From Nitrososphaerota archaeon (GTDB taxonomy: Archaea; Thermoproteota; Nitrososphaeria; Nitrososphaerales; Nitrosopumilaceae), in assembly GCA_026708305.1 (NCBI GenBank), contig JAPOVD010000007.1, forward strand, positions 1-64,000: DNA of 64,000 bases, in the 5' to 3' direction. Position numbers and translations under genes: made by a program. Every line of letters starts with the position of its first letter. Positions within the stretch are counted from its first letter, which is position 1. The notes under the pieces are model-generated. The model made no database searches. It was not told the DNA's origin and saw only the letters and a list, made by a program, of their open reading frames with translations. Positions 1 through 64,000 of the stretch are shown one piece after another.

Positions 1-363
1 GTTACTATATTGCACTTTGATATTGAAGATTTTACTTCCATAAAAAAAATACAGACTCCATATGAGATTTCGTCATTAATATTTGAATTATATTCCTTCA
101 TGTCGAAATTTTTTCTTACGCAACAATCATTATCATTTTTTATTGGAGGTGATAATTTTATGGTTTTATCTAATAATGATTATAAAAATCATACAGCTAA
201 ATTCATAGACATGGTTAATAAAAAGTTTAGATTAATTTTAAATTGTGGTGTTGGTAAAAACTCTACATCAAGAAATGCAGCTCAATCTGCTACAGAATCT
301 TTAGATATGATTAGAAAACTAAGAAGCTCAGGAAAGGATAAACCATTAATTTATGAACTTTGA
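1..363 (+). CDS. arfA: GTP cyclohydrolase III (ArfA type), 3' part only
   Basis: C-terminal ~120 residues of an archaeal GTP cyclohydrolase III (MJ0145 family), which opens GTP to the formamidopyrimidine nucleotide that starts archaeal riboflavin and F420 synthesis. The reading frame is open through base 1, so the start lies outside the window. Visible signatures are the FFIGGDN metal-site segment and the C-terminal pattern GVGKNSTSRNAAQSATESLDMIRKLR. The stop overlaps the TTG start of the next gene by 4 bp, and an ArfC-type reductase lies two genes on, so this is a riboflavin/F420 precursor operon. The family assignment is by recognition of the motif pattern; the cut N-terminus cannot be judged. 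Confidence 0.82.
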   Translation, partial: VTILHFDIEDFTSIKKIQTPYEISSLIFELYSFMSKFFLTQQSLSFFIGGDNFMVLSNNDYKNHTAKFIDMVNKKFRLILNCGVGKNSTSRNAAQSATESLDMIRKLRSSGKDKPLIYEL

Positions 364-1547
364 TTTTAAAGAATATTGGTGTATTTTATGGGAAAAATTT
401 ACGATATATTAATTCCACAAATTTAAAGATTAATAATCATTATTTTGATAATATTAGCAAATATTGTAGTAATGAAAACAATGAACCTATAATAGATTGT
501 GAAGGACTTATAATTTTACCTGGATTTATTAATTCTCATACTCATATTGGAGATTCGATAGCTAAAGATGTAAATCTTGATTTGACAGTTAATGAAAAAG
601 TAAATCCAATTTATGGAATTAAAAAACAAATCATAAATAACTCACTACCGACTCATCTCGAAAGCTATATGTATAGTACTTGTAAATCTATGATCAAAAA
701 AGGAATAACAACATTTGTAGATTTTCGAGAAGGTGGAATTCTTGGTGTAACCATGCTAAAAAAAATATTAAGATTAGTACCAATTAAATGTGTAATATTG
801 GGAAGAATAGACTATTATCAAACAAATGAACAGATTATTAAAAATCGATCAATCCCAAAAGACAAGCAAGAAGAATTACGTGTAGTATCAAACAGCGTTG
901 ATGGTTTGGGCATAAGCGGTGCAAATGAGTATAGTGATTCTGTCCTTGCACATTTTTCAAAAATAAACAAATTTAGAGCTATACATGCTGCAGAAACAGA
1001 AGCGAGTATAAAAAAATCAAAACAGCTAACTGGAAAGTCTGAAATACAACGATCGTTGCAAATCAAACCTCATTTCATAATTCATATGACATACGCTTCA
1101 AAATTTGATTTGCATATTGTACGTAAATATACTAATAACATTGTAGTTTGTCCACGTTCTAATGCAGCTATGGCTGAAAAGTTTCCAGATGTATATTCTA
1201 TGCTGAAACTAGGTTATAACGTTTCTCTTGGAACTGATAATGTTATGATAAATTCACCAGATATATTTAGGGAAATGGATTATTTATGGAAAACTGTTAT
1301 GTCTATAAATAATAAGCGAATTGCACCTTTGGACATTTTAAAAATGGCCACTGTTAATGCTGGAAAAATATTTAGAAACAAAGGTGTGATACAAAAAGGA
1401 TCAATTGCAGATTGCATTTTCATTAAAAAGCATGAAGTTGATTTGGACCCCATGCATGATCCTCATGCTGCAATAGTTCATCGTGCATCTGAATCATCAA
1501 TTAGTGCCGTTATGATAAATGGTAAAATAATACATGGTAAAATCTAG
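360..1547 (+). CDS. Amidohydrolase, TRZ/ATZ (deaminase-like) family
   Basis: Metal-dependent TIM-barrel amidohydrolase of 395 residues. The metal and catalytic set of the cytosine/triazine/S-adenosylhomocysteine deaminase group is visible: HTH at residues 60-62, H209 and E212 in IHAAETE, H242 in FIIHMTY, the VCPRSN strand (263-268), and D293 in GTDN. The start is TTG, overlapping the upstream stop by 4 bp. The end overlaps the ArfC-type reductase by 14 bp. It is thus translationally packed between two enzymes of archaeal riboflavin/F420 synthesis. Family membership is seen; the substrate is not. A pyrimidine deaminase or formamide hydrolase in the same pathway is the obvious inference, but other cyclic amidines cannot be excluded. 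Confidence 0.8.
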   Translation: MILKNIGVFYGKNLRYINSTNLKINNHYFDNISKYCSNENNEPIIDCEGLIILPGFINSHTHIGDSIAKDVNLDLTVNEKVNPIYGIKKQIINNSLPTHLESYMYSTCKSMIKKGITTFVDFREGGILGVTMLKKILRLVPIKCVILGRIDYYQTNEQIIKNRSIPKDKQEELRVVSNSVDGLGISGANEYSDSVLAHFSKINKFRAIHAAETEASIKKSKQLTGKSEIQRSLQIKPHFIIHMTYASKFDLHIVRKYTNNIVVCPRSNAAMAEKFPDVYSMLKLGYNVSLGTDNVMINSPDIFREMDYLWKTVMSINNKRIAPLDILKMATVNAGKIFRNKGVIQKGSIADCIFIKKHEVDLDPMHDPHAAIVHRASESSISAVMINGKIIHGKI

Positions 1548-2205
1548 ACCATACATCATTTTGAGTGCAGCCATTTCGTTAGACGGTAAAATTTCTACAA
1601 AATGTGGCGATTCAAATATTTCAAGTGTTGATGATAAAATACGTTTACATAAATTACGTAATACTGTTGATGGTATATTAATAGGAATAAATACTGTTAA
1701 ACAGGATAATCCATTACTAACTATAAGATATATTCAATATAGTAAACATCCTGTTCGTATAATATTGGATTCTAGAGGTTTGATATCATCTAACACTAAA
1801 ATAATAAAAACATCTGATAAATTTAAAACTATAATAGTAGTCTCTGAGAAAATATCTAAAAATAACATAAATAGACTAAAATGTGCACCAGTTGACATGA
1901 TAATATGTGGTAAAAACAAAATAGATATAAAAAATCTACTTGTTCATCTAGTAAAAAAATATTCTATGTCTAGAATTCTTGTGGAAGGCGGAAGTCATAT
2001 AAATTGGAGTTTTATAAGTGAAAATATTTTTGATGAGTTGATAGTGACAATAGCACCTTATTTAGTTGGAGGTACTAATTCGACCTCATTTTTATCTGGC
2101 TCTGGCTTATGTAAGATTAAAGACTCGCCTAAATTGAAATTAAAAAATGTCACGCGTATAAATAATGAATTAGTACTTAATTACCTTAATCAAGATCATC
2201 TTTAA
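1534..2205 (+). CDS. arfC: 2,5-diamino-6-ribosylamino-pyrimidinone 5'-phosphate reductase (ArfC/RibD2 type)
   Basis: A 223-residue stand-alone RibD C-terminal-type reductase, about the length of archaeal MJ0671-type enzymes. They reduce the ribosyl side chain of the GTP-derived pyrimidine to ribityl using NAD(P)H. Motifs: N-terminal strand ILSAAISLDGKIST, IDGILIGINTVKQDNPLLT-like cofactor segment (residues ~45-65), and the C-terminal RILVEGGSHINWSFI block. The gene starts inside the amidohydrolase and its last 20 bp overlap the end of tfe on the other strand. No deaminase domain is fused, so the deaminase needed for riboflavin must be a separate protein. Confidence 0.88.
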   Translation: MVKSRPYIILSAAISLDGKISTKCGDSNISSVDDKIRLHKLRNTVDGILIGINTVKQDNPLLTIRYIQYSKHPVRIILDSRGLISSNTKIIKTSDKFKTIIVVSEKISKNNINRLKCAPVDMIICGKNKIDIKNLLVHLVKKYSMSRILVEGGSHINWSFISENIFDELIVTIAPYLVGGTNSTSFLSGSGLCKIKDSPKLKLKNVTRINNELVLNYLNQDHL

Positions 2206-2722
2206 TTTGTTTAATTTTCATTATTAGAGCTTGTTTGATTTTGTTGTTTTTCTTCAAGTTTAAAACATTCCCACATGTAGAACATTTAAAGAAACATTCT
2301 AGAGATTCATTAAATGTAATTCTTCTACAATCTTCATTACCGCAGTGATAAAATTCATATTTCTCTTCATATTCTAATCTTTGTTGAAGTCTTTTTAGTA
2401 TCTTTTTCTTCTGACTGTTAATGAATTGTTCTACTTCTTCTGCCCTTGTTCTCCATCTATAGACAAACCAACCTTTCCTTTCATCTTTTATTCTAGTACC
2501 CGTTATCAATGCTTTACCAAACAGATCATATAGCACCCTTCTCACCATGTTTATCCTTAATCCTGTTGAGCTTGCAATTTCTTCATCTGTAGCATCCTCT
2601 GATTTCAGAAGAGATCTAGCTACCTTTAGATATTCGTAACCGCCTATCATAGATGCAATCCTAATGAATGGCTCCTCCTGTTTTTCTATCATACTGCTAA
2701 TTTCTGTATATATGTTATTCAT
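2186..2722 (-). CDS. tfe: Transcription initiation factor TFE (alpha subunit)
   Basis: A 178-residue TFIIE-alpha homologue that stabilises the open promoter complex with TBP, TFB and RNA polymerase. N-terminal extended winged helix (residues ~10-95, with TDEEIASSTGLRINMVRRVLYDL and the wing KGWFVYRWRT), a charged linker helix (~95-125), then a zinc ribbon with paired cysteines (CGNEDCRR and CSTCG). The C-terminal tail is lysine-rich. It directly follows trm56 on the same strand with no gap. Length and domain order are normal for archaeal TFE. Confidence 0.95.
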   Translation of the reverse strand: MNNIYTEISSMIEKQEEPFIRIASMIGGYEYLKVARSLLKSEDATDEEIASSTGLRINMVRRVLYDLFGKALITGTRIKDERKGWFVYRWRTRAEEVEQFINSQKKKILKRLQQRLEYEEKYEFYHCGNEDCRRITFNESLECFFKCSTCGNVLNLKKNNKIKQALIMKIKQIKDDLD

Positions 2723-3253
2723 TTAATCAATGTTTTTATTATTAATTATATTTTTACCATTTTTATCAGGTATGATTTCAATTTTTGCATTATGAAATCT
2801 TCTTAGAAATTGTTTACCTCGTTGTATTCTATCTAAAAATACAGCCAATGCACTAATCTCAGAATGCGGTTGGTTTCCTATTGCTACATTGTAATCTGCA
2901 ATATTATAAATTTCTCTAGGCACTTTACTAGATCCAATTATTATAAATATGTTATTGTGTTTTTTTATTTTATAATAAACACAATTGATATTTTCTCCAT
3001 ACATAGTTAAATGAATAATTTTATACGATTTGCGTTTATCTTTAATTAATTTTTTCCAATCTTTAATAAATTCAACTTCGAAATTTCCACCCCATGTTGA
3101 ATTGATTTTTTGCATAGTGTTTTTTATGTCATGGTTATTTTCATGCATATAAATTTTTGATGTATTAAATGCACGAGCTACTAGTACTATATGCGTTGCC
3201 ACTCTGTCATCTCTTACTAAACGTTGTCCAATCTGTAATACTTCTATCATCAT
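2723..3253 (-). CDS. trm56: tRNA (cytidine(56)-2'-O)-methyltransferase (aTrm56)
   Basis: A 176-residue SPOUT-class methyltransferase (former DUF127) that methylates C56 in the T-loop of tRNAs, an archaeal modification. Recognised from the N-terminal VLQIGQRLVRDDRVATHIVLVARAF block and the knot region GSSKVPREIYNIADYNVAIGN followed by QPHSEISALAVFLDRI, which form the S-adenosylmethionine site and dimer interface. The start codon is followed by a second ATG, so the true start may be one codon in. It lies between phoU-like and tfe, all on the minus strand. Confidence 0.9.
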   Translation of the reverse strand: MMIEVLQIGQRLVRDDRVATHIVLVARAFNTSKIYMHENNHDIKNTMQKINSTWGGNFEVEFIKDWKKLIKDKRKSYKIIHLTMYGENINCVYYKIKKHNNIFIIIGSSKVPREIYNIADYNVAIGNQPHSEISALAVFLDRIQRGKQFLRRFHNAKIEIIPDKNGKNIINNKNID

Positions 3254-3284
3254 TTGATACTTTGAAAGGCCATTTTATAACATT

Positions 3285-4337
3285 TCATTTATTATTAGTT
3301 TTTAACACATTTTCTATATTTATATTCAAAACAATTTCTGCTATGTCGCCAGCATATTCTGCTACTCTTTTTATATTTTCAATTATTTTACGTATAAAAT
3401 AAATTTCTTCGTTGTTGGTAATTGGATTTATTTCATTTAAAACATTTTTTTCATATTCCGTTATTTTTAATGTGTTATCCATAGTTATATCGGCATGATT
3501 GAAGTCTTTCTTAAAAAGTGACAAACATGATTGATCTATAAGATATAATGCAAATTCTGTCATCTCTCTTATTTTATGATATATTGATTTTTGGATAGGT
3601 TTTTTAAAATGTATTAATTCTTTTGCAATAAGTACTGCATGATCTCCTGTCCGTTCAATATTTTTTGCAATAACCCTATATCCCAAACAATTTCTAGCGT
3701 TAAAGAATCCCATATTTATTAGCATTGATTTACTTTGTATTGCAATTTTCAATTGTCGTATTATATAAAAACTGAATCGATCGACTTCATCATCTGTTTT
3801 TATTACTTCATTAGCTAAATCTAAATTAGCTTCTTCTTTAATTGCTAACAATACATCCATCAACATCGATTTTGCTAGATGCACCATTCGTTTAAATGCA
3901 TTATCTATAGAAAGACCTAATGAATCTACTAATACTTGGATTACTATATCATTAGTTGAATCTGAAATAATTTCTGTTCCTATTAACATTCTTTTTACAG
4001 CTTCTTTAATTAGATTTCTTTGAGCGGGCTTCATTATACCAAATTTTGGTTTTATATTAATTGTTTTAAATCCTATGAAATATAACGAAATAATTTTTCT
4101 GATTATTGATTTATTATCATCATCATTATTTATTTCTAAAACTGCATCATCATTCTGTATATTGTAAGTTGAATTTTTTGGTGGTATTAATTGTAATGTA
4201 GTATCATGTTGTTTTTTAATTATGATCTGGTCCCCTTTTCTTAATCCTAAATCATTAATCCAATTTTTTGGTAATGATATTATGTATGATGATTTACCAG
4301 TAAACTGGATCTTTCTTATCTCTTCATTTTCGTTCAT
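3285..4337 (-). CDS. PhoU-like regulator with N-terminal AbrB/SpoVT domain
   Basis: A 350-residue archaeal phosphate-uptake regulator-like protein. An N-terminal swapped-hairpin AbrB domain is visible (KSSYIISLPKNWINDLGLRKGDQIII, residues ~14-45), followed by two helical PhoU repeats (~120-225 and ~235-335) containing the ERTGDHAVLIAKELI and VAEYAGDIAEIVLN helices with metal-cluster acidic residues. The combination of DNA-binding and PhoU domains is common in archaea and suggests a regulator of phosphate genes. No Pst transporter genes are adjacent. It is transcribed divergently from the PUA-NAC pair across an 84-bp AT-rich gap. Confidence 0.85.
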   Translation of the reverse strand: MNENEEIRKIQFTGKSSYIISLPKNWINDLGLRKGDQIIIKKQHDTTLQLIPPKNSTYNIQNDDAVLEINNDDDNKSIIRKIISLYFIGFKTINIKPKFGIMKPAQRNLIKEAVKRMLIGTEIISDSTNDIVIQVLVDSLGLSIDNAFKRMVHLAKSMLMDVLLAIKEEANLDLANEVIKTDDEVDRFSFYIIRQLKIAIQSKSMLINMGFFNARNCLGYRVIAKNIERTGDHAVLIAKELIHFKKPIQKSIYHKIREMTEFALYLIDQSCLSLFKKDFNHADITMDNTLKITEYEKNVLNEINPITNNEEIYFIRKIIENIKRVAEYAGDIAEIVLNINIENVLKTNNK

Positions 4338-4421
4338 GATTAATATTGTTTATATCTAATCTATATAGTTAGCTAATTTATATATAAAAATACTAATATT
4401 AAAAGTGAATTCTATTAATAT

Positions 4422-4880
4422 GTGGATTATTTAACTAAATTAAAATATACTATAGATGCATTATTTGGAACTAGTGTCTCTAGATGCTTGATTGGAGATA
4501 TTACGTTTTCATTTTATCCAAAAAACAGACGTTTACGTGATGTTTATTGTGATGGAACTAGACTTTGTACTCTTAGAATAGATGGCGGATTAGCAATCAC
4601 AGTGTACATGGCTAATATGTTGATACATAATAAAAAATTTTTAGAACACTGTCTGGAAATAGATTCTGCATCTAAACATTTTGTAGAACGAGGTATGTCT
4701 GTTTTTTGTAATCATGTCATATGGTGTGGAAAAAAAATCCGCATACAATCTGAAGTACCAGTTTTATATCAAAATAAAGTCATAGCAGTAGGAAAAGCAG
4801 TATTGTCTTATGAAATGATAACATCTCAGGAAAGTGGAGTTGCAGTAAAAATTAGAAATATTTTAAAATGTAATAATTGA
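4422..4880 (+). CDS. PUA-domain RNA-binding protein
   Basis: A 152-residue protein with a C-terminal PUA domain (~70-150; IDSASKHFVERGMSVFCNHV and VPVLYQNKVIAVGKAVLS are typical PUA strands) after a small N-terminal domain like the C2-type region of archaeosine transglycosylases. The start is GTG. Its last 4 bp overlap the start of NAC, a PUA-NAC pairing often seen in archaea. Likely binds tRNA, rRNA or ribosomes. As the tgtA gene in this window appears short for a full-length TgtA, a role with TgtA is conceivable, but nothing here shows it. Confidence 0.75.
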   Translation: MDYLTKLKYTIDALFGTSVSRCLIGDITFSFYPKNRRLRDVYCDGTRLCTLRIDGGLAITVYMANMLIHNKKFLEHCLEIDSASKHFVERGMSVFCNHVIWCGKKIRIQSEVPVLYQNKVIAVGKAVLSYEMITSQESGVAVKIRNILKCNN

Positions 4881-5233
4881 TGTACAATACCATGATGAGA
4901 GGAGGTAACCGTCATCTTAGAAGAATGATGGATAAAATGGGTCTTGATATGAATGAAATACATAATGTAAAAAAAGTAGTAATTACAACTGATAAAAAAG
5001 AAATAATCATAAATAATCCATCAGTGACAGAAATGAAAGCAAAAAATAATTCAATTTTCCAAATTGTCGCTACTGACCTAGAAGAAAAAGAATTAGAAAC
5101 TCCTACATTCAGTAGTGAAGATATAATGATTGTATGTCAACAAGCTCATGTAAATGAAGATAAAGCAATTTCAGCGTTAACAGAATCTAAGGGTGATTTA
5201 GCCCAAGCAATTTTATTATTAACTACAAAATAA
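4877..5233 (+). CDS. nac: Nascent polypeptide-associated complex protein (archaeal NAC)
   Basis: A 118-residue archaeal NAC, a ribosome-bound homodimeric chaperone at the exit tunnel. It has the N-terminal glycine/arginine-rich ribosome anchor (MMRGGNRHLRRMMDKMGLDM), a NAC domain (~30-75; VKKVVITTDKKEIIINNPSV), and a C-terminal UBA domain (~80-118; SSEDIMIVCQQAHVNEDKAI then ALTESKGDLAQAILLL). Length is as usual for the family. Overlaps the PUA gene by 4 bp; likely co-transcribed. Confidence 0.95.
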   Translation: MMYNTMMRGGNRHLRRMMDKMGLDMNEIHNVKKVVITTDKKEIIINNPSVTEMKAKNNSIFQIVATDLEEKELETPTFSSEDIMIVCQQAHVNEDKAISALTESKGDLAQAILLLTTK

Positions 5234-5268
5234 AACATTAAATTACTGATCTATAATTACTAAAATAG

Positions 5269-5589
5269 TTGGGAGAACAAGTAGATAAAATAATTAAAGC
5301 GTTAACTGAGCTAGAATCTGATCTAGGCTCTCTACATAAAGATGTTGAAGTAATGCAACATGAACTAAAATCACAAACTCAAACTGAGATAGAAACCTTA
5401 ACTATGAAGACAAAAGATATGGCGAACACTGAAGCGCAAAAAATGATATCTGTAGCACGTGATCAAGCAAAACTTGAGTCAGATAAAATAATTAAAGATA
5501 ATGAACATAATATAGTAGAATTAAAAAACCAAATTGATGATACAATTGATGGCGTTGTAAATCATATTGTTAAATTAGCTTTAAAATGA
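5269..5589 (+). CDS. Coiled-coil protein resembling A/V-type ATPase stalk subunits
   Basis: A 106-residue, almost entirely helical, charged protein. Heptad-like spacing runs from residue ~5 to ~95, with an alanine/glutamate-rich middle (AQKMISVARDQAKLESDKII) like the peripheral-stalk subunits H/E of archaeal A-type ATP synthase. The start is TTG, 35 bp after nac. No other ATP synthase gene is nearby, so the resemblance may only reflect coiled-coil composition. Function not recognised. Confidence 0.6.
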   Translation: MGEQVDKIIKALTELESDLGSLHKDVEVMQHELKSQTQTEIETLTMKTKDMANTEAQKMISVARDQAKLESDKIIKDNEHNIVELKNQIDDTIDGVVNHIVKLALK

Positions 5590-5590
5590 A

Positions 5591-5660
5591 GTGACAATAC
5601 GTCAACTTTATTTTACAGCATATTCGTAATTTGTCAATTCTATTTTAAACTTATTGTCAC
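5591..5660. repeat. 9-bp inverted repeat in spacer before zinc-ribbon gene
   Basis: GTGACAATA (5591-5599) is repeated as its exact complement TATTGTCAC (5652-5660), with a third TTGTCAAT-like box at 5631-5638. The spacer 5590-5751 holds no other gene. It could be a weak RNA hairpin closing the upstream operon or paired operator sites; there is no T-run directly after the second arm. Confidence 0.4.
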
Positions 5661-5751
5661 GTAAATTACATGTGTGTTTCATTAATTTATGCATTTTATG
5701 TTGATCTTTAAATAGATCCTTTTACTAATAATACTACTTAGAGAGATAAAA

Positions 5752-5991
5752 ATGACATGTAAAGGGATTTGTATAAGATATAAGGCTCAAAAACCTGTTG
5801 GAACTGGTAGATATGCATCTGGACAAAGACGCTGCCAAATATGTGAAATATTCATAAAATGGGAAGGTCTTTGGTGTCCTTGTTGTGGATATAGATTACG
5901 AACTAAACCAAGAAATCTTAAATATAAAGCTAAACTACGTGCTAGAATAGAAGCTGATTCGCATGCAGAAGAATTAACAATAAATGCATAA
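5752..5991 (+). CDS. Small zinc-ribbon protein, conserved type in Nitrososphaerota
   Basis: A 79-residue basic protein with cysteine pairs (CKGIC near residue 3, CQIC at ~29-32, CPCCGYRLR at ~44-52), suggesting one or two zinc sites. The segments KAQKPVGTGRYASGQRRC and YRLRTKPRNLKYKAK look strongly constrained. I recognise it as a small protein type seen in ammonia-oxidising archaea, often in several copies. It may be a nucleic-acid-binding or transcription-associated zinc protein; function unknown. It has its own 160-bp upstream spacer. Confidence 0.75.
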   Translation: MTCKGICIRYKAQKPVGTGRYASGQRRCQICEIFIKWEGLWCPCCGYRLRTKPRNLKYKAKLRARIEADSHAEELTINA

Positions 5992-6006
5992 AATTAATAC
6001 AATATA

Positions 6007-6342
6007 ATGCAAAACTTGGGCCATGTAACAAAGGTTATCAATATTTGTAATAGAAAATTTATACTACATATACTAAAACTAGATAACGGATGTTTTATAA
6101 TAATATCTGAAAACTCTGAAAAAATAGGTTCTATGCTTGCAGCAATTTCAACTAAGATACCTACTACAGTTAGCATAATCCCAGATAGGAATGATCCCTT
6201 TTTTTCTCAATTATTGTCAAAACAAGTTTCTTCAACCATCAATGGTATTTGTATAACCTCAGTGTATTTACTAAAAAAACTCGACACAGAAACTGTTAAA
6301 ATATTGATAACTGATATAATGAAAATAATTAAAAATGCCTGA
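6007..6342 (+). CDS. Unknown protein upstream of ubiD; proteasome-chaperone-like pattern (tentative)
   Basis: A 111-residue protein not confidently recognised. It predicts as alternating strands followed by helices (FILHILKLDNGCFIIISENS, then EKIGSMLAAIS, and a C-terminal helix). This pattern faintly recalls small proteasome assembly chaperones of the PAC3/PAC4 type, but no catalytic or metal residues are evident and the resemblance may be chance. It overlaps the UbiD gene by 8 bp, so it is co-translated with it. Confidence 0.6.
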   Translation: MQNLGHVTKVINICNRKFILHILKLDNGCFIIISENSEKIGSMLAAISTKIPTTVSIIPDRNDPFFSQLLSKQVSSTINGICITSVYLLKKLDTETVKILITDIMKIIKNA

Positions 6343-7636
6343 TCTAAGAGAATATCTAGATTTATTAAAAACTAACAATGACTTAAAAATAATAAAAAAA
6401 AAAGCCAATACAAAATTTGAAATTGCTAGAATTACATCAAAATTCAACAATTCAAGGGCTATTTTGTTTGAAAAAATAGAAAGTAGCAATTTTAAGTTAA
6501 TTTCAAATTTGATCGGCACTAAAAATAGATATGCGCAAGCAATAGGATCTAACGAATTTAATATTCACAGTACAATGGCTAATGCTGTTAATAATGCACA
6601 AGAACCACAAGTGATATCTACTGGAAAGTTCACTGCAAATAGATCCAGAGATCTTTCTATACTTCCAATTGTTACCCATTTTGAAAAGGAACCTGGACCA
6701 TTCATAACTTCATCAATAATAACTGTACAAAACATAAACAATAACACACAGAACTCATCATTTCATAGGCTACAATATCTTGATAATGATCATTTATCAG
6801 TACGGATGGTAGAAGGACGACATTTACACAAAGCATTTGTGGATGCAAAATCACATGGAAATGATCTTAAAGTGGCAATTGTGATTGGAGTGCATCCTGC
6901 AATATCTCTTTCTAGTGCTTATCAACTTGATTATAATCAAAATGAAATATCCATTGCGAACTCAATTTTAAATGATAAGCTTACATTAACCAAATGTCCA
7001 TATACAAGATTATATGTTCCATCTGATACAGAAATAGTTCTAGAAGGTATAATATTAAAAGATAAAACACATAAAGAATGGATGGTTGAAATGTTACAAA
7101 CTTATGATTATGTACGATCCCAACCAGTTTTTGAGTTAAAACAAATTTATTTTAGAAATAATCCTATTTTTCACGATATCTTACCAGGATATTATGAACA
7201 TAGATTGATAATGGGAATGCCAATAGAATCTAAATTAAATAATATACTAAAAACAATTTTTCCACAAGTTAAGCAAGTATGCCTTACAGACGGTGGATGT
7301 AATTGGTTGCATGCAGTAGTACAGATATCCAAAAATAAACAATCTGATCCTAGAAAAATAATAAACAAAATTTTTGTATTGCACAGATCATTAAAAATGG
7401 TGACTGTAGTAGATGACGATATCAATCCCAAAGATCCTATTTCTGTTGAGTATGCTATCGCAACAAGGTTTCAAGCAAAAGAAGATTTGGTATTGATTGA
7501 AAATGTACGTGGATCTAGTTTGGATCCATCAAGTGACCAAAAAAACTTATTAACTTCTAAAGTGGGTATTGACGCAACAAAATCATTTTTAAAAAGAAAA
7601 GCTGGTTTCGAAATAGCACAAATACCTAAATTTTAA
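6335..7636 (+). CDS. UbiD-family (prenyl-FMN-dependent) decarboxylase
   Basis: A 433-residue UbiD family decarboxylase, expected to use prenylated FMN made by a UbiX enzyme. Visible: the N-terminal MPDLREYLDLL block, HRLQYLDNDHLSVRMVEGRH (~145-165), IGVHPAISLSSAY, and the EIVLEG signature (~235). The usual following EGPFG-like segment is replaced by KEWMVEMLQTYD. In archaea a UbiD homologue acts as anhydromevalonate phosphate decarboxylase in the modified mevalonate pathway. This copy is a candidate for that role because an HMG-CoA reductase lies at 29015-30268. The substrate is inferred, not seen. Confidence 0.85.
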   Translation: MPDLREYLDLLKTNNDLKIIKKKANTKFEIARITSKFNNSRAILFEKIESSNFKLISNLIGTKNRYAQAIGSNEFNIHSTMANAVNNAQEPQVISTGKFTANRSRDLSILPIVTHFEKEPGPFITSSIITVQNINNNTQNSSFHRLQYLDNDHLSVRMVEGRHLHKAFVDAKSHGNDLKVAIVIGVHPAISLSSAYQLDYNQNEISIANSILNDKLTLTKCPYTRLYVPSDTEIVLEGIILKDKTHKEWMVEMLQTYDYVRSQPVFELKQIYFRNNPIFHDILPGYYEHRLIMGMPIESKLNNILKTIFPQVKQVCLTDGGCNWLHAVVQISKNKQSDPRKIINKIFVLHRSLKMVTVVDDDINPKDPISVEYAIATRFQAKEDLVLIENVRGSSLDPSSDQKNLLTSKVGIDATKSFLKRKAGFEIAQIPKF

Positions 7637-7672
7637 TACATAATTAGCAACTATTTAAAATGTTAAAATTTT

Positions 7673-8593
7673 TCATATTGAACCTAACATCAATGCAATA
7701 AATAAAATAGCCAAATATGGATTTGAAAATTTAAATAACAACCATGCTTTTTTTTCTAATGGTTTTACTATCGCCATTAAACTTAATGTTGTTATCACAA
7801 TTCCTGATATTATCGCTGTAATTAAATAAACTAATCCTATTGCTGTTTGACCATTTATTTGAATAAAGAATGGAGTAATACTAAATGACACCATCATCAT
7901 TGTAGTAAAAGAGATTACTCTAGTTGCTGCTCTTTCAGATATTATTGATGTGAGCATTGGTACATCTACTTTATTATAATCTTTTTTGTAATGTAGTGCA
8001 AGGGCCCAAATGTGCATTGGTATCCAGATAAAAACTAAACCTCCTATGATCAAACCTAAAGTGAACAAGCCTTCTGTAGTTACTGCTACGTATCCTATCA
8101 TGGATGGTGCAGCTCCTGAAAAACCACCTAATATTATATTTAATTTACTTTTACGTTTTAATAAGTAACTATATACGATAATATTATCAAATAAACCAAT
8201 ACACATAAAAAAAGTAGCTAGAATTCCATTGATTATAGTAGTTGTATATGAAAGTAATGAAGTTAAAATTATAGCTATTAATGCAAGTAATAACCCAAAT
8301 TTCTTAGCACTTCCAGGAGTGATCCTCTTGCTTGGTATAGGTCTACTCTGCGTTCTTGTCATGACTGAATCTATATCTCTATCGCGGTAATTCGTTATTG
8401 TATTTGCAGCTGCAGAACCAGAAGCAACAGCCATTATTACTAAAACCCACGTGTATATTGAAACTTCTACATCATACACATTTGATGCAGTTACAGCTGC
8501 ACCAAATGCTGTAAATACTAATAAATACCATATTCTAGGTTTTGTTAATTCGTAATATACTTTTATTCTTGATCTTGTAGATGTTTGCAACAT
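7673..8593 (-). CDS. ctaB: Protoheme IX farnesyltransferase (heme O synthase)
   Basis: A 306-residue UbiA-superfamily membrane prenyltransferase with about eight or nine hydrophobic segments. The first aspartate-rich motif NYRDRDIDSVMTRTQSRPIP (~67-86) is the CtaB/COX10 signature, and KKDYNKVDVPML is the second. It adds a farnesyl group to heme B to give heme O for heme-copper terminal oxidases, in line with an aerobic organism. It faces ubiD tail to tail with a 36-bp gap and has an AT-rich promoter region upstream (8594-8756). Confidence 0.92.
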   Translation of the reverse strand: MLQTSTRSRIKVYYELTKPRIWYLLVFTAFGAAVTASNVYDVEVSIYTWVLVIMAVASGSAAANTITNYRDRDIDSVMTRTQSRPIPSKRITPGSAKKFGLLLALIAIILTSLLSYTTTIINGILATFFMCIGLFDNIIVYSYLLKRKSKLNIILGGFSGAAPSMIGYVAVTTEGLFTLGLIIGGLVFIWIPMHIWALALHYKKDYNKVDVPMLTSIISERAATRVISFTTMMMVSFSITPFFIQINGQTAIGLVYLITAIISGIVITTLSLMAIVKPLEKKAWLLFKFSNPYLAILFIALMLGSI

Positions 8594-8756
8594 TTGATCA
8601 CCATTCTATTCCGTTATTAAAAATAGGCTTGTAATTCTATTTATATTTGTAAACATGGAAATTTAATTTTTATTACAATTGTTATATATTTATACATTTT
8701 ACTTTCGTTTTATCTCATATTTATTGACTTAACTATTCAATATGGAAAATTATTGA

Positions 8757-9836
8757 TCAAATTTTACCTTTCTGATATAATAATTCTGCTAATAAAATAG
8801 CTCCTTTAGCTGAGCCCATTTTTTTATTATGTGAAAATAATACATACTTTATACCATTATCAAATATTGATTCTTTTTCCAATCTTCCTATTGATGTAGT
8901 CATTCCATCGTTTATCTCTCTATCTATCCTTGGTTGTGGTCTAGTTGGTTCATCATGTATTTCATAATAATTAGGTGGTGATGAAGGCAAATTTAAAATA
9001 TCAAGATCATGAAAATATTTTTTATATGATTCTTTTACTGAAGTAGGATCTATTGGCTTTAATGTTTCTATTGATACTGATTCTGTATGACCATCAATAA
9101 CAGGAACTCTTGTACAAGTACAACTAATTTTTATATCTGCGTGTTTTATTTTTCCATCAGTTAGTTTTCCAAGTATCTTCGTGGTTTCAACGCGTACCTT
9201 CTTTTCTTCGTTTGGTATATATGGTATTATATTATCTGTTATATCCATGGCAGATACCCCTGGTGTTCTTCCAGCTCCAGATATTGCTTGCATGGAAGTC
9301 ATGATGACTTTATTTGTACCAAATTTTTCATATAATGGTTTCAAGGTTATAGCTAAACCAGTAGTAGTGCAATTTGGAATTGGTGCTACAAAACCATTCC
9401 AATTTCTATTTTTTTTTTGTGTGTCGATTAGATCAACATGTGCATCATTTATACCAGGTATCAATATAGGAACATCTTCTTCATATCTATATGCAGATGA
9501 TGTACTTATTACTGGTATATGTTTTGCAAACTTGGATTCTATTTCCCTAGCTGCGTTACTTTCTATTGAAGAAAAAACCAAGTCCAAATTATGTACATCC
9601 AGATCTTCTACCTCTTCTACTTTCATAGTTTTAATATAATCTGATATTGGAGATGATGGATGCCAATCTATAATGTGACTGTTGGGATCTTTAATAGAAT
9701 CAATATAATTTTTTCCAGCAGATTTTTTTGAAGCTGCTATTTGGACAACATCAAACCATGGATGATTATCTAATGATACTACAAACTCCTGACCAACAGA
9801 TCCAGTAACACCGATTATGGCAACTTTTTTTTTCAT
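8757..9836 (-). CDS. asd: Aspartate-semialdehyde dehydrogenase (archaeal/fungal type)
   Basis: A 359-residue enzyme with an N-terminal Rossmann motif (VAIIGVTGSVGQEFV), the catalytic cysteine in VAPIPNCTTTGLAITLKPL (~155), and H243-like substrate residues in the KISCTCTRVPVIDGHTESV segment. It reduces aspartyl phosphate to the semialdehyde for threonine, methionine and lysine. Threonine synthase is at 38100-39314. In Sulfolobales a close paralogue of this family is malonyl-CoA reductase, so a carbon-fixation role cannot be ruled out by family alone; biosynthetic Asd is the simpler call. Confidence 0.88.
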   Translation of the reverse strand: MKKKVAIIGVTGSVGQEFVVSLDNHPWFDVVQIAASKKSAGKNYIDSIKDPNSHIIDWHPSSPISDYIKTMKVEEVEDLDVHNLDLVFSSIESNAAREIESKFAKHIPVISTSSAYRYEEDVPILIPGINDAHVDLIDTQKKNRNWNGFVAPIPNCTTTGLAITLKPLYEKFGTNKVIMTSMQAISGAGRTPGVSAMDITDNIIPYIPNEEKKVRVETTKILGKLTDGKIKHADIKISCTCTRVPVIDGHTESVSIETLKPIDPTSVKESYKKYFHDLDILNLPSSPPNYYEIHDEPTRPQPRIDREINDGMTTSIGRLEKESIFDNGIKYVLFSHNKKMGSAKGAILLAELLYQKGKI

Positions 9837-9924
9837 AATCAGAAAGTGGTAATATGGATATAATAATATTTCATGATTTATAATGATTTAATTATAATAA
9901 TATGAGATTCAATGTGTATAAAAC

Positions 9925-10989
9925 ATGATCTTACTTCACAAAGTAAAACATGGAGGTGTAAATACATTAAATCTTGGTACTGATATTATAGATTTCAGCT
10001 CTAATGTGAATCCACTTGGATGCCCCATCAAAACAATTAATTCTCTAAAAAATAAATTATCTTATTTATTATCATCATATCCAGATTTATATTCAAAACA
10101 CTTTTATGAAAAACTAAGTAATTATATTGGTGTAAGTAAAGACAAAATAGTAGCTGGAAACGGTTCTGTAGAAATAATTTATGATTTTTGTAGAATTTTT
10201 TTAAATTCACATATGCGTACATTAATACCAATACCAACATTCAGTGAATATGAAATTGCATCTAAACTTCAAAATTGCAAAATTATTTTCTTTAAATCAA
10301 TGAATTTAAATGATGATCTAGCAAAATTTTTAACTAAGATACCAAAACATGGTTGTGTTTTTATTTGTAACCCAAATAACCCTACAGGTGTATTGGTAAA
10401 ACAAAAAAATATGTTGCAGATTATTGAAACAGCACAAATGAAATCCACAATATTATTTATTGATGAATGCTTCATAGAGCTAACTCATGACAAGAACGAA
10501 TCTATTTTAAAATATATAACCCAATTTAATAATTTATTTGTATTACGATCTCTGACAAAAACATTTGGTTTAGCAGGATTAAGATTAGGATATGGTATTA
10601 GTAACAAAAAAATGATTCAAACTATAAAAAAAACGAAAGTTCCATGGCATATCAATACATTAGCTCAACATGTAACATTATCTGTATTTAACAAAACATA
10701 TTTAAAAAAAACTAGAAAATTAATTAAAAAAGAACATATTTTTTTACAAGAATCTATTTCTAAGATCAATAATTTTGTTTGTTATGAATCTTCAACTAAT
10801 TTTATATTGGTTAAAACTACATTTGATATAAAATTTTTGCAGGAACAACTTCTCCAACAAGGAATTTTGATACGAAATTGTAATAATTTTCGAGGATTGG
10901 GACGTAATTTTTTTAGAATAGCAATTAAAACACATGACCAAAATATCAAACTTATTAAATCATTGGAAGTGATATCACGAAAACATTAA
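9925..10989 (+). CDS. cobD: PLP-dependent threonine-phosphate decarboxylase (CobD-like)
   Basis: A 354-residue fold-type I aminotransferase-like enzyme. Motifs: IDFSSNVNPLGCP near the N-terminus, AGNGSVEIIYDF, CNPNNPTGVL, FIDECFIEL, and the PLP lysine in RSLTKTFGLAGLRLGYG. The SSNVNPLG start and the position as first gene of a cobalamin operon separate it from HisC (encoded at 32503-33561). It would make aminopropanol phosphate from threonine phosphate, the linker attached by CbiB. Its stop touches the start of cbiP. Confidence 0.85.
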   Translation: MILLHKVKHGGVNTLNLGTDIIDFSSNVNPLGCPIKTINSLKNKLSYLLSSYPDLYSKHFYEKLSNYIGVSKDKIVAGNGSVEIIYDFCRIFLNSHMRTLIPIPTFSEYEIASKLQNCKIIFFKSMNLNDDLAKFLTKIPKHGCVFICNPNNPTGVLVKQKNMLQIIETAQMKSTILFIDECFIELTHDKNESILKYITQFNNLFVLRSLTKTFGLAGLRLGYGISNKKMIQTIKKTKVPWHINTLAQHVTLSVFNKTYLKKTRKLIKKEHIFLQESISKINNFVCYESSTNFILVKTTFDIKFLQEQLLQQGILIRNCNNFRGLGRNFFRIAIKTHDQNIKLIKSLEVISRKH

Positions 10990-11816
10990 TGATCCAAGGT
11001 ACGTCTTCTGGATCTGGGAAAACAACTTTAGTAATTGCATTATGTAGAATATTTAAAAATTTAGGTTATGATGTAGCTCCTTTCAAATCTCAAAATATGT
11101 CTAGTTTTGTTTACAAATATGATAAATTTGAAATATCGGTAGCACAGGCATTACAATCTATAGCGTCAAAAATTGAATTTACATATTCTGTTAATCCAAT
11201 TTTATTAAAACCAATCGGTAATTATCAAAGTGCTGTTTTTGTAAGAGGTAAATTCTACAAAATAATGAGTACGCATGAATATTATAATAAATTTATTAAA
11301 ACCGCATTTCAAATAGCCATAAAATCACTTGATGAATTACAACAAAAACATGATCTAATAATCATGGAAGGTGCAGGTTCGCCAGTAGAGATCAATATGG
11401 AAAAATATGATATTGCAAATATGAAAATTGCAGAACTATTTAATACTCCGGTCATATTAGTTACTGATATAGAACGAGGTGGCTCATTTGCCAATATTGT
11501 AGGAACTATAAATTTATTAAAAACAAAACATAAAAAATTAGTAAAAGGATTCATTTTTAATAAGTTTAGTGGTGATGTGAAAATATTATTTCCAGGATTC
11601 AAAAAACTTTTTCAATATGTTTCTAAACCTACTTTAGGGGTAATTCCAAAAATTGACATAAAGCTACCTCAAGAAGATACATTAGATCATAAATCACAAA
11701 ACGTAGCTTACTATGATCTAAAATTTAGACACATAAATGATGAAATAGAAAAACTATGTTCAATTATTGAGAACAATGTAAAAATAAGATCCATTGAGGA
11801 TTTTGTAAATGCTTGA
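10989..11816 (+). CDS. cbiP: Cobyric acid synthase-like protein without the amidotransferase domain
   Basis: Adenosylcobyric acid synthase amidates the side chains of the corrin ring using ATP and glutamine. This 275-residue protein has only the N-terminal dethiobiotin-synthetase-like ATPase domain: P-loop GTSSGSGKTTL, PFKSQNMS, the EGAGSPVEINM block, and DIERGGSFANIVGT. Family members are usually near 480-500 residues with a C-terminal GATase. Here residues ~237-275 (FRHINDEIEKLCSIIENNVK) look like the extreme C-terminal tail of the family, as though the glutaminase domain were deleted in frame. The gene is packed in an intact operon (1-bp and 8-bp overlaps), so it is unlikely to be a decayed relic. 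Confidence 0.78.
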   Translation: MIQGTSSGSGKTTLVIALCRIFKNLGYDVAPFKSQNMSSFVYKYDKFEISVAQALQSIASKIEFTYSVNPILLKPIGNYQSAVFVRGKFYKIMSTHEYYNKFIKTAFQIAIKSLDELQQKHDLIIMEGAGSPVEINMEKYDIANMKIAELFNTPVILVTDIERGGSFANIVGTINLLKTKHKKLVKGFIFNKFSGDVKILFPGFKKLFQYVSKPTLGVIPKIDIKLPQEDTLDHKSQNVAYYDLKFRHINDEIEKLCSIIENNVKIRSIEDFVNA

Positions 11817-12789
11817 TATTGTACTCATAATATTTTTAACTTTTGTATTTGATTTAAAATTTGGAGACCCAAGAAATAATTTACATCCTACTGCATGGAC
11901 CGGATTGGTAATATCCAAATTAGTGAATATTTCATTATGTTATAAACAAAATCAAAAATTTTTGGGAGTTGTATTAACAATTATAACAGTAATTTTGATA
12001 CTAATTTTATTATGTATTGTTATTTACTTGATAAATTTTGTATCTATTAATTATATTGACGATTATATATTACATGTATTGTTAGCATTATTATCTACGA
12101 CATTATTATTCAAAACTACCATTTCAATACATGGAATGGAAAAACATTCTTTATTTGTTGTTCATGCACTCAATAAAAATGATTATGTTGATGCTAGGAA
12201 AAAGTTATCATTGATTGTAAGCAGAGATACAACAAAATTAGATAAAAATCATATTATCTCTGCAGTTTTGGAAAGTATAGGAGAAAATATAGTAGATGGA
12301 ATAACTGCTCCTTTATTTTATTTTATTTTATTTGGAATACATGGAGCTTTTGTATATCGAACTATCAATACCATAGATTCAATGATCGGTTACAAAACTG
12401 AACCATTTAAAGACTTAGGATGGTTTGGAGCTAACTGTGATACATTACTTAATTACTTACCATCCAGAATAACTGCTTATATTATCGTCTTTTGTTCTAT
12501 AATTTTTGGATATGATTGGAAAAATTCTATGAAAGTAATGAAACGTGACAATGTGAAAACTGATAGCTATAATTCTGGTTACACAATGTCTGCATTAGCT
12601 GGTGCATTGCAAATAAAACTTGAAAAAATAGATCATTACGTAATAGGTGATGGGACAATAAATTTGACTGTTGAAACTATTAAACACGCACTAAGACTAA
12701 TGAAAATAACATCTGCAGTTTTCTGTATTTTACTACTAGTAAGCAAATTTTTATTGTTTTATTATTTTGGTTGGATATTCTATGTTTGA
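11809..12789 (+). CDS. cbiB: Adenosylcobinamide-phosphate synthase CbiB
   Basis: A 326-residue membrane protein with about five hydrophobic segments. It attaches aminopropanol phosphate to adenosylcobyric acid. Family marks are FDLKFGDPRNNLHPTAWTG at the N-terminus (~15-33), SRDTTKLDKNHIISAVLESI then GENIVDGITAPLFYF (~145-180), YRTINTIDSMIGYKTEPFKD, and AGALQIKLEKI. It overlaps cbiP by 8 bp and cobS by 23 bp. Confidence 0.93.
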   Translation: MLDIVLIIFLTFVFDLKFGDPRNNLHPTAWTGLVISKLVNISLCYKQNQKFLGVVLTIITVILILILLCIVIYLINFVSINYIDDYILHVLLALLSTTLLFKTTISIHGMEKHSLFVVHALNKNDYVDARKKLSLIVSRDTTKLDKNHIISAVLESIGENIVDGITAPLFYFILFGIHGAFVYRTINTIDSMIGYKTEPFKDLGWFGANCDTLLNYLPSRITAYIIVFCSIIFGYDWKNSMKVMKRDNVKTDSYNSGYTMSALAGALQIKLEKIDHYVIGDGTINLTVETIKHALRLMKITSAVFCILLLVSKFLLFYYFGWIFYV

Positions 12790-13507
12790 GTTTATTTACT
12801 CCGTATTCTCTTTTTTAACTATATTTCCATACAAAAAATACAAGTTAGAATATGTAGCACAAAATATGCATCTGTTTCCAATAGTTGGGATTACGATAGG
12901 ATTATTTGCATCGTTATCGCATTTTTTATTAGCCTTAATTTTCCATAATTTGATAGTTAGCTTATTCATTGTATTGTTTTATATGTACATTACAGGACTT
13001 CATCATCTTGACGGTTTGATGGATTTCTCTGATGGCATTATGACTAAAGGAAACAAAGCAAAAAAAATAAAATCAATGAAAGATCCATTCGTAGGCTCAG
13101 CTGGTTCTGCTACAATGATTTTTCATATACTTGGACTGATATTTATAATCTCTATGTTAGATGGATTTGTTGCAATTAAAGCAATAATTTTAAGTGAAAT
13201 GTTATCCAAATTTTCTATGGTACTACAAGCTGCATCGAATACATCTATTCCATCTAGTTCTAGTTCTTTATTTATAAAAAACATTAGATGTAAAAACAAA
13301 ATGATATTTTCTACATCTATTACGTTATTTGTATCTTTACTAATTGCAGGAATCATGGGATTAGTAATTATTTCCATTATACTTGTTTTAACATTAATAA
13401 TATCATCTGTATCTAAAACTAACTTTGGAGGTATTTCTGGTGATGTATTTGGTGCTACAAACGAATTAACTAGATCTGCATCGCTTTTTTTATTTGTGAT
13501 AATATGA
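12767..13507 (+). CDS. cobS: Adenosylcobinamide-GDP ribazoletransferase CobS
   Basis: A 246-residue integral membrane protein. It joins the lower ligand base to adenosylcobinamide-GDP. Signature LHHLDGLMDFSDGIMTKGNKAKKIKSMKD is present at ~82-110, with the paired acidic residues that bind Mg2+, followed by GSAGSATM. The C-terminal NFGGISGDVFGATNELTRSA block is also typical. Overlaps both neighbours, which fits translational coupling in the cobalamin operon. Confidence 0.92.
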   Translation: MVGYSMFEFIYSVFSFLTIFPYKKYKLEYVAQNMHLFPIVGITIGLFASLSHFLLALIFHNLIVSLFIVLFYMYITGLHHLDGLMDFSDGIMTKGNKAKKIKSMKDPFVGSAGSATMIFHILGLIFIISMLDGFVAIKAIILSEMLSKFSMVLQAASNTSIPSSSSSLFIKNIRCKNKMIFSTSITLFVSLLIAGIMGLVIISIILVLTLIISSVSKTNFGGISGDVFGATNELTRSASLFLFVII

Positions 13508-14100
13508 TTGCATTAATAATGGCAGGTGGAAAAGGGACAAGAATGAATAACAAAGGAGAAAAATTACTTTTAAAATATAGTAAACCGCTGATATTATATG
13601 TAGTAGATGCAATGAAAAAATCTAACTGCTTTTCAAAAATAATTGCTGCAACAAGTAAACACGCTCCACAAACACGATCTTTACTTTCTAATCATGACAT
13701 AGAAATTTTTGACACACCAGGATTAAGTTATGTATCAGATCTTAATCTATTTCTAAAGTGTTATCAGACTGATTATATTTTTGTGGTTCCTGGAGACATG
13801 CCATTACTAGACAAACAAATAATAAAAAAAATAATCACATTGCATGATCCTTCTAATGCTTGGACAAGCTATCTGGTAACAAACAATTTTCTTGCAAAAT
13901 TCCAAACTAGTAACATTTATCATATTATTTTTAATGATGAAAAATATTTCTTTACTGGTTTATCTATAGTAGACCCTAGAAAAATAAAAGACTTGCATTA
14001 TATTAACGAAAATTATATAATTTTAAATGATAGACGATTATTAACTAATATTAATACGTATCAGGATTATCAATCGTTACTTCCTGTAACTTTCCCATGA
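13504..14100 (+). CDS. cobY: Adenosylcobinamide-phosphate guanylyltransferase CobY (archaeal type)
   Basis: A 198-residue nucleotidyltransferase with the N-terminal MAGGKGTRMNNKGEKLLL loop and the FVVPGDMPLLD metal-binding segment (~93-104). Archaea use this non-orthologous enzyme in place of CobU to make adenosylcobinamide-GDP. Last gene of the operon. Its 3' end overlaps the end of the S27e gene on the other strand by 31 bp, so the two coding regions share sequence tail to tail. Confidence 0.88.
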   Translation: MIALIMAGGKGTRMNNKGEKLLLKYSKPLILYVVDAMKKSNCFSKIIAATSKHAPQTRSLLSNHDIEIFDTPGLSYVSDLNLFLKCYQTDYIFVVPGDMPLLDKQIIKKIITLHDPSNAWTSYLVTNNFLAKFQTSNIYHIIFNDEKYFFTGLSIVDPRKIKDLHYINENYIILNDRRLLTNINTYQDYQSLLPVTFP

Positions 14101-14267
14101 AATTTAGCTAATGCTCCAGTAGGCTGCGCTAATAGGTTCCCACATGACCTACATGTTACAGTAGTAGAAACATGTGAAAATACTATGTTTTCTTCGTTAC
14201 ATTCTTTGCAAATTACTTTATGAAATTTGCTGTTTGGTTTTGGTATTGCAATATGATTCTTTTTCAA
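14070..14267 (-). CDS. rps27e: 30S ribosomal protein S27e
   Basis: A 65-residue zinc-ribbon ribosomal protein with both cysteine pairs visible (CKECNEEN and CRSCGNLL) and the typical FHKVICKECN...VSTTVTCRSCG...PTGALAKFHG layout. It overlaps the upstream L44e gene by 4 bp, the usual archaeal L44e-S27e pair. Its tail overlaps cobY on the opposite strand. Confidence 0.95.
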   Translation of the reverse strand: MKKNHIAIPKPNSKFHKVICKECNEENIVFSHVSTTVTCRSCGNLLAQPTGALAKFHGKVTGSND

Positions 14268-14539
14268 TTTAATTCAAATTTCCTTATTCTTATTCCAAAT
14301 TTACTAGTTTTTTTTTTACATACCATACACGTTAATACAGGTGTGATTTTCTTAGTTGTTTTTGCTGGTTTGGCTAATTTTGGAAATTTCTGGCCACCAT
14401 AACCTTTTTTATCTTCATTATGCCTACGCTCTCCAATTGCAGATCCGCGTCTTTTTCCAGCTTTGTATATAGATATTTTTTGTTTAGTATTTTTATTACA
14501 TTTAGAACAAAATTTCATAATTTCTTTTGGTATGTTCAT
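14264..14539 (-). CDS. rpl44e: 50S ribosomal protein L44e
   Basis: A 91-residue zinc-binding large-subunit protein (MNIPKEIMKFCSKCNKNTKQ, then RRGSAIGERRHNEDKKGYGGQ, then a second CMVCKKK). I start it at the ATG at 14539. A GTG six codons upstream (14557) is also open, but a TATA box centred ~26 bp before the ATG (14561-14568) fits a leaderless message beginning at this ATG, and MNIPKEI matches the usual family N-terminus. Confidence 0.93.
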   Translation of the reverse strand: MNIPKEIMKFCSKCNKNTKQKISIYKAGKRRGSAIGERRHNEDKKGYGGQKFPKLAKPAKTTKKITPVLTCMVCKKKTSKFGIRIRKFELN

Positions 14540-14560
14540 AATCGTTACCTGTTTCACAGT

Positions 14561-14568
14561 AATTTAAA
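14561..14568 (-). promoter_or_regulatory. TATA box for L44e-S27e
   Basis: TTTAAATT on the minus strand, centred about 26 bp upstream of the L44e ATG. This is the distance expected for an archaeal TATA box driving a leaderless transcript, and it helps choose the start codon. Confidence 0.5.
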
Positions 14569-14603
14569 CATCACTTATTAACAACCTCAGATAATAAACT
14601 TGG

Positions 14604-16370
14604 ATGAATTATTCTCATTTATATTCTATGATTGTTAAACTTAATCAAGTTTCTATGGGTGATAATCCATGTGATTTACTTTTAAAAAATTGTTCATTAA
14701 TTAATGTTTATAGTAATGAAATTATAAAAAATATTCAAATTTCAATATTAGGTGATAGAATAGCATATGTTGGAATAGATGCTAGTCATACTATTGGTCC
14801 AAATACATTAATAATAGATCTAGAAGGAATGTACATTTCACCAGGATTTGCAGATTCGCATATACATATTGATCAATTTATTTTACCAACAGAATTAGTA
14901 AAAAATTCACTTATCCGTGGAGTTACTGCATTATTTTCAGAATCCATAGACATAGTAAGTACTTGTGGATATAAAGGATTTGCACATTTTGTCAGATCTA
15001 TTTATGATCTTCCAATCAGAATATTTACACTAATACCTGGAGGCTTACCAGTAGACGATAAATTAGGTACATGTAAACATCTTAATGAGCAACAAGAAGA
15101 TGCAGCATTAAGATTACCTCATGTAATTGGACTTGGTGAAGTGTTTTCATGGACCAAAGTAACGGAGCGTAATAACAAAATAATGAAAAAATTATCAAAA
15201 ATGCTAAAAAATGAACATGTAATTAATGGCCATACTGCTGGAGCTACAAATAAAAAACTTAACGCATACATTTCATCGGGAATATTATCATGCCATGAAC
15301 CAATCAATTTTAATGAATTGATTGAAAGACTTAGACTTGGTATGTGGTTAATGATACGAGAAGGTTCTATAAGAAGAGATCTAAATAACATTATGCCTTA
15401 TATAATCAAAAATCAGATATTCAAAAATCAAATTATGTTTTGTTCTGATGGATTGAACCCTAATGACCTTACTAACATTGGGCATATAGAACATTGTATC
15501 AGAGATTCTATAAAATGTGGGTTGAATCCAATAGATGCTATTCGTATTGCATCTAAAAATTGTTTTGATTATTACGGTTTGACAAAAGATTTTGGTGGTA
15601 TCTCTCCAGGTAAAGTAGCAGATATGGTTGTTTTTGATGATTTACACAAAATAATACCGAACAAAGTTTTTGTTGGTGGTAAGCTAATTGCATCGAAAGG
15701 AAATTTACTTACTACTTTAGATTTACCCAAGATACCTACTTGGTTAACCAAAACTATTAAAACAAGAAACTTTTCAAGTAACAGCTTTAAAGTTAAAACA
15801 AAAATACAAGATATCATTGCTACTACAATTTATCTTAAAACTGAAATAATAACGAAAAGAAATTATTTAGAATTACATAGTGTAAATGACAACATCGTTC
15901 CGTCATACGATAAAGATGTTTGGAAAATTGCCGCAATAGATAGGATATTCAACTCAAACAGATATTTCGTAGGATTTTTACAAAATTTTGGTTCTGAAAT
16001 AGGAGCGTTTGCATCAACATTGAGTTTCCATGAAAATCACATGATTGTAATTGGCTTGAACGAAAATGATATGGCTATTGCATCTAATCAACTAACTAAA
16101 ATTGGTGGTGGTATGATAGTGGTAAAAAACGGTAAAATTTTAGCTTTGATGCCACTAAAATATGCAGGAATATTGTCTATAGAATCATTTGAAAAAGTAC
16201 GTGATGAATTTAATTATATTAATTCTATAATTAAAGATTTTGGATGCAAGTTTCAAAATCCATATCTTATTCCGTTATTCTTGCCATTTTTAGCTTTGCC
16301 TGAAATAAGAATAACATGTAATGGTATAATAAACATTAAATCAAGAACTTATGAAAAAATATTAAAATAA
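14604..16370 (+). CDS. ade: Adenine deaminase
   Basis: A 588-residue member of the adenine deaminase family, which converts adenine to hypoxanthine in purine salvage. Metal site HIHIDQF (~92-98), EVFSWTKVTE, INGHTAGAT, SCHEPI, and FCSDGLNPNDL with the conserved aspartate. The C-terminal domain (~420-585) includes the GGGMIVVKNGKILALMPL block, which is characteristic of Ade and separates it from other amidohydrolases. Length is normal. It is transcribed away from L44e. Confidence 0.92.
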   Translation: MNYSHLYSMIVKLNQVSMGDNPCDLLLKNCSLINVYSNEIIKNIQISILGDRIAYVGIDASHTIGPNTLIIDLEGMYISPGFADSHIHIDQFILPTELVKNSLIRGVTALFSESIDIVSTCGYKGFAHFVRSIYDLPIRIFTLIPGGLPVDDKLGTCKHLNEQQEDAALRLPHVIGLGEVFSWTKVTERNNKIMKKLSKMLKNEHVINGHTAGATNKKLNAYISSGILSCHEPINFNELIERLRLGMWLMIREGSIRRDLNNIMPYIIKNQIFKNQIMFCSDGLNPNDLTNIGHIEHCIRDSIKCGLNPIDAIRIASKNCFDYYGLTKDFGGISPGKVADMVVFDDLHKIIPNKVFVGGKLIASKGNLLTTLDLPKIPTWLTKTIKTRNFSSNSFKVKTKIQDIIATTIYLKTEIITKRNYLELHSVNDNIVPSYDKDVWKIAAIDRIFNSNRYFVGFLQNFGSEIGAFASTLSFHENHMIVIGLNENDMAIASNQLTKIGGGMIVVKNGKILALMPLKYAGILSIESFEKVRDEFNYINSIIKDFGCKFQNPYLIPLFLPFLALPEIRITCNGIINIKSRTYEKILK

Positions 16371-16414
16371 GAAATATTAAAAAAGGACTAGTTTCATATG
16401 TAAATTGAAATTTA

Positions 16415-18037
16415 ATGGCTTCAATTCAACAAACTCCAAGTGGTCCTGTTCTAGTTTTAAAAGAGAGTGCTCTTCAACAAAAAGGAAAAGACGCACAAAA
16501 AAATAATATAGCAGCTGCTAAATTAGTATCTGATTTAGTTAAAACTAGCTTAGGACCACGAGGACTTGATAAAATGCTTGTAGATTCTATAGGTGATGTA
16601 ACTATAACAAATGATGGTGCTACTATACTTAAAGAGATAGACGTTCAACATCCAGCTGCAAAGATGATGGTAGAAATATCAAAAACTATTGATAATGAAG
16701 TTGGTGATGGTACTACTACATCAGTAGTATTTGCAGGTGCATTACTTGATAAAGCTGAAAAACTCCTTAGTAAAGATGTTCATTCATCTGTAATAGTTGA
16801 TGCATACCAAGAAGCAGCAGAAAAGACGTTGAGTTTATTATCTGAAATAGCTAAAGATGTAGAACCTGATGCTAAAGAAGCTTTGTTGAAAATTGCAAAA
16901 ACTAGTATGGAATCAAAATTAATTTCTGAAGACAGTATAGAATTATCAAAACTAGTTGTTGACGCAATTCTAAAAATAGCTGAAAAAAAAGATAGTACAT
17001 ATAGTGTAGATCTAGATAATATCAAAGTAGAAAAAAAAGCAGGAGGTTCCATATCTGATACTTTGTTAGTAAAAGGTATAGTATTAGACAAAGAAATAGT
17101 TCATAGTGGCATGCCATCTAAAATAGATAATGCTAAAATTGCATTAGTTAATGCAGCATTAGAAGTAGAAAAAACTGAAATGAGTGCTGAAATCAGAATA
17201 ACGGATCCCACACAAATGAACATGTTCTTAGACGAAGAAAATAGAATGTTAAAAAATATGGTTGATAAAATTCATGATGCCGGAGCTAACGTACTTATAT
17301 GCCAAAAAGGCATAGATGATATAGCACAACATTATCTTTCTAAATATGGAATAATGGCTATTAGACGAGTAAAAGAAAGTGATATGATAAAGCTCTCAAA
17401 AGCTTCTGGTGGTAGAATAACTACTAGTGTAGACGAGCTTACCGAAAATGATCTTGGATATGCTGACTTAGTACAACAAAGAAAAGTAGAAGCTGATAAA
17501 TGGGTGTTTGTAGAAGGTTGTAAACATCCACAATCTGTAACATTATTACTTAGAGGAGGTTCACAAAGAATAGTAGATGAAGTAGATCGATCTATGCATG
17601 ATGCTTTGATGGTTGTTAAAGATGTTATTGAAAAACCTGCTATCGTAGCTGGAGGAGGTGCTACAGAAGCTTATTTGGCATCAAGCTTAAGAAAATGGGC
17701 CGACAACAAAGAAGGACGTGGCCAATTAGCAATAATTAACTATGCTGAAGCATTAGAATCGATACCTTTGACTATCTCTGAAAATGCTGGAATGGATCCA
17801 ATAGATACACTAGTCGCGTTAAGAGCTAAACAGAACCAAGGCCGCAAATGGGCAGGAATTAATGCTAAAGACAATAAAATAGCAGAAATGTATTCTCTTG
17901 ATATTGTAGAACCGGTATCCGTAAAAGAACAAATAATAAAATCTGCCACCGAAGCAGCTTGTATGATATTGAGAATAGATGATGTGATATCTATATCAGG
18001 TGGACCACAAGGAAGTAAAAGTCCTACTCCTCAATAA
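16415..18037 (+). CDS. thsA: Thermosome subunit (group II chaperonin)
   Basis: A 540-residue CCT/thermosome subunit that forms the double-ring ATP-driven protein-folding chamber. Equatorial domain motifs [15 protein letters not shown] and [20 protein letters not shown] are clear, with [15 protein letters not shown] (~88-102) and the C-terminal equatorial [11 protein letters not shown] and [17 protein letters not shown] blocks. The C-terminal tail lacks the GGM repeats of many bacterial and archaeal chaperonins. It codes with fewer rare-looking codons than its neighbours, as expected for a highly expressed gene. Whether it is alpha or beta cannot be told here. Confidence 0.95.
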
Positions 18038-18174
18038 ACTATGTGACAAAAGATATTACTAAATTTTTTTAAAGATTAATTATTATTCATAACTATACGT
18101 GCCATTTAACTCAATATTGGTTTTGTATATTTGATATCTTTGAATTCTATTGAGCTTCTTGTTACACATAGTTT
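18036..18174. repeat. Nested inverted repeats in the 240-bp spacer after the thermosome gene
   Basis: AAACTATGTG (18036-18045, overlapping the thermosome stop) is exactly complementary to CACATAGTTT (18165-18174). Just inside, ACAA pairs TTGT, and AAAGATAT (~18049-18056) pairs ATATCTTT (~18134-18141), so one long imperfect stem can form. The spacer 18038-18276 holds no coding sequence that I can see. It may be a 3' UTR structure, a small RNA or a transcription end region with a T-run (18062-18070) in the loop. Confidence 0.4.
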
Positions 18175-18276
18175 TAAAATAATTCTATAACTAATTATTG
18201 ATAAACAAATTATAAAAAAAATATAGATTAACATTCATAAATGTCTATAATGCCTAAAATGTTAATAAATAATATT

Positions 18277-19797
18277 TCATTGTGGTTCTATAGTTGCTGG
18301 TGGCTTACTAGATATTACATATGATACCCAAACCACTTCATCTATTTCATTAGTTATTCTATTACTCATATTTTCTAACACAGCATACGATATCCTGCTC
18401 CAATCTGCAGTCATGGCGTCTATTGAATTGACTATTCTTATCATTACAATATTTCCAACTTTACGTTTATCTCCAGTAATCCCTGTAGCATGATCATCAC
18501 CCATAGCTGCATATGCTTGCCATACTTTGTTATACATTTGTGATTTTTTCAATTCTTCTTCAACTATTTTGCTGGCAATTCTTACGGTTTTTAATTTTTT
18601 TGGATTAACTTCACCAATTATTCTCACTGCTAGTCCTGGTCCTGGAAAAGGATGTCTATTAATAATATTATCAGGAACATTTAATATTTTAGCAATTTTC
18701 CTAACGTCATCTTTGTATAAATCGCAAATTGGTTCCAAAATTTTTAGCTTCATCCAATTTGGGATCCCGCCTACATTATGATGTGTTTTTATTATTGAAG
18801 AAGGTCCTTTAGACATTCCACTCTCAATTTTGTCTGGATATAGTGTTCCTTGCGCAAGCCATTTTATTTTATTGTTATTTTTAGAATATTCAGAAAAAAT
18901 TTTAATAAACTCTTCCCCTATGATTTTTCTTTTTTTCTCAGGTTCATAAATATTTTTTAATCTTGTTAAAAATCGTTTTTTTGCATCAATTACAATAATT
19001 TTTATACCTATTTTAGAAAATATTTCACGAACAATTTTTTCTTCTTCAAATCTAAGAAGTCCATTGTTTACAAAAATACATTTTAATCTATCGCCTATGG
19101 ACTTATGAATTAATAATGCTGTAACTGTAGAATCTATTCCACCACTAACTCCACATATTACGTTTTCATTTATTGTTGAAATTTTTTTGATTGTTTTAGT
19201 AACAAAGTTTTCCATGTTCCATTCTTGCTTTGACCTACAAATTCTTAAAACAAAGTTTTTTAGAATTTGTATTCCGTTTTCTGTATGTATTACTTCTGGA
19301 TGAAATTGTATCCCATAAATAAATTCTTTTTTGTTTTCGATGGCAGCTGCGTGAGATCGATTTGTACTAGCTATTACTTTAAAACCATGTGGTATATCTA
19401 TAGCTTCATCACCATGGCTCATCCAAGCTTTAGTATTGTTTCTAACTCCGCTGAATAATTTAGAATCATTTTTTATTGACAATATAGATGATCCATATTC
19501 TTTATTTGCGTTTTTTACTGTGCCTCCAAAGTTATCTACAATTAATTGATGTCCATAACAAATGCCCAATATTGGTACTTTCATATTAAAGATATTATTT
19601 TTAGGCATTGGGTGATTTTTGTTATATATGCTAAAAGGGCTACCAGATAAAATTATTCCTTTTGGTTTTAATTTTTTTAACTTAGAAATTGTTATATTGT
19701 ATGAAGCAAGCTCTGCATATGCAGAAAAACTTCTTATTCTTCTACATATAAGATGACTATATTGTGAACCAAAATCTAATACAATTATCTTATCCAT
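18277..19797 (-). CDS. guaA: GMP synthase (glutamine-hydrolysing), fused form
   Basis: A 506-residue GMP synthase making GMP from XMP, ATP and glutamine. N-terminal class I amidotransferase (VLDFGSQYSHLICRRIRSF; catalytic cysteine in GICYGHQLI ~80; HPE in QFHPEVIHTENG), then the PP-loop ATP pyrophosphatase (CGVSGGIDSTVTALL ~215), and the C-terminal dimerisation domain (HPFPGPGLAVRIIGE, ending PPATIEPQ-like). Both domains are on one chain, unlike the split enzymes of many Euryarchaeota. guaB lies at 22034-23470. Confidence 0.95.
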   Translation of the reverse strand: MDKIIVLDFGSQYSHLICRRIRSFSAYAELASYNITISKLKKLKPKGIILSGSPFSIYNKNHPMPKNNIFNMKVPILGICYGHQLIVDNFGGTVKNANKEYGSSILSIKNDSKLFSGVRNNTKAWMSHGDEAIDIPHGFKVIASTNRSHAAAIENKKEFIYGIQFHPEVIHTENGIQILKNFVLRICRSKQEWNMENFVTKTIKKISTINENVICGVSGGIDSTVTALLIHKSIGDRLKCIFVNNGLLRFEEEKIVREIFSKIGIKIIVIDAKKRFLTRLKNIYEPEKKRKIIGEEFIKIFSEYSKNNNKIKWLAQGTLYPDKIESGMSKGPSSIIKTHHNVGGIPNWMKLKILEPICDLYKDDVRKIAKILNVPDNIINRHPFPGPGLAVRIIGEVNPKKLKTVRIASKIVEEELKKSQMYNKVWQAYAAMGDDHATGITGDKRKVGNIVMIRIVNSIDAMTADWSRISYAVLENMSNRITNEIDEVVWVSYVISSKPPATIEPQ

Positions 19798-19808
19798 ATA
19801 TTATTACA

Positions 19809-20345
19809 TCATTTAGAATTTTCTAACATCCTGGATAATGACCAAGTTATTGTATTTATAATCTCATTGATTCTTTCTTTTTTACGATAATTAGTTATTA
19901 TTATACTTTGTAGTATTGAATTATTATCAATAATATCGCAATTTATTATTTCATCATTCTTTATTAATTTATTCTTAACTTCGATCAAATCTTCTTTTTT
20001 CATTTTTGTTATTATTCTATTTATAAAAAACGATTTTAACGGAGGTACACTTGAATTTATGCTTATATTTTTTTCTAGTGAAATTAAAATTTTGTTTTGA
20101 TCTACAAGTGCTTTTGCTATGTCTACATTGTTATTATTAATTGATATATGGTATTCATTTTTATTGTTTTTTGAGCTTTGTACTAAATTAGATGCTTTAA
20201 TGAAACTTCCTTCTTTAATGATTACATCTATAATTTCTAAATTTTTCTTCAGCATTTTATTTTCATTCATGTTTTTTTCCAATTTGTTAGTAAGTGTATC
20301 TTTTAATTTAAATAAATCATTTATTTGTTCTTCTGTGAAACGCAT
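19809..20345 (-). CDS. Unknown coiled-coil protein
   Basis: A 178-residue protein with no recognised domain. Residues ~5-50 are a charged coiled coil (EEQINDLFKLKDTLTNKLEK), the middle is asparagine/serine-rich, and the C-terminal third (ITKMKKEDLIEVKNKLIKND...ITWSLSRMLE) is helical with a short strand stretch. No signal peptide, membrane segment or cysteines in motifs. It sits 11 bp upstream of guaA and 23 bp downstream of the MptE-like gene on the same strand, so probably co-transcribed with both. Confidence 0.65.
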   Translation of the reverse strand: MRFTEEQINDLFKLKDTLTNKLEKNMNENKMLKKNLEIIDVIIKEGSFIKASNLVQSSKNNKNEYHISINNNNVDIAKALVDQNKILISLEKNISINSSVPPLKSFFINRIITKMKKEDLIEVKNKLIKNDEIINCDIIDNNSILQSIIITNYRKKERINEIINTITWSLSRMLENSK

Positions 20346-20368
20346 ATCTTTATAACATCATATACATA

Positions 20369-21112
20369 TTAAAACTCTGATTTAATTATATTCTCTATAT
20401 CATTGTAGTCGATTTTTTTAAAACCGGTTATTTTTTTGGATGTTGTATAATATTTTATTTTATTTTTAGTTGTTAACCATCCCAAAAGATTTTCAGCAAC
20501 TTTCATTTTTTTGATTTTTAATAATCTATTTTTGTTTTTTTTACCAGAATATCGACCTATTTTATTCCCTAAATCCATACCAAAAGTAATTATATTCTTG
20601 GCATTAAAATACGATGCCAAAAAAACACATCGATCTCCATCTGTGAACCCTCCAAAATTATAAATATTATTCATAGGCTTTGTTTCTGTGGTTCCGATAC
20701 AATTTTTTAACTTTGTTACTATATTTAATTTATTAATGTTGTCGCCATGCGCATGAACTATAATTACTGTTTCATTATTAATTTCATTAATATGATTATA
20801 AATTCCATCTAGATCCGTCACAACAATATCTGGTCTTATTTTGTTTTCTATTAAAGCTAGTGTTGCTCCATCAGCTACAATTTTTGTAATTTTGTCAAAT
20901 GTCTTTATAATACTGATTGATTTTGAAAGGGATGGTCCAGCACCTATCACAAATATTGTGTTATTTTCAATTAATGTTCTCACTTTTTTTATTACTTGAT
21001 TGGATCTTAACAAAGAATTTAATAACTTGGCAGATTTTAGATCGTCATTCTTATTATAATTAAACTCTTTTATAATTGTGTTATATTTCTCATCCCATCC
21101 TGAAATACTCAT
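20369..21112 (-). CDS. mptE: 6-hydroxymethyl-7,8-dihydropterin pyrophosphokinase, MptE-like (DUF115)
   Basis: A 247-residue archaeal-type pterin pyrophosphokinase, unrelated to bacterial FolK. Visible: the GAGPSLSKSISIIK nucleotide-binding loop (~55-68), VADGATLALIENKIRPDIVVTDLDG (~85-109), a VHAHGDN motif, and FGGFTDGDRCVFLA then FGMDLG. It would provide the activated pterin for dihydropteroate synthase, which is transcribed divergently from a point 25 bp away. That pairing supports the call. Confidence 0.85.
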   Translation of the reverse strand: MSISGWDEKYNTIIKEFNYNKNDDLKSAKLLNSLLRSNQVIKKVRTLIENNTIFVIGAGPSLSKSISIIKTFDKITKIVADGATLALIENKIRPDIVVTDLDGIYNHINEINNETVIIVHAHGDNINKLNIVTKLKNCIGTTETKPMNNIYNFGGFTDGDRCVFLASYFNAKNIITFGMDLGNKIGRYSGKKNKNRLLKIKKMKVAENLLGWLTTKNKIKYYTTSKKITGFKKIDYNDIENIIKSEF

Positions 21113-21137
21113 ATTTTATCCTTAATTAATAAGTTAT

Positions 21138-22004
21138 ATGAACAAATTGGGTCCATTGAATGTTGGTGGTTCTAACCCTATTAGAATCATGGGAATCTTG
21201 AATACCAGTCCAGAATCATTTCATAAAAAATCAATTAAAATGCAAAAAAACGAAATAGTTGATTCAGTATCTACTATGGAAAATAATGGTGTTGACATTA
21301 TTGATATAGGAGGTAAATCTACAGCTCCATATATACAATCTTACATTTCTCCAAAAATAGAATCTATGCGTATTGTTAATGCAATAAAAATAATACAACA
21401 AGTTTCTAATCTCCCAATTTCAGTTGATACATGTTCTTCTTATGTAGCAAAAAATGCACTAGATCTTGGAGTAGATGTTATTAATGATATAACTGGATTG
21501 AAACATGATCAAAATATGTCAAAAGTTGTTAGCAAATATGATGTTTCTATTGTGTTGACGGCTTTTAGTAAAAAAACAGTTACTGGAAACAATGTAATAC
21601 AAACAAGAAATTTGCTAAAAGAAAGCTTGGATATAGCTCATTCTATTAATATATCGTATGAAAAAATTGTACTTGATCCTGGTATCGGATTTTTTAGGAA
21701 TTATGGTATTGGTAAATTATTCACCAAAATAAATTCGTCTTGGTTAAATAGAGACATTACCATCATTCAAAATTTACAATATATCAAATTAAATCAACCC
21801 ATGTTAATTTCTGTGTCCAACAAATCATTTATTGGAGAATTATTATGTAAAACAAAATCTGATGAACGATTATTCGGTTCAATAGCTGCAGAAGTAATAT
21901 CTGTTTTTAACGGTGTTGATATAATTCGAACACATAATGTAAAAGAAACCAAAGATGCAATTGTCGTTGCTGAGAATTTATCTAGACGCAATAAAAGCTT
22001 ATAA
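21138..22004 (+). CDS. folP: Dihydropteroate synthase family protein
   Basis: A 288-residue TIM barrel of the pterin-binding family. Motifs: RIMGILNTSPESFHKKS (substrate loop), DIIDIGGKSTAPY (~53-65), ISVDTCSSYVA, VINDITGL, the DPGIGFFRNYG block (~178-188) and SVSNKSFIGELL. Would couple activated pterin to p-aminobenzoate or a related arylamine for folate/methanopterin-type cofactors. Divergent from the MptE-like gene, with a promoter region of only 25 bp shared between them. Somewhat divergent from bacterial FolP, so the exact arylamine substrate is not certain. Confidence 0.82.
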   Translation: MNKLGPLNVGGSNPIRIMGILNTSPESFHKKSIKMQKNEIVDSVSTMENNGVDIIDIGGKSTAPYIQSYISPKIESMRIVNAIKIIQQVSNLPISVDTCSSYVAKNALDLGVDVINDITGLKHDQNMSKVVSKYDVSIVLTAFSKKTVTGNNVIQTRNLLKESLDIAHSINISYEKIVLDPGIGFFRNYGIGKLFTKINSSWLNRDITIIQNLQYIKLNQPMLISVSNKSFIGELLCKTKSDERLFGSIAAEVISVFNGVDIIRTHNVKETKDAIVVAENLSRRNKSL

Positions 22005-22033
22005 TGTTTTTTGAATAATTTTAGTTGGTTTAA

Positions 22034-23470
22034 TTGCATTTTAAAGAGGGACTAACATTTGATGACGTTTTACTGGTTCCTAAATTCTCTAATATAGCTA
22101 GTAGGTCACAAACAAATTTGCAAACAAAACTGTCAAGGAATATTTCATTAAGTATACCTCTAATTAGTGCAAACATGGATACAGTTACAGAATCTGATAT
22201 GGCAGTAGCTATGGCTCGTAATGGAGGAATTGGAATAATTCATAGGTTTCTTACAATCGAAGAAGAAACTAACGAAATTTTAAAAGTAAAAAGATCTGGC
22301 AGTGTGATGATAGAAAAACCATATCTTATCAGTCAAAATGAAACTGTATTTTATGCGTCTAATTACATGCGCGAGAAAAAAGTTTCAGGTTTATTGGTAG
22401 TAGATAATGATTCTAAAATGGTTGGAATATTAACAAGCCGAGATGTATTATTTGAAACCTATGATAAAACTAAGTTAGTTAAAGATGTAATGACCAAAGA
22501 TCTTATAACTGCAAAGCCTGGCATTAGTTTGATTGATGCTAAAGAAATTTTACGTAAACATAGGATAGAAAAATTACCTCTGATTAATAATGATGGATAC
22601 ATAAATGGATTAATAACTAGTAAAGACATTTCTAATATCGAAAATTACCCTGATTCTTCTAAAGATAAAAAAGGTAGGCCACTTGTTGGAGCTGCAATAG
22701 GAGTTAAAGGCGACTTCCTTGAACGAGCAGAATCTCTAATAAATGCTGAAGTTGATGTATTAGTAGTAGATATAGCTCATGGCCATAGTGCTAATGCCAT
22801 AGACGCTATTAAAAACATTAAAAAAGCTTTTCCTGACTCAGAATTGATAGCAGGCAATGTAGCTACTGCTACTGGAACAGAAGATCTTATCAAATCTGGT
22901 GTAGATGCAGTGAAGGTAGGAGTAGGTTCTGGATCTATATGTATAACTAGAATAGTTACTGGTTCTGGAGTTCCACAACTGACAGCAGTATTAGAGTGTG
23001 CAGCTATAGGTAAAAAATATGACGTTCCGATAATCTCTGACGGCGGAACTCGAAATTCTGCTGATATAATCAAAGCACTAGCAGCTGGTTCATCTACAAT
23101 CATGATTGGTAGTATGTTTGCAGGAACTGATGAAAGTCCAGGTTCATTCATAACCAAAAATAGCAAAAAATTTAAAATATACCGTGGCATGGCATCATTT
23201 TATGCATCGTTGGGAAGAAAATCCAAAGAAACTGGAACTATTTCCATTGAAGATGATCTAAATGATTATGTAGCAGAAGGAGTAGAAGCTATGGTACAAT
23301 ATAAAGGCAGTGTATCTGATTTATTGATACAACTTACTGGAGGTATTCGTTCTGGTCTAAGCTATTGTGGAGCTCAAAACATATTGCAAATGCAACAAAA
23401 ATCTGAATTCATAACTATGTCAAATGCTGGTTACAAAGAAAGTCAACCACATGATGTTTCATTAATGTAG
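22034..23470 (+). CDS. guaB: Inosine-5'-monophosphate dehydrogenase
   Basis: A 478-residue IMPDH oxidising IMP to XMP. The TTG start gives the usual N-terminus (KEGLTFDDVLLVPKFSNI). The barrel is interrupted by a Bateman module of two CBS domains (~95-205). Catalytic cysteine loop GVGSGSICITRIVTGSGVPQ (~292-311), then IISDGGTRNSADIIKALAAG, and the flap region near GRKSKETGT and YVAEGVEAMV. Full length and intact. With guaA in the same window it completes the IMP to GMP branch. Confidence 0.95.
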   Translation: MHFKEGLTFDDVLLVPKFSNIASRSQTNLQTKLSRNISLSIPLISANMDTVTESDMAVAMARNGGIGIIHRFLTIEEETNEILKVKRSGSVMIEKPYLISQNETVFYASNYMREKKVSGLLVVDNDSKMVGILTSRDVLFETYDKTKLVKDVMTKDLITAKPGISLIDAKEILRKHRIEKLPLINNDGYINGLITSKDISNIENYPDSSKDKKGRPLVGAAIGVKGDFLERAESLINAEVDVLVVDIAHGHSANAIDAIKNIKKAFPDSELIAGNVATATGTEDLIKSGVDAVKVGVGSGSICITRIVTGSGVPQLTAVLECAAIGKKYDVPIISDGGTRNSADIIKALAAGSSTIMIGSMFAGTDESPGSFITKNSKKFKIYRGMASFYASLGRKSKETGTISIEDDLNDYVAEGVEAMVQYKGSVSDLLIQLTGGIRSGLSYCGAQNILQMQQKSEFITMSNAGYKESQPHDVSLM

Positions 23471-23480
23471 TTAATTTTTT

Positions 23481-23966
23481 ATGAAACTCCAAATCATTTA
23501 CAACATGTTAACAAAAAGAACAATCATAGGAATTATAGTCGGAATCACAATTTCAACTATTGGACTATATGCATTGATTTCTTCATTAGGATTACAAACA
23601 GCAGAAATTTATGAAAAAGTTAAAATTGGAGATTATATAACATATGAATTTAATGCTCCTGAAGGAACATATGAAATAATATATGTAAAAGGATCCCTTT
23701 TTCATGTTAATTTGGAATCTGAACATGAAACTAAACTAAGTAATGATTTTCAAAATGATCTCAAATTAGATTGGAATACTGGTACTAACAATATGAATAT
23801 GCTTTCTATAAAAAATATCGGTGATTCAGAATTAGAAATCATGGGCACTCTAAAATTTTCTACTAATCCTGTATTATACACGTATCATATTCTTGTTATT
23901 ATAGCTGGCGTTGTAATAATAGGATTTAGTGCAAGCTTTAGTATTAAGAGAAAAAAATTACGTTAA
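23481..23966 (+). CDS. Small membrane protein, unknown
   Basis: A 161-residue protein with an N-terminal transmembrane helix (~12-35; IIGIIVGITISTIGLYALIS), an extracytoplasmic beta-rich domain (~40-130), and a C-terminal helix (YTYHILVIIAGVVIIGFSAS ~132-152) followed by a basic stop-transfer tail (KRKKLR). A second ATG eight codons in could be the true start. No family recognised. It overlaps the end of pheA on the other strand by 9 bp. Confidence 0.65.
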   Translation: MKLQIIYNMLTKRTIIGIIVGITISTIGLYALISSLGLQTAEIYEKVKIGDYITYEFNAPEGTYEIIYVKGSLFHVNLESEHETKLSNDFQNDLKLDWNTGTNNMNMLSIKNIGDSELEIMGTLKFSTNPVLYTYHILVIIAGVVIIGFSASFSIKRKKLR

Positions 23967-24773
23967 TCTAGTTACTTGGTACGACCCTATTATTTTCAGA
24001 AACAGAGAATATGTTTTCATGTCATCCAAAGCTTGCTTTATTTTTTGGTCGTGAATATGACCTTCAAAATCTACATAAAAATTATATTCTCCAACATTAT
24101 GTTTTTTAGGTCTAGATTCAATTTTAGTTAAATTTATGTTTCTATCGCTAAATCCTTTAATCATTTTATATAATGAACCAGGACTATGGATGACAGAAAA
24201 AATTATGGATGTTTTATCATTTCCTGTTCTATGTGAATATGACTTTGATAATATTAAAAATCTAGTATAGTTATTTGTATAATCTTCTATATCGTGCTTG
24301 ATAACTGGCAAACCAAATATTTTTGCAGCTGTTTCACTAGCTATGCATCCTACATTTCTTTTATTTAGATTCTTAATTAATTTGACACTGCCGGCTGTGT
24401 CATATGTAGGAATAGATTTTAAATTATGGCTTTGTATAAATTTCTTACATTGTCCTAATGCTTGTGGATGCGAATAGACAGTATCTATTTTATCAATTTT
24501 ATTTAAACCTATTAAACAATGTTTAATACGATAATAAATCTCTCCAACTACATTTAGTTTTGTGTAGTATAATAAATCATAGCTTTCTCCTATTCCGCCT
24601 TCTAATGAATTTTCTATTGGTATGATCGAATAATCTGTACTTTTATTAGTTGTAGATTCAAGTACATCAGAAAATGTTTTTAGCGCAATAGGATTTATTT
24701 TTACTTTGAAATAGCGTAAAGCAGCTGACTCACTATATGCTCCATGTTCGCCTTGAAATGCAACATTTAGCAT
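23958..24773 (-). CDS. pheA: Prephenate dehydratase
   Basis: A 271-residue prephenate dehydratase forming phenylpyruvate for phenylalanine. N-terminal FQGEHGAYSESAA, the YSIIPIENSLEGGIGESYDL block (~47-68), HPQALGQCKKFI, and the CIASETAAKIFGLPVIKHDI segment with TRFLILS after it. The C-terminal ACT domain (~185-265) carries the ESRP phenylalanine-binding motif (KIESRPKKHNVGEYNFYVDF), so feedback inhibition is likely. Stand-alone, with no chorismate mutase domain. Overlaps csl4 by 1 bp. Confidence 0.93.
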   Translation of the reverse strand: MLNVAFQGEHGAYSESAALRYFKVKINPIALKTFSDVLESTTNKSTDYSIIPIENSLEGGIGESYDLLYYTKLNVVGEIYYRIKHCLIGLNKIDKIDTVYSHPQALGQCKKFIQSHNLKSIPTYDTAGSVKLIKNLNKRNVGCIASETAAKIFGLPVIKHDIEDYTNNYTRFLILSKSYSHRTGNDKTSIIFSVIHSPGSLYKMIKGFSDRNINLTKIESRPKKHNVGEYNFYVDFEGHIHDQKIKQALDDMKTYSLFLKIIGSYQVTRLT

Positions 24774-25321
24774 TAGCTTAACTTTATAAACCCCGTGTTT
24801 CCAAAGTTTCTAGATATCTTTCTGTCATCCATCCACGTACAATTGATACATTTTATTCCATCTTTAATTGTAATCACATCTCCACTGCATTTTTTACATC
24901 TGGTAAATAGAACTCCTGCGTCTGGATCGTTAATACTTGCATGTATCGTGCCATTTTTATATCCCAAAATTTTTAGTGCGATTACATCGTCTACTAACGC
25001 CATAGTTTTTTTATGTGTGCCCCGAGTTGAACATACACATTCTATTTTAGAATTAACTTTATTATTATTAACATATTCAATAGAAACAATTATCATAGAT
25101 GATACTACCGATACTACCACTCCTATTACAACATCATCCATCTTTGGTAAAGATATATTACTAATACTTTTTACTTTAAGCGTATGATCTTTTTTATTAA
25201 TACACTTAGTGCCTATTGTAGTTGATCTTATTATTCCATTATTGTCATCGAATGTGTTGTTATCATTTGATTCATATTCTTCTATACAAGACAACTTATC
25301 ACCAGGACATACCACATTCAT
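24773..25321 (-). CDS. csl4: Exosome complex RNA-binding subunit Csl4
   Basis: A 182-residue archaeal exosome cap protein. N-terminal domain (VVCPGDKLSCIEEYESNDN), a central S1 domain (~60-135; MDDVVIGVVVSVVSSMIIVS, then DVIALKILGYKNGTIHASIN), and a C-terminal zinc ribbon (CKKCSGDVITIKDGIKCINC). It would join Rrp41/Rrp42 with Rrp4 for 3'-5' RNA decay. No other exosome gene lies in the window. The pheA start overlaps its stop. Confidence 0.92.
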   Translation of the reverse strand: MNVVCPGDKLSCIEEYESNDNNTFDDNNGIIRSTTIGTKCINKKDHTLKVKSISNISLPKMDDVVIGVVVSVVSSMIIVSIEYVNNNKVNSKIECVCSTRGTHKKTMALVDDVIALKILGYKNGTIHASINDPDAGVLFTRCKKCSGDVITIKDGIKCINCTWMDDRKISRNFGNTGFIKLS

Positions 25322-25374
25322 AATTACCTATATGATTCTTGACAATTATAATCGTTTACGTTTGGATTTAGAAT

Positions 25375-26370
25375 TCATAACCAATGTGGTAATTGTAAGT
25401 ATTCATCTATATTTTTATTCGATAGCATTCGTAACAATGCATTAGCCTGAGGAGTAGATAAAACTGGTTTATCAAAGTGGTTATCAATTGAAATCCTAGG
25501 ACATGCAACTTGAATAAACGCGTCTACTCCGTGAATATTTTTTAATCTATCATTTGTAATGTTGGTTAAAGCAAAAAGTTGTACTGATTTTCCTTTTTTT
25601 TCTAATTCTTTTTTAAATTTTAGAGCTGTCGTTTTTGAAATTTGTCCATCCTTTAAACCTATTATTATGCCAAAATTTTCATACATTGACGCCTTGCATA
25701 TTTCTAAAATAGCTTTTGATTGCATTTTTTTAGCTATTTCGGTTATTTCTATTATGTCATTACAATATGGATCTAATATGTATGTTGGTTTGTTTGTAGA
25801 TAGTGCTATGCCGACAGCATGAAAATTGCTTTGCCCTAAAAACACATTTGCATCTATTTGATCTTTGATTCCCATGTCTGGATAAAATTCACAACCAAAA
25901 ACTTGTCCATCGTTAAGCTGGCCTTTTCCTTTACCGATCTTTACGATCACTCCATTTTTATCTAAAATATGTTTCACATTTTTGAGTTGATGTAAATGTT
26001 GACTGTTTGTTGATAGAGAAACAACTTTATTTTGCAATAAATTAGCGCATTTAGTAGCTACTTTAGTAAATGTGATATCATCAAAAGCATTAATCATAAT
26101 TACTTTATTGTATGGTATTGATGTATTAATTGTATGACCAATATTGAATAGTAAGCCAACAGATAAAATTTTTGCACTTGACATATTTAGATCGCAAGAA
26201 CCCCAAGTAGTATCCATAATCATATACACTGGAATACCAAACTTATCAGTGATATTTTTTGCAGTTATTTGCATCTTGTGTATTAGTCCATCTGGAGCAT
26301 TGAGAGCTATGGACATTGGTTTATACATCCTTATTGATTCAAAGATTTTATCTTGATCTATAACTAGCAC
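25375..26370 (-). CDS. dph2: 2-(3-amino-3-carboxypropyl)histidine synthase (Dph2)
   Basis: A 331-residue radical enzyme for the first step of diphthamide formation on elongation factor 2, carrying a [4Fe-4S] cluster that cleaves S-adenosylmethionine in the non-classical way. The three cluster cysteines are visible: MDTTWGSCDLN (~60), QVFGCEFYPDM (~158) and IQVACPRISID (~287). Archaea use a homodimer of this one protein. It ends 53 bp before csl4 on the same strand. Confidence 0.9.
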   Translation of the reverse strand: MLVIDQDKIFESIRMYKPMSIALNAPDGLIHKMQITAKNITDKFGIPVYMIMDTTWGSCDLNMSSAKILSVGLLFNIGHTINTSIPYNKVIMINAFDDITFTKVATKCANLLQNKVVSLSTNSQHLHQLKNVKHILDKNGVIVKIGKGKGQLNDGQVFGCEFYPDMGIKDQIDANVFLGQSNFHAVGIALSTNKPTYILDPYCNDIIEITEIAKKMQSKAILEICKASMYENFGIIIGLKDGQISKTTALKFKKELEKKGKSVQLFALTNITNDRLKNIHGVDAFIQVACPRISIDNHFDKPVLSTPQANALLRMLSNKNIDEYLQLPHWL

Positions 26371-26407
26371 TAATAAATGATTTATTGATTTTAATTTAAA
26401 CTGTTTG

Positions 26408-26420
26408 TTTATATAATTTA
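26408..26420 (+). promoter_or_regulatory. TATA box for tiaS
   Basis: TTTATATAATTTA, centred about 29 bp before the TTG start of tiaS. The spacing supports both the promoter and the choice of the TTG codon for a leaderless message. Confidence 0.5.
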
Positions 26421-26442
26421 AAATATTTTATGTATCTTATAT

Positions 26443-27753
26443 TTGAAAAATAGTAATACTGTGCATATTGGTATTGATGACACTGATTCAAAATATGGTA
26501 TGTGTACTACTTATCTGGCATATGAATTAGTCAGACTTCTTCGAAAAGAAGTAGACTTTTTAGATTATCCTAAATTAATAAGATTAAATCCAAATATACC
26601 TTGGAAAACGCGTGGTAACGGATCTATATCTATAAAAATTAAGACTACAAACTTTGGCAGACTCAAAACTAGAATAATCAATTTAGTTATGGGTCTAGCT
26701 GATATTGAAAACGGTGCAAATCCTGGACTCGTATTCTATTATAATGATGTCATACCAAACAGATTAATTAATTTTAGTCAGTCTGCATTATTTAAATTAA
26801 TTAGTAGAAATAAAATTAAACAATTTCTAGAATCTAATGATGTAGATTATTTTTCATCAGGTAATAGTCAAGGACTTATTGGTGCTACGAGTGCTATAGG
26901 ATATCAATTTAATGATCATACATTTGAACTAATCACATATCGTAAAAAATCAAAAATTGGCGGCGTCAGAAAAATTTCTTTAGACAATGTAAAATTAATC
27001 CAAAAAAAATACGCTACTATATTTAATAGCTATTACAAAAATCGAATTTTGATCACACCGCATGGACCTGATCCTGTATTTTATGGAATTAGAGGCGAAG
27101 ATGTAAAATCATTAATATGCGCATCTAAATTAATACAAACTAACGAGCATCCTAAAGGATATATGGTATTTAAATCTAACCAAGGTACTTCATCGCATTT
27201 AGATAATCAAATAGACACATCGAAATTTGAACCATATGCGTCTGGAACAATCACTGGACATATATCTACAATTCCTATTGTAAATAAAGGAGGACATGTA
27301 ACATTTTTTATCACTAATAATTCTTATACTGTTAAATGTATTTCATATAGGCAAACTAGACTTATGAATATTTTAATGCATTTACTAGTTGGAGATTTAG
27401 TATCTGTTGGAGGCGGGATTAGAAAAGCATCTAAAAAACATGAACGTGTATTAAATTTAGAATTACTTAAAATTTTAAAATTGGTTAAACATGTAAAATT
27501 AGCCAACCCAAAATGTAAAATTTGTAACAAAAATATGAAATCAGAAGGACATGATCAAGGATTTGAATGCCGTAAATGTAAAACAAAACAAACTCATAAA
27601 ATAATTATAAATGTTCAGAGATCCATCAAATGTGGTACGTATATTCCTATACCTAATGCACATAGGCATCTGACAAGACCGTTACAAAGACTAGGTGTAA
27701 TAAATAAAAACATTTATTTTGATAATACTATTCCATGGTTTCATACTTTTTAG
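26443..27753 (+). CDS. tiaS: tRNA(Ile2) 2-agmatinylcytidine synthetase TiaS
   Basis: A 436-residue TiaS, which attaches agmatine to C34 of the CAU-anticodon isoleucine tRNA so that it reads AUA. N-terminal HIGIDDTDSKYGMCTTYLAY holds the kinase-like acidic motif, and GNSQGLIGATSAIGYQF and PHGPDPVFYGIRGED follow. An OB-fold (~265-345) leads to a zinc-ribbon tail (CKICNKNMKSEGHDQGFECRKC). The start is TTG. The enzyme is essential in archaea for AUA decoding, which matters in such an AT-rich genome. Directly followed by the initiator tRNA on the other strand. Confidence 0.94.
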   Translation: MKNSNTVHIGIDDTDSKYGMCTTYLAYELVRLLRKEVDFLDYPKLIRLNPNIPWKTRGNGSISIKIKTTNFGRLKTRIINLVMGLADIENGANPGLVFYYNDVIPNRLINFSQSALFKLISRNKIKQFLESNDVDYFSSGNSQGLIGATSAIGYQFNDHTFELITYRKKSKIGGVRKISLDNVKLIQKKYATIFNSYYKNRILITPHGPDPVFYGIRGEDVKSLICASKLIQTNEHPKGYMVFKSNQGTSSHLDNQIDTSKFEPYASGTITGHISTIPIVNKGGHVTFFITNNSYTVKCISYRQTRLMNILMHLLVGDLVSVGGGIRKASKKHERVLNLELLKILKLVKHVKLANPKCKICNKNMKSEGHDQGFECRKCKTKQTHKIIINVQRSIKCGTYIPIPNAHRHLTRPLQRLGVINKNIYFDNTIPWFHTF

Positions 27754-27758
27754 TGTTT

Positions 27759-27861
27759 TAGCGGGGAGTAGATTTGAACTACTGATTTGCGGGTTTCTCA
27801 TTGGTATTAATTATGAGCCCGCCGGGATGACATAGCCCGAGTCTGACTTCCCCACCCCGCT
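27759..27861 (-). tRNA. Initiator tRNA-Met (CAT) with anticodon-loop intron and probable second intron in the D-arm
   Basis: On the minus strand the acceptor AGCGGGG pairs with CCCCGCT (discriminator A), the T-arm is AGTAG-TTCAAAT-CTACT, and the anticodon stem GCGGG/CCCGC carries the three G-C pairs and A1-U72 of initiators. Between the stem halves lie 24 nt instead of 7, which fits a 17-nt intron after position 37. Its ATGAG can pair with the anticodon-loop CTCAT as the central helix of a bulge-helix-bulge. The D-arm (between GGG and CCC) is 23 nt, about 10-13 more than normal, hence a likely second intron. CCA is not encoded. The exact D-arm splice sites are uncertain. Confidence 0.88.
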
Positions 27862-27959
27862 ATACCAAAATAGTAATTGTAGTATATACGCGTTATCAAA
27901 AAATTATTAATTTATATCTTGATGTTAATATATTAAAAAAAACTAGATTAGTTTTAATC

Positions 27960-29018
27960 GTGTTGTCATTAGTTATATCTTTAGTTATTTTTATGAATCC
28001 AGCTACAATGACTATTACTAAACCTATCACTTCTGAAACAAAATTGGTGGAAGTAATAGCAACTAATCTAGATAATCACAGATCTATTGCATTAGTTGAT
28101 GATAAAATTTACATAGCAGAAAAAAATGGTAAAATTAAAATCGTATATATAGAAAATTTAGTAGAAAAAACATCAGATGATATAGATGTTTATGATGAAC
28201 TTAATAAAAGTGGATTATTGGGATTTGTAATTCATCCTAATTTTATTAACAATCATTATATTTATGCATATTATATTTATGATCATACTGATGGCACATT
28301 GTGGAATAAGATAGTAAGATTAACTGAACATAACGATACGACTATTGACGAAATGATCATTCTAGATAGAATACCTGGATCTAAATTAAATAACGATGGA
28401 ACTATGAAACTTGGTCCTGACGGTAAATTATATGTTGCAACAGGTGTACACAATGGCTATTCTCAATCATCACAAAATCTAAATTCGTTAGAAGGTAAAA
28501 TCTTAAGAATCAATAATGACGGTACTATACCTATTGATAATCCACTTGGAAATTTAATATTTTCATATGGACATGGAATTATTCAAGGAATGGCATGGGA
28601 TTCACAAGGTAACTTTTTCGTTAGTGAGTTGGGAGATATACAAAATGATGAAATCAATTTGGTCCTGCCTGGAAAAAATTATGGTTGGCCTACACAAGAA
28701 TGTTTTGTAGACAATAACGAATTTATTAATCCATTAATATGCTACGATCCTGTAATAGAACTAGGCGGAATGGATATACATGAAAATGATGCAGGTGTTC
28801 TTCACCCTTTAGTATTTTCTTTACGAACTGGTAGTATTTACAGTTTAAAAATTGATATGCATAAATTACATTCACAACAAATTATGTTAAGTGGTGTTGG
28901 AAGAATAAGAGATATAGAAATTGGATCAAATAATTATATTTATGTTTTGACGTCAAATACCGACGTACAAGGTTTTCCATCATCTGAAGACGATAAATTA
29001 CTAAGGTTAACAAAATGA
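27960..29018 (+). CDS. Secreted PQQ-type glucose/sorbosone dehydrogenase-like beta-propeller
   Basis: A 352-residue six-bladed propeller of the soluble glucose dehydrogenase family (LLGFVIHPNFINNHYIYAYY, TMKLGPDGKLYVATG, LEGKILRINNDGTIP, ISYGHGIIQGMAWD-like, GDIQNDEINLV, GKNYGWPTQEC). The GTG start gives a hydrophobic signal sequence (~1-18). The protein is probably extracellular or membrane-tethered. The natural substrate and whether PQQ is bound cannot be read from sequence. It overlaps the HMG-CoA reductase start by 4 bp, so the two are co-transcribed although their functions have no obvious link. Confidence 0.83.
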   Translation: MLSLVISLVIFMNPATMTITKPITSETKLVEVIATNLDNHRSIALVDDKIYIAEKNGKIKIVYIENLVEKTSDDIDVYDELNKSGLLGFVIHPNFINNHYIYAYYIYDHTDGTLWNKIVRLTEHNDTTIDEMIILDRIPGSKLNNDGTMKLGPDGKLYVATGVHNGYSQSSQNLNSLEGKILRINNDGTIPIDNPLGNLIFSYGHGIIQGMAWDSQGNFFVSELGDIQNDEINLVLPGKNYGWPTQECFVDNNEFINPLICYDPVIELGGMDIHENDAGVLHPLVFSLRTGSIYSLKIDMHKLHSQQIMLSGVGRIRDIEIGSNNYIYVLTSNTDVQGFPSSEDDKLLRLTK

Positions 29019-30268
29019 ATGAATTCTCAAAATTTTTTAAGAAAAATAAAATGGAAAGATTACATCTTGTTAAAAATTTTTCTAAACTTACCAAAGATGA
29101 ACTTTTACTTCTAGAAAAATTAACTAATCTTGAATTTCAACAAGCAGATCAAATGATCGAAAATGCAATAGGAACTTTTTCATTACCATTGGGAATTGCA
29201 ACAAACTTCAGGATCAATGATAAAGACTATATCATCCCAATGGTCATTGAGGAACCATCAATAATAGCTGCGTCATCTAAAGCCGCAAAAATAGCTAATA
29301 TTAAAGGAGGTTTTAAAGCTAAGTCAAGTACGCAATATAGTATGGGACAAATTTACATCAATAATTGTAATTTAGATATTGTGACTAAACAAATTATGAA
29401 AAACAAAAACAAAATTTTACAGTTTGCAAATTCGAAAACACATACACTTTCAAAAATAAAAAAAGGGGCTAAGAATATTTCATGTAGAGAAATAAATGTT
29501 GATGGAAATCAAATATTGGTTGTAGAAATATTAGTTGATGTTGGTAATGCTATGGGTGCTAATATCACAAATAGCATGTGTGAGAAAATATCGCCATTAA
29601 TAGAAAAAATAACTGGAGGTAATTCTATAATGAAGATATTGACTAACTATTATACAAGTAGAATGGTTACATCTTCTGCTATATTCGATAAAAAACAAAT
29701 AGGTGGAGAAGAAGTGGTAAATAAAATACTTTTAGCATATAAAATAGCTATGAATGACAAATACAGAGCTGTAACTCATAATAAAGGAATAATGAATGGC
29801 ATAATTAGTATTTCTAATGCCACTTGCCAAGATACCAGAGCAATAGAAGCAGCAGCACATGCTTTTGCTGCACAAACTGGTAAATATTTGCCTCTTACTA
29901 CATGGAAAAAAAATCAAAATAATGATCTTGTTGGAAGTATTAAATTACCATTATCTGTTGGCACTATAGGTGGAATAATTAATGTTCATCCTATGGCTAA
30001 ATTGTGCTTAAAAATATTACGTGTCAAATCAGCTAAAACATTATCATGCATTATAGCATCAGTAGGTTTAGCACAGAATTTTGCTGCCTTGTATGCATTA
30101 GTTACTGATGGAATACAAAAAGGACACATGAAACTACATGCTAAAAATTTGGCTGTGGCTGCTGGAGTTAAATTTGAAAATATAGATGTAGTTGTTAACA
30201 AAATGATCCAAGAAGATGATATTTCCATAAACAATGCTAAGAAACTTCAAAAACTTTTTAAAAACTAG
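29015..30268 (+). CDS. hmgA: 3-hydroxy-3-methylglutaryl-CoA reductase, class II-like
   Basis: A 417-residue HMG-CoA reductase making mevalonate for archaeal lipids. The ENAIGTFSLPLGIATNF block (~47-63) with VIEEPSIIAASSKAAK matches class II enzymes (Pseudomonas mevalonii type) rather than the class I ENVIGYVQIPVG pattern of most archaea. Catalytic residues appear in place: E in ENAIG, K in THNKGIMNG (~255), D in LVDVGNAMGANITNSM, and H in HMKLHAKNLAVAAG near the C-terminus. Class II enzymes often use NADH; the cofactor here is not provable by eye. Confidence 0.92.
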   Translation: MNEFSKFFKKNKMERLHLVKNFSKLTKDELLLLEKLTNLEFQQADQMIENAIGTFSLPLGIATNFRINDKDYIIPMVIEEPSIIAASSKAAKIANIKGGFKAKSSTQYSMGQIYINNCNLDIVTKQIMKNKNKILQFANSKTHTLSKIKKGAKNISCREINVDGNQILVVEILVDVGNAMGANITNSMCEKISPLIEKITGGNSIMKILTNYYTSRMVTSSAIFDKKQIGGEEVVNKILLAYKIAMNDKYRAVTHNKGIMNGIISISNATCQDTRAIEAAAHAFAAQTGKYLPLTTWKKNQNNDLVGSIKLPLSVGTIGGIINVHPMAKLCLKILRVKSAKTLSCIIASVGLAQNFAALYALVTDGIQKGHMKLHAKNLAVAAGVKFENIDVVVNKMIQEDDISINNAKKLQKLFKN

Positions 30269-30278
30269 GATGAAGTAA

Positions 30279-31229
30279 ATGAAAATAAAATTTGCAATTC
30301 CAAAAGGAAGTTTGGAAAACTCTACATTAGAACTACTTAAAAAATCATGGGCAAAAGTTAATCATAATCGTCGTACTTACAGAGTATTTTTGGATGATCC
30401 TGAAATAGAAATTAAAATGCTTAGACCACAAGAAATACCACTTCTAGTATCAGAAGGTCTATATGACATTGGAATAACCGGGAAAGATTGGATTGAAGAA
30501 ACCAAATCGGATGTAGAAACTATGTTAGATTTAGAATACGGGAAAATTAAATTAGTTGTAGCAATACCAAGCAACAATTCTTTTTCTACACTAGATGAAA
30601 TTATAGATCGATATAGAGAACAAAAAAAAACACTCAGAATTTCTTCCGAATATTTAATTACTACATCAAAATTCATTAAAAAATCTGTATCATATAAAAA
30701 AGCTTATGGTTCTATATCTCCGCTAATAATAACACCATGGATAAATTTCGGCGAAAACAAAAAAATTCAAATTCATTTATCATTTGGAGCTACAGAAGCT
30801 AAACCACCAGACGATGTTGATGTAATAGTAGATGTCACAGAAACTGGTACCACAATGAAAAAAAATAGACTGAAAATAATTCACACAGTATTGGAATCTA
30901 GTGCTCACGTCATAGTTAATAAAAGATCTTTATCTAATAACTTAAAACATGAAAAAATCTTTGACATGTTAACATTGATGAAAGGAGCTGTAAATAGTAC
31001 TAAATACCTACATATATACTTGAACGTTAAACAAGAAAACCTAGGCAAACTACTAATTAAATTGCCTTCTTTAAAAAAACCTACAATATGTAATCTAAGT
31101 GAAAAAAATTGGTACGGTGTAAATACAATAATACCAAAAACTGATCTTCATAAATTAATACCTATCATTAGAAAAGTAGCACAAGGATTGGTAATTCACG
31201 AACCAAAGCAAATTTTAGAATTAGAATAA
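30279..31229 (+). CDS. hisG: ATP phosphoribosyltransferase, long form
   Basis: First enzyme of histidine synthesis, 316 residues. N-terminal AIPKGSLENSTLELLKKSW, the LRPQEIPLLVSEGLYDIGIT block (~45-65), and the PRPP loop DVDVIVDVTETGTTMKKN (~183-200). The extra C-terminal ~80 residues (NVKQENLGKLLIKLPSLKKP and following) are the ACT-like regulatory domain of HisG-L, so no HisZ is needed and histidine feedback is likely. First gene of the his cluster, 10 bp after hmgA. Confidence 0.95.
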   Translation: MKIKFAIPKGSLENSTLELLKKSWAKVNHNRRTYRVFLDDPEIEIKMLRPQEIPLLVSEGLYDIGITGKDWIEETKSDVETMLDLEYGKIKLVVAIPSNNSFSTLDEIIDRYREQKKTLRISSEYLITTSKFIKKSVSYKKAYGSISPLIITPWINFGENKKIQIHLSFGATEAKPPDDVDVIVDVTETGTTMKKNRLKIIHTVLESSAHVIVNKRSLSNNLKHEKIFDMLTLMKGAVNSTKYLHIYLNVKQENLGKLLIKLPSLKKPTICNLSEKNWYGVNTIIPKTDLHKLIPIIRKVAQGLVIHEPKQILELE

Positions 31230-31231
31230 CA

Positions 31232-32506
31232 ATGAATAGTATCATCAAAATTGTTGATAATATTGAAGATATACAACCTAGTAATTTTTTTATAAACAAA
31301 AAAAAAATATCAGAAATAAAATCAATAATGTCAAATGTGAAACAAAAAGGAGATGTTGCTTTACGTAATTATGAAAAAAAATTTAATAATGTAAAAATTA
31401 AAAATTTTATTGTATCTGAAGTTGATATAAAAAATGCTTATACTAAAGTCACTAAAAAACAAATAATGGCAATAAAATTTATACGTTCTCAACTAATTTC
31501 TACTGAATCAGCACTTAAAAGAGAATTACACTCTATCAAAATTAATAAAAATGGTCTTGAAATAAAAAAGTCTTTTGTTCCGATATGTAGTGTGGGCTGT
31601 TATGTTCCTGGCGGACTTGCAAAATATCCAAGCTCATTAATCATGTCTGTAGTACCTGCAAAAATTGCTGGTGTTAAAAGAATAGTAGTTACATCTCCAC
31701 CAAATGAAGATGGTTCTATAGATCCATTGATATTAGTTGCTGCTGACATATGTGGAGTAAATGAGTTTTATAAATTGGGAGGAGCTCATTCTATAGCCGC
31801 TTTAACATATGGTACTCAAACAATTAGAGCCGTAAATAAAATTATTGGACCAGGAGGAATATTTGTAACCATTGCAAAATCATTAATCAGTAATAACACA
31901 TCAATAGATATGATTGCTGGACCTACAGAATTAGGAATAATAGTTGATGAAACCTCTGATCTTAATTTTGTAGTTTTGGATATGATCTCACAAGCTGAAC
32001 ATGATGTAAATACAACTTGTTTTGTTGTAACTACTTCATTAAATATAGCAAATATAATAGTTAAAAAATTAAACACAAAAATTCAATTTGCTAAACGTAA
32101 AGATATAGTCAAACGTAGTATTACAAAAAATGGATTTATCGCAATCTGTAAAACACAAAAACAAATAATTGATTTAATAAATAAGTTGTCTCCAGAACAT
32201 CTAGAAATAATGACAAAAAACTCACATTTTCTATCATCTCAAATATCTAATGCGGGAATAGTATTAATAGGAAAATATACTCCATCATCAGCTAGTGATT
32301 ATGTATTTGGATCTAATCATATCTTGCCAACAAATGCATTTGGTAAAACAAGAGGTTCGTTATCAGTATTAGATTTTGTTAAGCTTGATACAAGAATAAA
32401 ATCTTCTAAATCTTCATTAAAAAAATTAAAAAATTATGTAGAAATAATAACCAATGCTGAAAATTTACCAAATCATTATAATGCAGTAAGAGATCGATTT
32501 GCATGA
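31232..32506 (+). CDS. hisD: Histidinol dehydrogenase
   Basis: A 424-residue zinc-dependent NAD+ enzyme for the last two oxidations of histidine synthesis. Blocks GCYVPGGLAKYPSSLIMSVVPAKIAGV (~122-148), YKLGGAHSIAALTYGT, IIGPGG, DMIAGPTELGIIVDE, the SQAEHDVNT zinc segment (~250-258), LSPEHLEI and VFGSNHILPT are all present. Two bases separate it from hisG and it overlaps hisC by 4 bp. Confidence 0.96.
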   Translation: MNSIIKIVDNIEDIQPSNFFINKKKISEIKSIMSNVKQKGDVALRNYEKKFNNVKIKNFIVSEVDIKNAYTKVTKKQIMAIKFIRSQLISTESALKRELHSIKINKNGLEIKKSFVPICSVGCYVPGGLAKYPSSLIMSVVPAKIAGVKRIVVTSPPNEDGSIDPLILVAADICGVNEFYKLGGAHSIAALTYGTQTIRAVNKIIGPGGIFVTIAKSLISNNTSIDMIAGPTELGIIVDETSDLNFVVLDMISQAEHDVNTTCFVVTTSLNIANIIVKKLNTKIQFAKRKDIVKRSITKNGFIAICKTQKQIIDLINKLSPEHLEIMTKNSHFLSSQISNAGIVLIGKYTPSSASDYVFGSNHILPTNAFGKTRGSLSVLDFVKLDTRIKSSKSSLKKLKNYVEIITNAENLPNHYNAVRDRFA

Positions 32507-33561
32507 ATTGGTTTTATGAAAAAATCAATACCTTGTCAAAATTAAATACATATGAAAAACCACTTTGCAAAGGATTAATTAAAATGAACTCTAATGAGAA
32601 CTTTGTAATTGATAAGCAGTATCAAACTAACATACTCAATAATGCAGCTAAAAATTGTGATGTGAGAATATATCCTAATAATCATCATGAATTCATTAAG
32701 TGTTTATCTAAACATCATAAAATATCTTCAAATGAAATTGCGATAGGTAGTGGTTCAGATCAAATTATTGACTTATTACTAGCAAATTTTGCTACCAAGA
32801 AAACTAGAATACTTGTTTCTAGCCCAACATTTAGCTTTTTTGAGGCACGATGTAAATTGTATTCAATTAAAACAACCAATGTTCCATTTTCTAATTCCAT
32901 GATTTTGGATTTGGATGAATTTGTATCAAAGTCAGCACATGCAGACATGATATACTTAGATTCGCCTAATAATCCAACTGGATTCCAATTTTCGAAAGCA
33001 AATCTAGTCAAAATAATAAAAAACTTTGAAGGCCCTATTTTACTAGATGAAGCATATTGTGATTTTGCTAGGTATAGTGCATTAGAACTTATCAAAAAAC
33101 ATAATAACCTTCTTATATTAAAAACATTTTCAAAAGCTTTTGGATTTGCAGGATTAAGATTAGGGTACTTAGTAGCAAATCAAAATATAACAGACATTTT
33201 TATGAGATCTATACAATACCCGTATCCAATTAGTTCGCTTACGCTCGAAGCAGGAAGACTATTATTGCAAAATATTAAAAAATTTTCTAGTGTAATTGAT
33301 TTAATAAAAACTGAACGAGACAAAATGATAACAAATTTACGTAAATTAAAAGTGTTTGAAGTTTTTAATTCTCAAGCAAATTTTATTTTATTTGATGCCA
33401 AAGACAATTACTTGAGAATATATACCGCTTTAGCTGAACAAGGTATTTTGATAAGAAAGTTGGGAAAAATAGGAAATCATAAAGGATGTTTAAGAGTAAC
33501 AATAGGAACAAAAGATATGAATTCCAAATTCTTATTAGCTATTAGAGACCTTCTCTTATGA
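32503..33561 (+). CDS. hisC: Histidinol-phosphate aminotransferase
   Basis: A 352-residue PLP enzyme in the middle of the his operon. Visible: KMNSNENF at ~27-34, IGSGSDQIIDLLLANF, DSPNNPTGF, ILLDEAYCDFA, the PLP lysine in LKTFSKAFGFAGLRLGY (~205-221), and a C-terminal IRKLG and GCLRVTIGT. Distinct from the CobD-like relative at 9925-10989 by operon context and by the N-terminal NENF motif. Confidence 0.93.
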   Translation: MNWFYEKINTLSKLNTYEKPLCKGLIKMNSNENFVIDKQYQTNILNNAAKNCDVRIYPNNHHEFIKCLSKHHKISSNEIAIGSGSDQIIDLLLANFATKKTRILVSSPTFSFFEARCKLYSIKTTNVPFSNSMILDLDEFVSKSAHADMIYLDSPNNPTGFQFSKANLVKIIKNFEGPILLDEAYCDFARYSALELIKKHNNLLILKTFSKAFGFAGLRLGYLVANQNITDIFMRSIQYPYPISSLTLEAGRLLLQNIKKFSSVIDLIKTERDKMITNLRKLKVFEVFNSQANFILFDAKDNYLRIYTALAEQGILIRKLGKIGNHKGCLRVTIGTKDMNSKFLLAIRDLLL

Positions 33562-33577
33562 TACAAGATGAACAAGT

Positions 33578-34501
33578 TTGATTAATGAATTATGTGACAT
33601 AGATTCGGTAATTTTTGATTGTGATGGAGTATTAATAGATATAAAAAATTCTTATGATAAAACAATCAAAGAAACTGTAAAATACATAATAAAAAGATTC
33701 GTAAATGTAGAAATAAACAAATTTGTTACTAACAAATTAATTAATGATTTTAAACAAAGCGGAGGTTTTAATAATGAAGTAGATTTAGCATATTCAATTA
33801 TATTATCAATAATTACAGCAATTAAATTAAATAAGCCATATGAAAAATTTATTTTTGAAGTAATTAGACATATAGATATCCGTGGTATGTATTCTGTGGA
33901 TGATTATTTATCTACTCTTTTATACATCAAAAATATAAAACATGATCTAAATTATCCTAATAACGATAATGTGATTTGTAATGTTTTTGATGAATTATTT
34001 TACGGGTCTAAATTATATTATTCTATATTTAAAAAAAACACAATTTTTCATTGCATTGGATTTATCAACAATGATGAAATTATTTTGACAAAAAAATTAT
34101 TAGAAACACTAAAACAAAAATTTAGACATAAAATAGCTATTGTCACTGGGCGTGGAATGATGGCTACTAGGTATTCGTTAAAAAGTTTATTAGATTATTT
34201 TAACATTAAAAATTCAATGTTTCTAGATGATATGGCTAGAAGTTTTGCAAAGCCTAATCCATTATCGTTAATAACCTCAATTAAAGGACTGCATTCATCA
34301 CATTGTTTATATGTTGGAGATTCTGTTGAAGATCTTCTGATGGCTAATAAAGCAACAGAGTTAGGATTTAAAGTTACATTTTGTGGGGTATATGGTACAG
34401 ACGAAAATAAGAAAGATAAAATAGATCTTTTTAAGAAAAAAAACGCTCATATGATTTTAAAGTCAATAAATTCACTTCCGAATGCATTAAATCTAGTTTA
34501 A
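33578..34501 (+). CDS. HAD-superfamily phosphatase, candidate histidinol-phosphatase
   Basis: A 307-residue HAD hydrolase. Motif I FDCDGVLIDIKNSYD (~15-29), motif II IVTGRGMMATRY (~188), motif III lysine in SFAKPNPLSLI (~225), motif IV VGDSVEDLLMANKA (~248-261). The cap between motifs I and II is about 150 residues, large for the family. The start is TTG. It lies between hisC and hisB, where the histidinol-phosphatase step is otherwise missing from the operon, so that role is a strong inference though the family alone does not prove it. Confidence 0.82.
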   Translation: MINELCDIDSVIFDCDGVLIDIKNSYDKTIKETVKYIIKRFVNVEINKFVTNKLINDFKQSGGFNNEVDLAYSIILSIITAIKLNKPYEKFIFEVIRHIDIRGMYSVDDYLSTLLYIKNIKHDLNYPNNDNVICNVFDELFYGSKLYYSIFKKNTIFHCIGFINNDEIILTKKLLETLKQKFRHKIAIVTGRGMMATRYSLKSLLDYFNIKNSMFLDDMARSFAKPNPLSLITSIKGLHSSHCLYVGDSVEDLLMANKATELGFKVTFCGVYGTDENKKDKIDLFKKKNAHMILKSINSLPNALNLV

Positions 34502-34518
34502 AACAAATTATGATATAA

Positions 34519-35103
34519 ATGAAATGTCGCACTAATACATTAAAACGTGAAACAAAAGAAACTAATGTTTATGTATGTACTAACATTGATGGCACTGGGA
34601 ACATTGATGTAAATACAGGCATAAAATTCTTGGATCATTTAATAAAAACATTTTGTAAATATTCTTTGGTGGATATTACTTTAAAGGTAAAATCTAAAGA
34701 TCAAATAATACATCATATAGTAGAAGATATCGCAATATGTATTGGAAAATCTATAAACAAATCTCTTGGTGATAGATCTAATATAACTAGATTTGGATTT
34801 GCTTCTATACCTATGGATGAATCAATAGTGGAAACTACTATTGATCTAATTACTAGAACCTATTGTAAAATTGGTCTAAATTTTAAAAGGAACATGATAG
34901 AAGACATATACAAAGAAGACATACTGCATTTTTTTGATTCTTTACTAAAAAATATGAAATGTTGTACACATATATCATTAAAGTATGGTGATAACGACCA
35001 TCATATAGCTGAAGCAGCAATAAAATCTTTAGCAGTAGCATTTCGATTTTCTTCTTCTATAGATAATAGATTAGGAGTACCAAGTACCAAAGAAGTGATG
35101 TAA
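34519..35103 (+). CDS. hisB: Imidazoleglycerol-phosphate dehydratase
   Basis: A 194-residue monofunctional HisB. The two metal-binding histidine motifs are visible: the first IIHHIVEDIAICIGK (~55-69), the second DNDHHIAEAAIKSLAVAFR (~158-176), along with the GIKFLDHLIKTFCKY block near residue 34. No phosphatase domain is fused, which fits the separate HAD gene just upstream. Its stop overlaps the hisH start by 1 bp. Confidence 0.95.
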   Translation: MKCRTNTLKRETKETNVYVCTNIDGTGNIDVNTGIKFLDHLIKTFCKYSLVDITLKVKSKDQIIHHIVEDIAICIGKSINKSLGDRSNITRFGFASIPMDESIVETTIDLITRTYCKIGLNFKRNMIEDIYKEDILHFFDSLLKNMKCCTHISLKYGDNDHHIAEAAIKSLAVAFRFSSSIDNRLGVPSTKEVM

Positions 35104-35711
35104 TGAAAATTGCAATTTTTGATTACGGATCATGTAATATATTTAACTTAAAAAAATCTCTTGAAGAGATAAATGTTGAAGTTGATGTCATAACACAGTT
35201 TAACAATATTAAAAAATATGATGGTTTATTTTTTCCAGGTGTTGGTAATTTTGATCCAGCTATTGAAAAGATAAATAACAATAGTGAAAATGAATTACAA
35301 AATATATTAAATGATTTACCTATATTTGGAATTTGTTTGGGTATGGAAATATTATTTGATCGCAGTGAAGAAGGTAACTTAGAAGGTTTACATATGATTA
35401 GTGGCAATGTAATCCAATTATCTAATACAATAGTACCACACATGGGTTGGAACAACATATTGATAGAAAACAATAATGATGATAATCTACTTGAAGGTGT
35501 AGATAATAAATCTTGGGTTTATTTTGCACATTCTTATAAAATTGATCCACAAAATAAACAAACTGTAATTGCACATTCTAACTATGAAAATGAAATAATT
35601 CCTTCTATAATAAAGCAAAACAACTTATTTGGTACACAATTTCATCCAGAAAAATCAGGAGTAGTAGGAACAAAAATTTTACAAAATTTTTTAAAAGAAT
35701 GTAAAAAATGA
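35103..35711 (+). CDS. hisH: Imidazole glycerol phosphate synthase, glutaminase subunit
   Basis: A 202-residue class I amidotransferase feeding ammonia to HisF. Nucleophile cysteine in FGICLGMEILF (~78), the PHMGWNNI loop (~112-119), FAHSYKID, and the H-x-E dyad in GTQFHPEKSG (~182). Usual length. Overlaps hisA by 4 bp. Confidence 0.95.
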   Translation: MKIAIFDYGSCNIFNLKKSLEEINVEVDVITQFNNIKKYDGLFFPGVGNFDPAIEKINNNSENELQNILNDLPIFGICLGMEILFDRSEEGNLEGLHMISGNVIQLSNTIVPHMGWNNILIENNNDDNLLEGVDNKSWVYFAHSYKIDPQNKQTVIAHSNYENEIIPSIIKQNNLFGTQFHPEKSGVVGTKILQNFLKECKK

Positions 35712-36412
35712 AAATTATTCCAGCTATAGATTTGATGAACAAAAAAGTGGTACGTCTATTAAAAGGTAATCCTGACACTAAAAAGATTTACAGTGATGAT
35801 CCTTATAAAATAGCAAAAATGTGGGAAAACCAAGGTGCAGATATGATACAATTTGTTGATCTTGATGCTGCACTTGGATTAGGTTCTAATTTATCAATAA
35901 TTAAAAAAACTATTGATAAATTAACAATTCCATCATTGATTGCTGGCGGTTTAAGAAATGAACATTTGATTCGAGAGGCACTTGAATTATCATCAGGTAT
36001 TATCTTAGGCACTGTACCATTCACAAACAAAAAATTATTACAAAAATTTGTAGACTATAAAGATAAAATCATAATCTCAATAGATCAAATTTCACGCATA
36101 ATAGTTATCAATGGATGGAAAAACAAAACTAATATAAAAATATCTGAAGGAATGAAAGATTTAATTAAATTTGGTTTTTCAAACTTTCTTCTAACTAACG
36201 TTGAAAAAGATGGTACATTAGAAGGCATAGATATTGATTTATTTTACGATGTATGCAAAATAAATTCCACTCATATCTTTGCAGCTGGAGGAATTTCAAA
36301 CTTGAATGATGTGAAAAAATTAGAGAATGCCAATGTTGCTGGTATTGTATTAGGAAAAGTTCTCTATGAAGGGCTATTGACTATAAATGATATAAAAAAA
36401 ACATGTCACTGA
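35708..36412 (+). CDS. hisA: ProFAR isomerase (HisA)
   Basis: A 234-residue TIM barrel that opens the ribose of ProFAR. IPAIDLMNKKVVRLLKGN at the N-terminus (catalytic Asp8), FVDLDAALG, PSLIAGGLRNEHLI, the second half DGTLEGIDIDLFYDV (~170) and the phosphate loop FAAGGISNLNDVKKL. Somewhat short and divergent but intact. Overlaps hisF by 10 bp. Confidence 0.93.
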   Translation: MKIIPAIDLMNKKVVRLLKGNPDTKKIYSDDPYKIAKMWENQGADMIQFVDLDAALGLGSNLSIIKKTIDKLTIPSLIAGGLRNEHLIREALELSSGIILGTVPFTNKKLLQKFVDYKDKIIISIDQISRIIVINGWKNKTNIKISEGMKDLIKFGFSNFLLTNVEKDGTLEGIDIDLFYDVCKINSTHIFAAGGISNLNDVKKLENANVAGIVLGKVLYEGLLTINDIKKTCH

Positions 36413-37212
36413 CTAAAAGAATAATTCCATGTTTGGATATAGATAGTTATAAAGTAGTTAAAGGATTAAAATTTTCTTCCATGTCTAGTGTAGGCAATCC
36501 TGTTTCGCTAGCTAAAAAATATTGTGATGATGGTGCAGACGAATTGATTTTCTTAGATATCGCTGCATCTAAAGAAAAAAGAAAAATTCTAAAACTATTA
36601 GTTTCCAAAGTTGCTGCAACTATAGACATACCATTTACTGTAGGAGGAGGAATATCTACAATAGATCATGCTAGAGACATTTTGCTTAATGGAGCTGATA
36701 AAGTAACAATTAATACAGCTGCTGTTGAAAATCCCATTTTGATAGATCAATTAATGAATATATTTGGAAAACAATGTGTTGTTGTAGCAATAGATGCAAA
36801 GCGTAATTACAAAATTAATGAAAATAGTCATCATCATATATTTGTACAGAATAAAACAAAGTTTTGGTTTGAAGTATATACATATGGCGGTACAAAATGT
36901 ACTGGTCTTGATGCCATTGAGTGGGCTAAAAAAGTAAAAAAACTAGGAGCTGGAGAAATTTTATTAACCAGTATTGATATGGACGGAACAAAAAATGGTT
37001 ATGATCTAGATTTAACCACATCCACTGTAAACTCTGTATCTATACCAGTTATTGCATCTGGTGGATGCGGTACACCTGAACACATATTAGATGTTTTTAA
37101 AACTTCTAATGCATCTGGAGCATTAGCAGCTTCTATTTTTCATTATGATTTTTACTCCATCAAATTTATAAAGAAATTCTTGCAAAAAAATAATGTTAAC
37201 GTAAGATTATAA
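36403..37212 (+). CDS. hisF: Imidazole glycerol phosphate synthase, cyclase subunit
   Basis: A 269-residue TIM barrel forming the HisH-HisF complex. [19 protein letters not shown] (catalytic Asp11), [51 protein letters not shown] with the second catalytic aspartate, [17 protein letters not shown], and the final [13 protein letters not shown] and [10 protein letters not shown]. Residues ~133-150 hold a slightly longer insert ([16 protein letters not shown]) than usual. Confidence 0.95.
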
Positions 37213-37234
37213 GTCAACATTATTGTATTGTTTT

Positions 37235-37561
37235 ATGTACAAGAAACTTGTTGATATTGAATTTGTGAAAGGAAATGGATTAGTACCTGTAATAGTTCAA
37301 GATATAGAATCTAAAGATATATTGACACTAGCTTATTCTAATAAAGAATCATTATCTCTAACTATACAAACTGGTAATTCTTGGTTTTGGAGTAGATCTA
37401 GAAATAAACTATGGATGAAAGGCGAAACATCTGGAAATATACAAAACGTTAAAAAAATACTTGTTGATTGTGATTGTGACGCAGTAATTTATTTAGTAGA
37501 TACAAAAGGACCTGCATGTCATACGCAACAAAATACTTGCTTCCATAATGAATTAAAATAA
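37235..37561 (+). CDS. hisI: Phosphoribosyl-AMP cyclohydrolase
   Basis: A 108-residue HisI. Zinc ligands in VDCDCDAVIYLVDT and PACHTQQNTCF, and the NSWFWSRSRNKLWMKGETSGN block (~48-68) are typical. I start at the ATG at 37235, which gives the usual short N-terminus; a TTG four codons upstream is also open. There is no HisE domain fused and no separate hisE in the cluster, so phosphoribosyl-ATP pyrophosphohydrolase must be encoded elsewhere or done by another protein. Confidence 0.93.
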   Translation: MYKKLVDIEFVKGNGLVPVIVQDIESKDILTLAYSNKESLSLTIQTGNSWFWSRSRNKLWMKGETSGNIQNVKKILVDCDCDAVIYLVDTKGPACHTQQNTCFHNELK

Positions 37562-37562
37562 T

Positions 37563-38006
37563 TTAACATATTTTTTTATATTTATTAATTTCTGATCCAG
37601 ATGTATTATCTATTATTTTCATGTATATATTTTGATATCTTACACCTTGTAACATAATTTTCCATTTGCCTACTACATCTATGCTACAAACATCTACTAG
37701 ATTATTTGGCAATGTAGGTCTGAAATATTTATTAAAGCCAGGCTTATTACTCCCATTAAATTCTATGTTAGAGTATATTTCATTGTTTGATGATATAATT
37801 AACATACGTCCAGTTTCATTTGGCTGCAAAGATTTAACAACAATAAAAATGTTTTCTCCTATATTATATTTTGAATTATTGATAGAAAACGGACCTGAAA
37901 CTAGACTTACATCTGTTTCTAATGTTTTATTATTATTTATTACCACTACTAGTAATATTGCAATAATTATACCTAATATTATACCAAACTTAGAGAATTG
38001 TTGCAT
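37563..38006 (-). CDS. Membrane-anchored unknown protein
   Basis: A 147-residue protein with one N-terminal hydrophobic helix (GIILGIIIAILLVVVI, ~8-23), then a beta-rich outward-facing domain (~35-135) ending in a cysteine. A second cysteine (VDVCSIDVVGKW, ~107) could form a disulfide with the last residue. Pattern of a small signal-anchored Ig-like domain. No family recognised. It ends 1 bp after the hisI stop on the other strand. Confidence 0.62.
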   Translation of the reverse strand: MQQFSKFGIILGIIIAILLVVVINNNKTLETDVSLVSGPFSINNSKYNIGENIFIVVKSLQPNETGRMLIISSNNEIYSNIEFNGSNKPGFNKYFRPTLPNNLVDVCSIDVVGKWKIMLQGVRYQNIYMKIIDNTSGSEINKYKKIC

Positions 38007-38099
38007 GAATACTATCTATAGACATATTCATAATAAAACTGATATAAGAACATGTTTTGTTTTCGAATTTTTTAATTAGTGGTATTTGTATAGTGTTTT

Positions 38100-39314
38100 A
38101 TGCAAAAAATTTTTTTAGAATGTAGAGAATGTAATGCAACATACAGGCCAGATTTTAAATATGTCTGTGATTCTTGTTTTGGACCTTTAGATGTTAAATA
38201 TACAAACAAGTTCTCTACAAAATTATTCAAAACACGATCTGCAAATACATACTGGAAATATTTTGAATTATTACCTATATTAGATAAATCTAATATAATT
38301 AGCATCGGTAGTGGTTTAACTCCATTGATAAAAGCTACTAAATTAGGAGAAAAATTGGGATTGTATAATTTATATATAAAAAATGATTCTGTTAACACAA
38401 CATTTTCATTTAAAGATAGACCTGCTGGCGTAGCAGTATCCAAAGCTAAAGAATTTAATCTATCTACAGTTGGATGTGCTTCTACTGGAAATCTTGCATC
38501 AGCAACTGCTGCACATGCAGCAAAGGGTGGACTCAAATGCCTTATCTTTGCTCCAAAAAATATAGAGCAACCAAAAATAACTCAAGCAATTTCGTATGGT
38601 GCTGAATATATTGCAATAGATGGAACTTATGATGATTCAAATCGTATTGCGGCACAAATAGGTGATAAACATAAAATAGGTATAGTGAATATTAATATGC
38701 GTCCTTATTACACTGAAGGCTCAAAAACACTTGCATTTGAAGTAGCGGATCAATTAGGTTGGAAAGTACCAGATCAACTTATTATTCCAGTTGGAAGTGG
38801 AGCAATGTTAAATTCTATATGTAAAGGATTTGAAGAATTAGAAAATGTTTCGTTACTCGGTGACACTTCCAATATACATGTAACTGCAGCACAACCTCGC
38901 GGATGTGCACCAATTGTCAATGCATTCAAGGAGCATAGAACTGAAATAATTCCAATTGAACATCCAGATACTATAGCCAAAAGTCTTGCAATAGGAGATC
39001 CAGGAGACGGTAGATATGTAATTAAAAGACTGTCTCAATATAATGGATATGCAGATGATTGCAATAATGAAGAAATTATAGATTCAATAATATTGCTTGC
39101 TAAAACAGAAGGTATATTTACAGAACCAGCGGGCGGAGTTTCTATATCCATATTGAGAAAGATGGTTGAAAATAAAATGATCGATAAATATGATCAAACA
39201 ATATGTTTTATAACTGGAAATGGATTAAAATCACCTGAATCATTATTTGATATAATTCCAAAACCTAAAATAGCCCAACCAAGCATTGAAAAAATATTAT
39301 CTATTATGAGGTAA
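38100..39314 (+). CDS. thrC: Threonine synthase
   Basis: A 404-residue PLP enzyme converting homoserine phosphate to threonine. N-terminal zinc-ribbon-like segment (CRECNATYRPDFKYVCDSCF), PLP lysine in TTFSFKDRPAGVAVSKA (~100-116), CASTGNLASATAAHAAKGG, the glycine loop IIPVGSGAMLNSICKGF, and the C-terminal PAGGVSISILRKMV. Archaeal/plant-like class. The downstream MoaD-E1 fusion starts 6 bp after its stop, implying one transcript. Confidence 0.92.
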   Translation: MQKIFLECRECNATYRPDFKYVCDSCFGPLDVKYTNKFSTKLFKTRSANTYWKYFELLPILDKSNIISIGSGLTPLIKATKLGEKLGLYNLYIKNDSVNTTFSFKDRPAGVAVSKAKEFNLSTVGCASTGNLASATAAHAAKGGLKCLIFAPKNIEQPKITQAISYGAEYIAIDGTYDDSNRIAAQIGDKHKIGIVNINMRPYYTEGSKTLAFEVADQLGWKVPDQLIIPVGSGAMLNSICKGFEELENVSLLGDTSNIHVTAAQPRGCAPIVNAFKEHRTEIIPIEHPDTIAKSLAIGDPGDGRYVIKRLSQYNGYADDCNNEEIIDSIILLAKTEGIFTEPAGGVSISILRKMVENKMIDKYDQTICFITGNGLKSPESLFDIIPKPKIAQPSIEKILSIMR

Positions 39315-39320
39315 TTTGTA

Positions 39321-40658
39321 TTGATAAGAATAAAATTCACAATACCGTCTGTCCTTAATCAAGGCAATGGTGAAAAAAAATTATCGATAACATCTGCTGA
39401 TACACTTACTTTATTGGAAACCTTCATTAGAATTTCTAATGATTTGGGTAGTGAATTTAAAAGTAAAGTTTTAAATTCTGACGGCTCCCCTCGATCACTT
39501 ATTAATGTGTATATAAATGGTAAAAATTCTCAATTTTATGATGGAATGAAAACTATTTTGCATGATGGAGATGAAATTTATATATTGCCTGCAGTTTCTG
39601 GTGGTGAACAAAAATTAACTGATATTGAATTAACCAGATATTCCAGACAAATAATGCTAGAAAGTATAGGGTATGAAGGACAATTAAAAATAAAAAATGC
39701 ATCTGTATGTATTATTGGTGTAGGTGGATTGGGTAATCCTATAATTTCTAGATTAGCTGCAATGGGAATAGGCAAAATGAGAATCATAGATAGAGATGTA
39801 ATAGAATTATCTAATTTGCATAGACAAACAATGTTTAATGATAGTGATATTGGAAAAGTTAAGGTTGAAGCTGCTAAGAACAAACTAAAAAATATCAACC
39901 CTTCTATGCTCATAGAAGCATTTTCAATTTCAATAAATGATTATAATGCTAGCGATGCGATAAGTGAATGTGATGTTGTAATCGACGCACTTGATAGTGT
40001 TAATGCTAGATATTCTATCAATAAAGCTTGCATCAAATCAAATATCCCATTTATAACTGGTGCAGCGGTTGGAACTTCAGGACAATGTTTTACAATTATT
40101 CCAAAGAAAACACCATGTTATTATTGTATATTTCCAAGTCTAGACGAAAACTCTATGCCTACATGTAGTATTGAAGGTGTACATCCTTCTATATTATCTA
40201 TTGTTGCAGGAATAGAAGTATCAGAAGCTATCAAAATAATATTGGGTAAAAAACCAAATTTAGGAGATAAAATACTACATATAGATCTTGATACATTAGA
40301 TTTTACACAAATTAAAACTTTCAAAGTTCCAGAATGCTCAATTTGCGGTGTAAAAAGTAATAATAATCTTATGATAGAAAAAGAAAAACTCATAATTGAA
40401 GAACTTTGTAGTCGAAACGGACAACGAACATTTTCTATCACTCCTACCAACAATAATTTACATTTAAATCTGAATAAACTTACAATTTCATCAGCAAACA
40501 AATACAAAATAGAGAATCAAAGTGATTTTGGAATATCTATCAGATCCAATGATTTTTCTATTAGTATCATGAAACAAGGTTCTGCTATTGTAACTGGAAC
40601 TAAAACAGAAAGCGATGCTATATCATTATATGATGTATTTGTAAATAAATTAAGATAG
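39321..40658 (+). CDS. Ubiquitin-like (MoaD/SAMP) - E1-like (MoeB/ThiF) fusion protein
   Basis: A 445-residue protein with three parts. Residues 1-95 look like a MoaD/SAMP beta-grasp domain ending in the ILPAVSGG double glycine (94-95). Residues ~97-345 are a MoeB/UbaA-type adenylating E1: TRYSRQIMLESIGYEGQ, nucleotide loop GVGGLGN (133-139), RDVIELSNLHRQTMF, zinc cysteines C266/C269 and C339/C342, and C282 in PTCSIEGVHP. Residues ~350-445 form an extra domain of unknown role. It would activate a small sulfur-carrier or protein modifier C-terminus with ATP. Whether the fused GG is itself a substrate is open, since it is not a free C-terminus. The start is TTG. Confidence 0.85.
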   Translation: MIRIKFTIPSVLNQGNGEKKLSITSADTLTLLETFIRISNDLGSEFKSKVLNSDGSPRSLINVYINGKNSQFYDGMKTILHDGDEIYILPAVSGGEQKLTDIELTRYSRQIMLESIGYEGQLKIKNASVCIIGVGGLGNPIISRLAAMGIGKMRIIDRDVIELSNLHRQTMFNDSDIGKVKVEAAKNKLKNINPSMLIEAFSISINDYNASDAISECDVVIDALDSVNARYSINKACIKSNIPFITGAAVGTSGQCFTIIPKKTPCYYCIFPSLDENSMPTCSIEGVHPSILSIVAGIEVSEAIKIILGKKPNLGDKILHIDLDTLDFTQIKTFKVPECSICGVKSNNNLMIEKEKLIIEELCSRNGQRTFSITPTNNNLHLNLNKLTISSANKYKIENQSDFGISIRSNDFSISIMKQGSAIVTGTKTESDAISLYDVFVNKLR

Positions 40659-40708
40659 ACTTTTCATTTGTAGGTATGAGAAATCATTATATTATTCCAA
40701 ACTAAACT

Positions 40709-41734
40709 TTGGTAGTAATATTGATAGATGTTGCAACAATAAAAAAATATGATGCTAGTTGTATGTATAAAATTTATGACAAATGGCCAGAAATGACTTT
40801 ATCTTCTTATGAATCAAGTCATAATCCTGTTGATTTTAAAAATATTGATCATATAGTATTTGCTGGAATGGGAGGTTCTGGAGCTATAGGAGATCTATTT
40901 TCTGCTATTTTATCCAAAACTAATATACATGTTAGTACAGTGAAAGGCTACTTATTGCCAAAAACTGTGGACGCAAACACACTTGTAGTTGTTACAAGCA
41001 TCTCTGGTAACACAGATGAGTCTATACAAATACTTAAATCTGCTAATAAATTGAACTGTAAAACTTTAGCATTTTCATCAGGTGGAAAAATGAGAAGTTA
41101 TTGTTATAACAACAGACTTGATTATAAATACATACAAAAATTTCATTCAGCTAGAGCTTCATTTGTTAATTACGTATATGTTGAATTGCAAGTTTTAGAA
41201 CCCATCATACCAATAGATAAAAATGATATTTTGGAATCTATACATAAAATGAATACAATTTCACAAAACATCTCCTCTAATAATATTGATTATAGTAATG
41301 ATTCTCTTTCATTAGCATATTGGATAACTGGAATACCTCTTATGTATTATCCATGGGGTTTACAAGCTGCGGCTATTAGATTTAAAAATTCTATGCAGGA
41401 AAACTCTAAGTCTCATGCATTCATTGAAGATATAATAGAATCTTGTCATAATGGTGTTGTTGCATGGGAACGTTCATCTCAATTAAAACCGATATTATTA
41501 GAAGGTTGTGATGATTACATTAAAACAAAAGAAAGATGGAAAATAATTAAAGAATACTTTCGAAACCATAAGATTGAATATAAAGAAGTTGTTTCTATTG
41601 ATGGTAGTATATTATCAAAATTGATTACTTTGATCTACTTTTTTGACTATGTCTCAATTTATTATGCTATAATATCAAAATTGGATCCTACCCCAGTAAA
41701 ATCTATAGAATTTATTAAAAGCAAATTGGGGTAA
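40709..41734 (+). CDS. Bifunctional phosphoglucose/phosphomannose isomerase
   Basis: A 341-residue archaeal PGI/PMI with two SIS subdomains: FAGMGGSGAIGDLFSAIL (~50-67), VTSISGNTDESIQIL (~93-107), and the C-terminal HNGVVAWE and helix EFIKSKLG typical of the family. Interconverts fructose-6-P with glucose-6-P and mannose-6-P, supplying mannose for glycans and central sugars. The start is TTG; a second TTG at 40721 fits a TATA-like ATTATATTATT about 31 bp upstream and may be the true start. It lies just upstream of the S-layer gene, whose product is probably glycosylated. Confidence 0.88.
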   Translation: MVVILIDVATIKKYDASCMYKIYDKWPEMTLSSYESSHNPVDFKNIDHIVFAGMGGSGAIGDLFSAILSKTNIHVSTVKGYLLPKTVDANTLVVVTSISGNTDESIQILKSANKLNCKTLAFSSGGKMRSYCYNNRLDYKYIQKFHSARASFVNYVYVELQVLEPIIPIDKNDILESIHKMNTISQNISSNNIDYSNDSLSLAYWITGIPLMYYPWGLQAAAIRFKNSMQENSKSHAFIEDIIESCHNGVVAWERSSQLKPILLEGCDDYIKTKERWKIIKEYFRNHKIEYKEVVSIDGSILSKLITLIYFFDYVSIYYAIISKLDPTPVKSIEFIKSKLG

Positions 41735-41751
41735 TCTAATTTTAAAATAAC

Positions 41752-41768
41752 ATGGATAAATTATCCAT
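41752..41768. promoter_or_regulatory. Perfect 17-bp palindrome upstream of the S-layer TATA box
   Basis: ATGGATAAATTATCCAT: two 8-bp arms around one central base. It lies 5 bp before the TATA element of the S-layer gene and 17 bp after the PGI/PMI stop. The position next to the TFB-recognition region suggests a dimeric activator or repressor site. A terminator hairpin for the upstream gene is less likely, since no T-run follows. Confidence 0.5.
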
Positions 41769-41773
41769 TAGCC

Positions 41774-41784
41774 TTATATATTAA
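41774..41784 (+). promoter_or_regulatory. S-layer gene TATA box
   Basis: TTATATATTAA centred about 29 bp upstream of the S-layer ATG. A near-consensus archaeal TATA element, consistent with very high expression and a leaderless or near-leaderless transcript. Confidence 0.65.
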
Positions 41785-41807
41785 AATATAAAAAAAACAT
41801 CAATAAC

Positions 41808-44800
41808 ATGAATAACGAAATAATCCGTAAATTAACTAGTCTTACATTAATGACAATAATGATTGCAGGAGGATTGACATTCTCTATACCGGCAATTATT
41901 CCATCGGCAAATGCAACTAATGCAAACCTATTTGTATCTGCAGAAAATTCGCAATTTGCAAATTATTTTGCAGGACCAATGGTTATAGAAGTTGTAATTA
42001 TTGATTCAAGCATAGGTTCTACAAACATTGACGTTAGTGAGCCAAATGTAACAATAAATGGTAAAAGCTTACGTATGGCACAAGCAACAGATGGAAATTG
42101 GTATGGTTATTTTGCAGATAGAAAACAAGCACAAATAGCTGATGAAATACAAAGTAGCGGAGCTACTGGTAGTGGACTAGATTTTGGTGCATTCTGTGGT
42201 AACGATACAGATATATCTAATGGCTCTTTAGCTATTGATTTATCTGAAAGTACAGGAATTGCAGTACCAAGCGCAACAACTGGAAGCGCACAAGGAACTG
42301 ATCAAATAACTGGTACATGTACAATATCTCCAGGTGATACAATGAATGTATTAAAACAAGAAAAAGCATTAAACGATAATGCTAATCTAAGTGGTATTGG
42401 ACAAATTGGTGTGAATCAAAATGCTTGGCCATTCATTCAGTTATATGACTTCACTGCAGATAGTAATGTAGTTATACAATACAACAAAGGAAATGAAATA
42501 CAAAATACAGTACTAACATTTGCATCATCATCACAATTTGCTAGCTTAGATCTAGATAGAGCAAAATATCCACAAGGCTCACAAGTTAATTTCACAATAA
42601 CAGATCAACAACTAAACATTGATCCAACAGACATAGATTCATGGACATTTGGTACCGAACCAAGTAATTTGTCTACACAATATCTAATTTTTAATAAAAA
42701 TGGAGAAAGTATAGCAGATACACTTGGAGCATCTGTTAACCTAAATTCATCATTAAATGAATTAATGTTCTCTGGAAACGGTGTATTGAGTATAAATACT
42801 GATGCACAAGGATCAGGTGACGTAATTAATATAATAAATAACAATGATCAGATGATTGTTGGTGAAAATCCTAATTCAGTAGCAACTATAGGTGGAGCAT
42901 TAGCATCTGGAACTCAACCAGTAACTATCACTGAAATTGCACCAAACGCAGGTATTTTTACTAATTACGACGAAACTAATAATGCAAATATAGTAATAAC
43001 TGATACTGCGGATAGAGGAACATCTGCAACTATAAACTATAATGGACCACAAAGTGTTTTAGTTGGTTATGGATTTGCAACAATTGATATGAATTCACCT
43101 AGCGAAAAATGGAGTTCAGGTGAAAAATTATCAGTAATACTTGTAGATTCTGATGCAAACAAAAATACTAGAGTCAGTGAAACATTAAGTGTAAATAATG
43201 CTAATGTATCATTGATCCCAGCACTAAGTACTGGCGATCCATTTACTTTAGGAGAATCTGGTGTAGAAAATAATACAAAAATCAAAGCTGCATATACTTC
43301 AACAGCAACTATTACCAAAACTGGAAGTAATAGTATAATAACAGAATTAACAAATTCAGGATTAACTACTACAGCTACAGTGCAAAAATTTAGTGAACGT
43401 GCTTTAATATCCACTGATAATACAGATTCGCAAATTGGTGGTCTTATTATCGATTTAGCAGCTACTGCTGAAGAATTACGTAATTCAATTCAAAACCCAA
43501 ATGCAGGTAATTTCAATGGTGTAAATCTATTCAATTACGATATTAGCTCTATAGTGGATTCAACAAATAATGTTGAAGTATACTTAATTGCTAATGCTAA
43601 TGATGAAATCATAGATAACGGAACAATAGCTACGCCATTACAAGGAGTATTGTTGTTCAATACAAACTCACCAAAAGGATTGATCAATATTAATTCTACA
43701 CAATCTGTAATTCAAAACCATGATGATATCAACGAATTAATATTTAATCTGGATGATGATACATCCATAGGCTTATACTTTAATTTCAATGATAATGTCG
43801 AATTAAGTTCTAATATTAATCCTATTATAGCAGACTTCTTCACATTTGGATTTAATGATGATGGAATACAATCTAATGAAAGAATAGCAAATCAAATAGT
43901 CAGATTTGAATTAACTGAAAATGGTGCTAATACAAGTACATTTGAAGGCACAATAGAATATACAATGATAAACCAATTAAATATATTGGATGATAACACA
44001 TACAATAACTTAAACACGATATCTGGTAACCCTCAATTCATAGTGAATGAAGATTTACGTGATGAGGACGCGCCTAGAATAAACTATTATGACCTCGGTG
44101 CAGATGGTGTTTATACACAAATAGCTGATCAAAAAGAAGCAATATCTCATTCAGGAATAATTTCATTAGATTCTAACACCTATAAAGTAGCTGATACTGT
44201 ATTAGTTACATTAGAAGATCAAGATTTAAATCAAGATAATAATTTGATTGAAATCTACACAGTTGTAAGAAAACAAAACGATCCAGCATTTGATACTGTT
44301 GGAACCTCCAATTTACCAGTATTCAGTTTTGGACCTTTAGGTAAACTTGTCAGTATTACTTTTGATGACGAATTATGGGCATCATCATCAACAGTAATCA
44401 ATGGAATATCATGTAATAACAACGGTCATACAAACAATGATGGACTTGGATCTACAGGCTTCACATTAATTGAAACTGGGCCTTCTACAGGTATCTTCGA
44501 AGGCAATTTCAAAATACCTGAAACATATTGTGCTAGATCACAAGGTGGCACAACATTATCAGTAACTGGTACAGATATTGAAGTAAATTACTTCGATTTC
44601 AGAGATGAAGCAGGTGAAATTATTGAAGTAAGTAGTGGCGCAGGTATACGCGCACATACTGGTTCAATAAGTCTAGATCGTACTGTGTATCCAGTACCAT
44701 GGGGAGAAGTTAACGACTTCAGTACATCAACATCATCATCTCCAAATGGTAGATCAATATTCCCAATACACGTTACAGGAATTGATGGTACACTTGATAA

Positions 44801-46886
44801 CACTGATAGTAATGGTAATCCATTAGTAGAAACATTAGGTAATGGTGACTTAACCATTCATGTCAGAATAAATGATCCTGATTTTGATGTTTCATCAAGC
44901 GGTGAGGATGCAATAGAAAGTGATGTAGTTGGTAAAGAATATGGACCAGTAAAAATTACTATTTCCAGAGGCTCTGATGAAATGGTATTAGCATATGCTG
45001 GTGGTTCTACATCACAAACTGGTTTAATAGATGTAGATGGCAATGATATTGATGGTTCTGGAGTACGACAATTAGGTGCAATTACTGAAATTGCTCCTGA
45101 TAGTGGTATCTTTGAACTAGACTTTGTTGTTAAATATACAGATGGACCAGCTTCTAGAATCTGTCCAGATACTAACACATACGCAGCATTAGACAATAGC
45201 ATTACAACTGATCTTAATGATCCTAAAATAAGGTTTGATGATGATCCTGATGATGGTAGTGATTATTGTATATTACAAGGTGATATAATCACTGTTGAAT
45301 ATACAGATCCAACTGACGCATCTGGTGATCCAAATACTGTAACAGATTCTGCAACATTTGATTTACGTAACGGTGTTTTACAATCAGATAAATCTGTCTA
45401 TATAGTCGGAAGTGATATGATTCTCACAATAATTGAACCTGATTGGGACTTGGATAATGATACAGCTGAAACTTATACCTTGGATATTATTGAATGGAGT
45501 TCTGATGCTGCCACGGTTACAATGGGGAATGCTGGTAAAAACTTAGTAGCATTTGATCCAGAACCTACAGACTTTAGAGAAACAGGAGATAGTACAGGTA
45601 TATTCCAAACAATAGTTGAAATACCAGAGAAATTATCTGGTGATAGTTTAGAACGTGGCGAAAAAATAACTCTCGAATATACAGATTGGGGACCATCAGG
45701 AAGTGATTATGTTGGAGAAGAAGATGAAGATATCAATATCTCTGTTTTCACATCCAACTTTGGAGCAACAGTAGAACTTGATCAAAAAGTTTATACTTGG
45801 AATGATAAAGTGTTTATTACTGTAATTGCACCAGATCATAATTTCGATGCTAACCTGATTGATGAAATTGGCGATTCAGACGATAATCCTATCAAAATTT
45901 CTACACGTGGAAACGATCTTAATAACTACAAATTAGTTGAAACTGGCACCAACACTGGTATATTTACTGGCGAATTAATCCTAACTGGATTTAATTTTGA
46001 TGCTGATGGTAATACTAATACTGGAGAATTTGGAACAGGTTTTGATACAAAACCACGAACCGAAGGTACTGGGCCAACAGATGGTTATTTGCAAGCAGAT
46101 AATGATGACGGCATTACTGTATCATTTGAATACTCTGAAGATGAAACAGTAGTTGGTTCTGCATTAATCCGTTGGAATATTGGTGAAGTCCAATGGCTTG
46201 AAGCAAGCTATCCTGCAAGCGGTAATGGTGTAGTTAGAGTAATTGATACAGATATGAACTTAAATCCAGAAGCAGTAGATAATTTTGACGTTGATGTTTG
46301 GTCTGATTCAGATTCTGGTGGAGTTGATCTTACTGTAACAGAAACTAATGAAACTACAGGTATATTTGAAGGCACTGTGTTCTTCACTACTAGTGATGAA
46401 TCTTCAGGACATAGACTTAGAGTCACTGAAGGTGATACCATAACAATAGAATATGAAGATAATACACTACCTGATCCATATACAACTGCAGATGAATTAG
46501 ATATTACTGCTACAGCAATAATTGGTACAATAGTTCCTCCATTAGAACGAGCTCCAGCATCTAATGCACATGTAGTTGATGCATTTGGAAACTCTTTAGA
46601 TGAAATATCTGTAGATCAGCAAGTACAAATTACTTCTGACCTCACAAATAATCAAAACAAAGAGCAACAATTTGCATACTTAGTACAAGTACAAGATGAA
46701 AACGGAGTTACTGTTTCATTAGCATGGATAACTGGTTCATTATCGTCTGGTCAAACATTTAGTCCTGCACTATCATGGATACCATCTGCTCCTGGAACAT
46801 ACACTGCAACTGCATTTGTATGGGAAAGTGTAGATAATCCAACTGCGTTATCTCCAACAGTTACTGTTACTATTGATGTAATATAA
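41808..46886 (+). CDS. Major S-layer protein (Nitrosopumilus type)
   Basis: A 1692-residue secreted protein, close to the length of known Nitrosopumilus S-layer proteins. Signal peptide ~1-37 with a SANA cleavage motif. The mature chain is very acidic and built from repeated Ig-like domains. Seven repeat units carry an E(T/I)xxxTGIFEG-like strand (AGIFTNYDE, TSTFEGTI, TGIFEGNF, SGIFELDF, TGIFQTIV, TGIFTGEL, TGIFEGTV), each preceded by a strand such as VYIVGSDMILTIIEPDWDLD rich in aspartate, suggesting cation binding between domains. The last ~115 residues form a CARDB-like domain (PPLERAPASNAHVVDAFG). No C-terminal membrane helix. Many N-x-S/T sequons are available for glycosylation. Confidence 0.92.
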   Translation: MNNEIIRKLTSLTLMTIMIAGGLTFSIPAIIPSANATNANLFVSAENSQFANYFAGPMVIEVVIIDSSIGSTNIDVSEPNVTINGKSLRMAQATDGNWYGYFADRKQAQIADEIQSSGATGSGLDFGAFCGNDTDISNGSLAIDLSESTGIAVPSATTGSAQGTDQITGTCTISPGDTMNVLKQEKALNDNANLSGIGQIGVNQNAWPFIQLYDFTADSNVVIQYNKGNEIQNTVLTFASSSQFASLDLDRAKYPQGSQVNFTITDQQLNIDPTDIDSWTFGTEPSNLSTQYLIFNKNGESIADTLGASVNLNSSLNELMFSGNGVLSINTDAQGSGDVINIINNNDQMIVGENPNSVATIGGALASGTQPVTITEIAPNAGIFTNYDETNNANIVITDTADRGTSATINYNGPQSVLVGYGFATIDMNSPSEKWSSGEKLSVILVDSDANKNTRVSETLSVNNANVSLIPALSTGDPFTLGESGVENNTKIKAAYTSTATITKTGSNSIITELTNSGLTTTATVQKFSERALISTDNTDSQIGGLIIDLAATAEELRNSIQNPNAGNFNGVNLFNYDISSIVDSTNNVEVYLIANANDEIIDNGTIATPLQGVLLFNTNSPKGLININSTQSVIQNHDDINELIFNLDDDTSIGLYFNFNDNVELSSNINPIIADFFTFGFNDDGIQSNERIANQIVRFELTENGANTSTFEGTIEYTMINQLNILDDNTYNNLNTISGNPQFIVNEDLRDEDAPRINYYDLGADGVYTQIADQKEAISHSGIISLDSNTYKVADTVLVTLEDQDLNQDNNLIEIYTVVRKQNDPAFDTVGTSNLPVFSFGPLGKLVSITFDDELWASSSTVINGISCNNNGHTNNDGLGSTGFTLIETGPSTGIFEGNFKIPETYCARSQGGTTLSVTGTDIEVNYFDFRDEAGEIIEVSSGAGIRAHTGSISLDRTVYPVPWGEVNDFSTSTSSSPNGRSIFPIHVTGIDGTLDNTDSNGNPLVETLGNGDLTIHVRINDPDFDVSSSGEDAIESDVVGKEYGPVKITISRGSDEMVLAYAGGSTSQTGLIDVDGNDIDGSGVRQLGAITEIAPDSGIFELDFVVKYTDGPASRICPDTNTYAALDNSITTDLNDPKIRFDDDPDDGSDYCILQGDIITVEYTDPTDASGDPNTVTDSATFDLRNGVLQSDKSVYIVGSDMILTIIEPDWDLDNDTAETYTLDIIEWSSDAATVTMGNAGKNLVAFDPEPTDFRETGDSTGIFQTIVEIPEKLSGDSLERGEKITLEYTDWGPSGSDYVGEEDEDINISVFTSNFGATVELDQKVYTWNDKVFITVIAPDHNFDANLIDEIGDSDDNPIKISTRGNDLNNYKLVETGTNTGIFTGELILTGFNFDADGNTNTGEFGTGFDTKPRTEGTGPTDGYLQADNDDGITVSFEYSEDETVVGSALIRWNIGEVQWLEASYPASGNGVVRVIDTDMNLNPEAVDNFDVDVWSDSDSGGVDLTVTETNETTGIFEGTVFFTTSDESSGHRLRVTEGDTITIEYEDNTLPDPYTTADELDITATAIIGTIVPPLERAPASNAHVVDAFGNSLDEISVDQQVQITSDLTNNQNKEQQFAYLVQVQDENGVTVSLAWITGSLSSGQTFSPALSWIPSAPGTYTATAFVWESVDNPTALSPTVTVTIDVI

Positions 46887-46905
46887 TCAAAGACTAGCTA
46901 AATAT

Positions 46906-46918
46906 CCTTCTTTTTTTT
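46906..46918 (+). terminator. Poly-T terminator after the S-layer gene
   Basis: A pyrimidine-rich stretch ending in a run of eight or more T residues about 20 bp after the S-layer stop. Archaeal RNA polymerase terminates at such U-tracts without needing a hairpin. A fresh TATA-like AATAAATATATG follows for the next gene, which implies separate transcription. Confidence 0.5.
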
Positions 46919-46954
46919 AGTACAATAAATATATGTTATTATGTATTTTTACAT

Positions 46955-47926
46955 ATGTTGAAATCTATATTCGTATTTTGTTGTATCTTGCTATTTAATT
47001 CACAGGTTGCATTTTCAGAAAAACTGGAGTTATTTACTAATGATCAAGTATATGCGCCTTCCAATCAGTTACTTGTATATGGTACTTCGTTGCCAAATGA
47101 GAACATAATAATTAGGTTGTTCCATCCAGACGGTACTATTGCAAAGTTTGATCAAATAGAAGCCGATTCAAATGGTATGTTTCACCACATCTTATTAATA
47201 TGGCCTGAAACATCAACTAAATTTCCATATGGGGTTTATGATGTTGAAGTAACTAGTACTGAACAAAACGGTTTGTCACGTATTGTAAATATTCAATTTT
47301 CTGAATCTACCAAAACAATTAGTATACCAATTCAACATCAAGTAAACACATCAGTGTTTGTACCAGAAACTATTGCAGTTAATAATACTACGAGGATTTT
47401 TTCTCAAATCACTAGTGATGGCATGTTAATTAGTGATGATGTGAATAAATTATTAGGAAATTCACATGTGCATTTACCGTCAGGTGAAGTGGTTAGCTTT
47501 GCTTCTAAATTTCGTATACTACATCAGGGTCTATACTTTGCTGATTATACACCAGAGCAAATAGGAACATATGTATTTCATATTGTTACATTTTATAATG
47601 GATTAATATCTCATAATTCTGCTATTACATCAGTATTAATACAAGACATTAATGGTATTTCGAACCAAATCATGAAATTAGATTCAATACTAAATGAAAC
47701 ATCTGATGAATTAAGTAAATTACAACATAACACATATAATTTTGGCACGTCTCTAGACACAGCTAATGAAAATATAAACAATAGCGTATCATCAATTACA
47801 AAATCAGTAAATAATATTGAAAAAGCATCTATTCAATTAAATTCATTGTTTTTCCCTATAGTGTTATTTCTAACAATAATAATTGCATTGCAGATAACCA
47901 TATTAGCACGAACACGTCATGTATGA
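46955..47926 (+). CDS. Secreted beta-domain protein with coiled coil and C-terminal membrane anchor; candidate S-layer stalk
   Basis: A 323-residue protein: signal peptide (~1-21), two or three beta-sandwich domains (~22-225; EKLELFTNDQVYAPSNQLLVY begins like an Ig/MG2-type strand set), then a heptad coiled coil (~235-295; IMKLDSILNETSDELSKLQH), then one C-terminal transmembrane helix (LFFPIVLFLTIIIALQITIL) and a short basic tail (ARTRHV). This is the layout of the Sulfolobus stalk protein SlaB. It directly follows the S-layer gene. There is no sequence match I can claim to SlaB; the role is inferred from architecture and position. Confidence 0.75.
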   Translation: MLKSIFVFCCILLFNSQVAFSEKLELFTNDQVYAPSNQLLVYGTSLPNENIIIRLFHPDGTIAKFDQIEADSNGMFHHILLIWPETSTKFPYGVYDVEVTSTEQNGLSRIVNIQFSESTKTISIPIQHQVNTSVFVPETIAVNNTTRIFSQITSDGMLISDDVNKLLGNSHVHLPSGEVVSFASKFRILHQGLYFADYTPEQIGTYVFHIVTFYNGLISHNSAITSVLIQDINGISNQIMKLDSILNETSDELSKLQHNTYNFGTSLDTANENINNSVSSITKSVNNIEKASIQLNSLFFPIVLFLTIIIALQITILARTRHV

Positions 47927-48064
47927 ATTTACTTGACTCAACTAGATATATGATTATGTATAAACGTATTTCAATAATGAAATCAAATTTTAGTCTGATA
48001 AAATCTAAATTTCAACGAATAACATCAAAATATGTAGTATGAACCAGGAATACATTTAATAAAG

Positions 48065-48071
48065 TTTATAA
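48065..48071 (+). promoter_or_regulatory. TATA box for Rieske/cytochrome b operon
   Basis: TTTATAA centred 28 bp before the Rieske ATG; spacer 47927-48095 contains no convincing gene. Fits a leaderless message. Confidence 0.5.
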
Positions 48072-48095
48072 GCAATTTTTCAAGTACGTGAGCTA

Positions 48096-48722
48096 ATGAC
48101 AACTAATGATACCTCTGGAGATAGTAATAATCGCAATAATAAATCATTATCAAGAAGAGATTTTTTAAAACTTTTAGGTGCCGCAGGTACTGCTTTGGCA
48201 TTTACACCATTTGTTCCATGGGGAAATTATATGCCAAATCCATCTGCAGCAAATTTAGAAAAAGTTAAAGTGATATTGCCTGATGGAACTCAAGCTAATG
48301 TAAACACATTTCCAATAAATCATGCTGAAGTAATAACTTATCCTAGTACTGGTGATAGGGTGCTAGATGAAGAAGCTTTTCGTAAGTGGCAATTTATTAG
48401 ATTGCCAAAAAAACTTGGAGGTAATAAAAATTATGTAAGCTCTTTTAGAGCATATAGTATGGTATGTCTACACTTATGGTGCTTGTGGAAATATTGGCCT
48501 GAAGAGGGTCGTATGAGAGGAGAATGCCCATGTCATGGTAGTATGTATGATCCAATGACTGGTAAAGCATTTGCAGGGCCTGCATCACTACAAGCAGCTC
48601 CGTCAAATACTTTAGCAAAATTAGATTTAGAAGCAGATAATAATGGATTTATTTGGATACTTCCTCCATTATGGGGAGTTAATAATAATGGTGTTGTAGG
48701 ATATGGCCGTTTCATTAAGTAG
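48096..48722 (+). CDS. Rieske iron-sulfur protein of the cytochrome bc1/b6f-like complex
   Basis: A 208-residue complex III Rieske protein. N-terminal twin-arginine signal-anchor (SRRDFLKLLGAAGTALAFTP, ~19-38), so export of the folded cluster protein by Tat is likely. The [2Fe-2S] ligands appear as VCLHLWCLWKYW (~127) and CPCHGSMYDPMTG (~146-158). An insertion of ~15 residues between the two cluster loops and a YPSTGDRVLDEEAF-type linker are typical for this phylum. It overlaps cytochrome b by 20 bp. Works in the quinol oxidase step of ammonia-oxidising respiration. Confidence 0.93.
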   Translation: MTTNDTSGDSNNRNNKSLSRRDFLKLLGAAGTALAFTPFVPWGNYMPNPSAANLEKVKVILPDGTQANVNTFPINHAEVITYPSTGDRVLDEEAFRKWQFIRLPKKLGGNKNYVSSFRAYSMVCLHLWCLWKYWPEEGRMRGECPCHGSMYDPMTGKAFAGPASLQAAPSNTLAKLDLEADNNGFIWILPPLWGVNNNGVVGYGRFIK

Positions 48723-50079
48723 GCGTACTGGATTAGTATCTTTTTTTTATTGGATTTGGGATGGATTAGAAAGAACAGTTTTTACTGCAATCAAATTTTC
48801 ATTTCCAGCTAGATTCGTAAGTCCATTCGGATTTTTAGGAATGCTGACTTTTATTGTATTTGTAATTCTGGGTATATCAGGTGCATTGCTTATGTTTTAT
48901 TACCAACCTATATTGGATAGAGCGTGGGATAGTGTACAATTCATTAATGATGAAGTCCCGTTTGGATTTCATATCAGAAACATACATTATCATGCATCAA
49001 ATGCGATGGTGCTTTTAGCTATATTACATATGTATTATCAATATTTTAGTGGAAGATATAAAATCCGTAATGAAATTTTGTGGGTGACTGGTGTGATTTT
49101 AGGTACAGTGACAATTTTAGAGGCTTTCACAGGATATGATGTTATATTCAGTGAACGTGCTGAATTGGCCATCAGTATAGCTGCTTCTCTCACTAATTCA
49201 ATTCCAATAATTGGACCAACAGTTAGAGATACTATGTTTGGATCTGGATTTTCTGACTTTGTACTTAGATTTTATGCGCAACATGTATTTATCTTGCCAA
49301 TAGTTATGCTGGGTCTGATGGCAGTTCACTTTCCTCGTTTTTTGGTATTTGATGTTCCAATGGTGACAGCAATTGCAGGAGCCATATTGATTACTGGAGG
49401 AGTTTTTCCTATCGATCTTGGATTTAAGTTTGAACCTACTGTGCCTCCAGGAATAACTGTACCTGAATGGTACTTAACAGGACTTTATTCATTCTTGAGA
49501 ACACAATATGATAAATTTGTTACTGGAGTACTATGGCCAGGATTATTTATACTATCGTTATTGATTATACCTTTCGTTGATAGATATAAAAAATTTTCAT
49601 GGAAAGATCGACCGATAATAACTGCGTTTGGAATAACCGGAATTGCTCAAATCATGGTTACTACATATTGGGGATTTTATATACCGTCTGATACGACAAT
49701 CCCACTAGTAGAAAGATTGGTTATTGATCCTGTATTCCTTTATTTGGTAATGATTTTATTAGTTCCACTCGGGTTTGGATTTAGCTATATGATGATCAAA
49801 ATGGCACAAGAAGCTGAAAGAAAATCAAAATTAGCAAAGCAAAACACACCTAAAAAAATAGCTCGCATAAATTTATCTCAACAGTGGATTAATTGGATAA
49901 TCATCTCACTTATAATATTTCAAGTGTTTTTGAATATTGCTGCATATAATGCAGCTCTTACTGGAATGAAAAATATATCGTTGTTTTTTACTGGTCTTAT
50001 TCTTATAGTTTTTGCTGCGTTGTTTCACGTTTATAGATATGGTATTGGAGAATCTAAAAAGATGGCTACATTGCAATAA
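48703..50079 (+). CDS. Cytochrome b of the bc1/b6f-like complex
   Basis: A 458-residue polytopic membrane protein. The two heme-binding histidine pairs are visible: FHIRNIHYHASNAMVLLAIL with HMYYQYF, and FYAQHVFILPIVMLGLMAVH. The quinol-site PEWY motif is in VPEWYLTGLYSFLRT (~250). N-terminal b6-like part and the subunit-IV-like part are on one chain, followed by ~110 residues with two more helices. Pairs with the Rieske gene immediately upstream; no cytochrome c1 gene is present, in line with copper carriers replacing cytochrome c in these archaea. Confidence 0.93.
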   Translation: MAVSLSRRTGLVSFFYWIWDGLERTVFTAIKFSFPARFVSPFGFLGMLTFIVFVILGISGALLMFYYQPILDRAWDSVQFINDEVPFGFHIRNIHYHASNAMVLLAILHMYYQYFSGRYKIRNEILWVTGVILGTVTILEAFTGYDVIFSERAELAISIAASLTNSIPIIGPTVRDTMFGSGFSDFVLRFYAQHVFILPIVMLGLMAVHFPRFLVFDVPMVTAIAGAILITGGVFPIDLGFKFEPTVPPGITVPEWYLTGLYSFLRTQYDKFVTGVLWPGLFILSLLIIPFVDRYKKFSWKDRPIITAFGITGIAQIMVTTYWGFYIPSDTTIPLVERLVIDPVFLYLVMILLVPLGFGFSYMMIKMAQEAERKSKLAKQNTPKKIARINLSQQWINWIIISLIIFQVFLNIAAYNAALTGMKNISLFFTGLILIVFAALFHVYRYGIGESKKMATLQ

Positions 50080-50108
50080 AAAATCTAATTGGATATAAAA
50101 AATTAAAA

Positions 50109-50115
50109 TTTATAA
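50109..50115 (+). promoter_or_regulatory. TATA box for cupredoxin gene
   Basis: TTTATAA centred 24 bp before the GTG start and 27 bp before the TTG at 50139; the latter spacing suggests translation may begin one codon later than annotated. Confidence 0.45.
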
Positions 50116-50135
50116 GACTACATTAGCAAATACTT

Positions 50136-50603
50136 GTGTTGAGCTCTGTAATTACTAATCATGCTTATGGCATAGGTGTAATAACAGTAATCATAGGATT
50201 GTCATTTGGTTTACTTTACTATCAAATGTTATATCTACCAGAGTCTCTAGCAAAACCCACAGTTTCTCATGAAATTTTAGAACCAGTAAAAAACACTATT
50301 GTGGAAATGATAATTGGATCATCTAGTCCTGAACAGCAAGATAATTTTGTACCAAAATTAATTAATGTACAACTTGGAATAGATAACCACGTAATATGGA
50401 ATAATGTGGATGATACTCCTCATACCGTAACTCCTGATCATAGAGAAACTGATTCATATAGCGGAGATTTTGGATCTGGAGGTGTAATCAAACCTGGAGA
50501 TTCGTATGAATTTATATTTACAGAAGAACATGAATTTGAGTATCATTGTGATCCACATCCGTGGATGACTGGAAAAGTAATTGTTACAAAGCAAAGATTT
50601 TAG
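50136..50603 (+). CDS. Membrane-anchored plastocyanin-like cupredoxin
   Basis: A 155-residue blue copper protein. One N-terminal transmembrane helix (GIGVITVIIGLSFGLLYYQM, ~12-31) anchors a C-terminal cupredoxin domain (~65-152). The type 1 copper ligands fit H in DDTPHTVTPDH and C-H-M in YHCDPHPWMTG. It lies just after the Rieske and cytochrome b genes, so it probably carries electrons from complex III to the terminal oxidase in place of cytochrome c. It has its own TATA box, and its stop overlaps the convergent gene by 4 bp. Confidence 0.92.
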   Translation: MLSSVITNHAYGIGVITVIIGLSFGLLYYQMLYLPESLAKPTVSHEILEPVKNTIVEMIIGSSSPEQQDNFVPKLINVQLGIDNHVIWNNVDDTPHTVTPDHRETDSYSGDFGSGGVIKPGDSYEFIFTEEHEFEYHCDPHPWMTGKVIVTKQRF

Positions 50604-50953
50604 GAGTATCTAGCCCATATTACATCTTCTCCAATTTCTTTATGTTGTTCTATTATACAAACTCTAAACTTAATGTCGTGATGTGGAATACTAGGAGTAA
50701 ATTTTATAGTAGCAGTAAACGCTATTACATTACTAATGATGGACTTGTAATTTATGAACAACCTAGACGATATTCTTTTACTAATCCTTTTGCTATTACA
50801 GGTTAAATATTCTATAAATTCATTTGAATCAAATATTTGTGTATTGATGATAACTCCATCATACTTATTCTTGTAGTCTATTATTATCTTGCCTCTTATT
50901 TCGTCATTTTGTTTAATCTCCAAACTATTTAATTCTAATTTTATCCATTTCAT
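50600..50953 (-). CDS. Small arrestin-like beta protein, unknown
   Basis: A 117-residue protein of alternating strands (WIKLELNSLEIKQNDEIRGK, IIIDYKNKYDGVIINTQIFD, and IAFTATIKFTPSIPHHDIKF), a layout like one lobe of arrestin/SpoIVA-type Ig folds. No signal peptide, so probably cytosolic. Function not recognised. It ends inside the last codons of the cupredoxin gene and starts 36 bp from tRNA-Arg. Confidence 0.6.
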   Translation of the reverse strand: MKWIKLELNSLEIKQNDEIRGKIIIDYKNKYDGVIINTQIFDSNEFIEYLTCNSKRISKRISSRLFINYKSIISNVIAFTATIKFTPSIPHHDIKFRVCIIEQHKEIGEDVIWARYS

Positions 50954-50988
50954 CAGATAATAACATTATTGATACAAATAAACTAAAT

Positions 50989-51062
50989 GGGTCAGGAGGG
51001 CTTCGATCCCACGACCATTGGATTAGAAGTCCAACACTCTATCCATGCTGAGCTACTGACCC
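50989..51062 (-). tRNA. tRNA-Arg (TCT)
   Basis: On the minus strand: acceptor GGGTCAG/CTGACCC, D-arm starting TAGCTCAGCATGGATAGAGT, anticodon stem TTGGA/TCCAA with loop CTTCTAA (anticodon TCT, decoding AGA). The T-stem GTGGG/CCCTC has one U-U mismatch and the loop reads ATCGAAG rather than TTCGAAT. No intron, and CCA is not encoded. AGA is the preferred arginine codon in this AT-rich window. Confidence 0.93.
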
Positions 51063-51094
51063 AAAATGTTAGATTTTATAGGTATATTAATAGT

Positions 51095-51940
51095 TTACAA
51101 CCATTTTTTTGATTTGATGTCTCTTTCCGTTTTAAATAAAAACTGCTGCGCATATCCAGCATATCTCCCAAAATAATCAACAATATCAACATGCATTTTT
51201 TCATATTGTTTGGCAGTTAATTTTTCACTTATTTTAAATAATTTTGAATAGTTTTTACTTATGCATCGTACCATCCATCTATCTAATGGGAAAGAATCAA
51301 GTTTATTTAATGAAAATAACATGATGCAATCTGCTGTTTTGTGGCCTATGCCATCTATTTTTATTAATTGATCTCTTACAGTGAAATAGTCTTTATTAAT
51401 TAAATTTTTTAAATCGATTTTATCGTCTAGTGCTTTTGATGCTGACTTTATGTATTTGGCTCTATATCCTAAACCACAATCCACAAGATCTTTTACAGTA
51501 GCGGAACCTAAAATATCTGGTTTTGGGAATAGTTTGAATTTCTTATTATGAAAACTGATTTCTTCTCCAAATTTATTGCATATTCGTAGCAACGTATCTC
51601 TAATTTTTTGAATATTTGAATTTGATGCTACTATGAATGACATGAGACATTGATAAGGATCTTGTCTTAATAACCTTAATCCTGGAGAAGAAGCTATTGC
51701 TAAATTGACAATTTCATCTTTACTAATTTCCATTATTATTTTTAACATATTATCTTTTCTTCTAAAAAAATCATATTTTTTACCTGTATAAGTTGAAATT
51801 TTCTTCGTTTTTTTATTTATTAGTAATACATCATTCCCATTTATTCCATACCATGAATTATTATCTTGTTCCCATAAAAATACTTGACCACTATTTATAC
51901 TGTTTTCTATATTTATGTACTCGTTCCAATTTGTTTTCAA
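51095..51940 (-). CDS. ogg: 8-oxoguanine DNA glycosylase/AP lyase, OGG1 type
   Basis: A 281-residue HhH-GPD base-excision enzyme. N-terminal beta domain (INSGQVFLWEQDNNSWYGI), then helices with SSPGLRLLRQDPYQCLMSFI and VASNSNIQKIRDTLLRIC, the helix-hairpin-helix IDGIGHKTADCIMLFSL with the catalytic lysine (K in GHKTAD, ~203), and the catalytic aspartate in DSFPLDRWMVR (~220). The LxQDPYxxLxxFI and N-terminal beta domain indicate the OGG1/OGG family rather than AGOG. Overlaps the beta-CASP nuclease gene by 4 bp. Confidence 0.9.
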   Translation of the reverse strand: MKTNWNEYINIENSINSGQVFLWEQDNNSWYGINGNDVLLINKKTKKISTYTGKKYDFFRRKDNMLKIIMEISKDEIVNLAIASSPGLRLLRQDPYQCLMSFIVASNSNIQKIRDTLLRICNKFGEEISFHNKKFKLFPKPDILGSATVKDLVDCGLGYRAKYIKSASKALDDKIDLKNLINKDYFTVRDQLIKIDGIGHKTADCIMLFSLNKLDSFPLDRWMVRCISKNYSKLFKISEKLTAKQYEKMHVDIVDYFGRYAGYAQQFLFKTERDIKSKKWL

Positions 51941-53202
51941 AACGTAAAAATTTCACCTAATTTAGGCGCATATGATTTTAATCCAAATTTTTCGTTTATC
52001 TCATTCGCAAACGTAGCACATGACTTAGCATCTCCATGTATTGCTAATACTGTTGGGTTGCCTTTTATTTTCTTAATCACATCTAACAACGCATTTCTAT
52101 CTCCGTGTCCAGAAAATTCTAATTGTTTGACTTCGGCTTCAACATTAACTTCTTCTGTTTGTAAAGATAATTTTCCAGTATCTAGTAGTTTTTTTCCCTG
52201 CGTTCCATCTCCTTGATATGATACTAACGCAATTCCATTTTTACTATTGAATGCAAGTTTATGTAAATAGTATATCGCATTTCCACCAACCAACATTCCC
52301 GCAGGGGAGATTATAACGCAAGGATTCTTGATTGCATCTTCTCTGTCTTTGTTATTTCTAATTTGTATTATGTTTTTTAATGTATTTGTAAATATTGTTG
52401 GTTCTCGTAAGTACGTTGGATACTTGGAAATTATTTTATTAACTTTCAGCGCCATCCCATCCATAAATATAGGGTGCTTAAAATTATGTTTTTGAAATAC
52501 ACATGCAATTTCTTGTGATCTTTCTACTGAAAATGCCGGAACAAATAATGTGCCTTTTCTCTCTATTACTTCATTGGCAAATTTTATTAAACCATTTTCT
52601 GATTCTTCTCTTGGTGTTTGTTCTGTTTGTGAATATGTGCTTTCTGTTATAAGTACATCTACTTTATCTAAATCTAAGTCTGCTCCATGTAGAAGTCTTG
52701 AACCACTTGGATTAATATCGCCTGTATAAAACAATCGCTTATTTTCTGATTCTACAACAATTGTACTTCCGCCAATAACATGTCCAGAATACTTCAATTC
52801 AAACGTTAAATCATTTATAGTTGTTTTCTTATTATACTCAATAATTTTTGAATTTCGCATCATTGCATTTATTTCATTACTTCCAAACAAACAAAAATTT
52901 CTTTCTAATTTTAGCATATCGTCTAATAATAATTTACTTAATTCTAAAGTGGGTGGAGTTGCATATACGCTATTGTGCCCACTAATAAATAACGATGGTA
53001 TATTTCCAGAATGATCTAAATGTGCGTGTGATAAAATAATTGCGTCTATATCCTTAGGTTTTATATGAAGTGGATATGAAGGCGCCATTCCTCTTCTACG
53101 TAAAAGAACTCCGTAATCTAGTAAAAAATTAGTGTTATTACTATTCACTAAAAATCCTGATCTGCCAACCTCCATAGCTGCGCCCATAATTTTGACTTTC
53201 AT
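51937..53202 (-). CDS. Beta-CASP metallo-beta-lactamase ribonuclease (aCPSF2-like)
   Basis: A 421-residue metallo-beta-lactamase RNase. Zinc motif SHAHLDHSGNIP (~58-69), YSGHVIGGSTIVVES, YTGDINPSGSRLLHGAD, then the beta-CASP domain (~185-330; TESTYSQTEQTPREESENGL and FVPAFSVERSQEI) and the final FSGHGDRNALLDVIKK and AIHGDAKSC. No N-terminal KH domains, so it is the shorter aCPSF2-type rather than aCPSF1 (FttA). Probably in RNA processing or decay. Confidence 0.9.
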   Translation of the reverse strand: MKVKIMGAAMEVGRSGFLVNSNNTNFLLDYGVLLRRRGMAPSYPLHIKPKDIDAIILSHAHLDHSGNIPSLFISGHNSVYATPPTLELSKLLLDDMLKLERNFCLFGSNEINAMMRNSKIIEYNKKTTINDLTFELKYSGHVIGGSTIVVESENKRLFYTGDINPSGSRLLHGADLDLDKVDVLITESTYSQTEQTPREESENGLIKFANEVIERKGTLFVPAFSVERSQEIACVFQKHNFKHPIFMDGMALKVNKIISKYPTYLREPTIFTNTLKNIIQIRNNKDREDAIKNPCVIISPAGMLVGGNAIYYLHKLAFNSKNGIALVSYQGDGTQGKKLLDTGKLSLQTEEVNVEAEVKQLEFSGHGDRNALLDVIKKIKGNPTVLAIHGDAKSCATFANEINEKFGLKSYAPKLGEIFTF

Positions 53203-53306
53203 AATATGATCCAGACATTACGTCTTAAAAACATGCGTTTTATCAGATTATAATATATTTATAATTTACAAAAGCTTTAATTAGTGTAATTTAAGATCCT
53301 TCCCAC

Positions 53307-53519
53307 ATGGGAAGAAGCTTTCAAGAATGGCTAAATACACAAGATCAAAGTGTAGTATCTAAAGTTAGAGCCGGTGATGAATCCAATAAACCACTACTAA
53401 ACCAAATTAATTGGATTTGGGTCAAAAACTTAATGGATAAAAGAGCAGATCTTAATCCTACGTCAGCCGAATTATTAGATTGGGTAACATCTGGACAAAT
53501 AGATGCAATGAGAAAGTAA
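53307..53519 (+). CDS. Small conserved-looking protein, unknown
   Basis: A 70-residue soluble protein, mostly helical, rich in tryptophan for its size (SFQEWLN, LNQINWIWVKNLMDK, ELLDWVTSGQIDAM). No cysteines, signal or membrane segment. Its single-gene unit has an upstream TATA-like TTTATAATTTA (~53267) and a hairpin terminator directly after the stop, which argues strongly that it is a real gene. I recognise no function. Confidence 0.7.
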   Translation: MGRSFQEWLNTQDQSVVSKVRAGDESNKPLLNQINWIWVKNLMDKRADLNPTSAELLDWVTSGQIDAMRK

Positions 53520-53545
53520 ACGTGATTTTCACGTTATTATTTTTT
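53519..53545 (+). terminator. Hairpin plus T-tract terminator
   Basis: AACGTGA-TTT-TCACGTT, a perfect 7-bp stem with a 3-nt loop beginning at the stop codon of the 70-residue gene, followed by ATTATTTTTTGTTTTTTA. This is intrinsic-terminator-like. Confidence 0.7.
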
Positions 53546-53662
53546 GTTTTTTATTTTTAATTTAGTTAATTTATAATACCATAGAATGCCACTATAACCC
53601 TGTTATGAATTTTCATTATCATTTAAATACTTACTGAACACTGATCAATATTAGTGAAATAA

Positions 53663-53965
53663 ATGCCAATAGCAATATTACCAGATGTAGACGAGCAAAG
53701 ATGTATAGGCTGTGCACTATGTGTAGAGATCTGTACTTCTCTTGGCCCAGATGTCCTTAGAGTGAAACCAGTGGAAGGATGGAAACGTGGTAAAGCATTT
53801 GTTTTCTACCCAGAACGATGCATCTCTGATGGTGCATGTATTGGAGTTTGTCCTACAAAATCCATATTCTGGATGAGACCAATGAATTACACAGCTGGAC
53901 AACCAGTACCACTACACAAAAATGGTGTATTCGTAAAAGGCTGGGCTGAAGACGCAGCACTATAG
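53663..53965 (+). CDS. 4Fe-4S ferredoxin-like protein
   Basis: A 100-residue bacterial-type ferredoxin with two cysteine clusters: CIGCALCVEICTSLGP (~14-29) and CISDGACIGVCPTKSIFW (~53-70). The second is spaced CxxxxxCxxxCP rather than CxxCxxCxxxCP, so the two clusters differ, or one may be a [3Fe-4S]. The C-terminal ~30 residues (NYTAGQPVPLHKNGVFVKGW) extend beyond a minimal ferredoxin. TATA-like ATTTAAATA lies ~36 bp upstream. Confidence 0.85.
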   Translation: MPIAILPDVDEQRCIGCALCVEICTSLGPDVLRVKPVEGWKRGKAFVFYPERCISDGACIGVCPTKSIFWMRPMNYTAGQPVPLHKNGVFVKGWAEDAAL

Positions 53966-53987
53966 ATAGTGCTTAACTCCATTTTTA

Positions 53988-55496
53988 TTATTTTCGTAAT
54001 GTTTTTTTTGTTATTTCAGTAGATAGCTTGTTAGTGAAATATGTAATGAACTTATCACCATGTTTTGTGTATAATGTAGAAAATTTATTATTTTCAAAAA
54101 ATTTTTTCCAAGTTTCTTCAAAAACAGGTAATGACTGTGGATTATACTCTATATTTGCCATGTCGTAATGAGAAGATGGATATATATCTGAAATTTCAAT
54201 TGGTATTATTCCTAAAAATTGATTGTATCTACAAAATTGTATTGACTTGGTTTTGGAGAATTTTTTATTTAAATAATTATAATCTGACGATAAGTACATA
54301 GGCTTTATACCATTATCTGGAATTATTACTACTATTTTCTTTTTTGTTTTAAATTTTCTTACTATTTTATGATAAGAAATAACTTCTGGTCTGTATTGAT
54401 CTTCATATGTAAACAAAAAAATAGATTTTTTTTTAAATAATGGTGTTGTAGCACTAAAATAGTTATAGTTATTTGTTAATACATCAATCATTTCGAAAAG
54501 TTTTGGATGTGCTCTGGCTTTTTTTAGTACATATTCCCATAATCTTCCTTCATGTATTGCTTCCTTTACTCTATCTACTTCTGATTTTATAGCAAATAAA
54601 TTATGTAGTGCTAATTTATTTATTTTATCATTTTTATCCAACTCAATTAATTCTTTAGGAGTTAAATTATTACACACACAACAATTACATGCAAAATACT
54701 GCATATCGGAAAGATCTCTAGTTCGATCTTCAGTAATGTATCTCCCATTTTTAGCATACAATATATATGATGCAGAATCAAATGTATCGCATCCTAATGC
54801 TACTGCAAAAGGAATTGTCAACGGATGACCAGCTCCAAATAAATGTAATGGTATTGAATGTGGAATGTAATTTTTAGCTTCTACAATGATGTTTGCTAGT
54901 AATTTATACTTATATGACTCCATCAATTCTACTGGACTTCCAAGAGCCAGCATTTTAAAACCATATTTTAATAGTGATTTTACTGAATATTTTATTAGAT
55001 CTAAATGCTCGCTACCTTGTATTGGACCTACCCATATTTGTGAGTCATTGTTTTTTAATACCTTCTTAGAAATTTTTAATGTATGTTCTACAAATGATTT
55101 AGCCACATTGCTTGTTAACCCGTAACCAGTAGGTTTATCTAATGGAATAGTAATGTCAGCTTTTAGATCAGTCTCAAATTTTGCCATATCGTCATGGGAT
55201 TCATTTATATCTCCATATTTAAGTACCTGATAGCCTCCTGAATCTGTCATTACTGCACCATTAAATTTTATTATTTTATGTATGCCTTTTTTTATAGCAT
55301 CGTATCCATAAGTTTTTTTTGTTATGTATGCATTGGTTATTACTAAATTAAATCCTATTTCTTGAATTTTTTTTGTTGGAATAATTTGATTTTTAGGATG
55401 AATGACAGGTACATATGCAGGAGTTTCTATAATTCCATGATTTGTACGTAGTATAGCAATTCTTCCACGTAAATCGCTTTTAATTATCTCAAACAT
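53988..55496 (-). CDS. tgtA: tRNA-guanine(15) transglycosylase (archaeosine), without PUA domain
   Basis: A 502-residue archaeal TGT, which swaps G15 of tRNA for preQ0 on the way to archaeosine. Barrel motifs: TPAYVPVIHPKNQIIP, MTDSGGYQVLKYGD (nucleophile region ~95), VGPIQGSEHLDLI, LALGSPVELMESYKY, PLHLFGAGHPLTIPFAVALG, and the zinc site CNCCVCNNLTP. I start at the ATG at 55496 (FEIIKSDLRGRIAILRT), leaving an 8-bp overlap with fap7; an open stretch of 15 more codons lies upstream. The C-terminal region (~370-500) ends without a recognisable PUA domain, unlike Pyrococcus TgtA (582 residues). Confidence 0.9.
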   Translation of the reverse strand: MFEIIKSDLRGRIAILRTNHGIIETPAYVPVIHPKNQIIPTKKIQEIGFNLVITNAYITKKTYGYDAIKKGIHKIIKFNGAVMTDSGGYQVLKYGDINESHDDMAKFETDLKADITIPLDKPTGYGLTSNVAKSFVEHTLKISKKVLKNNDSQIWVGPIQGSEHLDLIKYSVKSLLKYGFKMLALGSPVELMESYKYKLLANIIVEAKNYIPHSIPLHLFGAGHPLTIPFAVALGCDTFDSASYILYAKNGRYITEDRTRDLSDMQYFACNCCVCNNLTPKELIELDKNDKINKLALHNLFAIKSEVDRVKEAIHEGRLWEYVLKKARAHPKLFEMIDVLTNNYNYFSATTPLFKKKSIFLFTYEDQYRPEVISYHKIVRKFKTKKKIVVIIPDNGIKPMYLSSDYNYLNKKFSKTKSIQFCRYNQFLGIIPIEISDIYPSSHYDMANIEYNPQSLPVFEETWKKFFENNKFSTLYTKHGDKFITYFTNKLSTEITKKTLRK

Positions 55497-56052
55497 GACT
55501 TGTGTAATCAAAAAATTTTTTAAAATCATTATTTTTTGCAATTAATGATAACCAATCTACATTTTCAAAACCAACATTATTTATACATTTGATGCATTTA
55601 TTAACAGTATGATCAATTTTGTTTGTCATCACAAATTGACATATTTTTCCCATTTCGAATTTAATCATCACATCATATGTAATAGTTCCTAATATTTCAG
55701 CTCCTATATTATTTAACGTTTTTTTTAAATTATAGTTTCGCTTTTTATAAGTTGTAATCAATTCGTATGGATTTCTACGTATTACTATTATTTTATTTAT
55801 TTGATTATGTGAAATTACATGTGGAGCCAAATGTCCTACTATTATTGAATTATGAAATGATTTTTTTGTGAACTTTTTTTTTAATAATGATGTATCTACA
55901 TCAAATGTAGAGCCATGAATATTTACTTTGTATATATTATATTTTAAAGCAATTTTGTTGATATCTATTATTTCATAATTTAATTTAATTGATAATTTTT
56001 TAGCTAATGTATGTTTCCCTACTCCTGGAGTACCTGTAATAGCTATTGACAT
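55489..56052 (-). CDS. fap7: Adenylate kinase-like ATPase Fap7/AK6
   Basis: A 187-residue P-loop protein of the AK6/hCINAP group used late in small ribosomal subunit maturation. P-loop ITGTPGVGKHTLAKKLS, the HGSTFDVDTSLLKKK substrate segment, VGHLAPHVIS, and IVIRRNPYELITTYKKRNY. Note GKHT in place of the usual GK(S/T)T. Its 3' end overlaps tgtA by 8 bp. Confidence 0.87.
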   Translation of the reverse strand: MSIAITGTPGVGKHTLAKKLSIKLNYEIIDINKIALKYNIYKVNIHGSTFDVDTSLLKKKFTKKSFHNSIIVGHLAPHVISHNQINKIIVIRRNPYELITTYKKRNYNLKKTLNNIGAEILGTITYDVMIKFEMGKICQFVMTNKIDHTVNKCIKCINNVGFENVDWLSLIAKNNDFKKFFDYTSHV

Positions 56053-56106
56053 AATTTATTTGAAATTTAATAATATTAAATAATTTGTTAATGTTAGTAT
56101 TCATAT

Positions 56107-57291
56107 ATGCTAATAGGACTTTTTGGAAAAACTAATGTAGGGAAATCAACATTTTTTGCAGCTGCAACACAGGCACTAGTTAAAATAGGAAATTTTCCAT
56201 TTACTACTATTGCTCCTAATACTGGAATTGCATATGTTAATGCTAGTTGTCCATGTGGATATTTTAAAATAAAACATGAAAATCCATTTTGCATCAATGG
56301 TACTAGACTAATCCCTATCAAGATTGTTGATGTAGCAGGATTAGTCCCTGGAGCTAGTTCTGGAAAGGGGCTAGGGAATAAATTTTTAGATGACGCTAGT
56401 AAAGCAAAAATTTTAATACATGTGGTTGATATTTCAGGTTCTACTGATCCGAATGGAATTCCAAAAACAATTGGTTCGTATAATCCAATTGATGATATAA
56501 AATTTATTGAAAACGAACTTGAAGCATGGTTTAAACAAATATTGATACGTGAATGGAAAAACTTAATAAATTTAAAAAATTATAAAACAGATTTAGTTGA
56601 ATCAATATATAATAGATTTAGCGGACTATCAATATCAAAATCTGAAATATTATTTGTATTGAATAAATTAAAATTACTATCTAAAAACCCACTTAATTGG
56701 AATGATGATGAAATAGAACAATTTTTAAGTGAATTACGTAAAAAAACTAAACCTATATTAATTGCTGCTAACAAAGCTGATTTATGTGCTGATTTGAAGA
56801 TAGTAGACAAAATAACTCATGCTGATGCCATGTTGTGTAGTGCAGCAACAGAATTAATTTTACGAAAAGCAAAATTGAAAGGTTTTGTTAATTATGAACC
56901 TTGGGATCATAAATTTGCTATAATTGATAATAAGATGTCAAATCAACAAATGGAAGCATTACAAAATGTTAAAGTAATTCTTGATAAAATTAATTCTACC
57001 GGTATACAAAACATACTTAATAAAGCTGTTTTTGATATATTGAGTTGGATAGTAGTTTATCCTGTAGAAAATGAAAATAGTTTATCTAATAAATCAAATG
57101 TCGTGTTGCCAGATGCTAAACTATTGCCTCCTAATTCTACCGTCAAAGATCTTGCATATGAAATACATGCTGATTTAGGAAGAGAGTTTCTTTATGCTAT
57201 AGATGTAAAAACAAAAAAACGCATATCTGATGATTATAAACTTCAAAATAATGACGTTATCAAGATTGTTTCAAGCTCGAGTAGAAAATAA
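56107..57291 (+). CDS. YchF/OLA1-like TGS-domain GTPase
   Basis: A 394-residue Obg-superfamily GTPase. G1 GLFGKTNVGKSTFFAA, switch/G3 DVAGLVPGASSGKGLGNKFL (~77-96), G4 ANKAD (~218-222; not the NxxE of OLA1 ATPases), G5 CSAATE. A helical insertion (~135-200) precedes the G4, and the C-terminal TGS domain (~325-392) ends VIKIVSSSSRK. Probably ribosome-associated. Followed 1 bp later by kae1, an old archaeal neighbourhood. Confidence 0.9.
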   Translation: MLIGLFGKTNVGKSTFFAAATQALVKIGNFPFTTIAPNTGIAYVNASCPCGYFKIKHENPFCINGTRLIPIKIVDVAGLVPGASSGKGLGNKFLDDASKAKILIHVVDISGSTDPNGIPKTIGSYNPIDDIKFIENELEAWFKQILIREWKNLINLKNYKTDLVESIYNRFSGLSISKSEILFVLNKLKLLSKNPLNWNDDEIEQFLSELRKKTKPILIAANKADLCADLKIVDKITHADAMLCSAATELILRKAKLKGFVNYEPWDHKFAIIDNKMSNQQMEALQNVKVILDKINSTGIQNILNKAVFDILSWIVVYPVENENSLSNKSNVVLPDAKLLPPNSTVKDLAYEIHADLGREFLYAIDVKTKKRISDDYKLQNNDVIKIVSSSSRK

Positions 57292-57292
57292 A

Positions 57293-58273
57293 TTGATTTG
57301 TTTAGGTATAGAAAGCACTGCACATACATTTTCTTGTGCAATTTTAGAAAAAACTAATTCAAAAACATCGATCTTATCTGATGTGAAAAAAACTTACATA
57401 CCGCCATCTGGAGAAGGAATTCATCCCAGAGAAGCATCTAGACATCATATCCAAAATAGCCCTTCTTTACTTTCTAAATGTATGAAATTATCAAAAGTAA
57501 CTGTTGATAATTTGGATCTAATTTCATATTCTGCAGGTCCAGGCTTAGGTCCTTGTTTAAGAGTGGGAGCTGTAATAGCTAGATCCTTATCTTCATATTA
57601 TAAAATCCCTATATATCCAGTTAATCATGCAATAGGGCATATAGATCTAGGCAAGTTTCTAACAGGTGCTAATAATCCATTGGTATTATTAATATCTGGA
57701 GGACATACAATGATATTATCCTTTGTTATGAAACAGTGGAGGGTCTTTGGGGAAACATTGGATATAACATTAGGACAATTAATTGATCAATTTGGACGAC
57801 ATATAGGTTTTTCATCGCCTTGTGGAAAGAAATTAGAAGAGTTGGCTAATAACGGAAAAAATTACGTGCCATTACCATATAAAGTAAAAGGTAACGATGT
57901 TTCATTTTCAGGGCTATTATCAGCTGCAAAAAATAATCAGTCTAATAAGGAAGATATATGTTATTCTCTACAAGAAACAGCATTTTCGATGATTGGAGAA
58001 ACTGTAGAACGTGCACTTGCCTTTACTGGCAAAAAAGAATTATTAGTTGTTGGAGGAGTAGCTGCAAATCAAAGATTATCACAAATATTGAATTATATAT
58101 GTAAAAGACAAAATTGTAGCTTGTTTATATCTCCAATTAAATTTGCTGGAGACTGCGGTTCGCAAATTGCATTAACAGGGATTCTTGAAGCCACTACAAA
58201 TAAAGTAAACAAATTAGAAGATGCATTTATAAATCAAGCATGGAGAATAGATTCTGTTCAAATAGATTATTGA
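57293..58273 (+). CDS. kae1: tRNA N6-threonylcarbamoyladenosine synthase subunit Kae1
   Basis: A 326-residue catalytic subunit of KEOPS, which transfers the threonylcarbamoyl group to A37 of ANN-decoding tRNAs. I start at the TTG at 57293, 1 bp after the GTPase stop, because it gives the normal N-terminus (LGIESTAHTFSCAI). The frame is open 21 codons further up inside the GTPase gene. Iron/zinc site NHAIGHIDLG (~115), VLLISGGHTMIL, DQFGRHIGFSSPCG, and VVGGVAANQRLSQIL. Stand-alone, not fused to Bud32. Confidence 0.95.
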   Translation: MICLGIESTAHTFSCAILEKTNSKTSILSDVKKTYIPPSGEGIHPREASRHHIQNSPSLLSKCMKLSKVTVDNLDLISYSAGPGLGPCLRVGAVIARSLSSYYKIPIYPVNHAIGHIDLGKFLTGANNPLVLLISGGHTMILSFVMKQWRVFGETLDITLGQLIDQFGRHIGFSSPCGKKLEELANNGKNYVPLPYKVKGNDVSFSGLLSAAKNNQSNKEDICYSLQETAFSMIGETVERALAFTGKKELLVVGGVAANQRLSQILNYICKRQNCSLFISPIKFAGDCGSQIALTGILEATTNKVNKLEDAFINQAWRIDSVQIDY

Positions 58274-58587
58274 TTTTGTTCATTAAGAGCTTTTTGTAAG
58301 ATGTTTAACCATTTTGTGTTATTGAAGACTCCAAATTTGTAAGTATCAATTTTATCATTTATTTTAATTTGGACACAAATTTTCTTCATCAATATGCCTT
58401 CCTTCCAAACTTTGATCACATTATCTAATTTACTATCTATTAACGTCTCTCCAAATTTCTTTGATAGATCAAGTATTCTGCCATGAGTTTTATCAAAGAC
58501 AATTTTTTTTTTAGTCAATGTTAAAACTCCAGATCCTAACTTATCTTCATGACAATCTTCTTGTGCAATTTTATTGTCATCATTCAT
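58267..58587 (-). CDS. PH/GRAM-like domain protein, unknown
   Basis: A 106-residue soluble protein with a pattern typical of bacterial/archaeal PH or GRAM folds: GVLTLTKKKIVFDKTHG, a chain of strands through IMKKICVQIKINDKIDTYKF-like sequence, and a closing helix (FNNTKWLNILQKALNE). Lies on the opposite strand between kae1 (7-bp tail overlap) and bud32. Function not recognised. Confidence 0.65.
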   Translation of the reverse strand: MNDDNKIAQEDCHEDKLGSGVLTLTKKKIVFDKTHGRILDLSKKFGETLIDSKLDNVIKVWKEGILMKKICVQIKINDKIDTYKFGVFNNTKWLNILQKALNEQNQ

Positions 58588-58623
58588 GATACATTTTAAT
58601 TATTTTTTATAGTTATAATTTTA

Positions 58624-59250
58624 ATGAAATTAATAAAAAAAGGTGCAGAAGGAGATATATACATATCATCATGGTGCAATCAAGCTGCTATATTTAAAAC
58701 ACGCGTGAAAAAAGATTATCGTAATGGCGTACTTGATTTTAGAATAAGAAAACATCGTACACTAATGGAATCTGGAGTAATTTCATACGTAAAATATTTA
58801 GGTATTAATTCGCCATTAATCTATTTTGTTGATATAAACAATTGTACAATTATTATGCAATATATAAATGGAATTATAGTTAAAGATTTACCAAATGTAA
58901 AAATAATTGATGTTTGTGAAAGTATAGGCCGTATTGTAGGTACTTTACACCAAAACCACATTATGCATGGGGATTTGACAACTTCAAATTTTATAATATT
59001 TGATAACAAAATCTTTATAATTGATTTTGGATTAACCTCAAAAACTACTAAGATTATTGATTATGCAGTAGATCTAAGACTATTTAAGGAAATATTGAAC
59101 AGTGCACATACATCTATAATGGAGGATGCATGGCATAATTTCTTAATTGGATATAAAGAAACAGTTAGTAATTATTATCAAGTAATCAAACAAGTTAAAG
59201 AAATAGAAGCTCGTGGAAGATATAATAATAATTTAAATATGCAAAAATAA
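58624..59250 (+). CDS. bud32: KEOPS kinase subunit Bud32
   Basis: A 208-residue atypical protein kinase/ATPase. GAEGDIYIS glycine-rich loop, AIFKTRVKKDYR lysine strand, DFRIRKHRTLMES helix, the catalytic HGDLTTSNFI (~117-126) and IIDFGLTSKTT (DFG, ~135). It is a single-domain protein next to a stand-alone Kae1. In many Euryarchaeota the two are fused. ATG start; small gap after the PH-like gene's promoter side. Confidence 0.93.
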   Translation: MKLIKKGAEGDIYISSWCNQAAIFKTRVKKDYRNGVLDFRIRKHRTLMESGVISYVKYLGINSPLIYFVDINNCTIIMQYINGIIVKDLPNVKIIDVCESIGRIVGTLHQNHIMHGDLTTSNFIIFDNKIFIIDFGLTSKTTKIIDYAVDLRLFKEILNSAHTSIMEDAWHNFLIGYKETVSNYYQVIKQVKEIEARGRYNNNLNMQK

Positions 59251-59286
59251 TATTTCCTTATCTTAATGAATTTTGTATAATCGCCA

Positions 59287-60303
59287 TCAGCTTTTGATCA
59301 TTCTGTCAATTAATTTTTCTCTGTTTTGGAGTACTACGATTCTAGATATTATACTCTCATCCATAAACATGAATCTGTTATTATTTTTTAATAATTGTGA
59401 AGCAAAATATCGTACCTGATCAATATTCAACATATTTTCCTCGTCTAATCTATTTATTGATCTACCTATATGCATGTATGATTTGATTTCAACAAAATTA
59501 GGATTTGACATGTTAATTATTTTATTAAATCCATTAATTGTTTTTATGCTGTCATTATATCCTCTTATTAAAGTAATTCTAAGTACAGTTCTGGTATCTG
59601 TTTTTGACAATATATATAAAGATTTATTCCATCGTTCCCATGAATCATTATATCTGGGTTTATTTATTTCCATGAAAGATCTATGATCATATGCATTGGT
59701 AGAAAGATATAGTTGTGTTGGCAACGCATTTTCTTTAGTTAGCTTAATTAACATTTTTGGCTCTTGGCCATTAGTTACCAAAAATATAGACTTTGTAGCC
59801 GGTATGGTTTTTAGGTATTTAATTAAATTTGGGAGCTTTGGATACATTGTAGGTTCTCCAGATAATGATATTGCATAATGGCTTGGTAATAATGATTCTT
59901 TAATTTTTTTTTGATTTTGCCGTAAGTCTCCTTTATGCCCAATTATTAATTTTCTTCTCTCTTCAATTAATCTTTGCACTATTTCTTCAGGATCTGATAC
60001 TTGGTCTTCTTTCATTTTTATTGAATCATAAAATTCAATGGGTCTCCAACAATATATGCATCTGTTTTCACAATACATTCCGGCTGGAGAAAACTCCATA
60101 CATCTATGTGTAGAAATACCATAAAATTTATGTTTGTAGCAGTCCCCTTCATTTTTAAAAGATTTTTTTGTCCAATGACATACATCTACTGTAGAATGAC
60201 CATATACTCCATATTTTGCATTTTGTAACATTTTTTTGACTGCAGGTTTTATTTGAATTAAAGATTCTTCTTCATCATTAAATATTTCTCCAGAACAACT
60301 CAT
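59287..60303 (-). CDS. taw1: 4-demethylwyosine synthase Taw1 (TYW1)
   Basis: A 338-residue radical-SAM enzyme that builds the tricyclic base of wyosine at G37 of tRNA-Phe from pyruvate. The core cluster CENRCIYCWRP (~73-82, CxxxCxxC) is clear. The upstream VDVCHWTKKSFKNEGDCYKH and YGISTHRCMEFSP hold the cysteines of the second [4Fe-4S] site. SLSGEPTMYPKL, VTNGQEPKML and STNAYDHRSFMEINKP are family blocks. Normal archaeal length, no flavodoxin domain. Confidence 0.94.
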   Translation of the reverse strand: MSCSGEIFNDEEESLIQIKPAVKKMLQNAKYGVYGHSTVDVCHWTKKSFKNEGDCYKHKFYGISTHRCMEFSPAGMYCENRCIYCWRPIEFYDSIKMKEDQVSDPEEIVQRLIEERRKLIIGHKGDLRQNQKKIKESLLPSHYAISLSGEPTMYPKLPNLIKYLKTIPATKSIFLVTNGQEPKMLIKLTKENALPTQLYLSTNAYDHRSFMEINKPRYNDSWERWNKSLYILSKTDTRTVLRITLIRGYNDSIKTINGFNKIINMSNPNFVEIKSYMHIGRSINRLDEENMLNIDQVRYFASQLLKNNNRFMFMDESIISRIVVLQNREKLIDRMIKS

Positions 60304-60359
60304 ATCTCATGCTGTTGCATCTTAATATATATAAGTATTAACGAAGTATATCTTTTGTT

Positions 60360-61400
60360 TTGCTTAAAACAGTTAGTGTTACTGGTATTAACAAAGATGG
60401 TATTTCATTTAAAAAAGAAAACATAGGTATTGATAATGCCGTAGATATGATTTCTATATCTAACCTAACGTGGATTGAGTGTGTTGTGGATGATATTATA
60501 AACGAAACTCCTACAATATTAAAAAAGGTTAATATTAAATTAGATGCATCTGTATTGTTATCTGGTTATCTAACTAGCTACGAAGATATTGGAGATACTC
60601 TTGGAATCATGCTTCCATTTATTGTAACTGGAAGTAGCATTACACAAACATCGCCATTATTAATATTCTTAAAAAAAGATCTGATACTTACTATACATGA
60701 TGACTATGGAGGAAAAATTCAAAAATTACACACTTATTCTGGAAATTTATTACGTAAACTTCCTCAAGATCCAAGTAGATGGAATGATAGACAAACATTA
60801 TTGTTATTTCGAATCATGGATGAAGTCAGTGAAGTAAATTTTTCGGTGTTACGTTTTATAGTTGAAAAAACAGAACAACTAGAGCTGGATCTAACTAATT
60901 CCAGACAAATTAAACGTGATCTATCATTAGAATTATCTGATATGAAACGTTCTATATTGACATTTCTTAATGCAGTGTGGGCAATTCATGATATAATAAG
61001 AAATTTAAAATACGGAGATTCAGACATGCTAACTGATAATGATGACATTTTAGAAAAATTTGAAGTTATTTTAAGTAGACTTGATAGACAAATACAAACT
61101 GCTGAAAACGTTATGGATGTGATATCAACTGGTATGGTTGTAATACAAACTGAAACATCTAATAAATTAACTACATTGATTGTGTGGCTTACAGTAGCTG
61201 CTACAGCAGTATTAGTGCCTAATACTTTGGCAACAATTTTTGGAATACCAAACTTTGTAGAACAATATACTTGGATCGTACCAATTTTAGTAGCATCCAC
61301 AATCATTTCAACAATAATTACATATAAATACACCAAAGAATGGAGAACTAATCCATTCAGAATAACTAGACTCAAAAAATTAAGAAAAAAGTTCTATTAA
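60360..61400 (+). CDS. CorA-family divalent metal transporter
   Basis: A 346-residue CorA-like channel with a large cytosolic N-terminal domain (~1-230), a long stalk helix, and two C-terminal transmembrane helices (LIVWLTVAATAVLVPNTLAT; TWIVPILVASTIISTIITY). The pore motif is FGIPN rather than the canonical YGMN, so ion choice may differ. The tail is basic (RLKKLRKKFY), as usual. The start is TTG, ~31 bp after a TAATATATATAA TATA box. Convergent with a microprotein gene 5 bp later. Confidence 0.87.
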   Translation: MLKTVSVTGINKDGISFKKENIGIDNAVDMISISNLTWIECVVDDIINETPTILKKVNIKLDASVLLSGYLTSYEDIGDTLGIMLPFIVTGSSITQTSPLLIFLKKDLILTIHDDYGGKIQKLHTYSGNLLRKLPQDPSRWNDRQTLLLFRIMDEVSEVNFSVLRFIVEKTEQLELDLTNSRQIKRDLSLELSDMKRSILTFLNAVWAIHDIIRNLKYGDSDMLTDNDDILEKFEVILSRLDRQIQTAENVMDVISTGMVVIQTETSNKLTTLIVWLTVAATAVLVPNTLATIFGIPNFVEQYTWIVPILVASTIISTIITYKYTKEWRTNPFRITRLKKLRKKFY

Positions 61401-61405
61401 AATTG

Positions 61406-61495
61406 CTATTTCCACGGTATTAAATAATTTGCAAATATCCATACTAGTACAGTAGTGGCACTCATAGCTATAATCCATCCAATTCCATTTTTCAT
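61406..61495 (-). CDS. 29-residue single-helix membrane microprotein
   Basis: An ATG-initiated frame on the minus strand between corA and tRNA-His. It codes for a short lysine-containing N-terminus (MKNGIGW), one transmembrane helix (IIAMSATTVLVWIFANYL) and an IPWK end. The tryptophans near both membrane faces are typical of a real membrane peptide. A TATA box (61515-61525) is centred 26 bp before the ATG, as for other leaderless genes here. Its size and fold suggest a small subunit of a respiratory or transport complex. Partner unknown. Confidence 0.65.
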   Translation of the reverse strand: MKNGIGWIIAMSATTVLVWIFANYLIPWK

Positions 61496-61514
61496 AATCG
61501 TCTAATATGGACTG

Positions 61515-61525
61515 TTAATTATAAA
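61515..61525 (-). promoter_or_regulatory. TATA box for the microprotein gene
   Basis: Minus-strand TTTATAATTAA centred 26 bp upstream of the microprotein ATG. Its spacing matches the L44e, Rieske and cupredoxin promoters. Confidence 0.5.
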
Positions 61526-61576
61526 TCTAATATCGAAAAGCTAGATTAATACTATGAAAAAAATTACTAACCTAAT

Positions 61577-61648
61577 GGCCTTTGTAGTATAGTGGTAGTA
61601 TAAAGGACTGTGGATCCTTGGGCAGGGGTTCGATTCCCCTCAAAGGCC
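61577..61648 (+). tRNA. tRNA-His (GTG)
   Basis: Acceptor GCCTTTG/CAAAGGC with the extra G at position -1 (61577) and the pairing discriminator C (61648), both diagnostic for histidine. Anticodon stem AAGGA/TCCTT with loop CTGTGGA (GTG). T-arm AGGGG-TTCGATT-CCCCT is regular. No intron, no encoded CCA. The last base overlaps the stop codon of the convergent gene. Confidence 0.96.
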
Positions 61649-61992
61649 TAAAAAATACCAAATTTTGTTGATTCCATTTCTTCTTTAATTGCTAATTTAA
61701 TTTTTAATTTCTTTTTTTTCATTTTATCTGTTAATAAAGTTAAAAATTTTTTTTCTAAATTTTTTCCTTTTAGATCATCATGTTCTTTTCCTAATTGTTG
61801 AGATAATTTTTTAATTAATTCTAGATTTATTGATATTACATAAAAATACCAACCAAAAGCAAACTCATAATCGGTAATAACAAAATCATTTTTACCATGA
61901 ACCGATTTTTCTAATAGGCTTAATTCAGATCTTAATTCATCACTAGTTTTCTTATAATCAGTAGCTGACACATTTATGTTTAATCTTTCCAT
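61648..61992 (-). CDS. Unknown helical protein
   Basis: A 114-residue charged protein, mostly helix, with a central aromatic patch (YEFAFGWYFYVISINLELIK, ~42-61) and a strongly basic C-terminal part (DKMKKKKLKIKLAIKEE). No cysteines, signal or membrane helix strong enough to call. The gene ends on the tRNA-His 3' base. No family recognised. Confidence 0.6.
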   Translation of the reverse strand: MERLNINVSATDYKKTSDELRSELSLLEKSVHGKNDFVITDYEFAFGWYFYVISINLELIKKLSQQLGKEHDDLKGKNLEKKFLTLLTDKMKKKKLKIKLAIKEEMESTKFGIF

Positions 61993-62346
61993 ATTTTATG
62001 ATATTGTTACACAAATAAAAAATTATTTGTTAATTAAATTTTTTAAATTAATATTTTTGTAATTCTTTCCATATATTTTTTATATATAATGTCATTAGGT
62101 CAAAATCTTTACCTATATTTATTTGATTTATTAAATAATAATTAATCTAATTAATTTTATATGCTAATTTTCATATTTTTGTGTTAGTTTATAAAATAAA
62201 ATGATTTTTGTCTAATAATTAATAATCTTTTTTAAAACATATGATTATAAACTTTGTTTTAAATTACATTTTGGTTGATTTATTTTTCAATTAATAATAT
62301 TCAAAATTGAACATGTTACATGGTTTTATTTATTGAAATCATGATC
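61993..62346. other. 354-bp AT-rich spacer without genes
   Basis: Runs almost wholly of A and T with short palindromes (TTAATTAA near 62030, TCAATT/AATTGA around 62290-62310). No frame longer than about 20 codons on either strand, no tRNA fold, no origin-type repeats that I can recognise. Probably holds the promoter of the 61648-61992 gene and the 3' end of UPF0147. Confidence 0.5.
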
Positions 62347-62616
62347 TCATTCTCTTATTCTTTCTAGTATTGAAACTGCTTGCCAGAGAGTAACTCGTAT
62401 GTGTGATGGTAAATTTGGATCTTGTGTAATTTCATCTAAAATGCTTATGGCATTAGCAGCTCGTACCGAAATTGGATCATTTTCACTAGCTAAATCATTT
62501 GTCAAGTCTGTTATGCTTTTCCTAATTGTTTTTGGCGCAGCAAAATTCATTGAAACTTGTTTTAATGTGGCTATGGCATCATGTAATGATTTTTGGTTTT
62601 GTTCATTTGTAGTCAT
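62347..62616 (-). CDS. UPF0147 family protein
   Basis: An 89-residue archaeal helical protein of unknown function. Matches the UPF0147 pattern in LKQVSMNFAAPKTIRKSITD, NDPISVRAANAISILDEITQ and the C-terminal LPSHIRVTLWQAVSILERI. It sits 20 bp downstream of the Rieske-type ferredoxin gene on the same strand. Confidence 0.9.
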   Translation of the reverse strand: MTTNEQNQKSLHDAIATLKQVSMNFAAPKTIRKSITDLTNDLASENDPISVRAANAISILDEITQDPNLPSHIRVTLWQAVSILERIRE

Positions 62617-62636
62617 GACTAACGTATTTTATCATA

Positions 62637-62945
62637 TCATAATTCTATAAAAATATCTTCTGATTCTAATTTTATTTTATATGATTTTAAATCATCTATT
62701 TTTGTGGGAAATTTCATTAATTTGCCAGTTTTATAATTAAATTTTGCTCCGTGCCAATCGCAAGTTATGGTATTCTTTTCTAGTTTTCCATCTGCTAAAC
62801 TTGCTCCAGCATGAGTACATGTATCATCTATTGCATAAAAATTACTGTCGTCATTGATTATTAGTATTTCATTTCCATTTATTCTTGTTTTATATGCATG
62901 TCCAGGTAGTATTTCTTTTATATTGCCTATTAATATCTTGCTCAT
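62637..62945 (-). CDS. Rieske-type [2Fe-2S] ferredoxin
   Basis: A 102-residue soluble Rieske ferredoxin (NirD/biphenyl-dioxygenase ferredoxin type). Cluster motifs CTHAGASLADG (~42-52) and CDWHGAKFNYKTGK (~61-74) give the C-x-H and C-x2-H ligands. No signal peptide, unlike the complex III Rieske at 48096. I start at the ATG at 62945; a TTG two codons upstream is open. Donor or acceptor partner not visible here. Confidence 0.88.
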   Translation of the reverse strand: MSKILIGNIKEILPGHAYKTRINGNEILIINDDSNFYAIDDTCTHAGASLADGKLEKNTITCDWHGAKFNYKTGKLMKFPTKIDDLKSYKIKLESEDIFIEL

Positions 62946-63024
62946 ATGCAATTGGTGAAATTAATGTTTAATAGTTTTTCTAATTTGTAAAAGATTGTTA
63001 TGATGATGAGTGTTGTTGGAAATA

Positions 63025-64000
63025 TTATTTATGACAGTATATTGCCATTATATCTGAATCCTTACGGCAATATCCAAATCTAATGAATTGTATCATTGAA
63101 TTATAATCTAATTTTAAATAATGAGTTTCAGTATATGCAGAAATTTCCACAAGGCTTTTTGGATTAAATTCGTCTTTGATAAAAATTTCTTTTGGAATTA
63201 ATATTTTTAATTTATGCATGTCATTTTCAGCTACCCATTGAATTTTTTTTATTTTATAATCTATTTCACTATTTGTAAATTCGCCATAAATGCAATTTGG
63301 TTCTATCTTTTTAATTTTTATACTTCCTAGATTTATTAACCATATTTTAGATTCTGGTTTCAGATTGGTAATATCTTCTTTTTCTACATAAAAAACTTCA
63401 TGTATTTTAATTGTTCTTTTTTCACTCTTATTTGGGTAATTCAGATGCTCTATCGTCTTAAACGGTATGTTTTTTATTATCATTTTTTTCTTTGATTTTA
63501 CCATATGTAATCTAATGCTCATTGGATCTATATTCTTTCTATTTATAGATTCTAAAACATCAAATGGCGCTAACGTGTTGGATTTAGTGAATCCTAACGA
63601 TATTATGAATTTTCTAATTGCAATTGGAAGTATACCTCGTCTTTTCATGGATCTTAATGTAGATAGTCTCGGATCATCATGACCTGATATTTTTTTTCCA
63701 TCTATTAATGATTTTATTTTTCTTTTTGATACTGGTATCCCCTTTAATTCCAATCTAGAAAATTCTAATACTTTTGGACTTCTCATTTTCAATGAATCTA
63801 GTATTTTATAATACAATTCGTTTCTTAACTCATATTCTTTTGATCTGAAAGCGTGAGTTATTCCATCGATACTATCTTCTATGGATGTAGAAAAATCATA
63901 GCTTGGCCACACTTTATATTTGGTTTTTAGAGTGGGATGACTTGTATTTATTATACGAAATAAAACAGGATCTCTCATCACAGTATTATTTGATTCCATG
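63025..64000 (-). CDS. gltX: Glutamyl-tRNA synthetase, C-terminal part (gene runs off the right edge)
   Basis: The 3' ~324 codons of an archaeal class I GluRS. The catalytic HIGH region lies outside the window. Visible: RIINTSHPTLKTKYKVWPSY and DFSTSIEDSIDGITHAFRSKE of the second half of the active site, LKGIPVSKRKIKSLIDGKK holding the KMSKS-like VSKRK loop, HDDPRLSTLRSMKRRGILPI, and the beta-barrel anticodon-binding domain of the GlnRS-like (archaeal/eukaryal) type. Likely non-discriminating, charging tRNA-Gln too; no GatDE/GatCAB gene is in the window. Confidence 0.95.
   Translation of the reverse strand, partial: MESNNTVMRDPVLFRIINTSHPTLKTKYKVWPSYDFSTSIEDSIDGITHAFRSKEYELRNELYYKILDSLKMRSPKVLEFSRLELKGIPVSKRKIKSLIDGKKISGHDDPRLSTLRSMKRRGILPIAIRKFIISLGFTKSNTLAPFDVLESINRKNIDPMSIRLHMVKSKKKMIIKNIPFKTIEHLNYPNKSEKRTIKIHEVFYVEKEDITNLKPESKIWLINLGSIKIKKIEPNCIYGEFTNSEIDYKIKKIQWVAENDMHKLKILIPKEIFIKDEFNPKSLVEISAYTETHYLKLDYNSMIQFIRFGYCRKDSDIMAIYCHK

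Follow-up and report, generated by a model that had tools for sequence, protein, structure and literature searches.

The amidohydrolase gene and its operon

The analysed window comprises 64,000 nucleotides at the start of contig JAPOVD010000007.1 from a Nitrososphaerota archaeon (assembly GCA_026708305.1), whose genome of 836,782 bp is 95.5% complete. A partial gene for GTP cyclohydrolase III (arfA), a gene for an amidohydrolase and the reductase gene arfC follow each other at its beginning (Table 1). Genes of the same type as this amidohydrolase gene are called amh here. The amh reading frame is intact, starts with TTG and encodes 395 amino acids. The overlaps of 4 bp with arfA and 14 bp with arfC given in the first-pass annotation were confirmed. 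The closest protein to the amh product is 71% identical, and the genome groups with Nitrosopumilaceae records (family f1).

In profile searches, the only Pfam domains matched by the product were PF01979 (Amidohydro_1, 124 bits) and PF07969. The protein passed the cut-off of NF005552/PRK07213, a family named "chlorohydrolase," over residues 2-388 (311 versus 294 bits). Scores were below the cut-off for the SAH/MTA deaminase family (52.9 versus 779 bits) and the guanine deaminase family (44.1 versus 375.4 bits). Neither the creatininase domain PF02633 nor a cytidine-deaminase-fold domain (TIGR00326 positions 1-140, or PF00383) was found in the protein by profile search. The TRZ/ATZ residue set H60, H62, H209, E212, H242, and D293, named in the first-pass annotation, is complete and is invariant in 42 riboflavin-linked sequences. 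An AlphaFold model built from five sequences was poor (pLDDT 41, pTM 0.37).

Table 1. Features of the window and related loci elsewhere in the source genome
Feature	Position	Strand	Evidence
arfA, GTP cyclohydrolase III, 3' part only	1..363	+	PF05165 68.9 bits, profile positions 128-236
amh, NF005552/PRK07213 (MJ0699-type) amidohydrolase, proposed riboflavin/F420-pathway pyrimidine deaminase	360..1547	+	311 bits, conserved operon, co-occurrence with arfC and arfA
amh active-site codon span	537..1241	+	Conservation in 42 + 21 + 6 riboflavin-linked sequences versus TRZ/ATZ paralogues
amh fingerprint codons D65, K88, E124, R266, N294	552-554, 621-623, 729-731, 1155-1157, 1239-1241		
arfC, 2,5-diamino-6-ribosylamino-pyrimidinone 5'-phosphate reductase	1534..2205	+	PF01872 163.8 bits; TIGR01508 194.7 bits, above cut-off
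Adenine-deaminase-like protein, 588 aa	14604-16367		PF13382 152 bits, PF01979 67 bits
arfA, 5' part (N-terminal half)	G000:C6:26110-26520		
Identical bases shared by both arfA parts	1-55 and G000:C6:26482-26536		
Creatininase (ArfB family)	G000:C1:98429-99064		PF02633
CofH-like proteins	G000:C3:5679-6719, C3:142102-143112, C8:11757-12776		

The missing 5' part of arfA was located on another contig of this genome, C6, which ends with it. Because the end of C6 and the start of the window share 55 identical bases within arfA, the two contigs can be joined; the truncation is an assembly break. Upstream on C6 lie the riboflavin synthase gene ribE (NF006767), ribB (TIGR00506), and ribH (TIGR00114), all above cut-off. 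The operon therefore has the order ribE-ribB-ribH-arfA-amh-arfC. Its 3' boundary is marked by convergent genes for TFE-alpha and Trm56. The earlier designation as a riboflavin/F420 operon was appropriate for riboflavin; its connection to F420 is only through an intermediate common to both routes, and cofH is found at another site in the genome. Three CofH-like proteins are encoded in this 837-kb genome, of which only one exceeds the CofH cut-off; the other two score 350 and 319 bits. Two non-homologous riboflavin synthases are used within related operons: the source operon has the bacterial type (NF006767), whereas archaeal RibC (TIGR01506) occupies the corresponding place in an f18 genome (L110:12476-12979 and L104:4583-5047).

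Gene order and co-occurrence in related genomes

Comparison of the arfA/arfC neighborhood across relatives upheld the linkage seen at the locus. The order arfA-amh-arfC was present in all 24 f1 (Nitrosopumilaceae) genomes of the draw, far beyond chance for 24 genomes of one family. Outside f1, amh-arfC was found in f14, f33, and f27, arfC-amh in f31, and arfA-amh in f18 and f30, with ribB-ribC-ribH ahead of the pair in an f18 genome. In f3, amh is accompanied by divergently oriented riboflavin genes, namely ribB, two lumazine-synthase-family genes, and arfA. An f15 genome (L073) has the order arfC-arfA-ribB-two lumazine-synthase-family genes-amh, plus a convergent creatininase gene. Within the order, arfA-amh-arfC recurs in f37, f38, f42, and f45, and is followed by a creatininase gene in f47 (L122-L125). 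No linkage of amh to rib genes was seen in f9, f21, and part of the f11, f15, and f30 genomes. That amh-rib linkage recurs in different gene orders carries more weight than one inherited operon would. Genomes G103 and G018, which contain amh-arfC operons (L102 and L103), lack a match to GTP cyclohydrolase III; GTP may be opened by a different enzyme in these organisms.

Co-occurrence was counted in 61 genomes of the order, with amh called at 200 bits or more and ArfC at 95 bits or more. Both were present in exactly the same 34 genomes and neither in the remaining 27, corresponding to a nominal Fisher value of 6e-18 for related genomes that are not independent. A cleaner sign of co-occurrence than this value is the split within family f41, where one genome has amh plus ArfC and one has neither. 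In the phylum draw, all 59 genomes above the ArfA cut-off had an amh-family match, with 8 of the 12 f9 genomes counted from a weak match only. Divergent amh members in f9, f11, f15, and f21 were confirmed by tree or family profile. In f14 and f33, amh and ArfC are present and an ArfA match is absent.

RibD_C proteins occur without amh in f2, f22, f34, and part of f21. These groups were considered as counter-examples and dropped, as ArfA is also missing there. Among the inspected neighbors of their arfC-like genes, there was no deaminase gene. RibD_C-family proteins of genomes lacking both ArfA and amh were recorded at L090, L091, L093, and L094.

Probable pathway step of the amidohydrolase

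Riboflavin-linked members (42 sequences) and TRZ/ATZ paralogues (8 sequences) were separated with 100/100 support in a maximum-likelihood tree. Among 42 + 21 + 6 riboflavin-linked sequences, D65, K88, E124, and N294 never vary, and R266 is missing from only two. The compared paralogues carry other residues at these five positions, with one exception at E124. The longer proteins L163 and L165, from genomes lacking ArfA, resemble the paralogues at these positions; L165 coincides with a row of the outgroup, which leaves L163 as the sole new sequence in this check. The five fingerprint residues may serve substrate recognition. NF005552 was matched at E <= 1e-60 in Methanocaldococcus jannaschii, Haloferax volcanii, and Methanosarcina acetivorans and in no bacterial control. 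By profile comparison with structures, the nearest solved relatives are deaminases, with TM0936 the closest and MTA/SAH deaminase (4f0r), guanine, and 8-oxoguanine deaminases also matching. Guanine deaminase takes the 2-amino group off a similar ring, so the chemistry proposed below is ordinary for the superfamily.

The early archaeal route consists of ArfA, ArfB, ArfC, deamination, and dephosphorylation. It had been expected that ArfB would be absent where amh occurs. This was not the case: exactly one creatininase (PF02633, the ArfB family) was found in each of the 24 f1 genomes. Elsewhere, its gene adjoins arfA in f27, lies by arfA/arfC in f9 and f15, and follows arfC in the f47 operon. The presence of ArfB in genomes with amh strengthens the deaminase reading. 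The parallel expectation for RibD was borne out, as the TIGR00326 search detected no RibD deaminase domain in any f1 genome. A separate RibD-type deaminase was sought in the source genome with TIGR00326 and PF00383, and the sole cytidine-deaminase-fold protein obtained was ComEB/dCMP-deaminase-like and under the ComEB cut-off. Other amidohydrolases were also considered as the missing enzyme. The source genome encodes three PF01979 proteins including the amh product; the other two are the adenine-deaminase-like protein of Table 1 and a protein of 478 aa that, from its sequence, resembles a hydantoinase or dihydroorotase. Deamination is the step left for amh.

We therefore consider it highly likely that amh encodes the pyrimidine deaminase of the archaeal riboflavin/F420 pathway, with 2,5-diamino-6-ribitylamino-pyrimidinone 5'-phosphate as the predicted substrate. 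The first-pass annotation had preferred a deaminase as a guess, which is now supported by the operon context, the co-occurrence with arfA and arfC, the lack of a RibD-type deaminase, and the separate creatininase. We infer both the reaction and its order relative to ArfC. In the proposed route, ArfA would convert GTP to the formamidopyrimidine phosphate, the separate creatininase-type ArfB would take off the formyl group, and ArfC would reduce the ribosyl to the ribityl moiety. In amh, a water molecule activated by a metal bound to H60, H62, H209, and D293 would then replace the ring 2-amino group by oxygen with release of ammonia, E212 and H242 acting as acid/base. The predicted product is 5-amino-6-ribitylamino-uracil 5'-phosphate, which after dephosphorylation would be common to the synthesis of riboflavin (RibH, RibE) and F420 (CofG/CofH). 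Use of the same deaminated pyrimidine for F420 has been described (PMC8498797). The pathway phosphatase is one further gap, and it is counted against the deaminase reading, as are the f9, f21, and part of the f11, f15, and f30 genomes in which amh is not linked to rib genes.

Formyl removal had been named as the alternative role, in which amh would be a formamide hydrolase with ArfB function acting on the ArfA product. The position of amh directly after arfA, with overlapping genes, fits this role, and amidohydrolase-superfamily enzymes are able to hydrolyze amides. The step is already provided for, however, because a separate creatininase is present, in sister lineages even in the same operon as amh (f47) or in one cluster with it (f15). 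The biochemistry of ArfB is established for M. jannaschii, a species in which the amh family also occurs, and assignment of amh to formyl removal would leave the deamination step empty. We regard this role as very unlikely. It appears less likely still that amh encodes a salvage enzyme that deaminates MTA/SAH, guanine, or cytosine and lies in the operon by happenstance. This reading would agree with the structural matches to TM0936, 4f0r, and the guanine deaminases, and with the vague database names of the family. Against it stand the family scores far below cut-off, the fully supported split from the TRZ/ATZ paralogues, and the differing fingerprint residues, and it would leave both the co-occurrence with arfA and arfC and the repeated operon linkage without explanation.

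The least likely of the alternatives is that amh deaminates at another point of the route, either once the phosphate has been removed or, as happens in bacteria, on the ribosyl compound before ArfC acts. The order of the steps is not fixable from sequence, and the translational coupling of arfC and amh would allow a joint complex with either order. However, a phosphate-bearing substrate would fit K88, which is invariant, and R266, and in archaea the reduction reportedly precedes the deamination, according to the account in PMC13028884 of the M. jannaschii reductase work of Graupner et al. (2002).

Extending the deaminase assignment beyond the locus, it is likely that all archaea making riboflavin and F420 via ArfA deaminate with a TIM-barrel amidohydrolase that is unrelated to the bacterial cytidine-deaminase-fold enzyme and recognizable by D65/K88/E124/N294, and that Nitrosopumilaceae and relatives keep it as a translationally coupled arfA-deaminase-arfC unit.

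Relation to known enzymes

The step had initially been described as unassigned, which requires a correction. According to PMC8305020, three gaps remained in the archaeal riboflavin pathway, and candidates for two of them were predicted by Rodionova et al. in 2017 (PMID 28073944). In Table 6 of that article, HVO_2483, with the remark "also predicted for MJ0699," stands after arfC and before the phosphatase gap; the entry probably denotes the deaminase step, a reading that is hard to avoid. Because NF005552 is found in both genomes and the 2017 prediction, like the operon described here, points to the step after ArfC, MJ0699 and HVO_2483 very probably belong to the same family as amh. The family and the deaminase idea are thus already known, and the gene described here is a further member of the predicted family. 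Neither a proven archaeal deaminase nor an experimental test of the MJ0699/HVO_2483 prediction was found in the literature searched, which covered few subscription papers. Archaeal deamination is described in the accessible part of a 2026 review, where an archaea-specific enzyme is not named (PMC13028884). New in the present work are the operon evidence from Nitrososphaerota, the case against ArfB, and the residue fingerprint, none of which was found stated elsewhere in the literature searched; the 2017 paper lay outside it.

A family already proposed for the pathway thereby gains strong independent support, and formyl removal, the main alternative, becomes unlikely. With the fingerprint, the assignment can be tested directly. 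Should it prove correct, two unrelated folds would clearly serve a single step of a central cofactor pathway, and many archaea, marine ones included, could have the misleading database name "chlorohydrolase" replaced.

Among known systems, the predicted proteins MJ0699 and HVO_2483 are the nearest counterparts, amh being the Nitrosopumilaceae member that is located in an arfA-amh-arfC operon. TM0936-type MTA/SAH deaminases and guanine deaminases share the superfamily and the metal and catalytic residues with amh and deaminate ring amines. They differ in forming a separate clade, in family cut-offs far above the amh score, and in their residues at the fingerprint positions. ArfB of the creatininase family (MJ0116) and bacterial BrbF act, like amh, in the early riboflavin route but belong to a different family. 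The amh product is proposed to perform the same step as bacterial RibD, the loss of the pyrimidine 2-amino group, so that a TIM-barrel amidohydrolase would stand in for the RibD domain of cytidine-deaminase fold used by bacteria. The two enzymes are unrelated in fold and motifs, and in RibD the deaminase domain is fused to an ArfC-like reductase.
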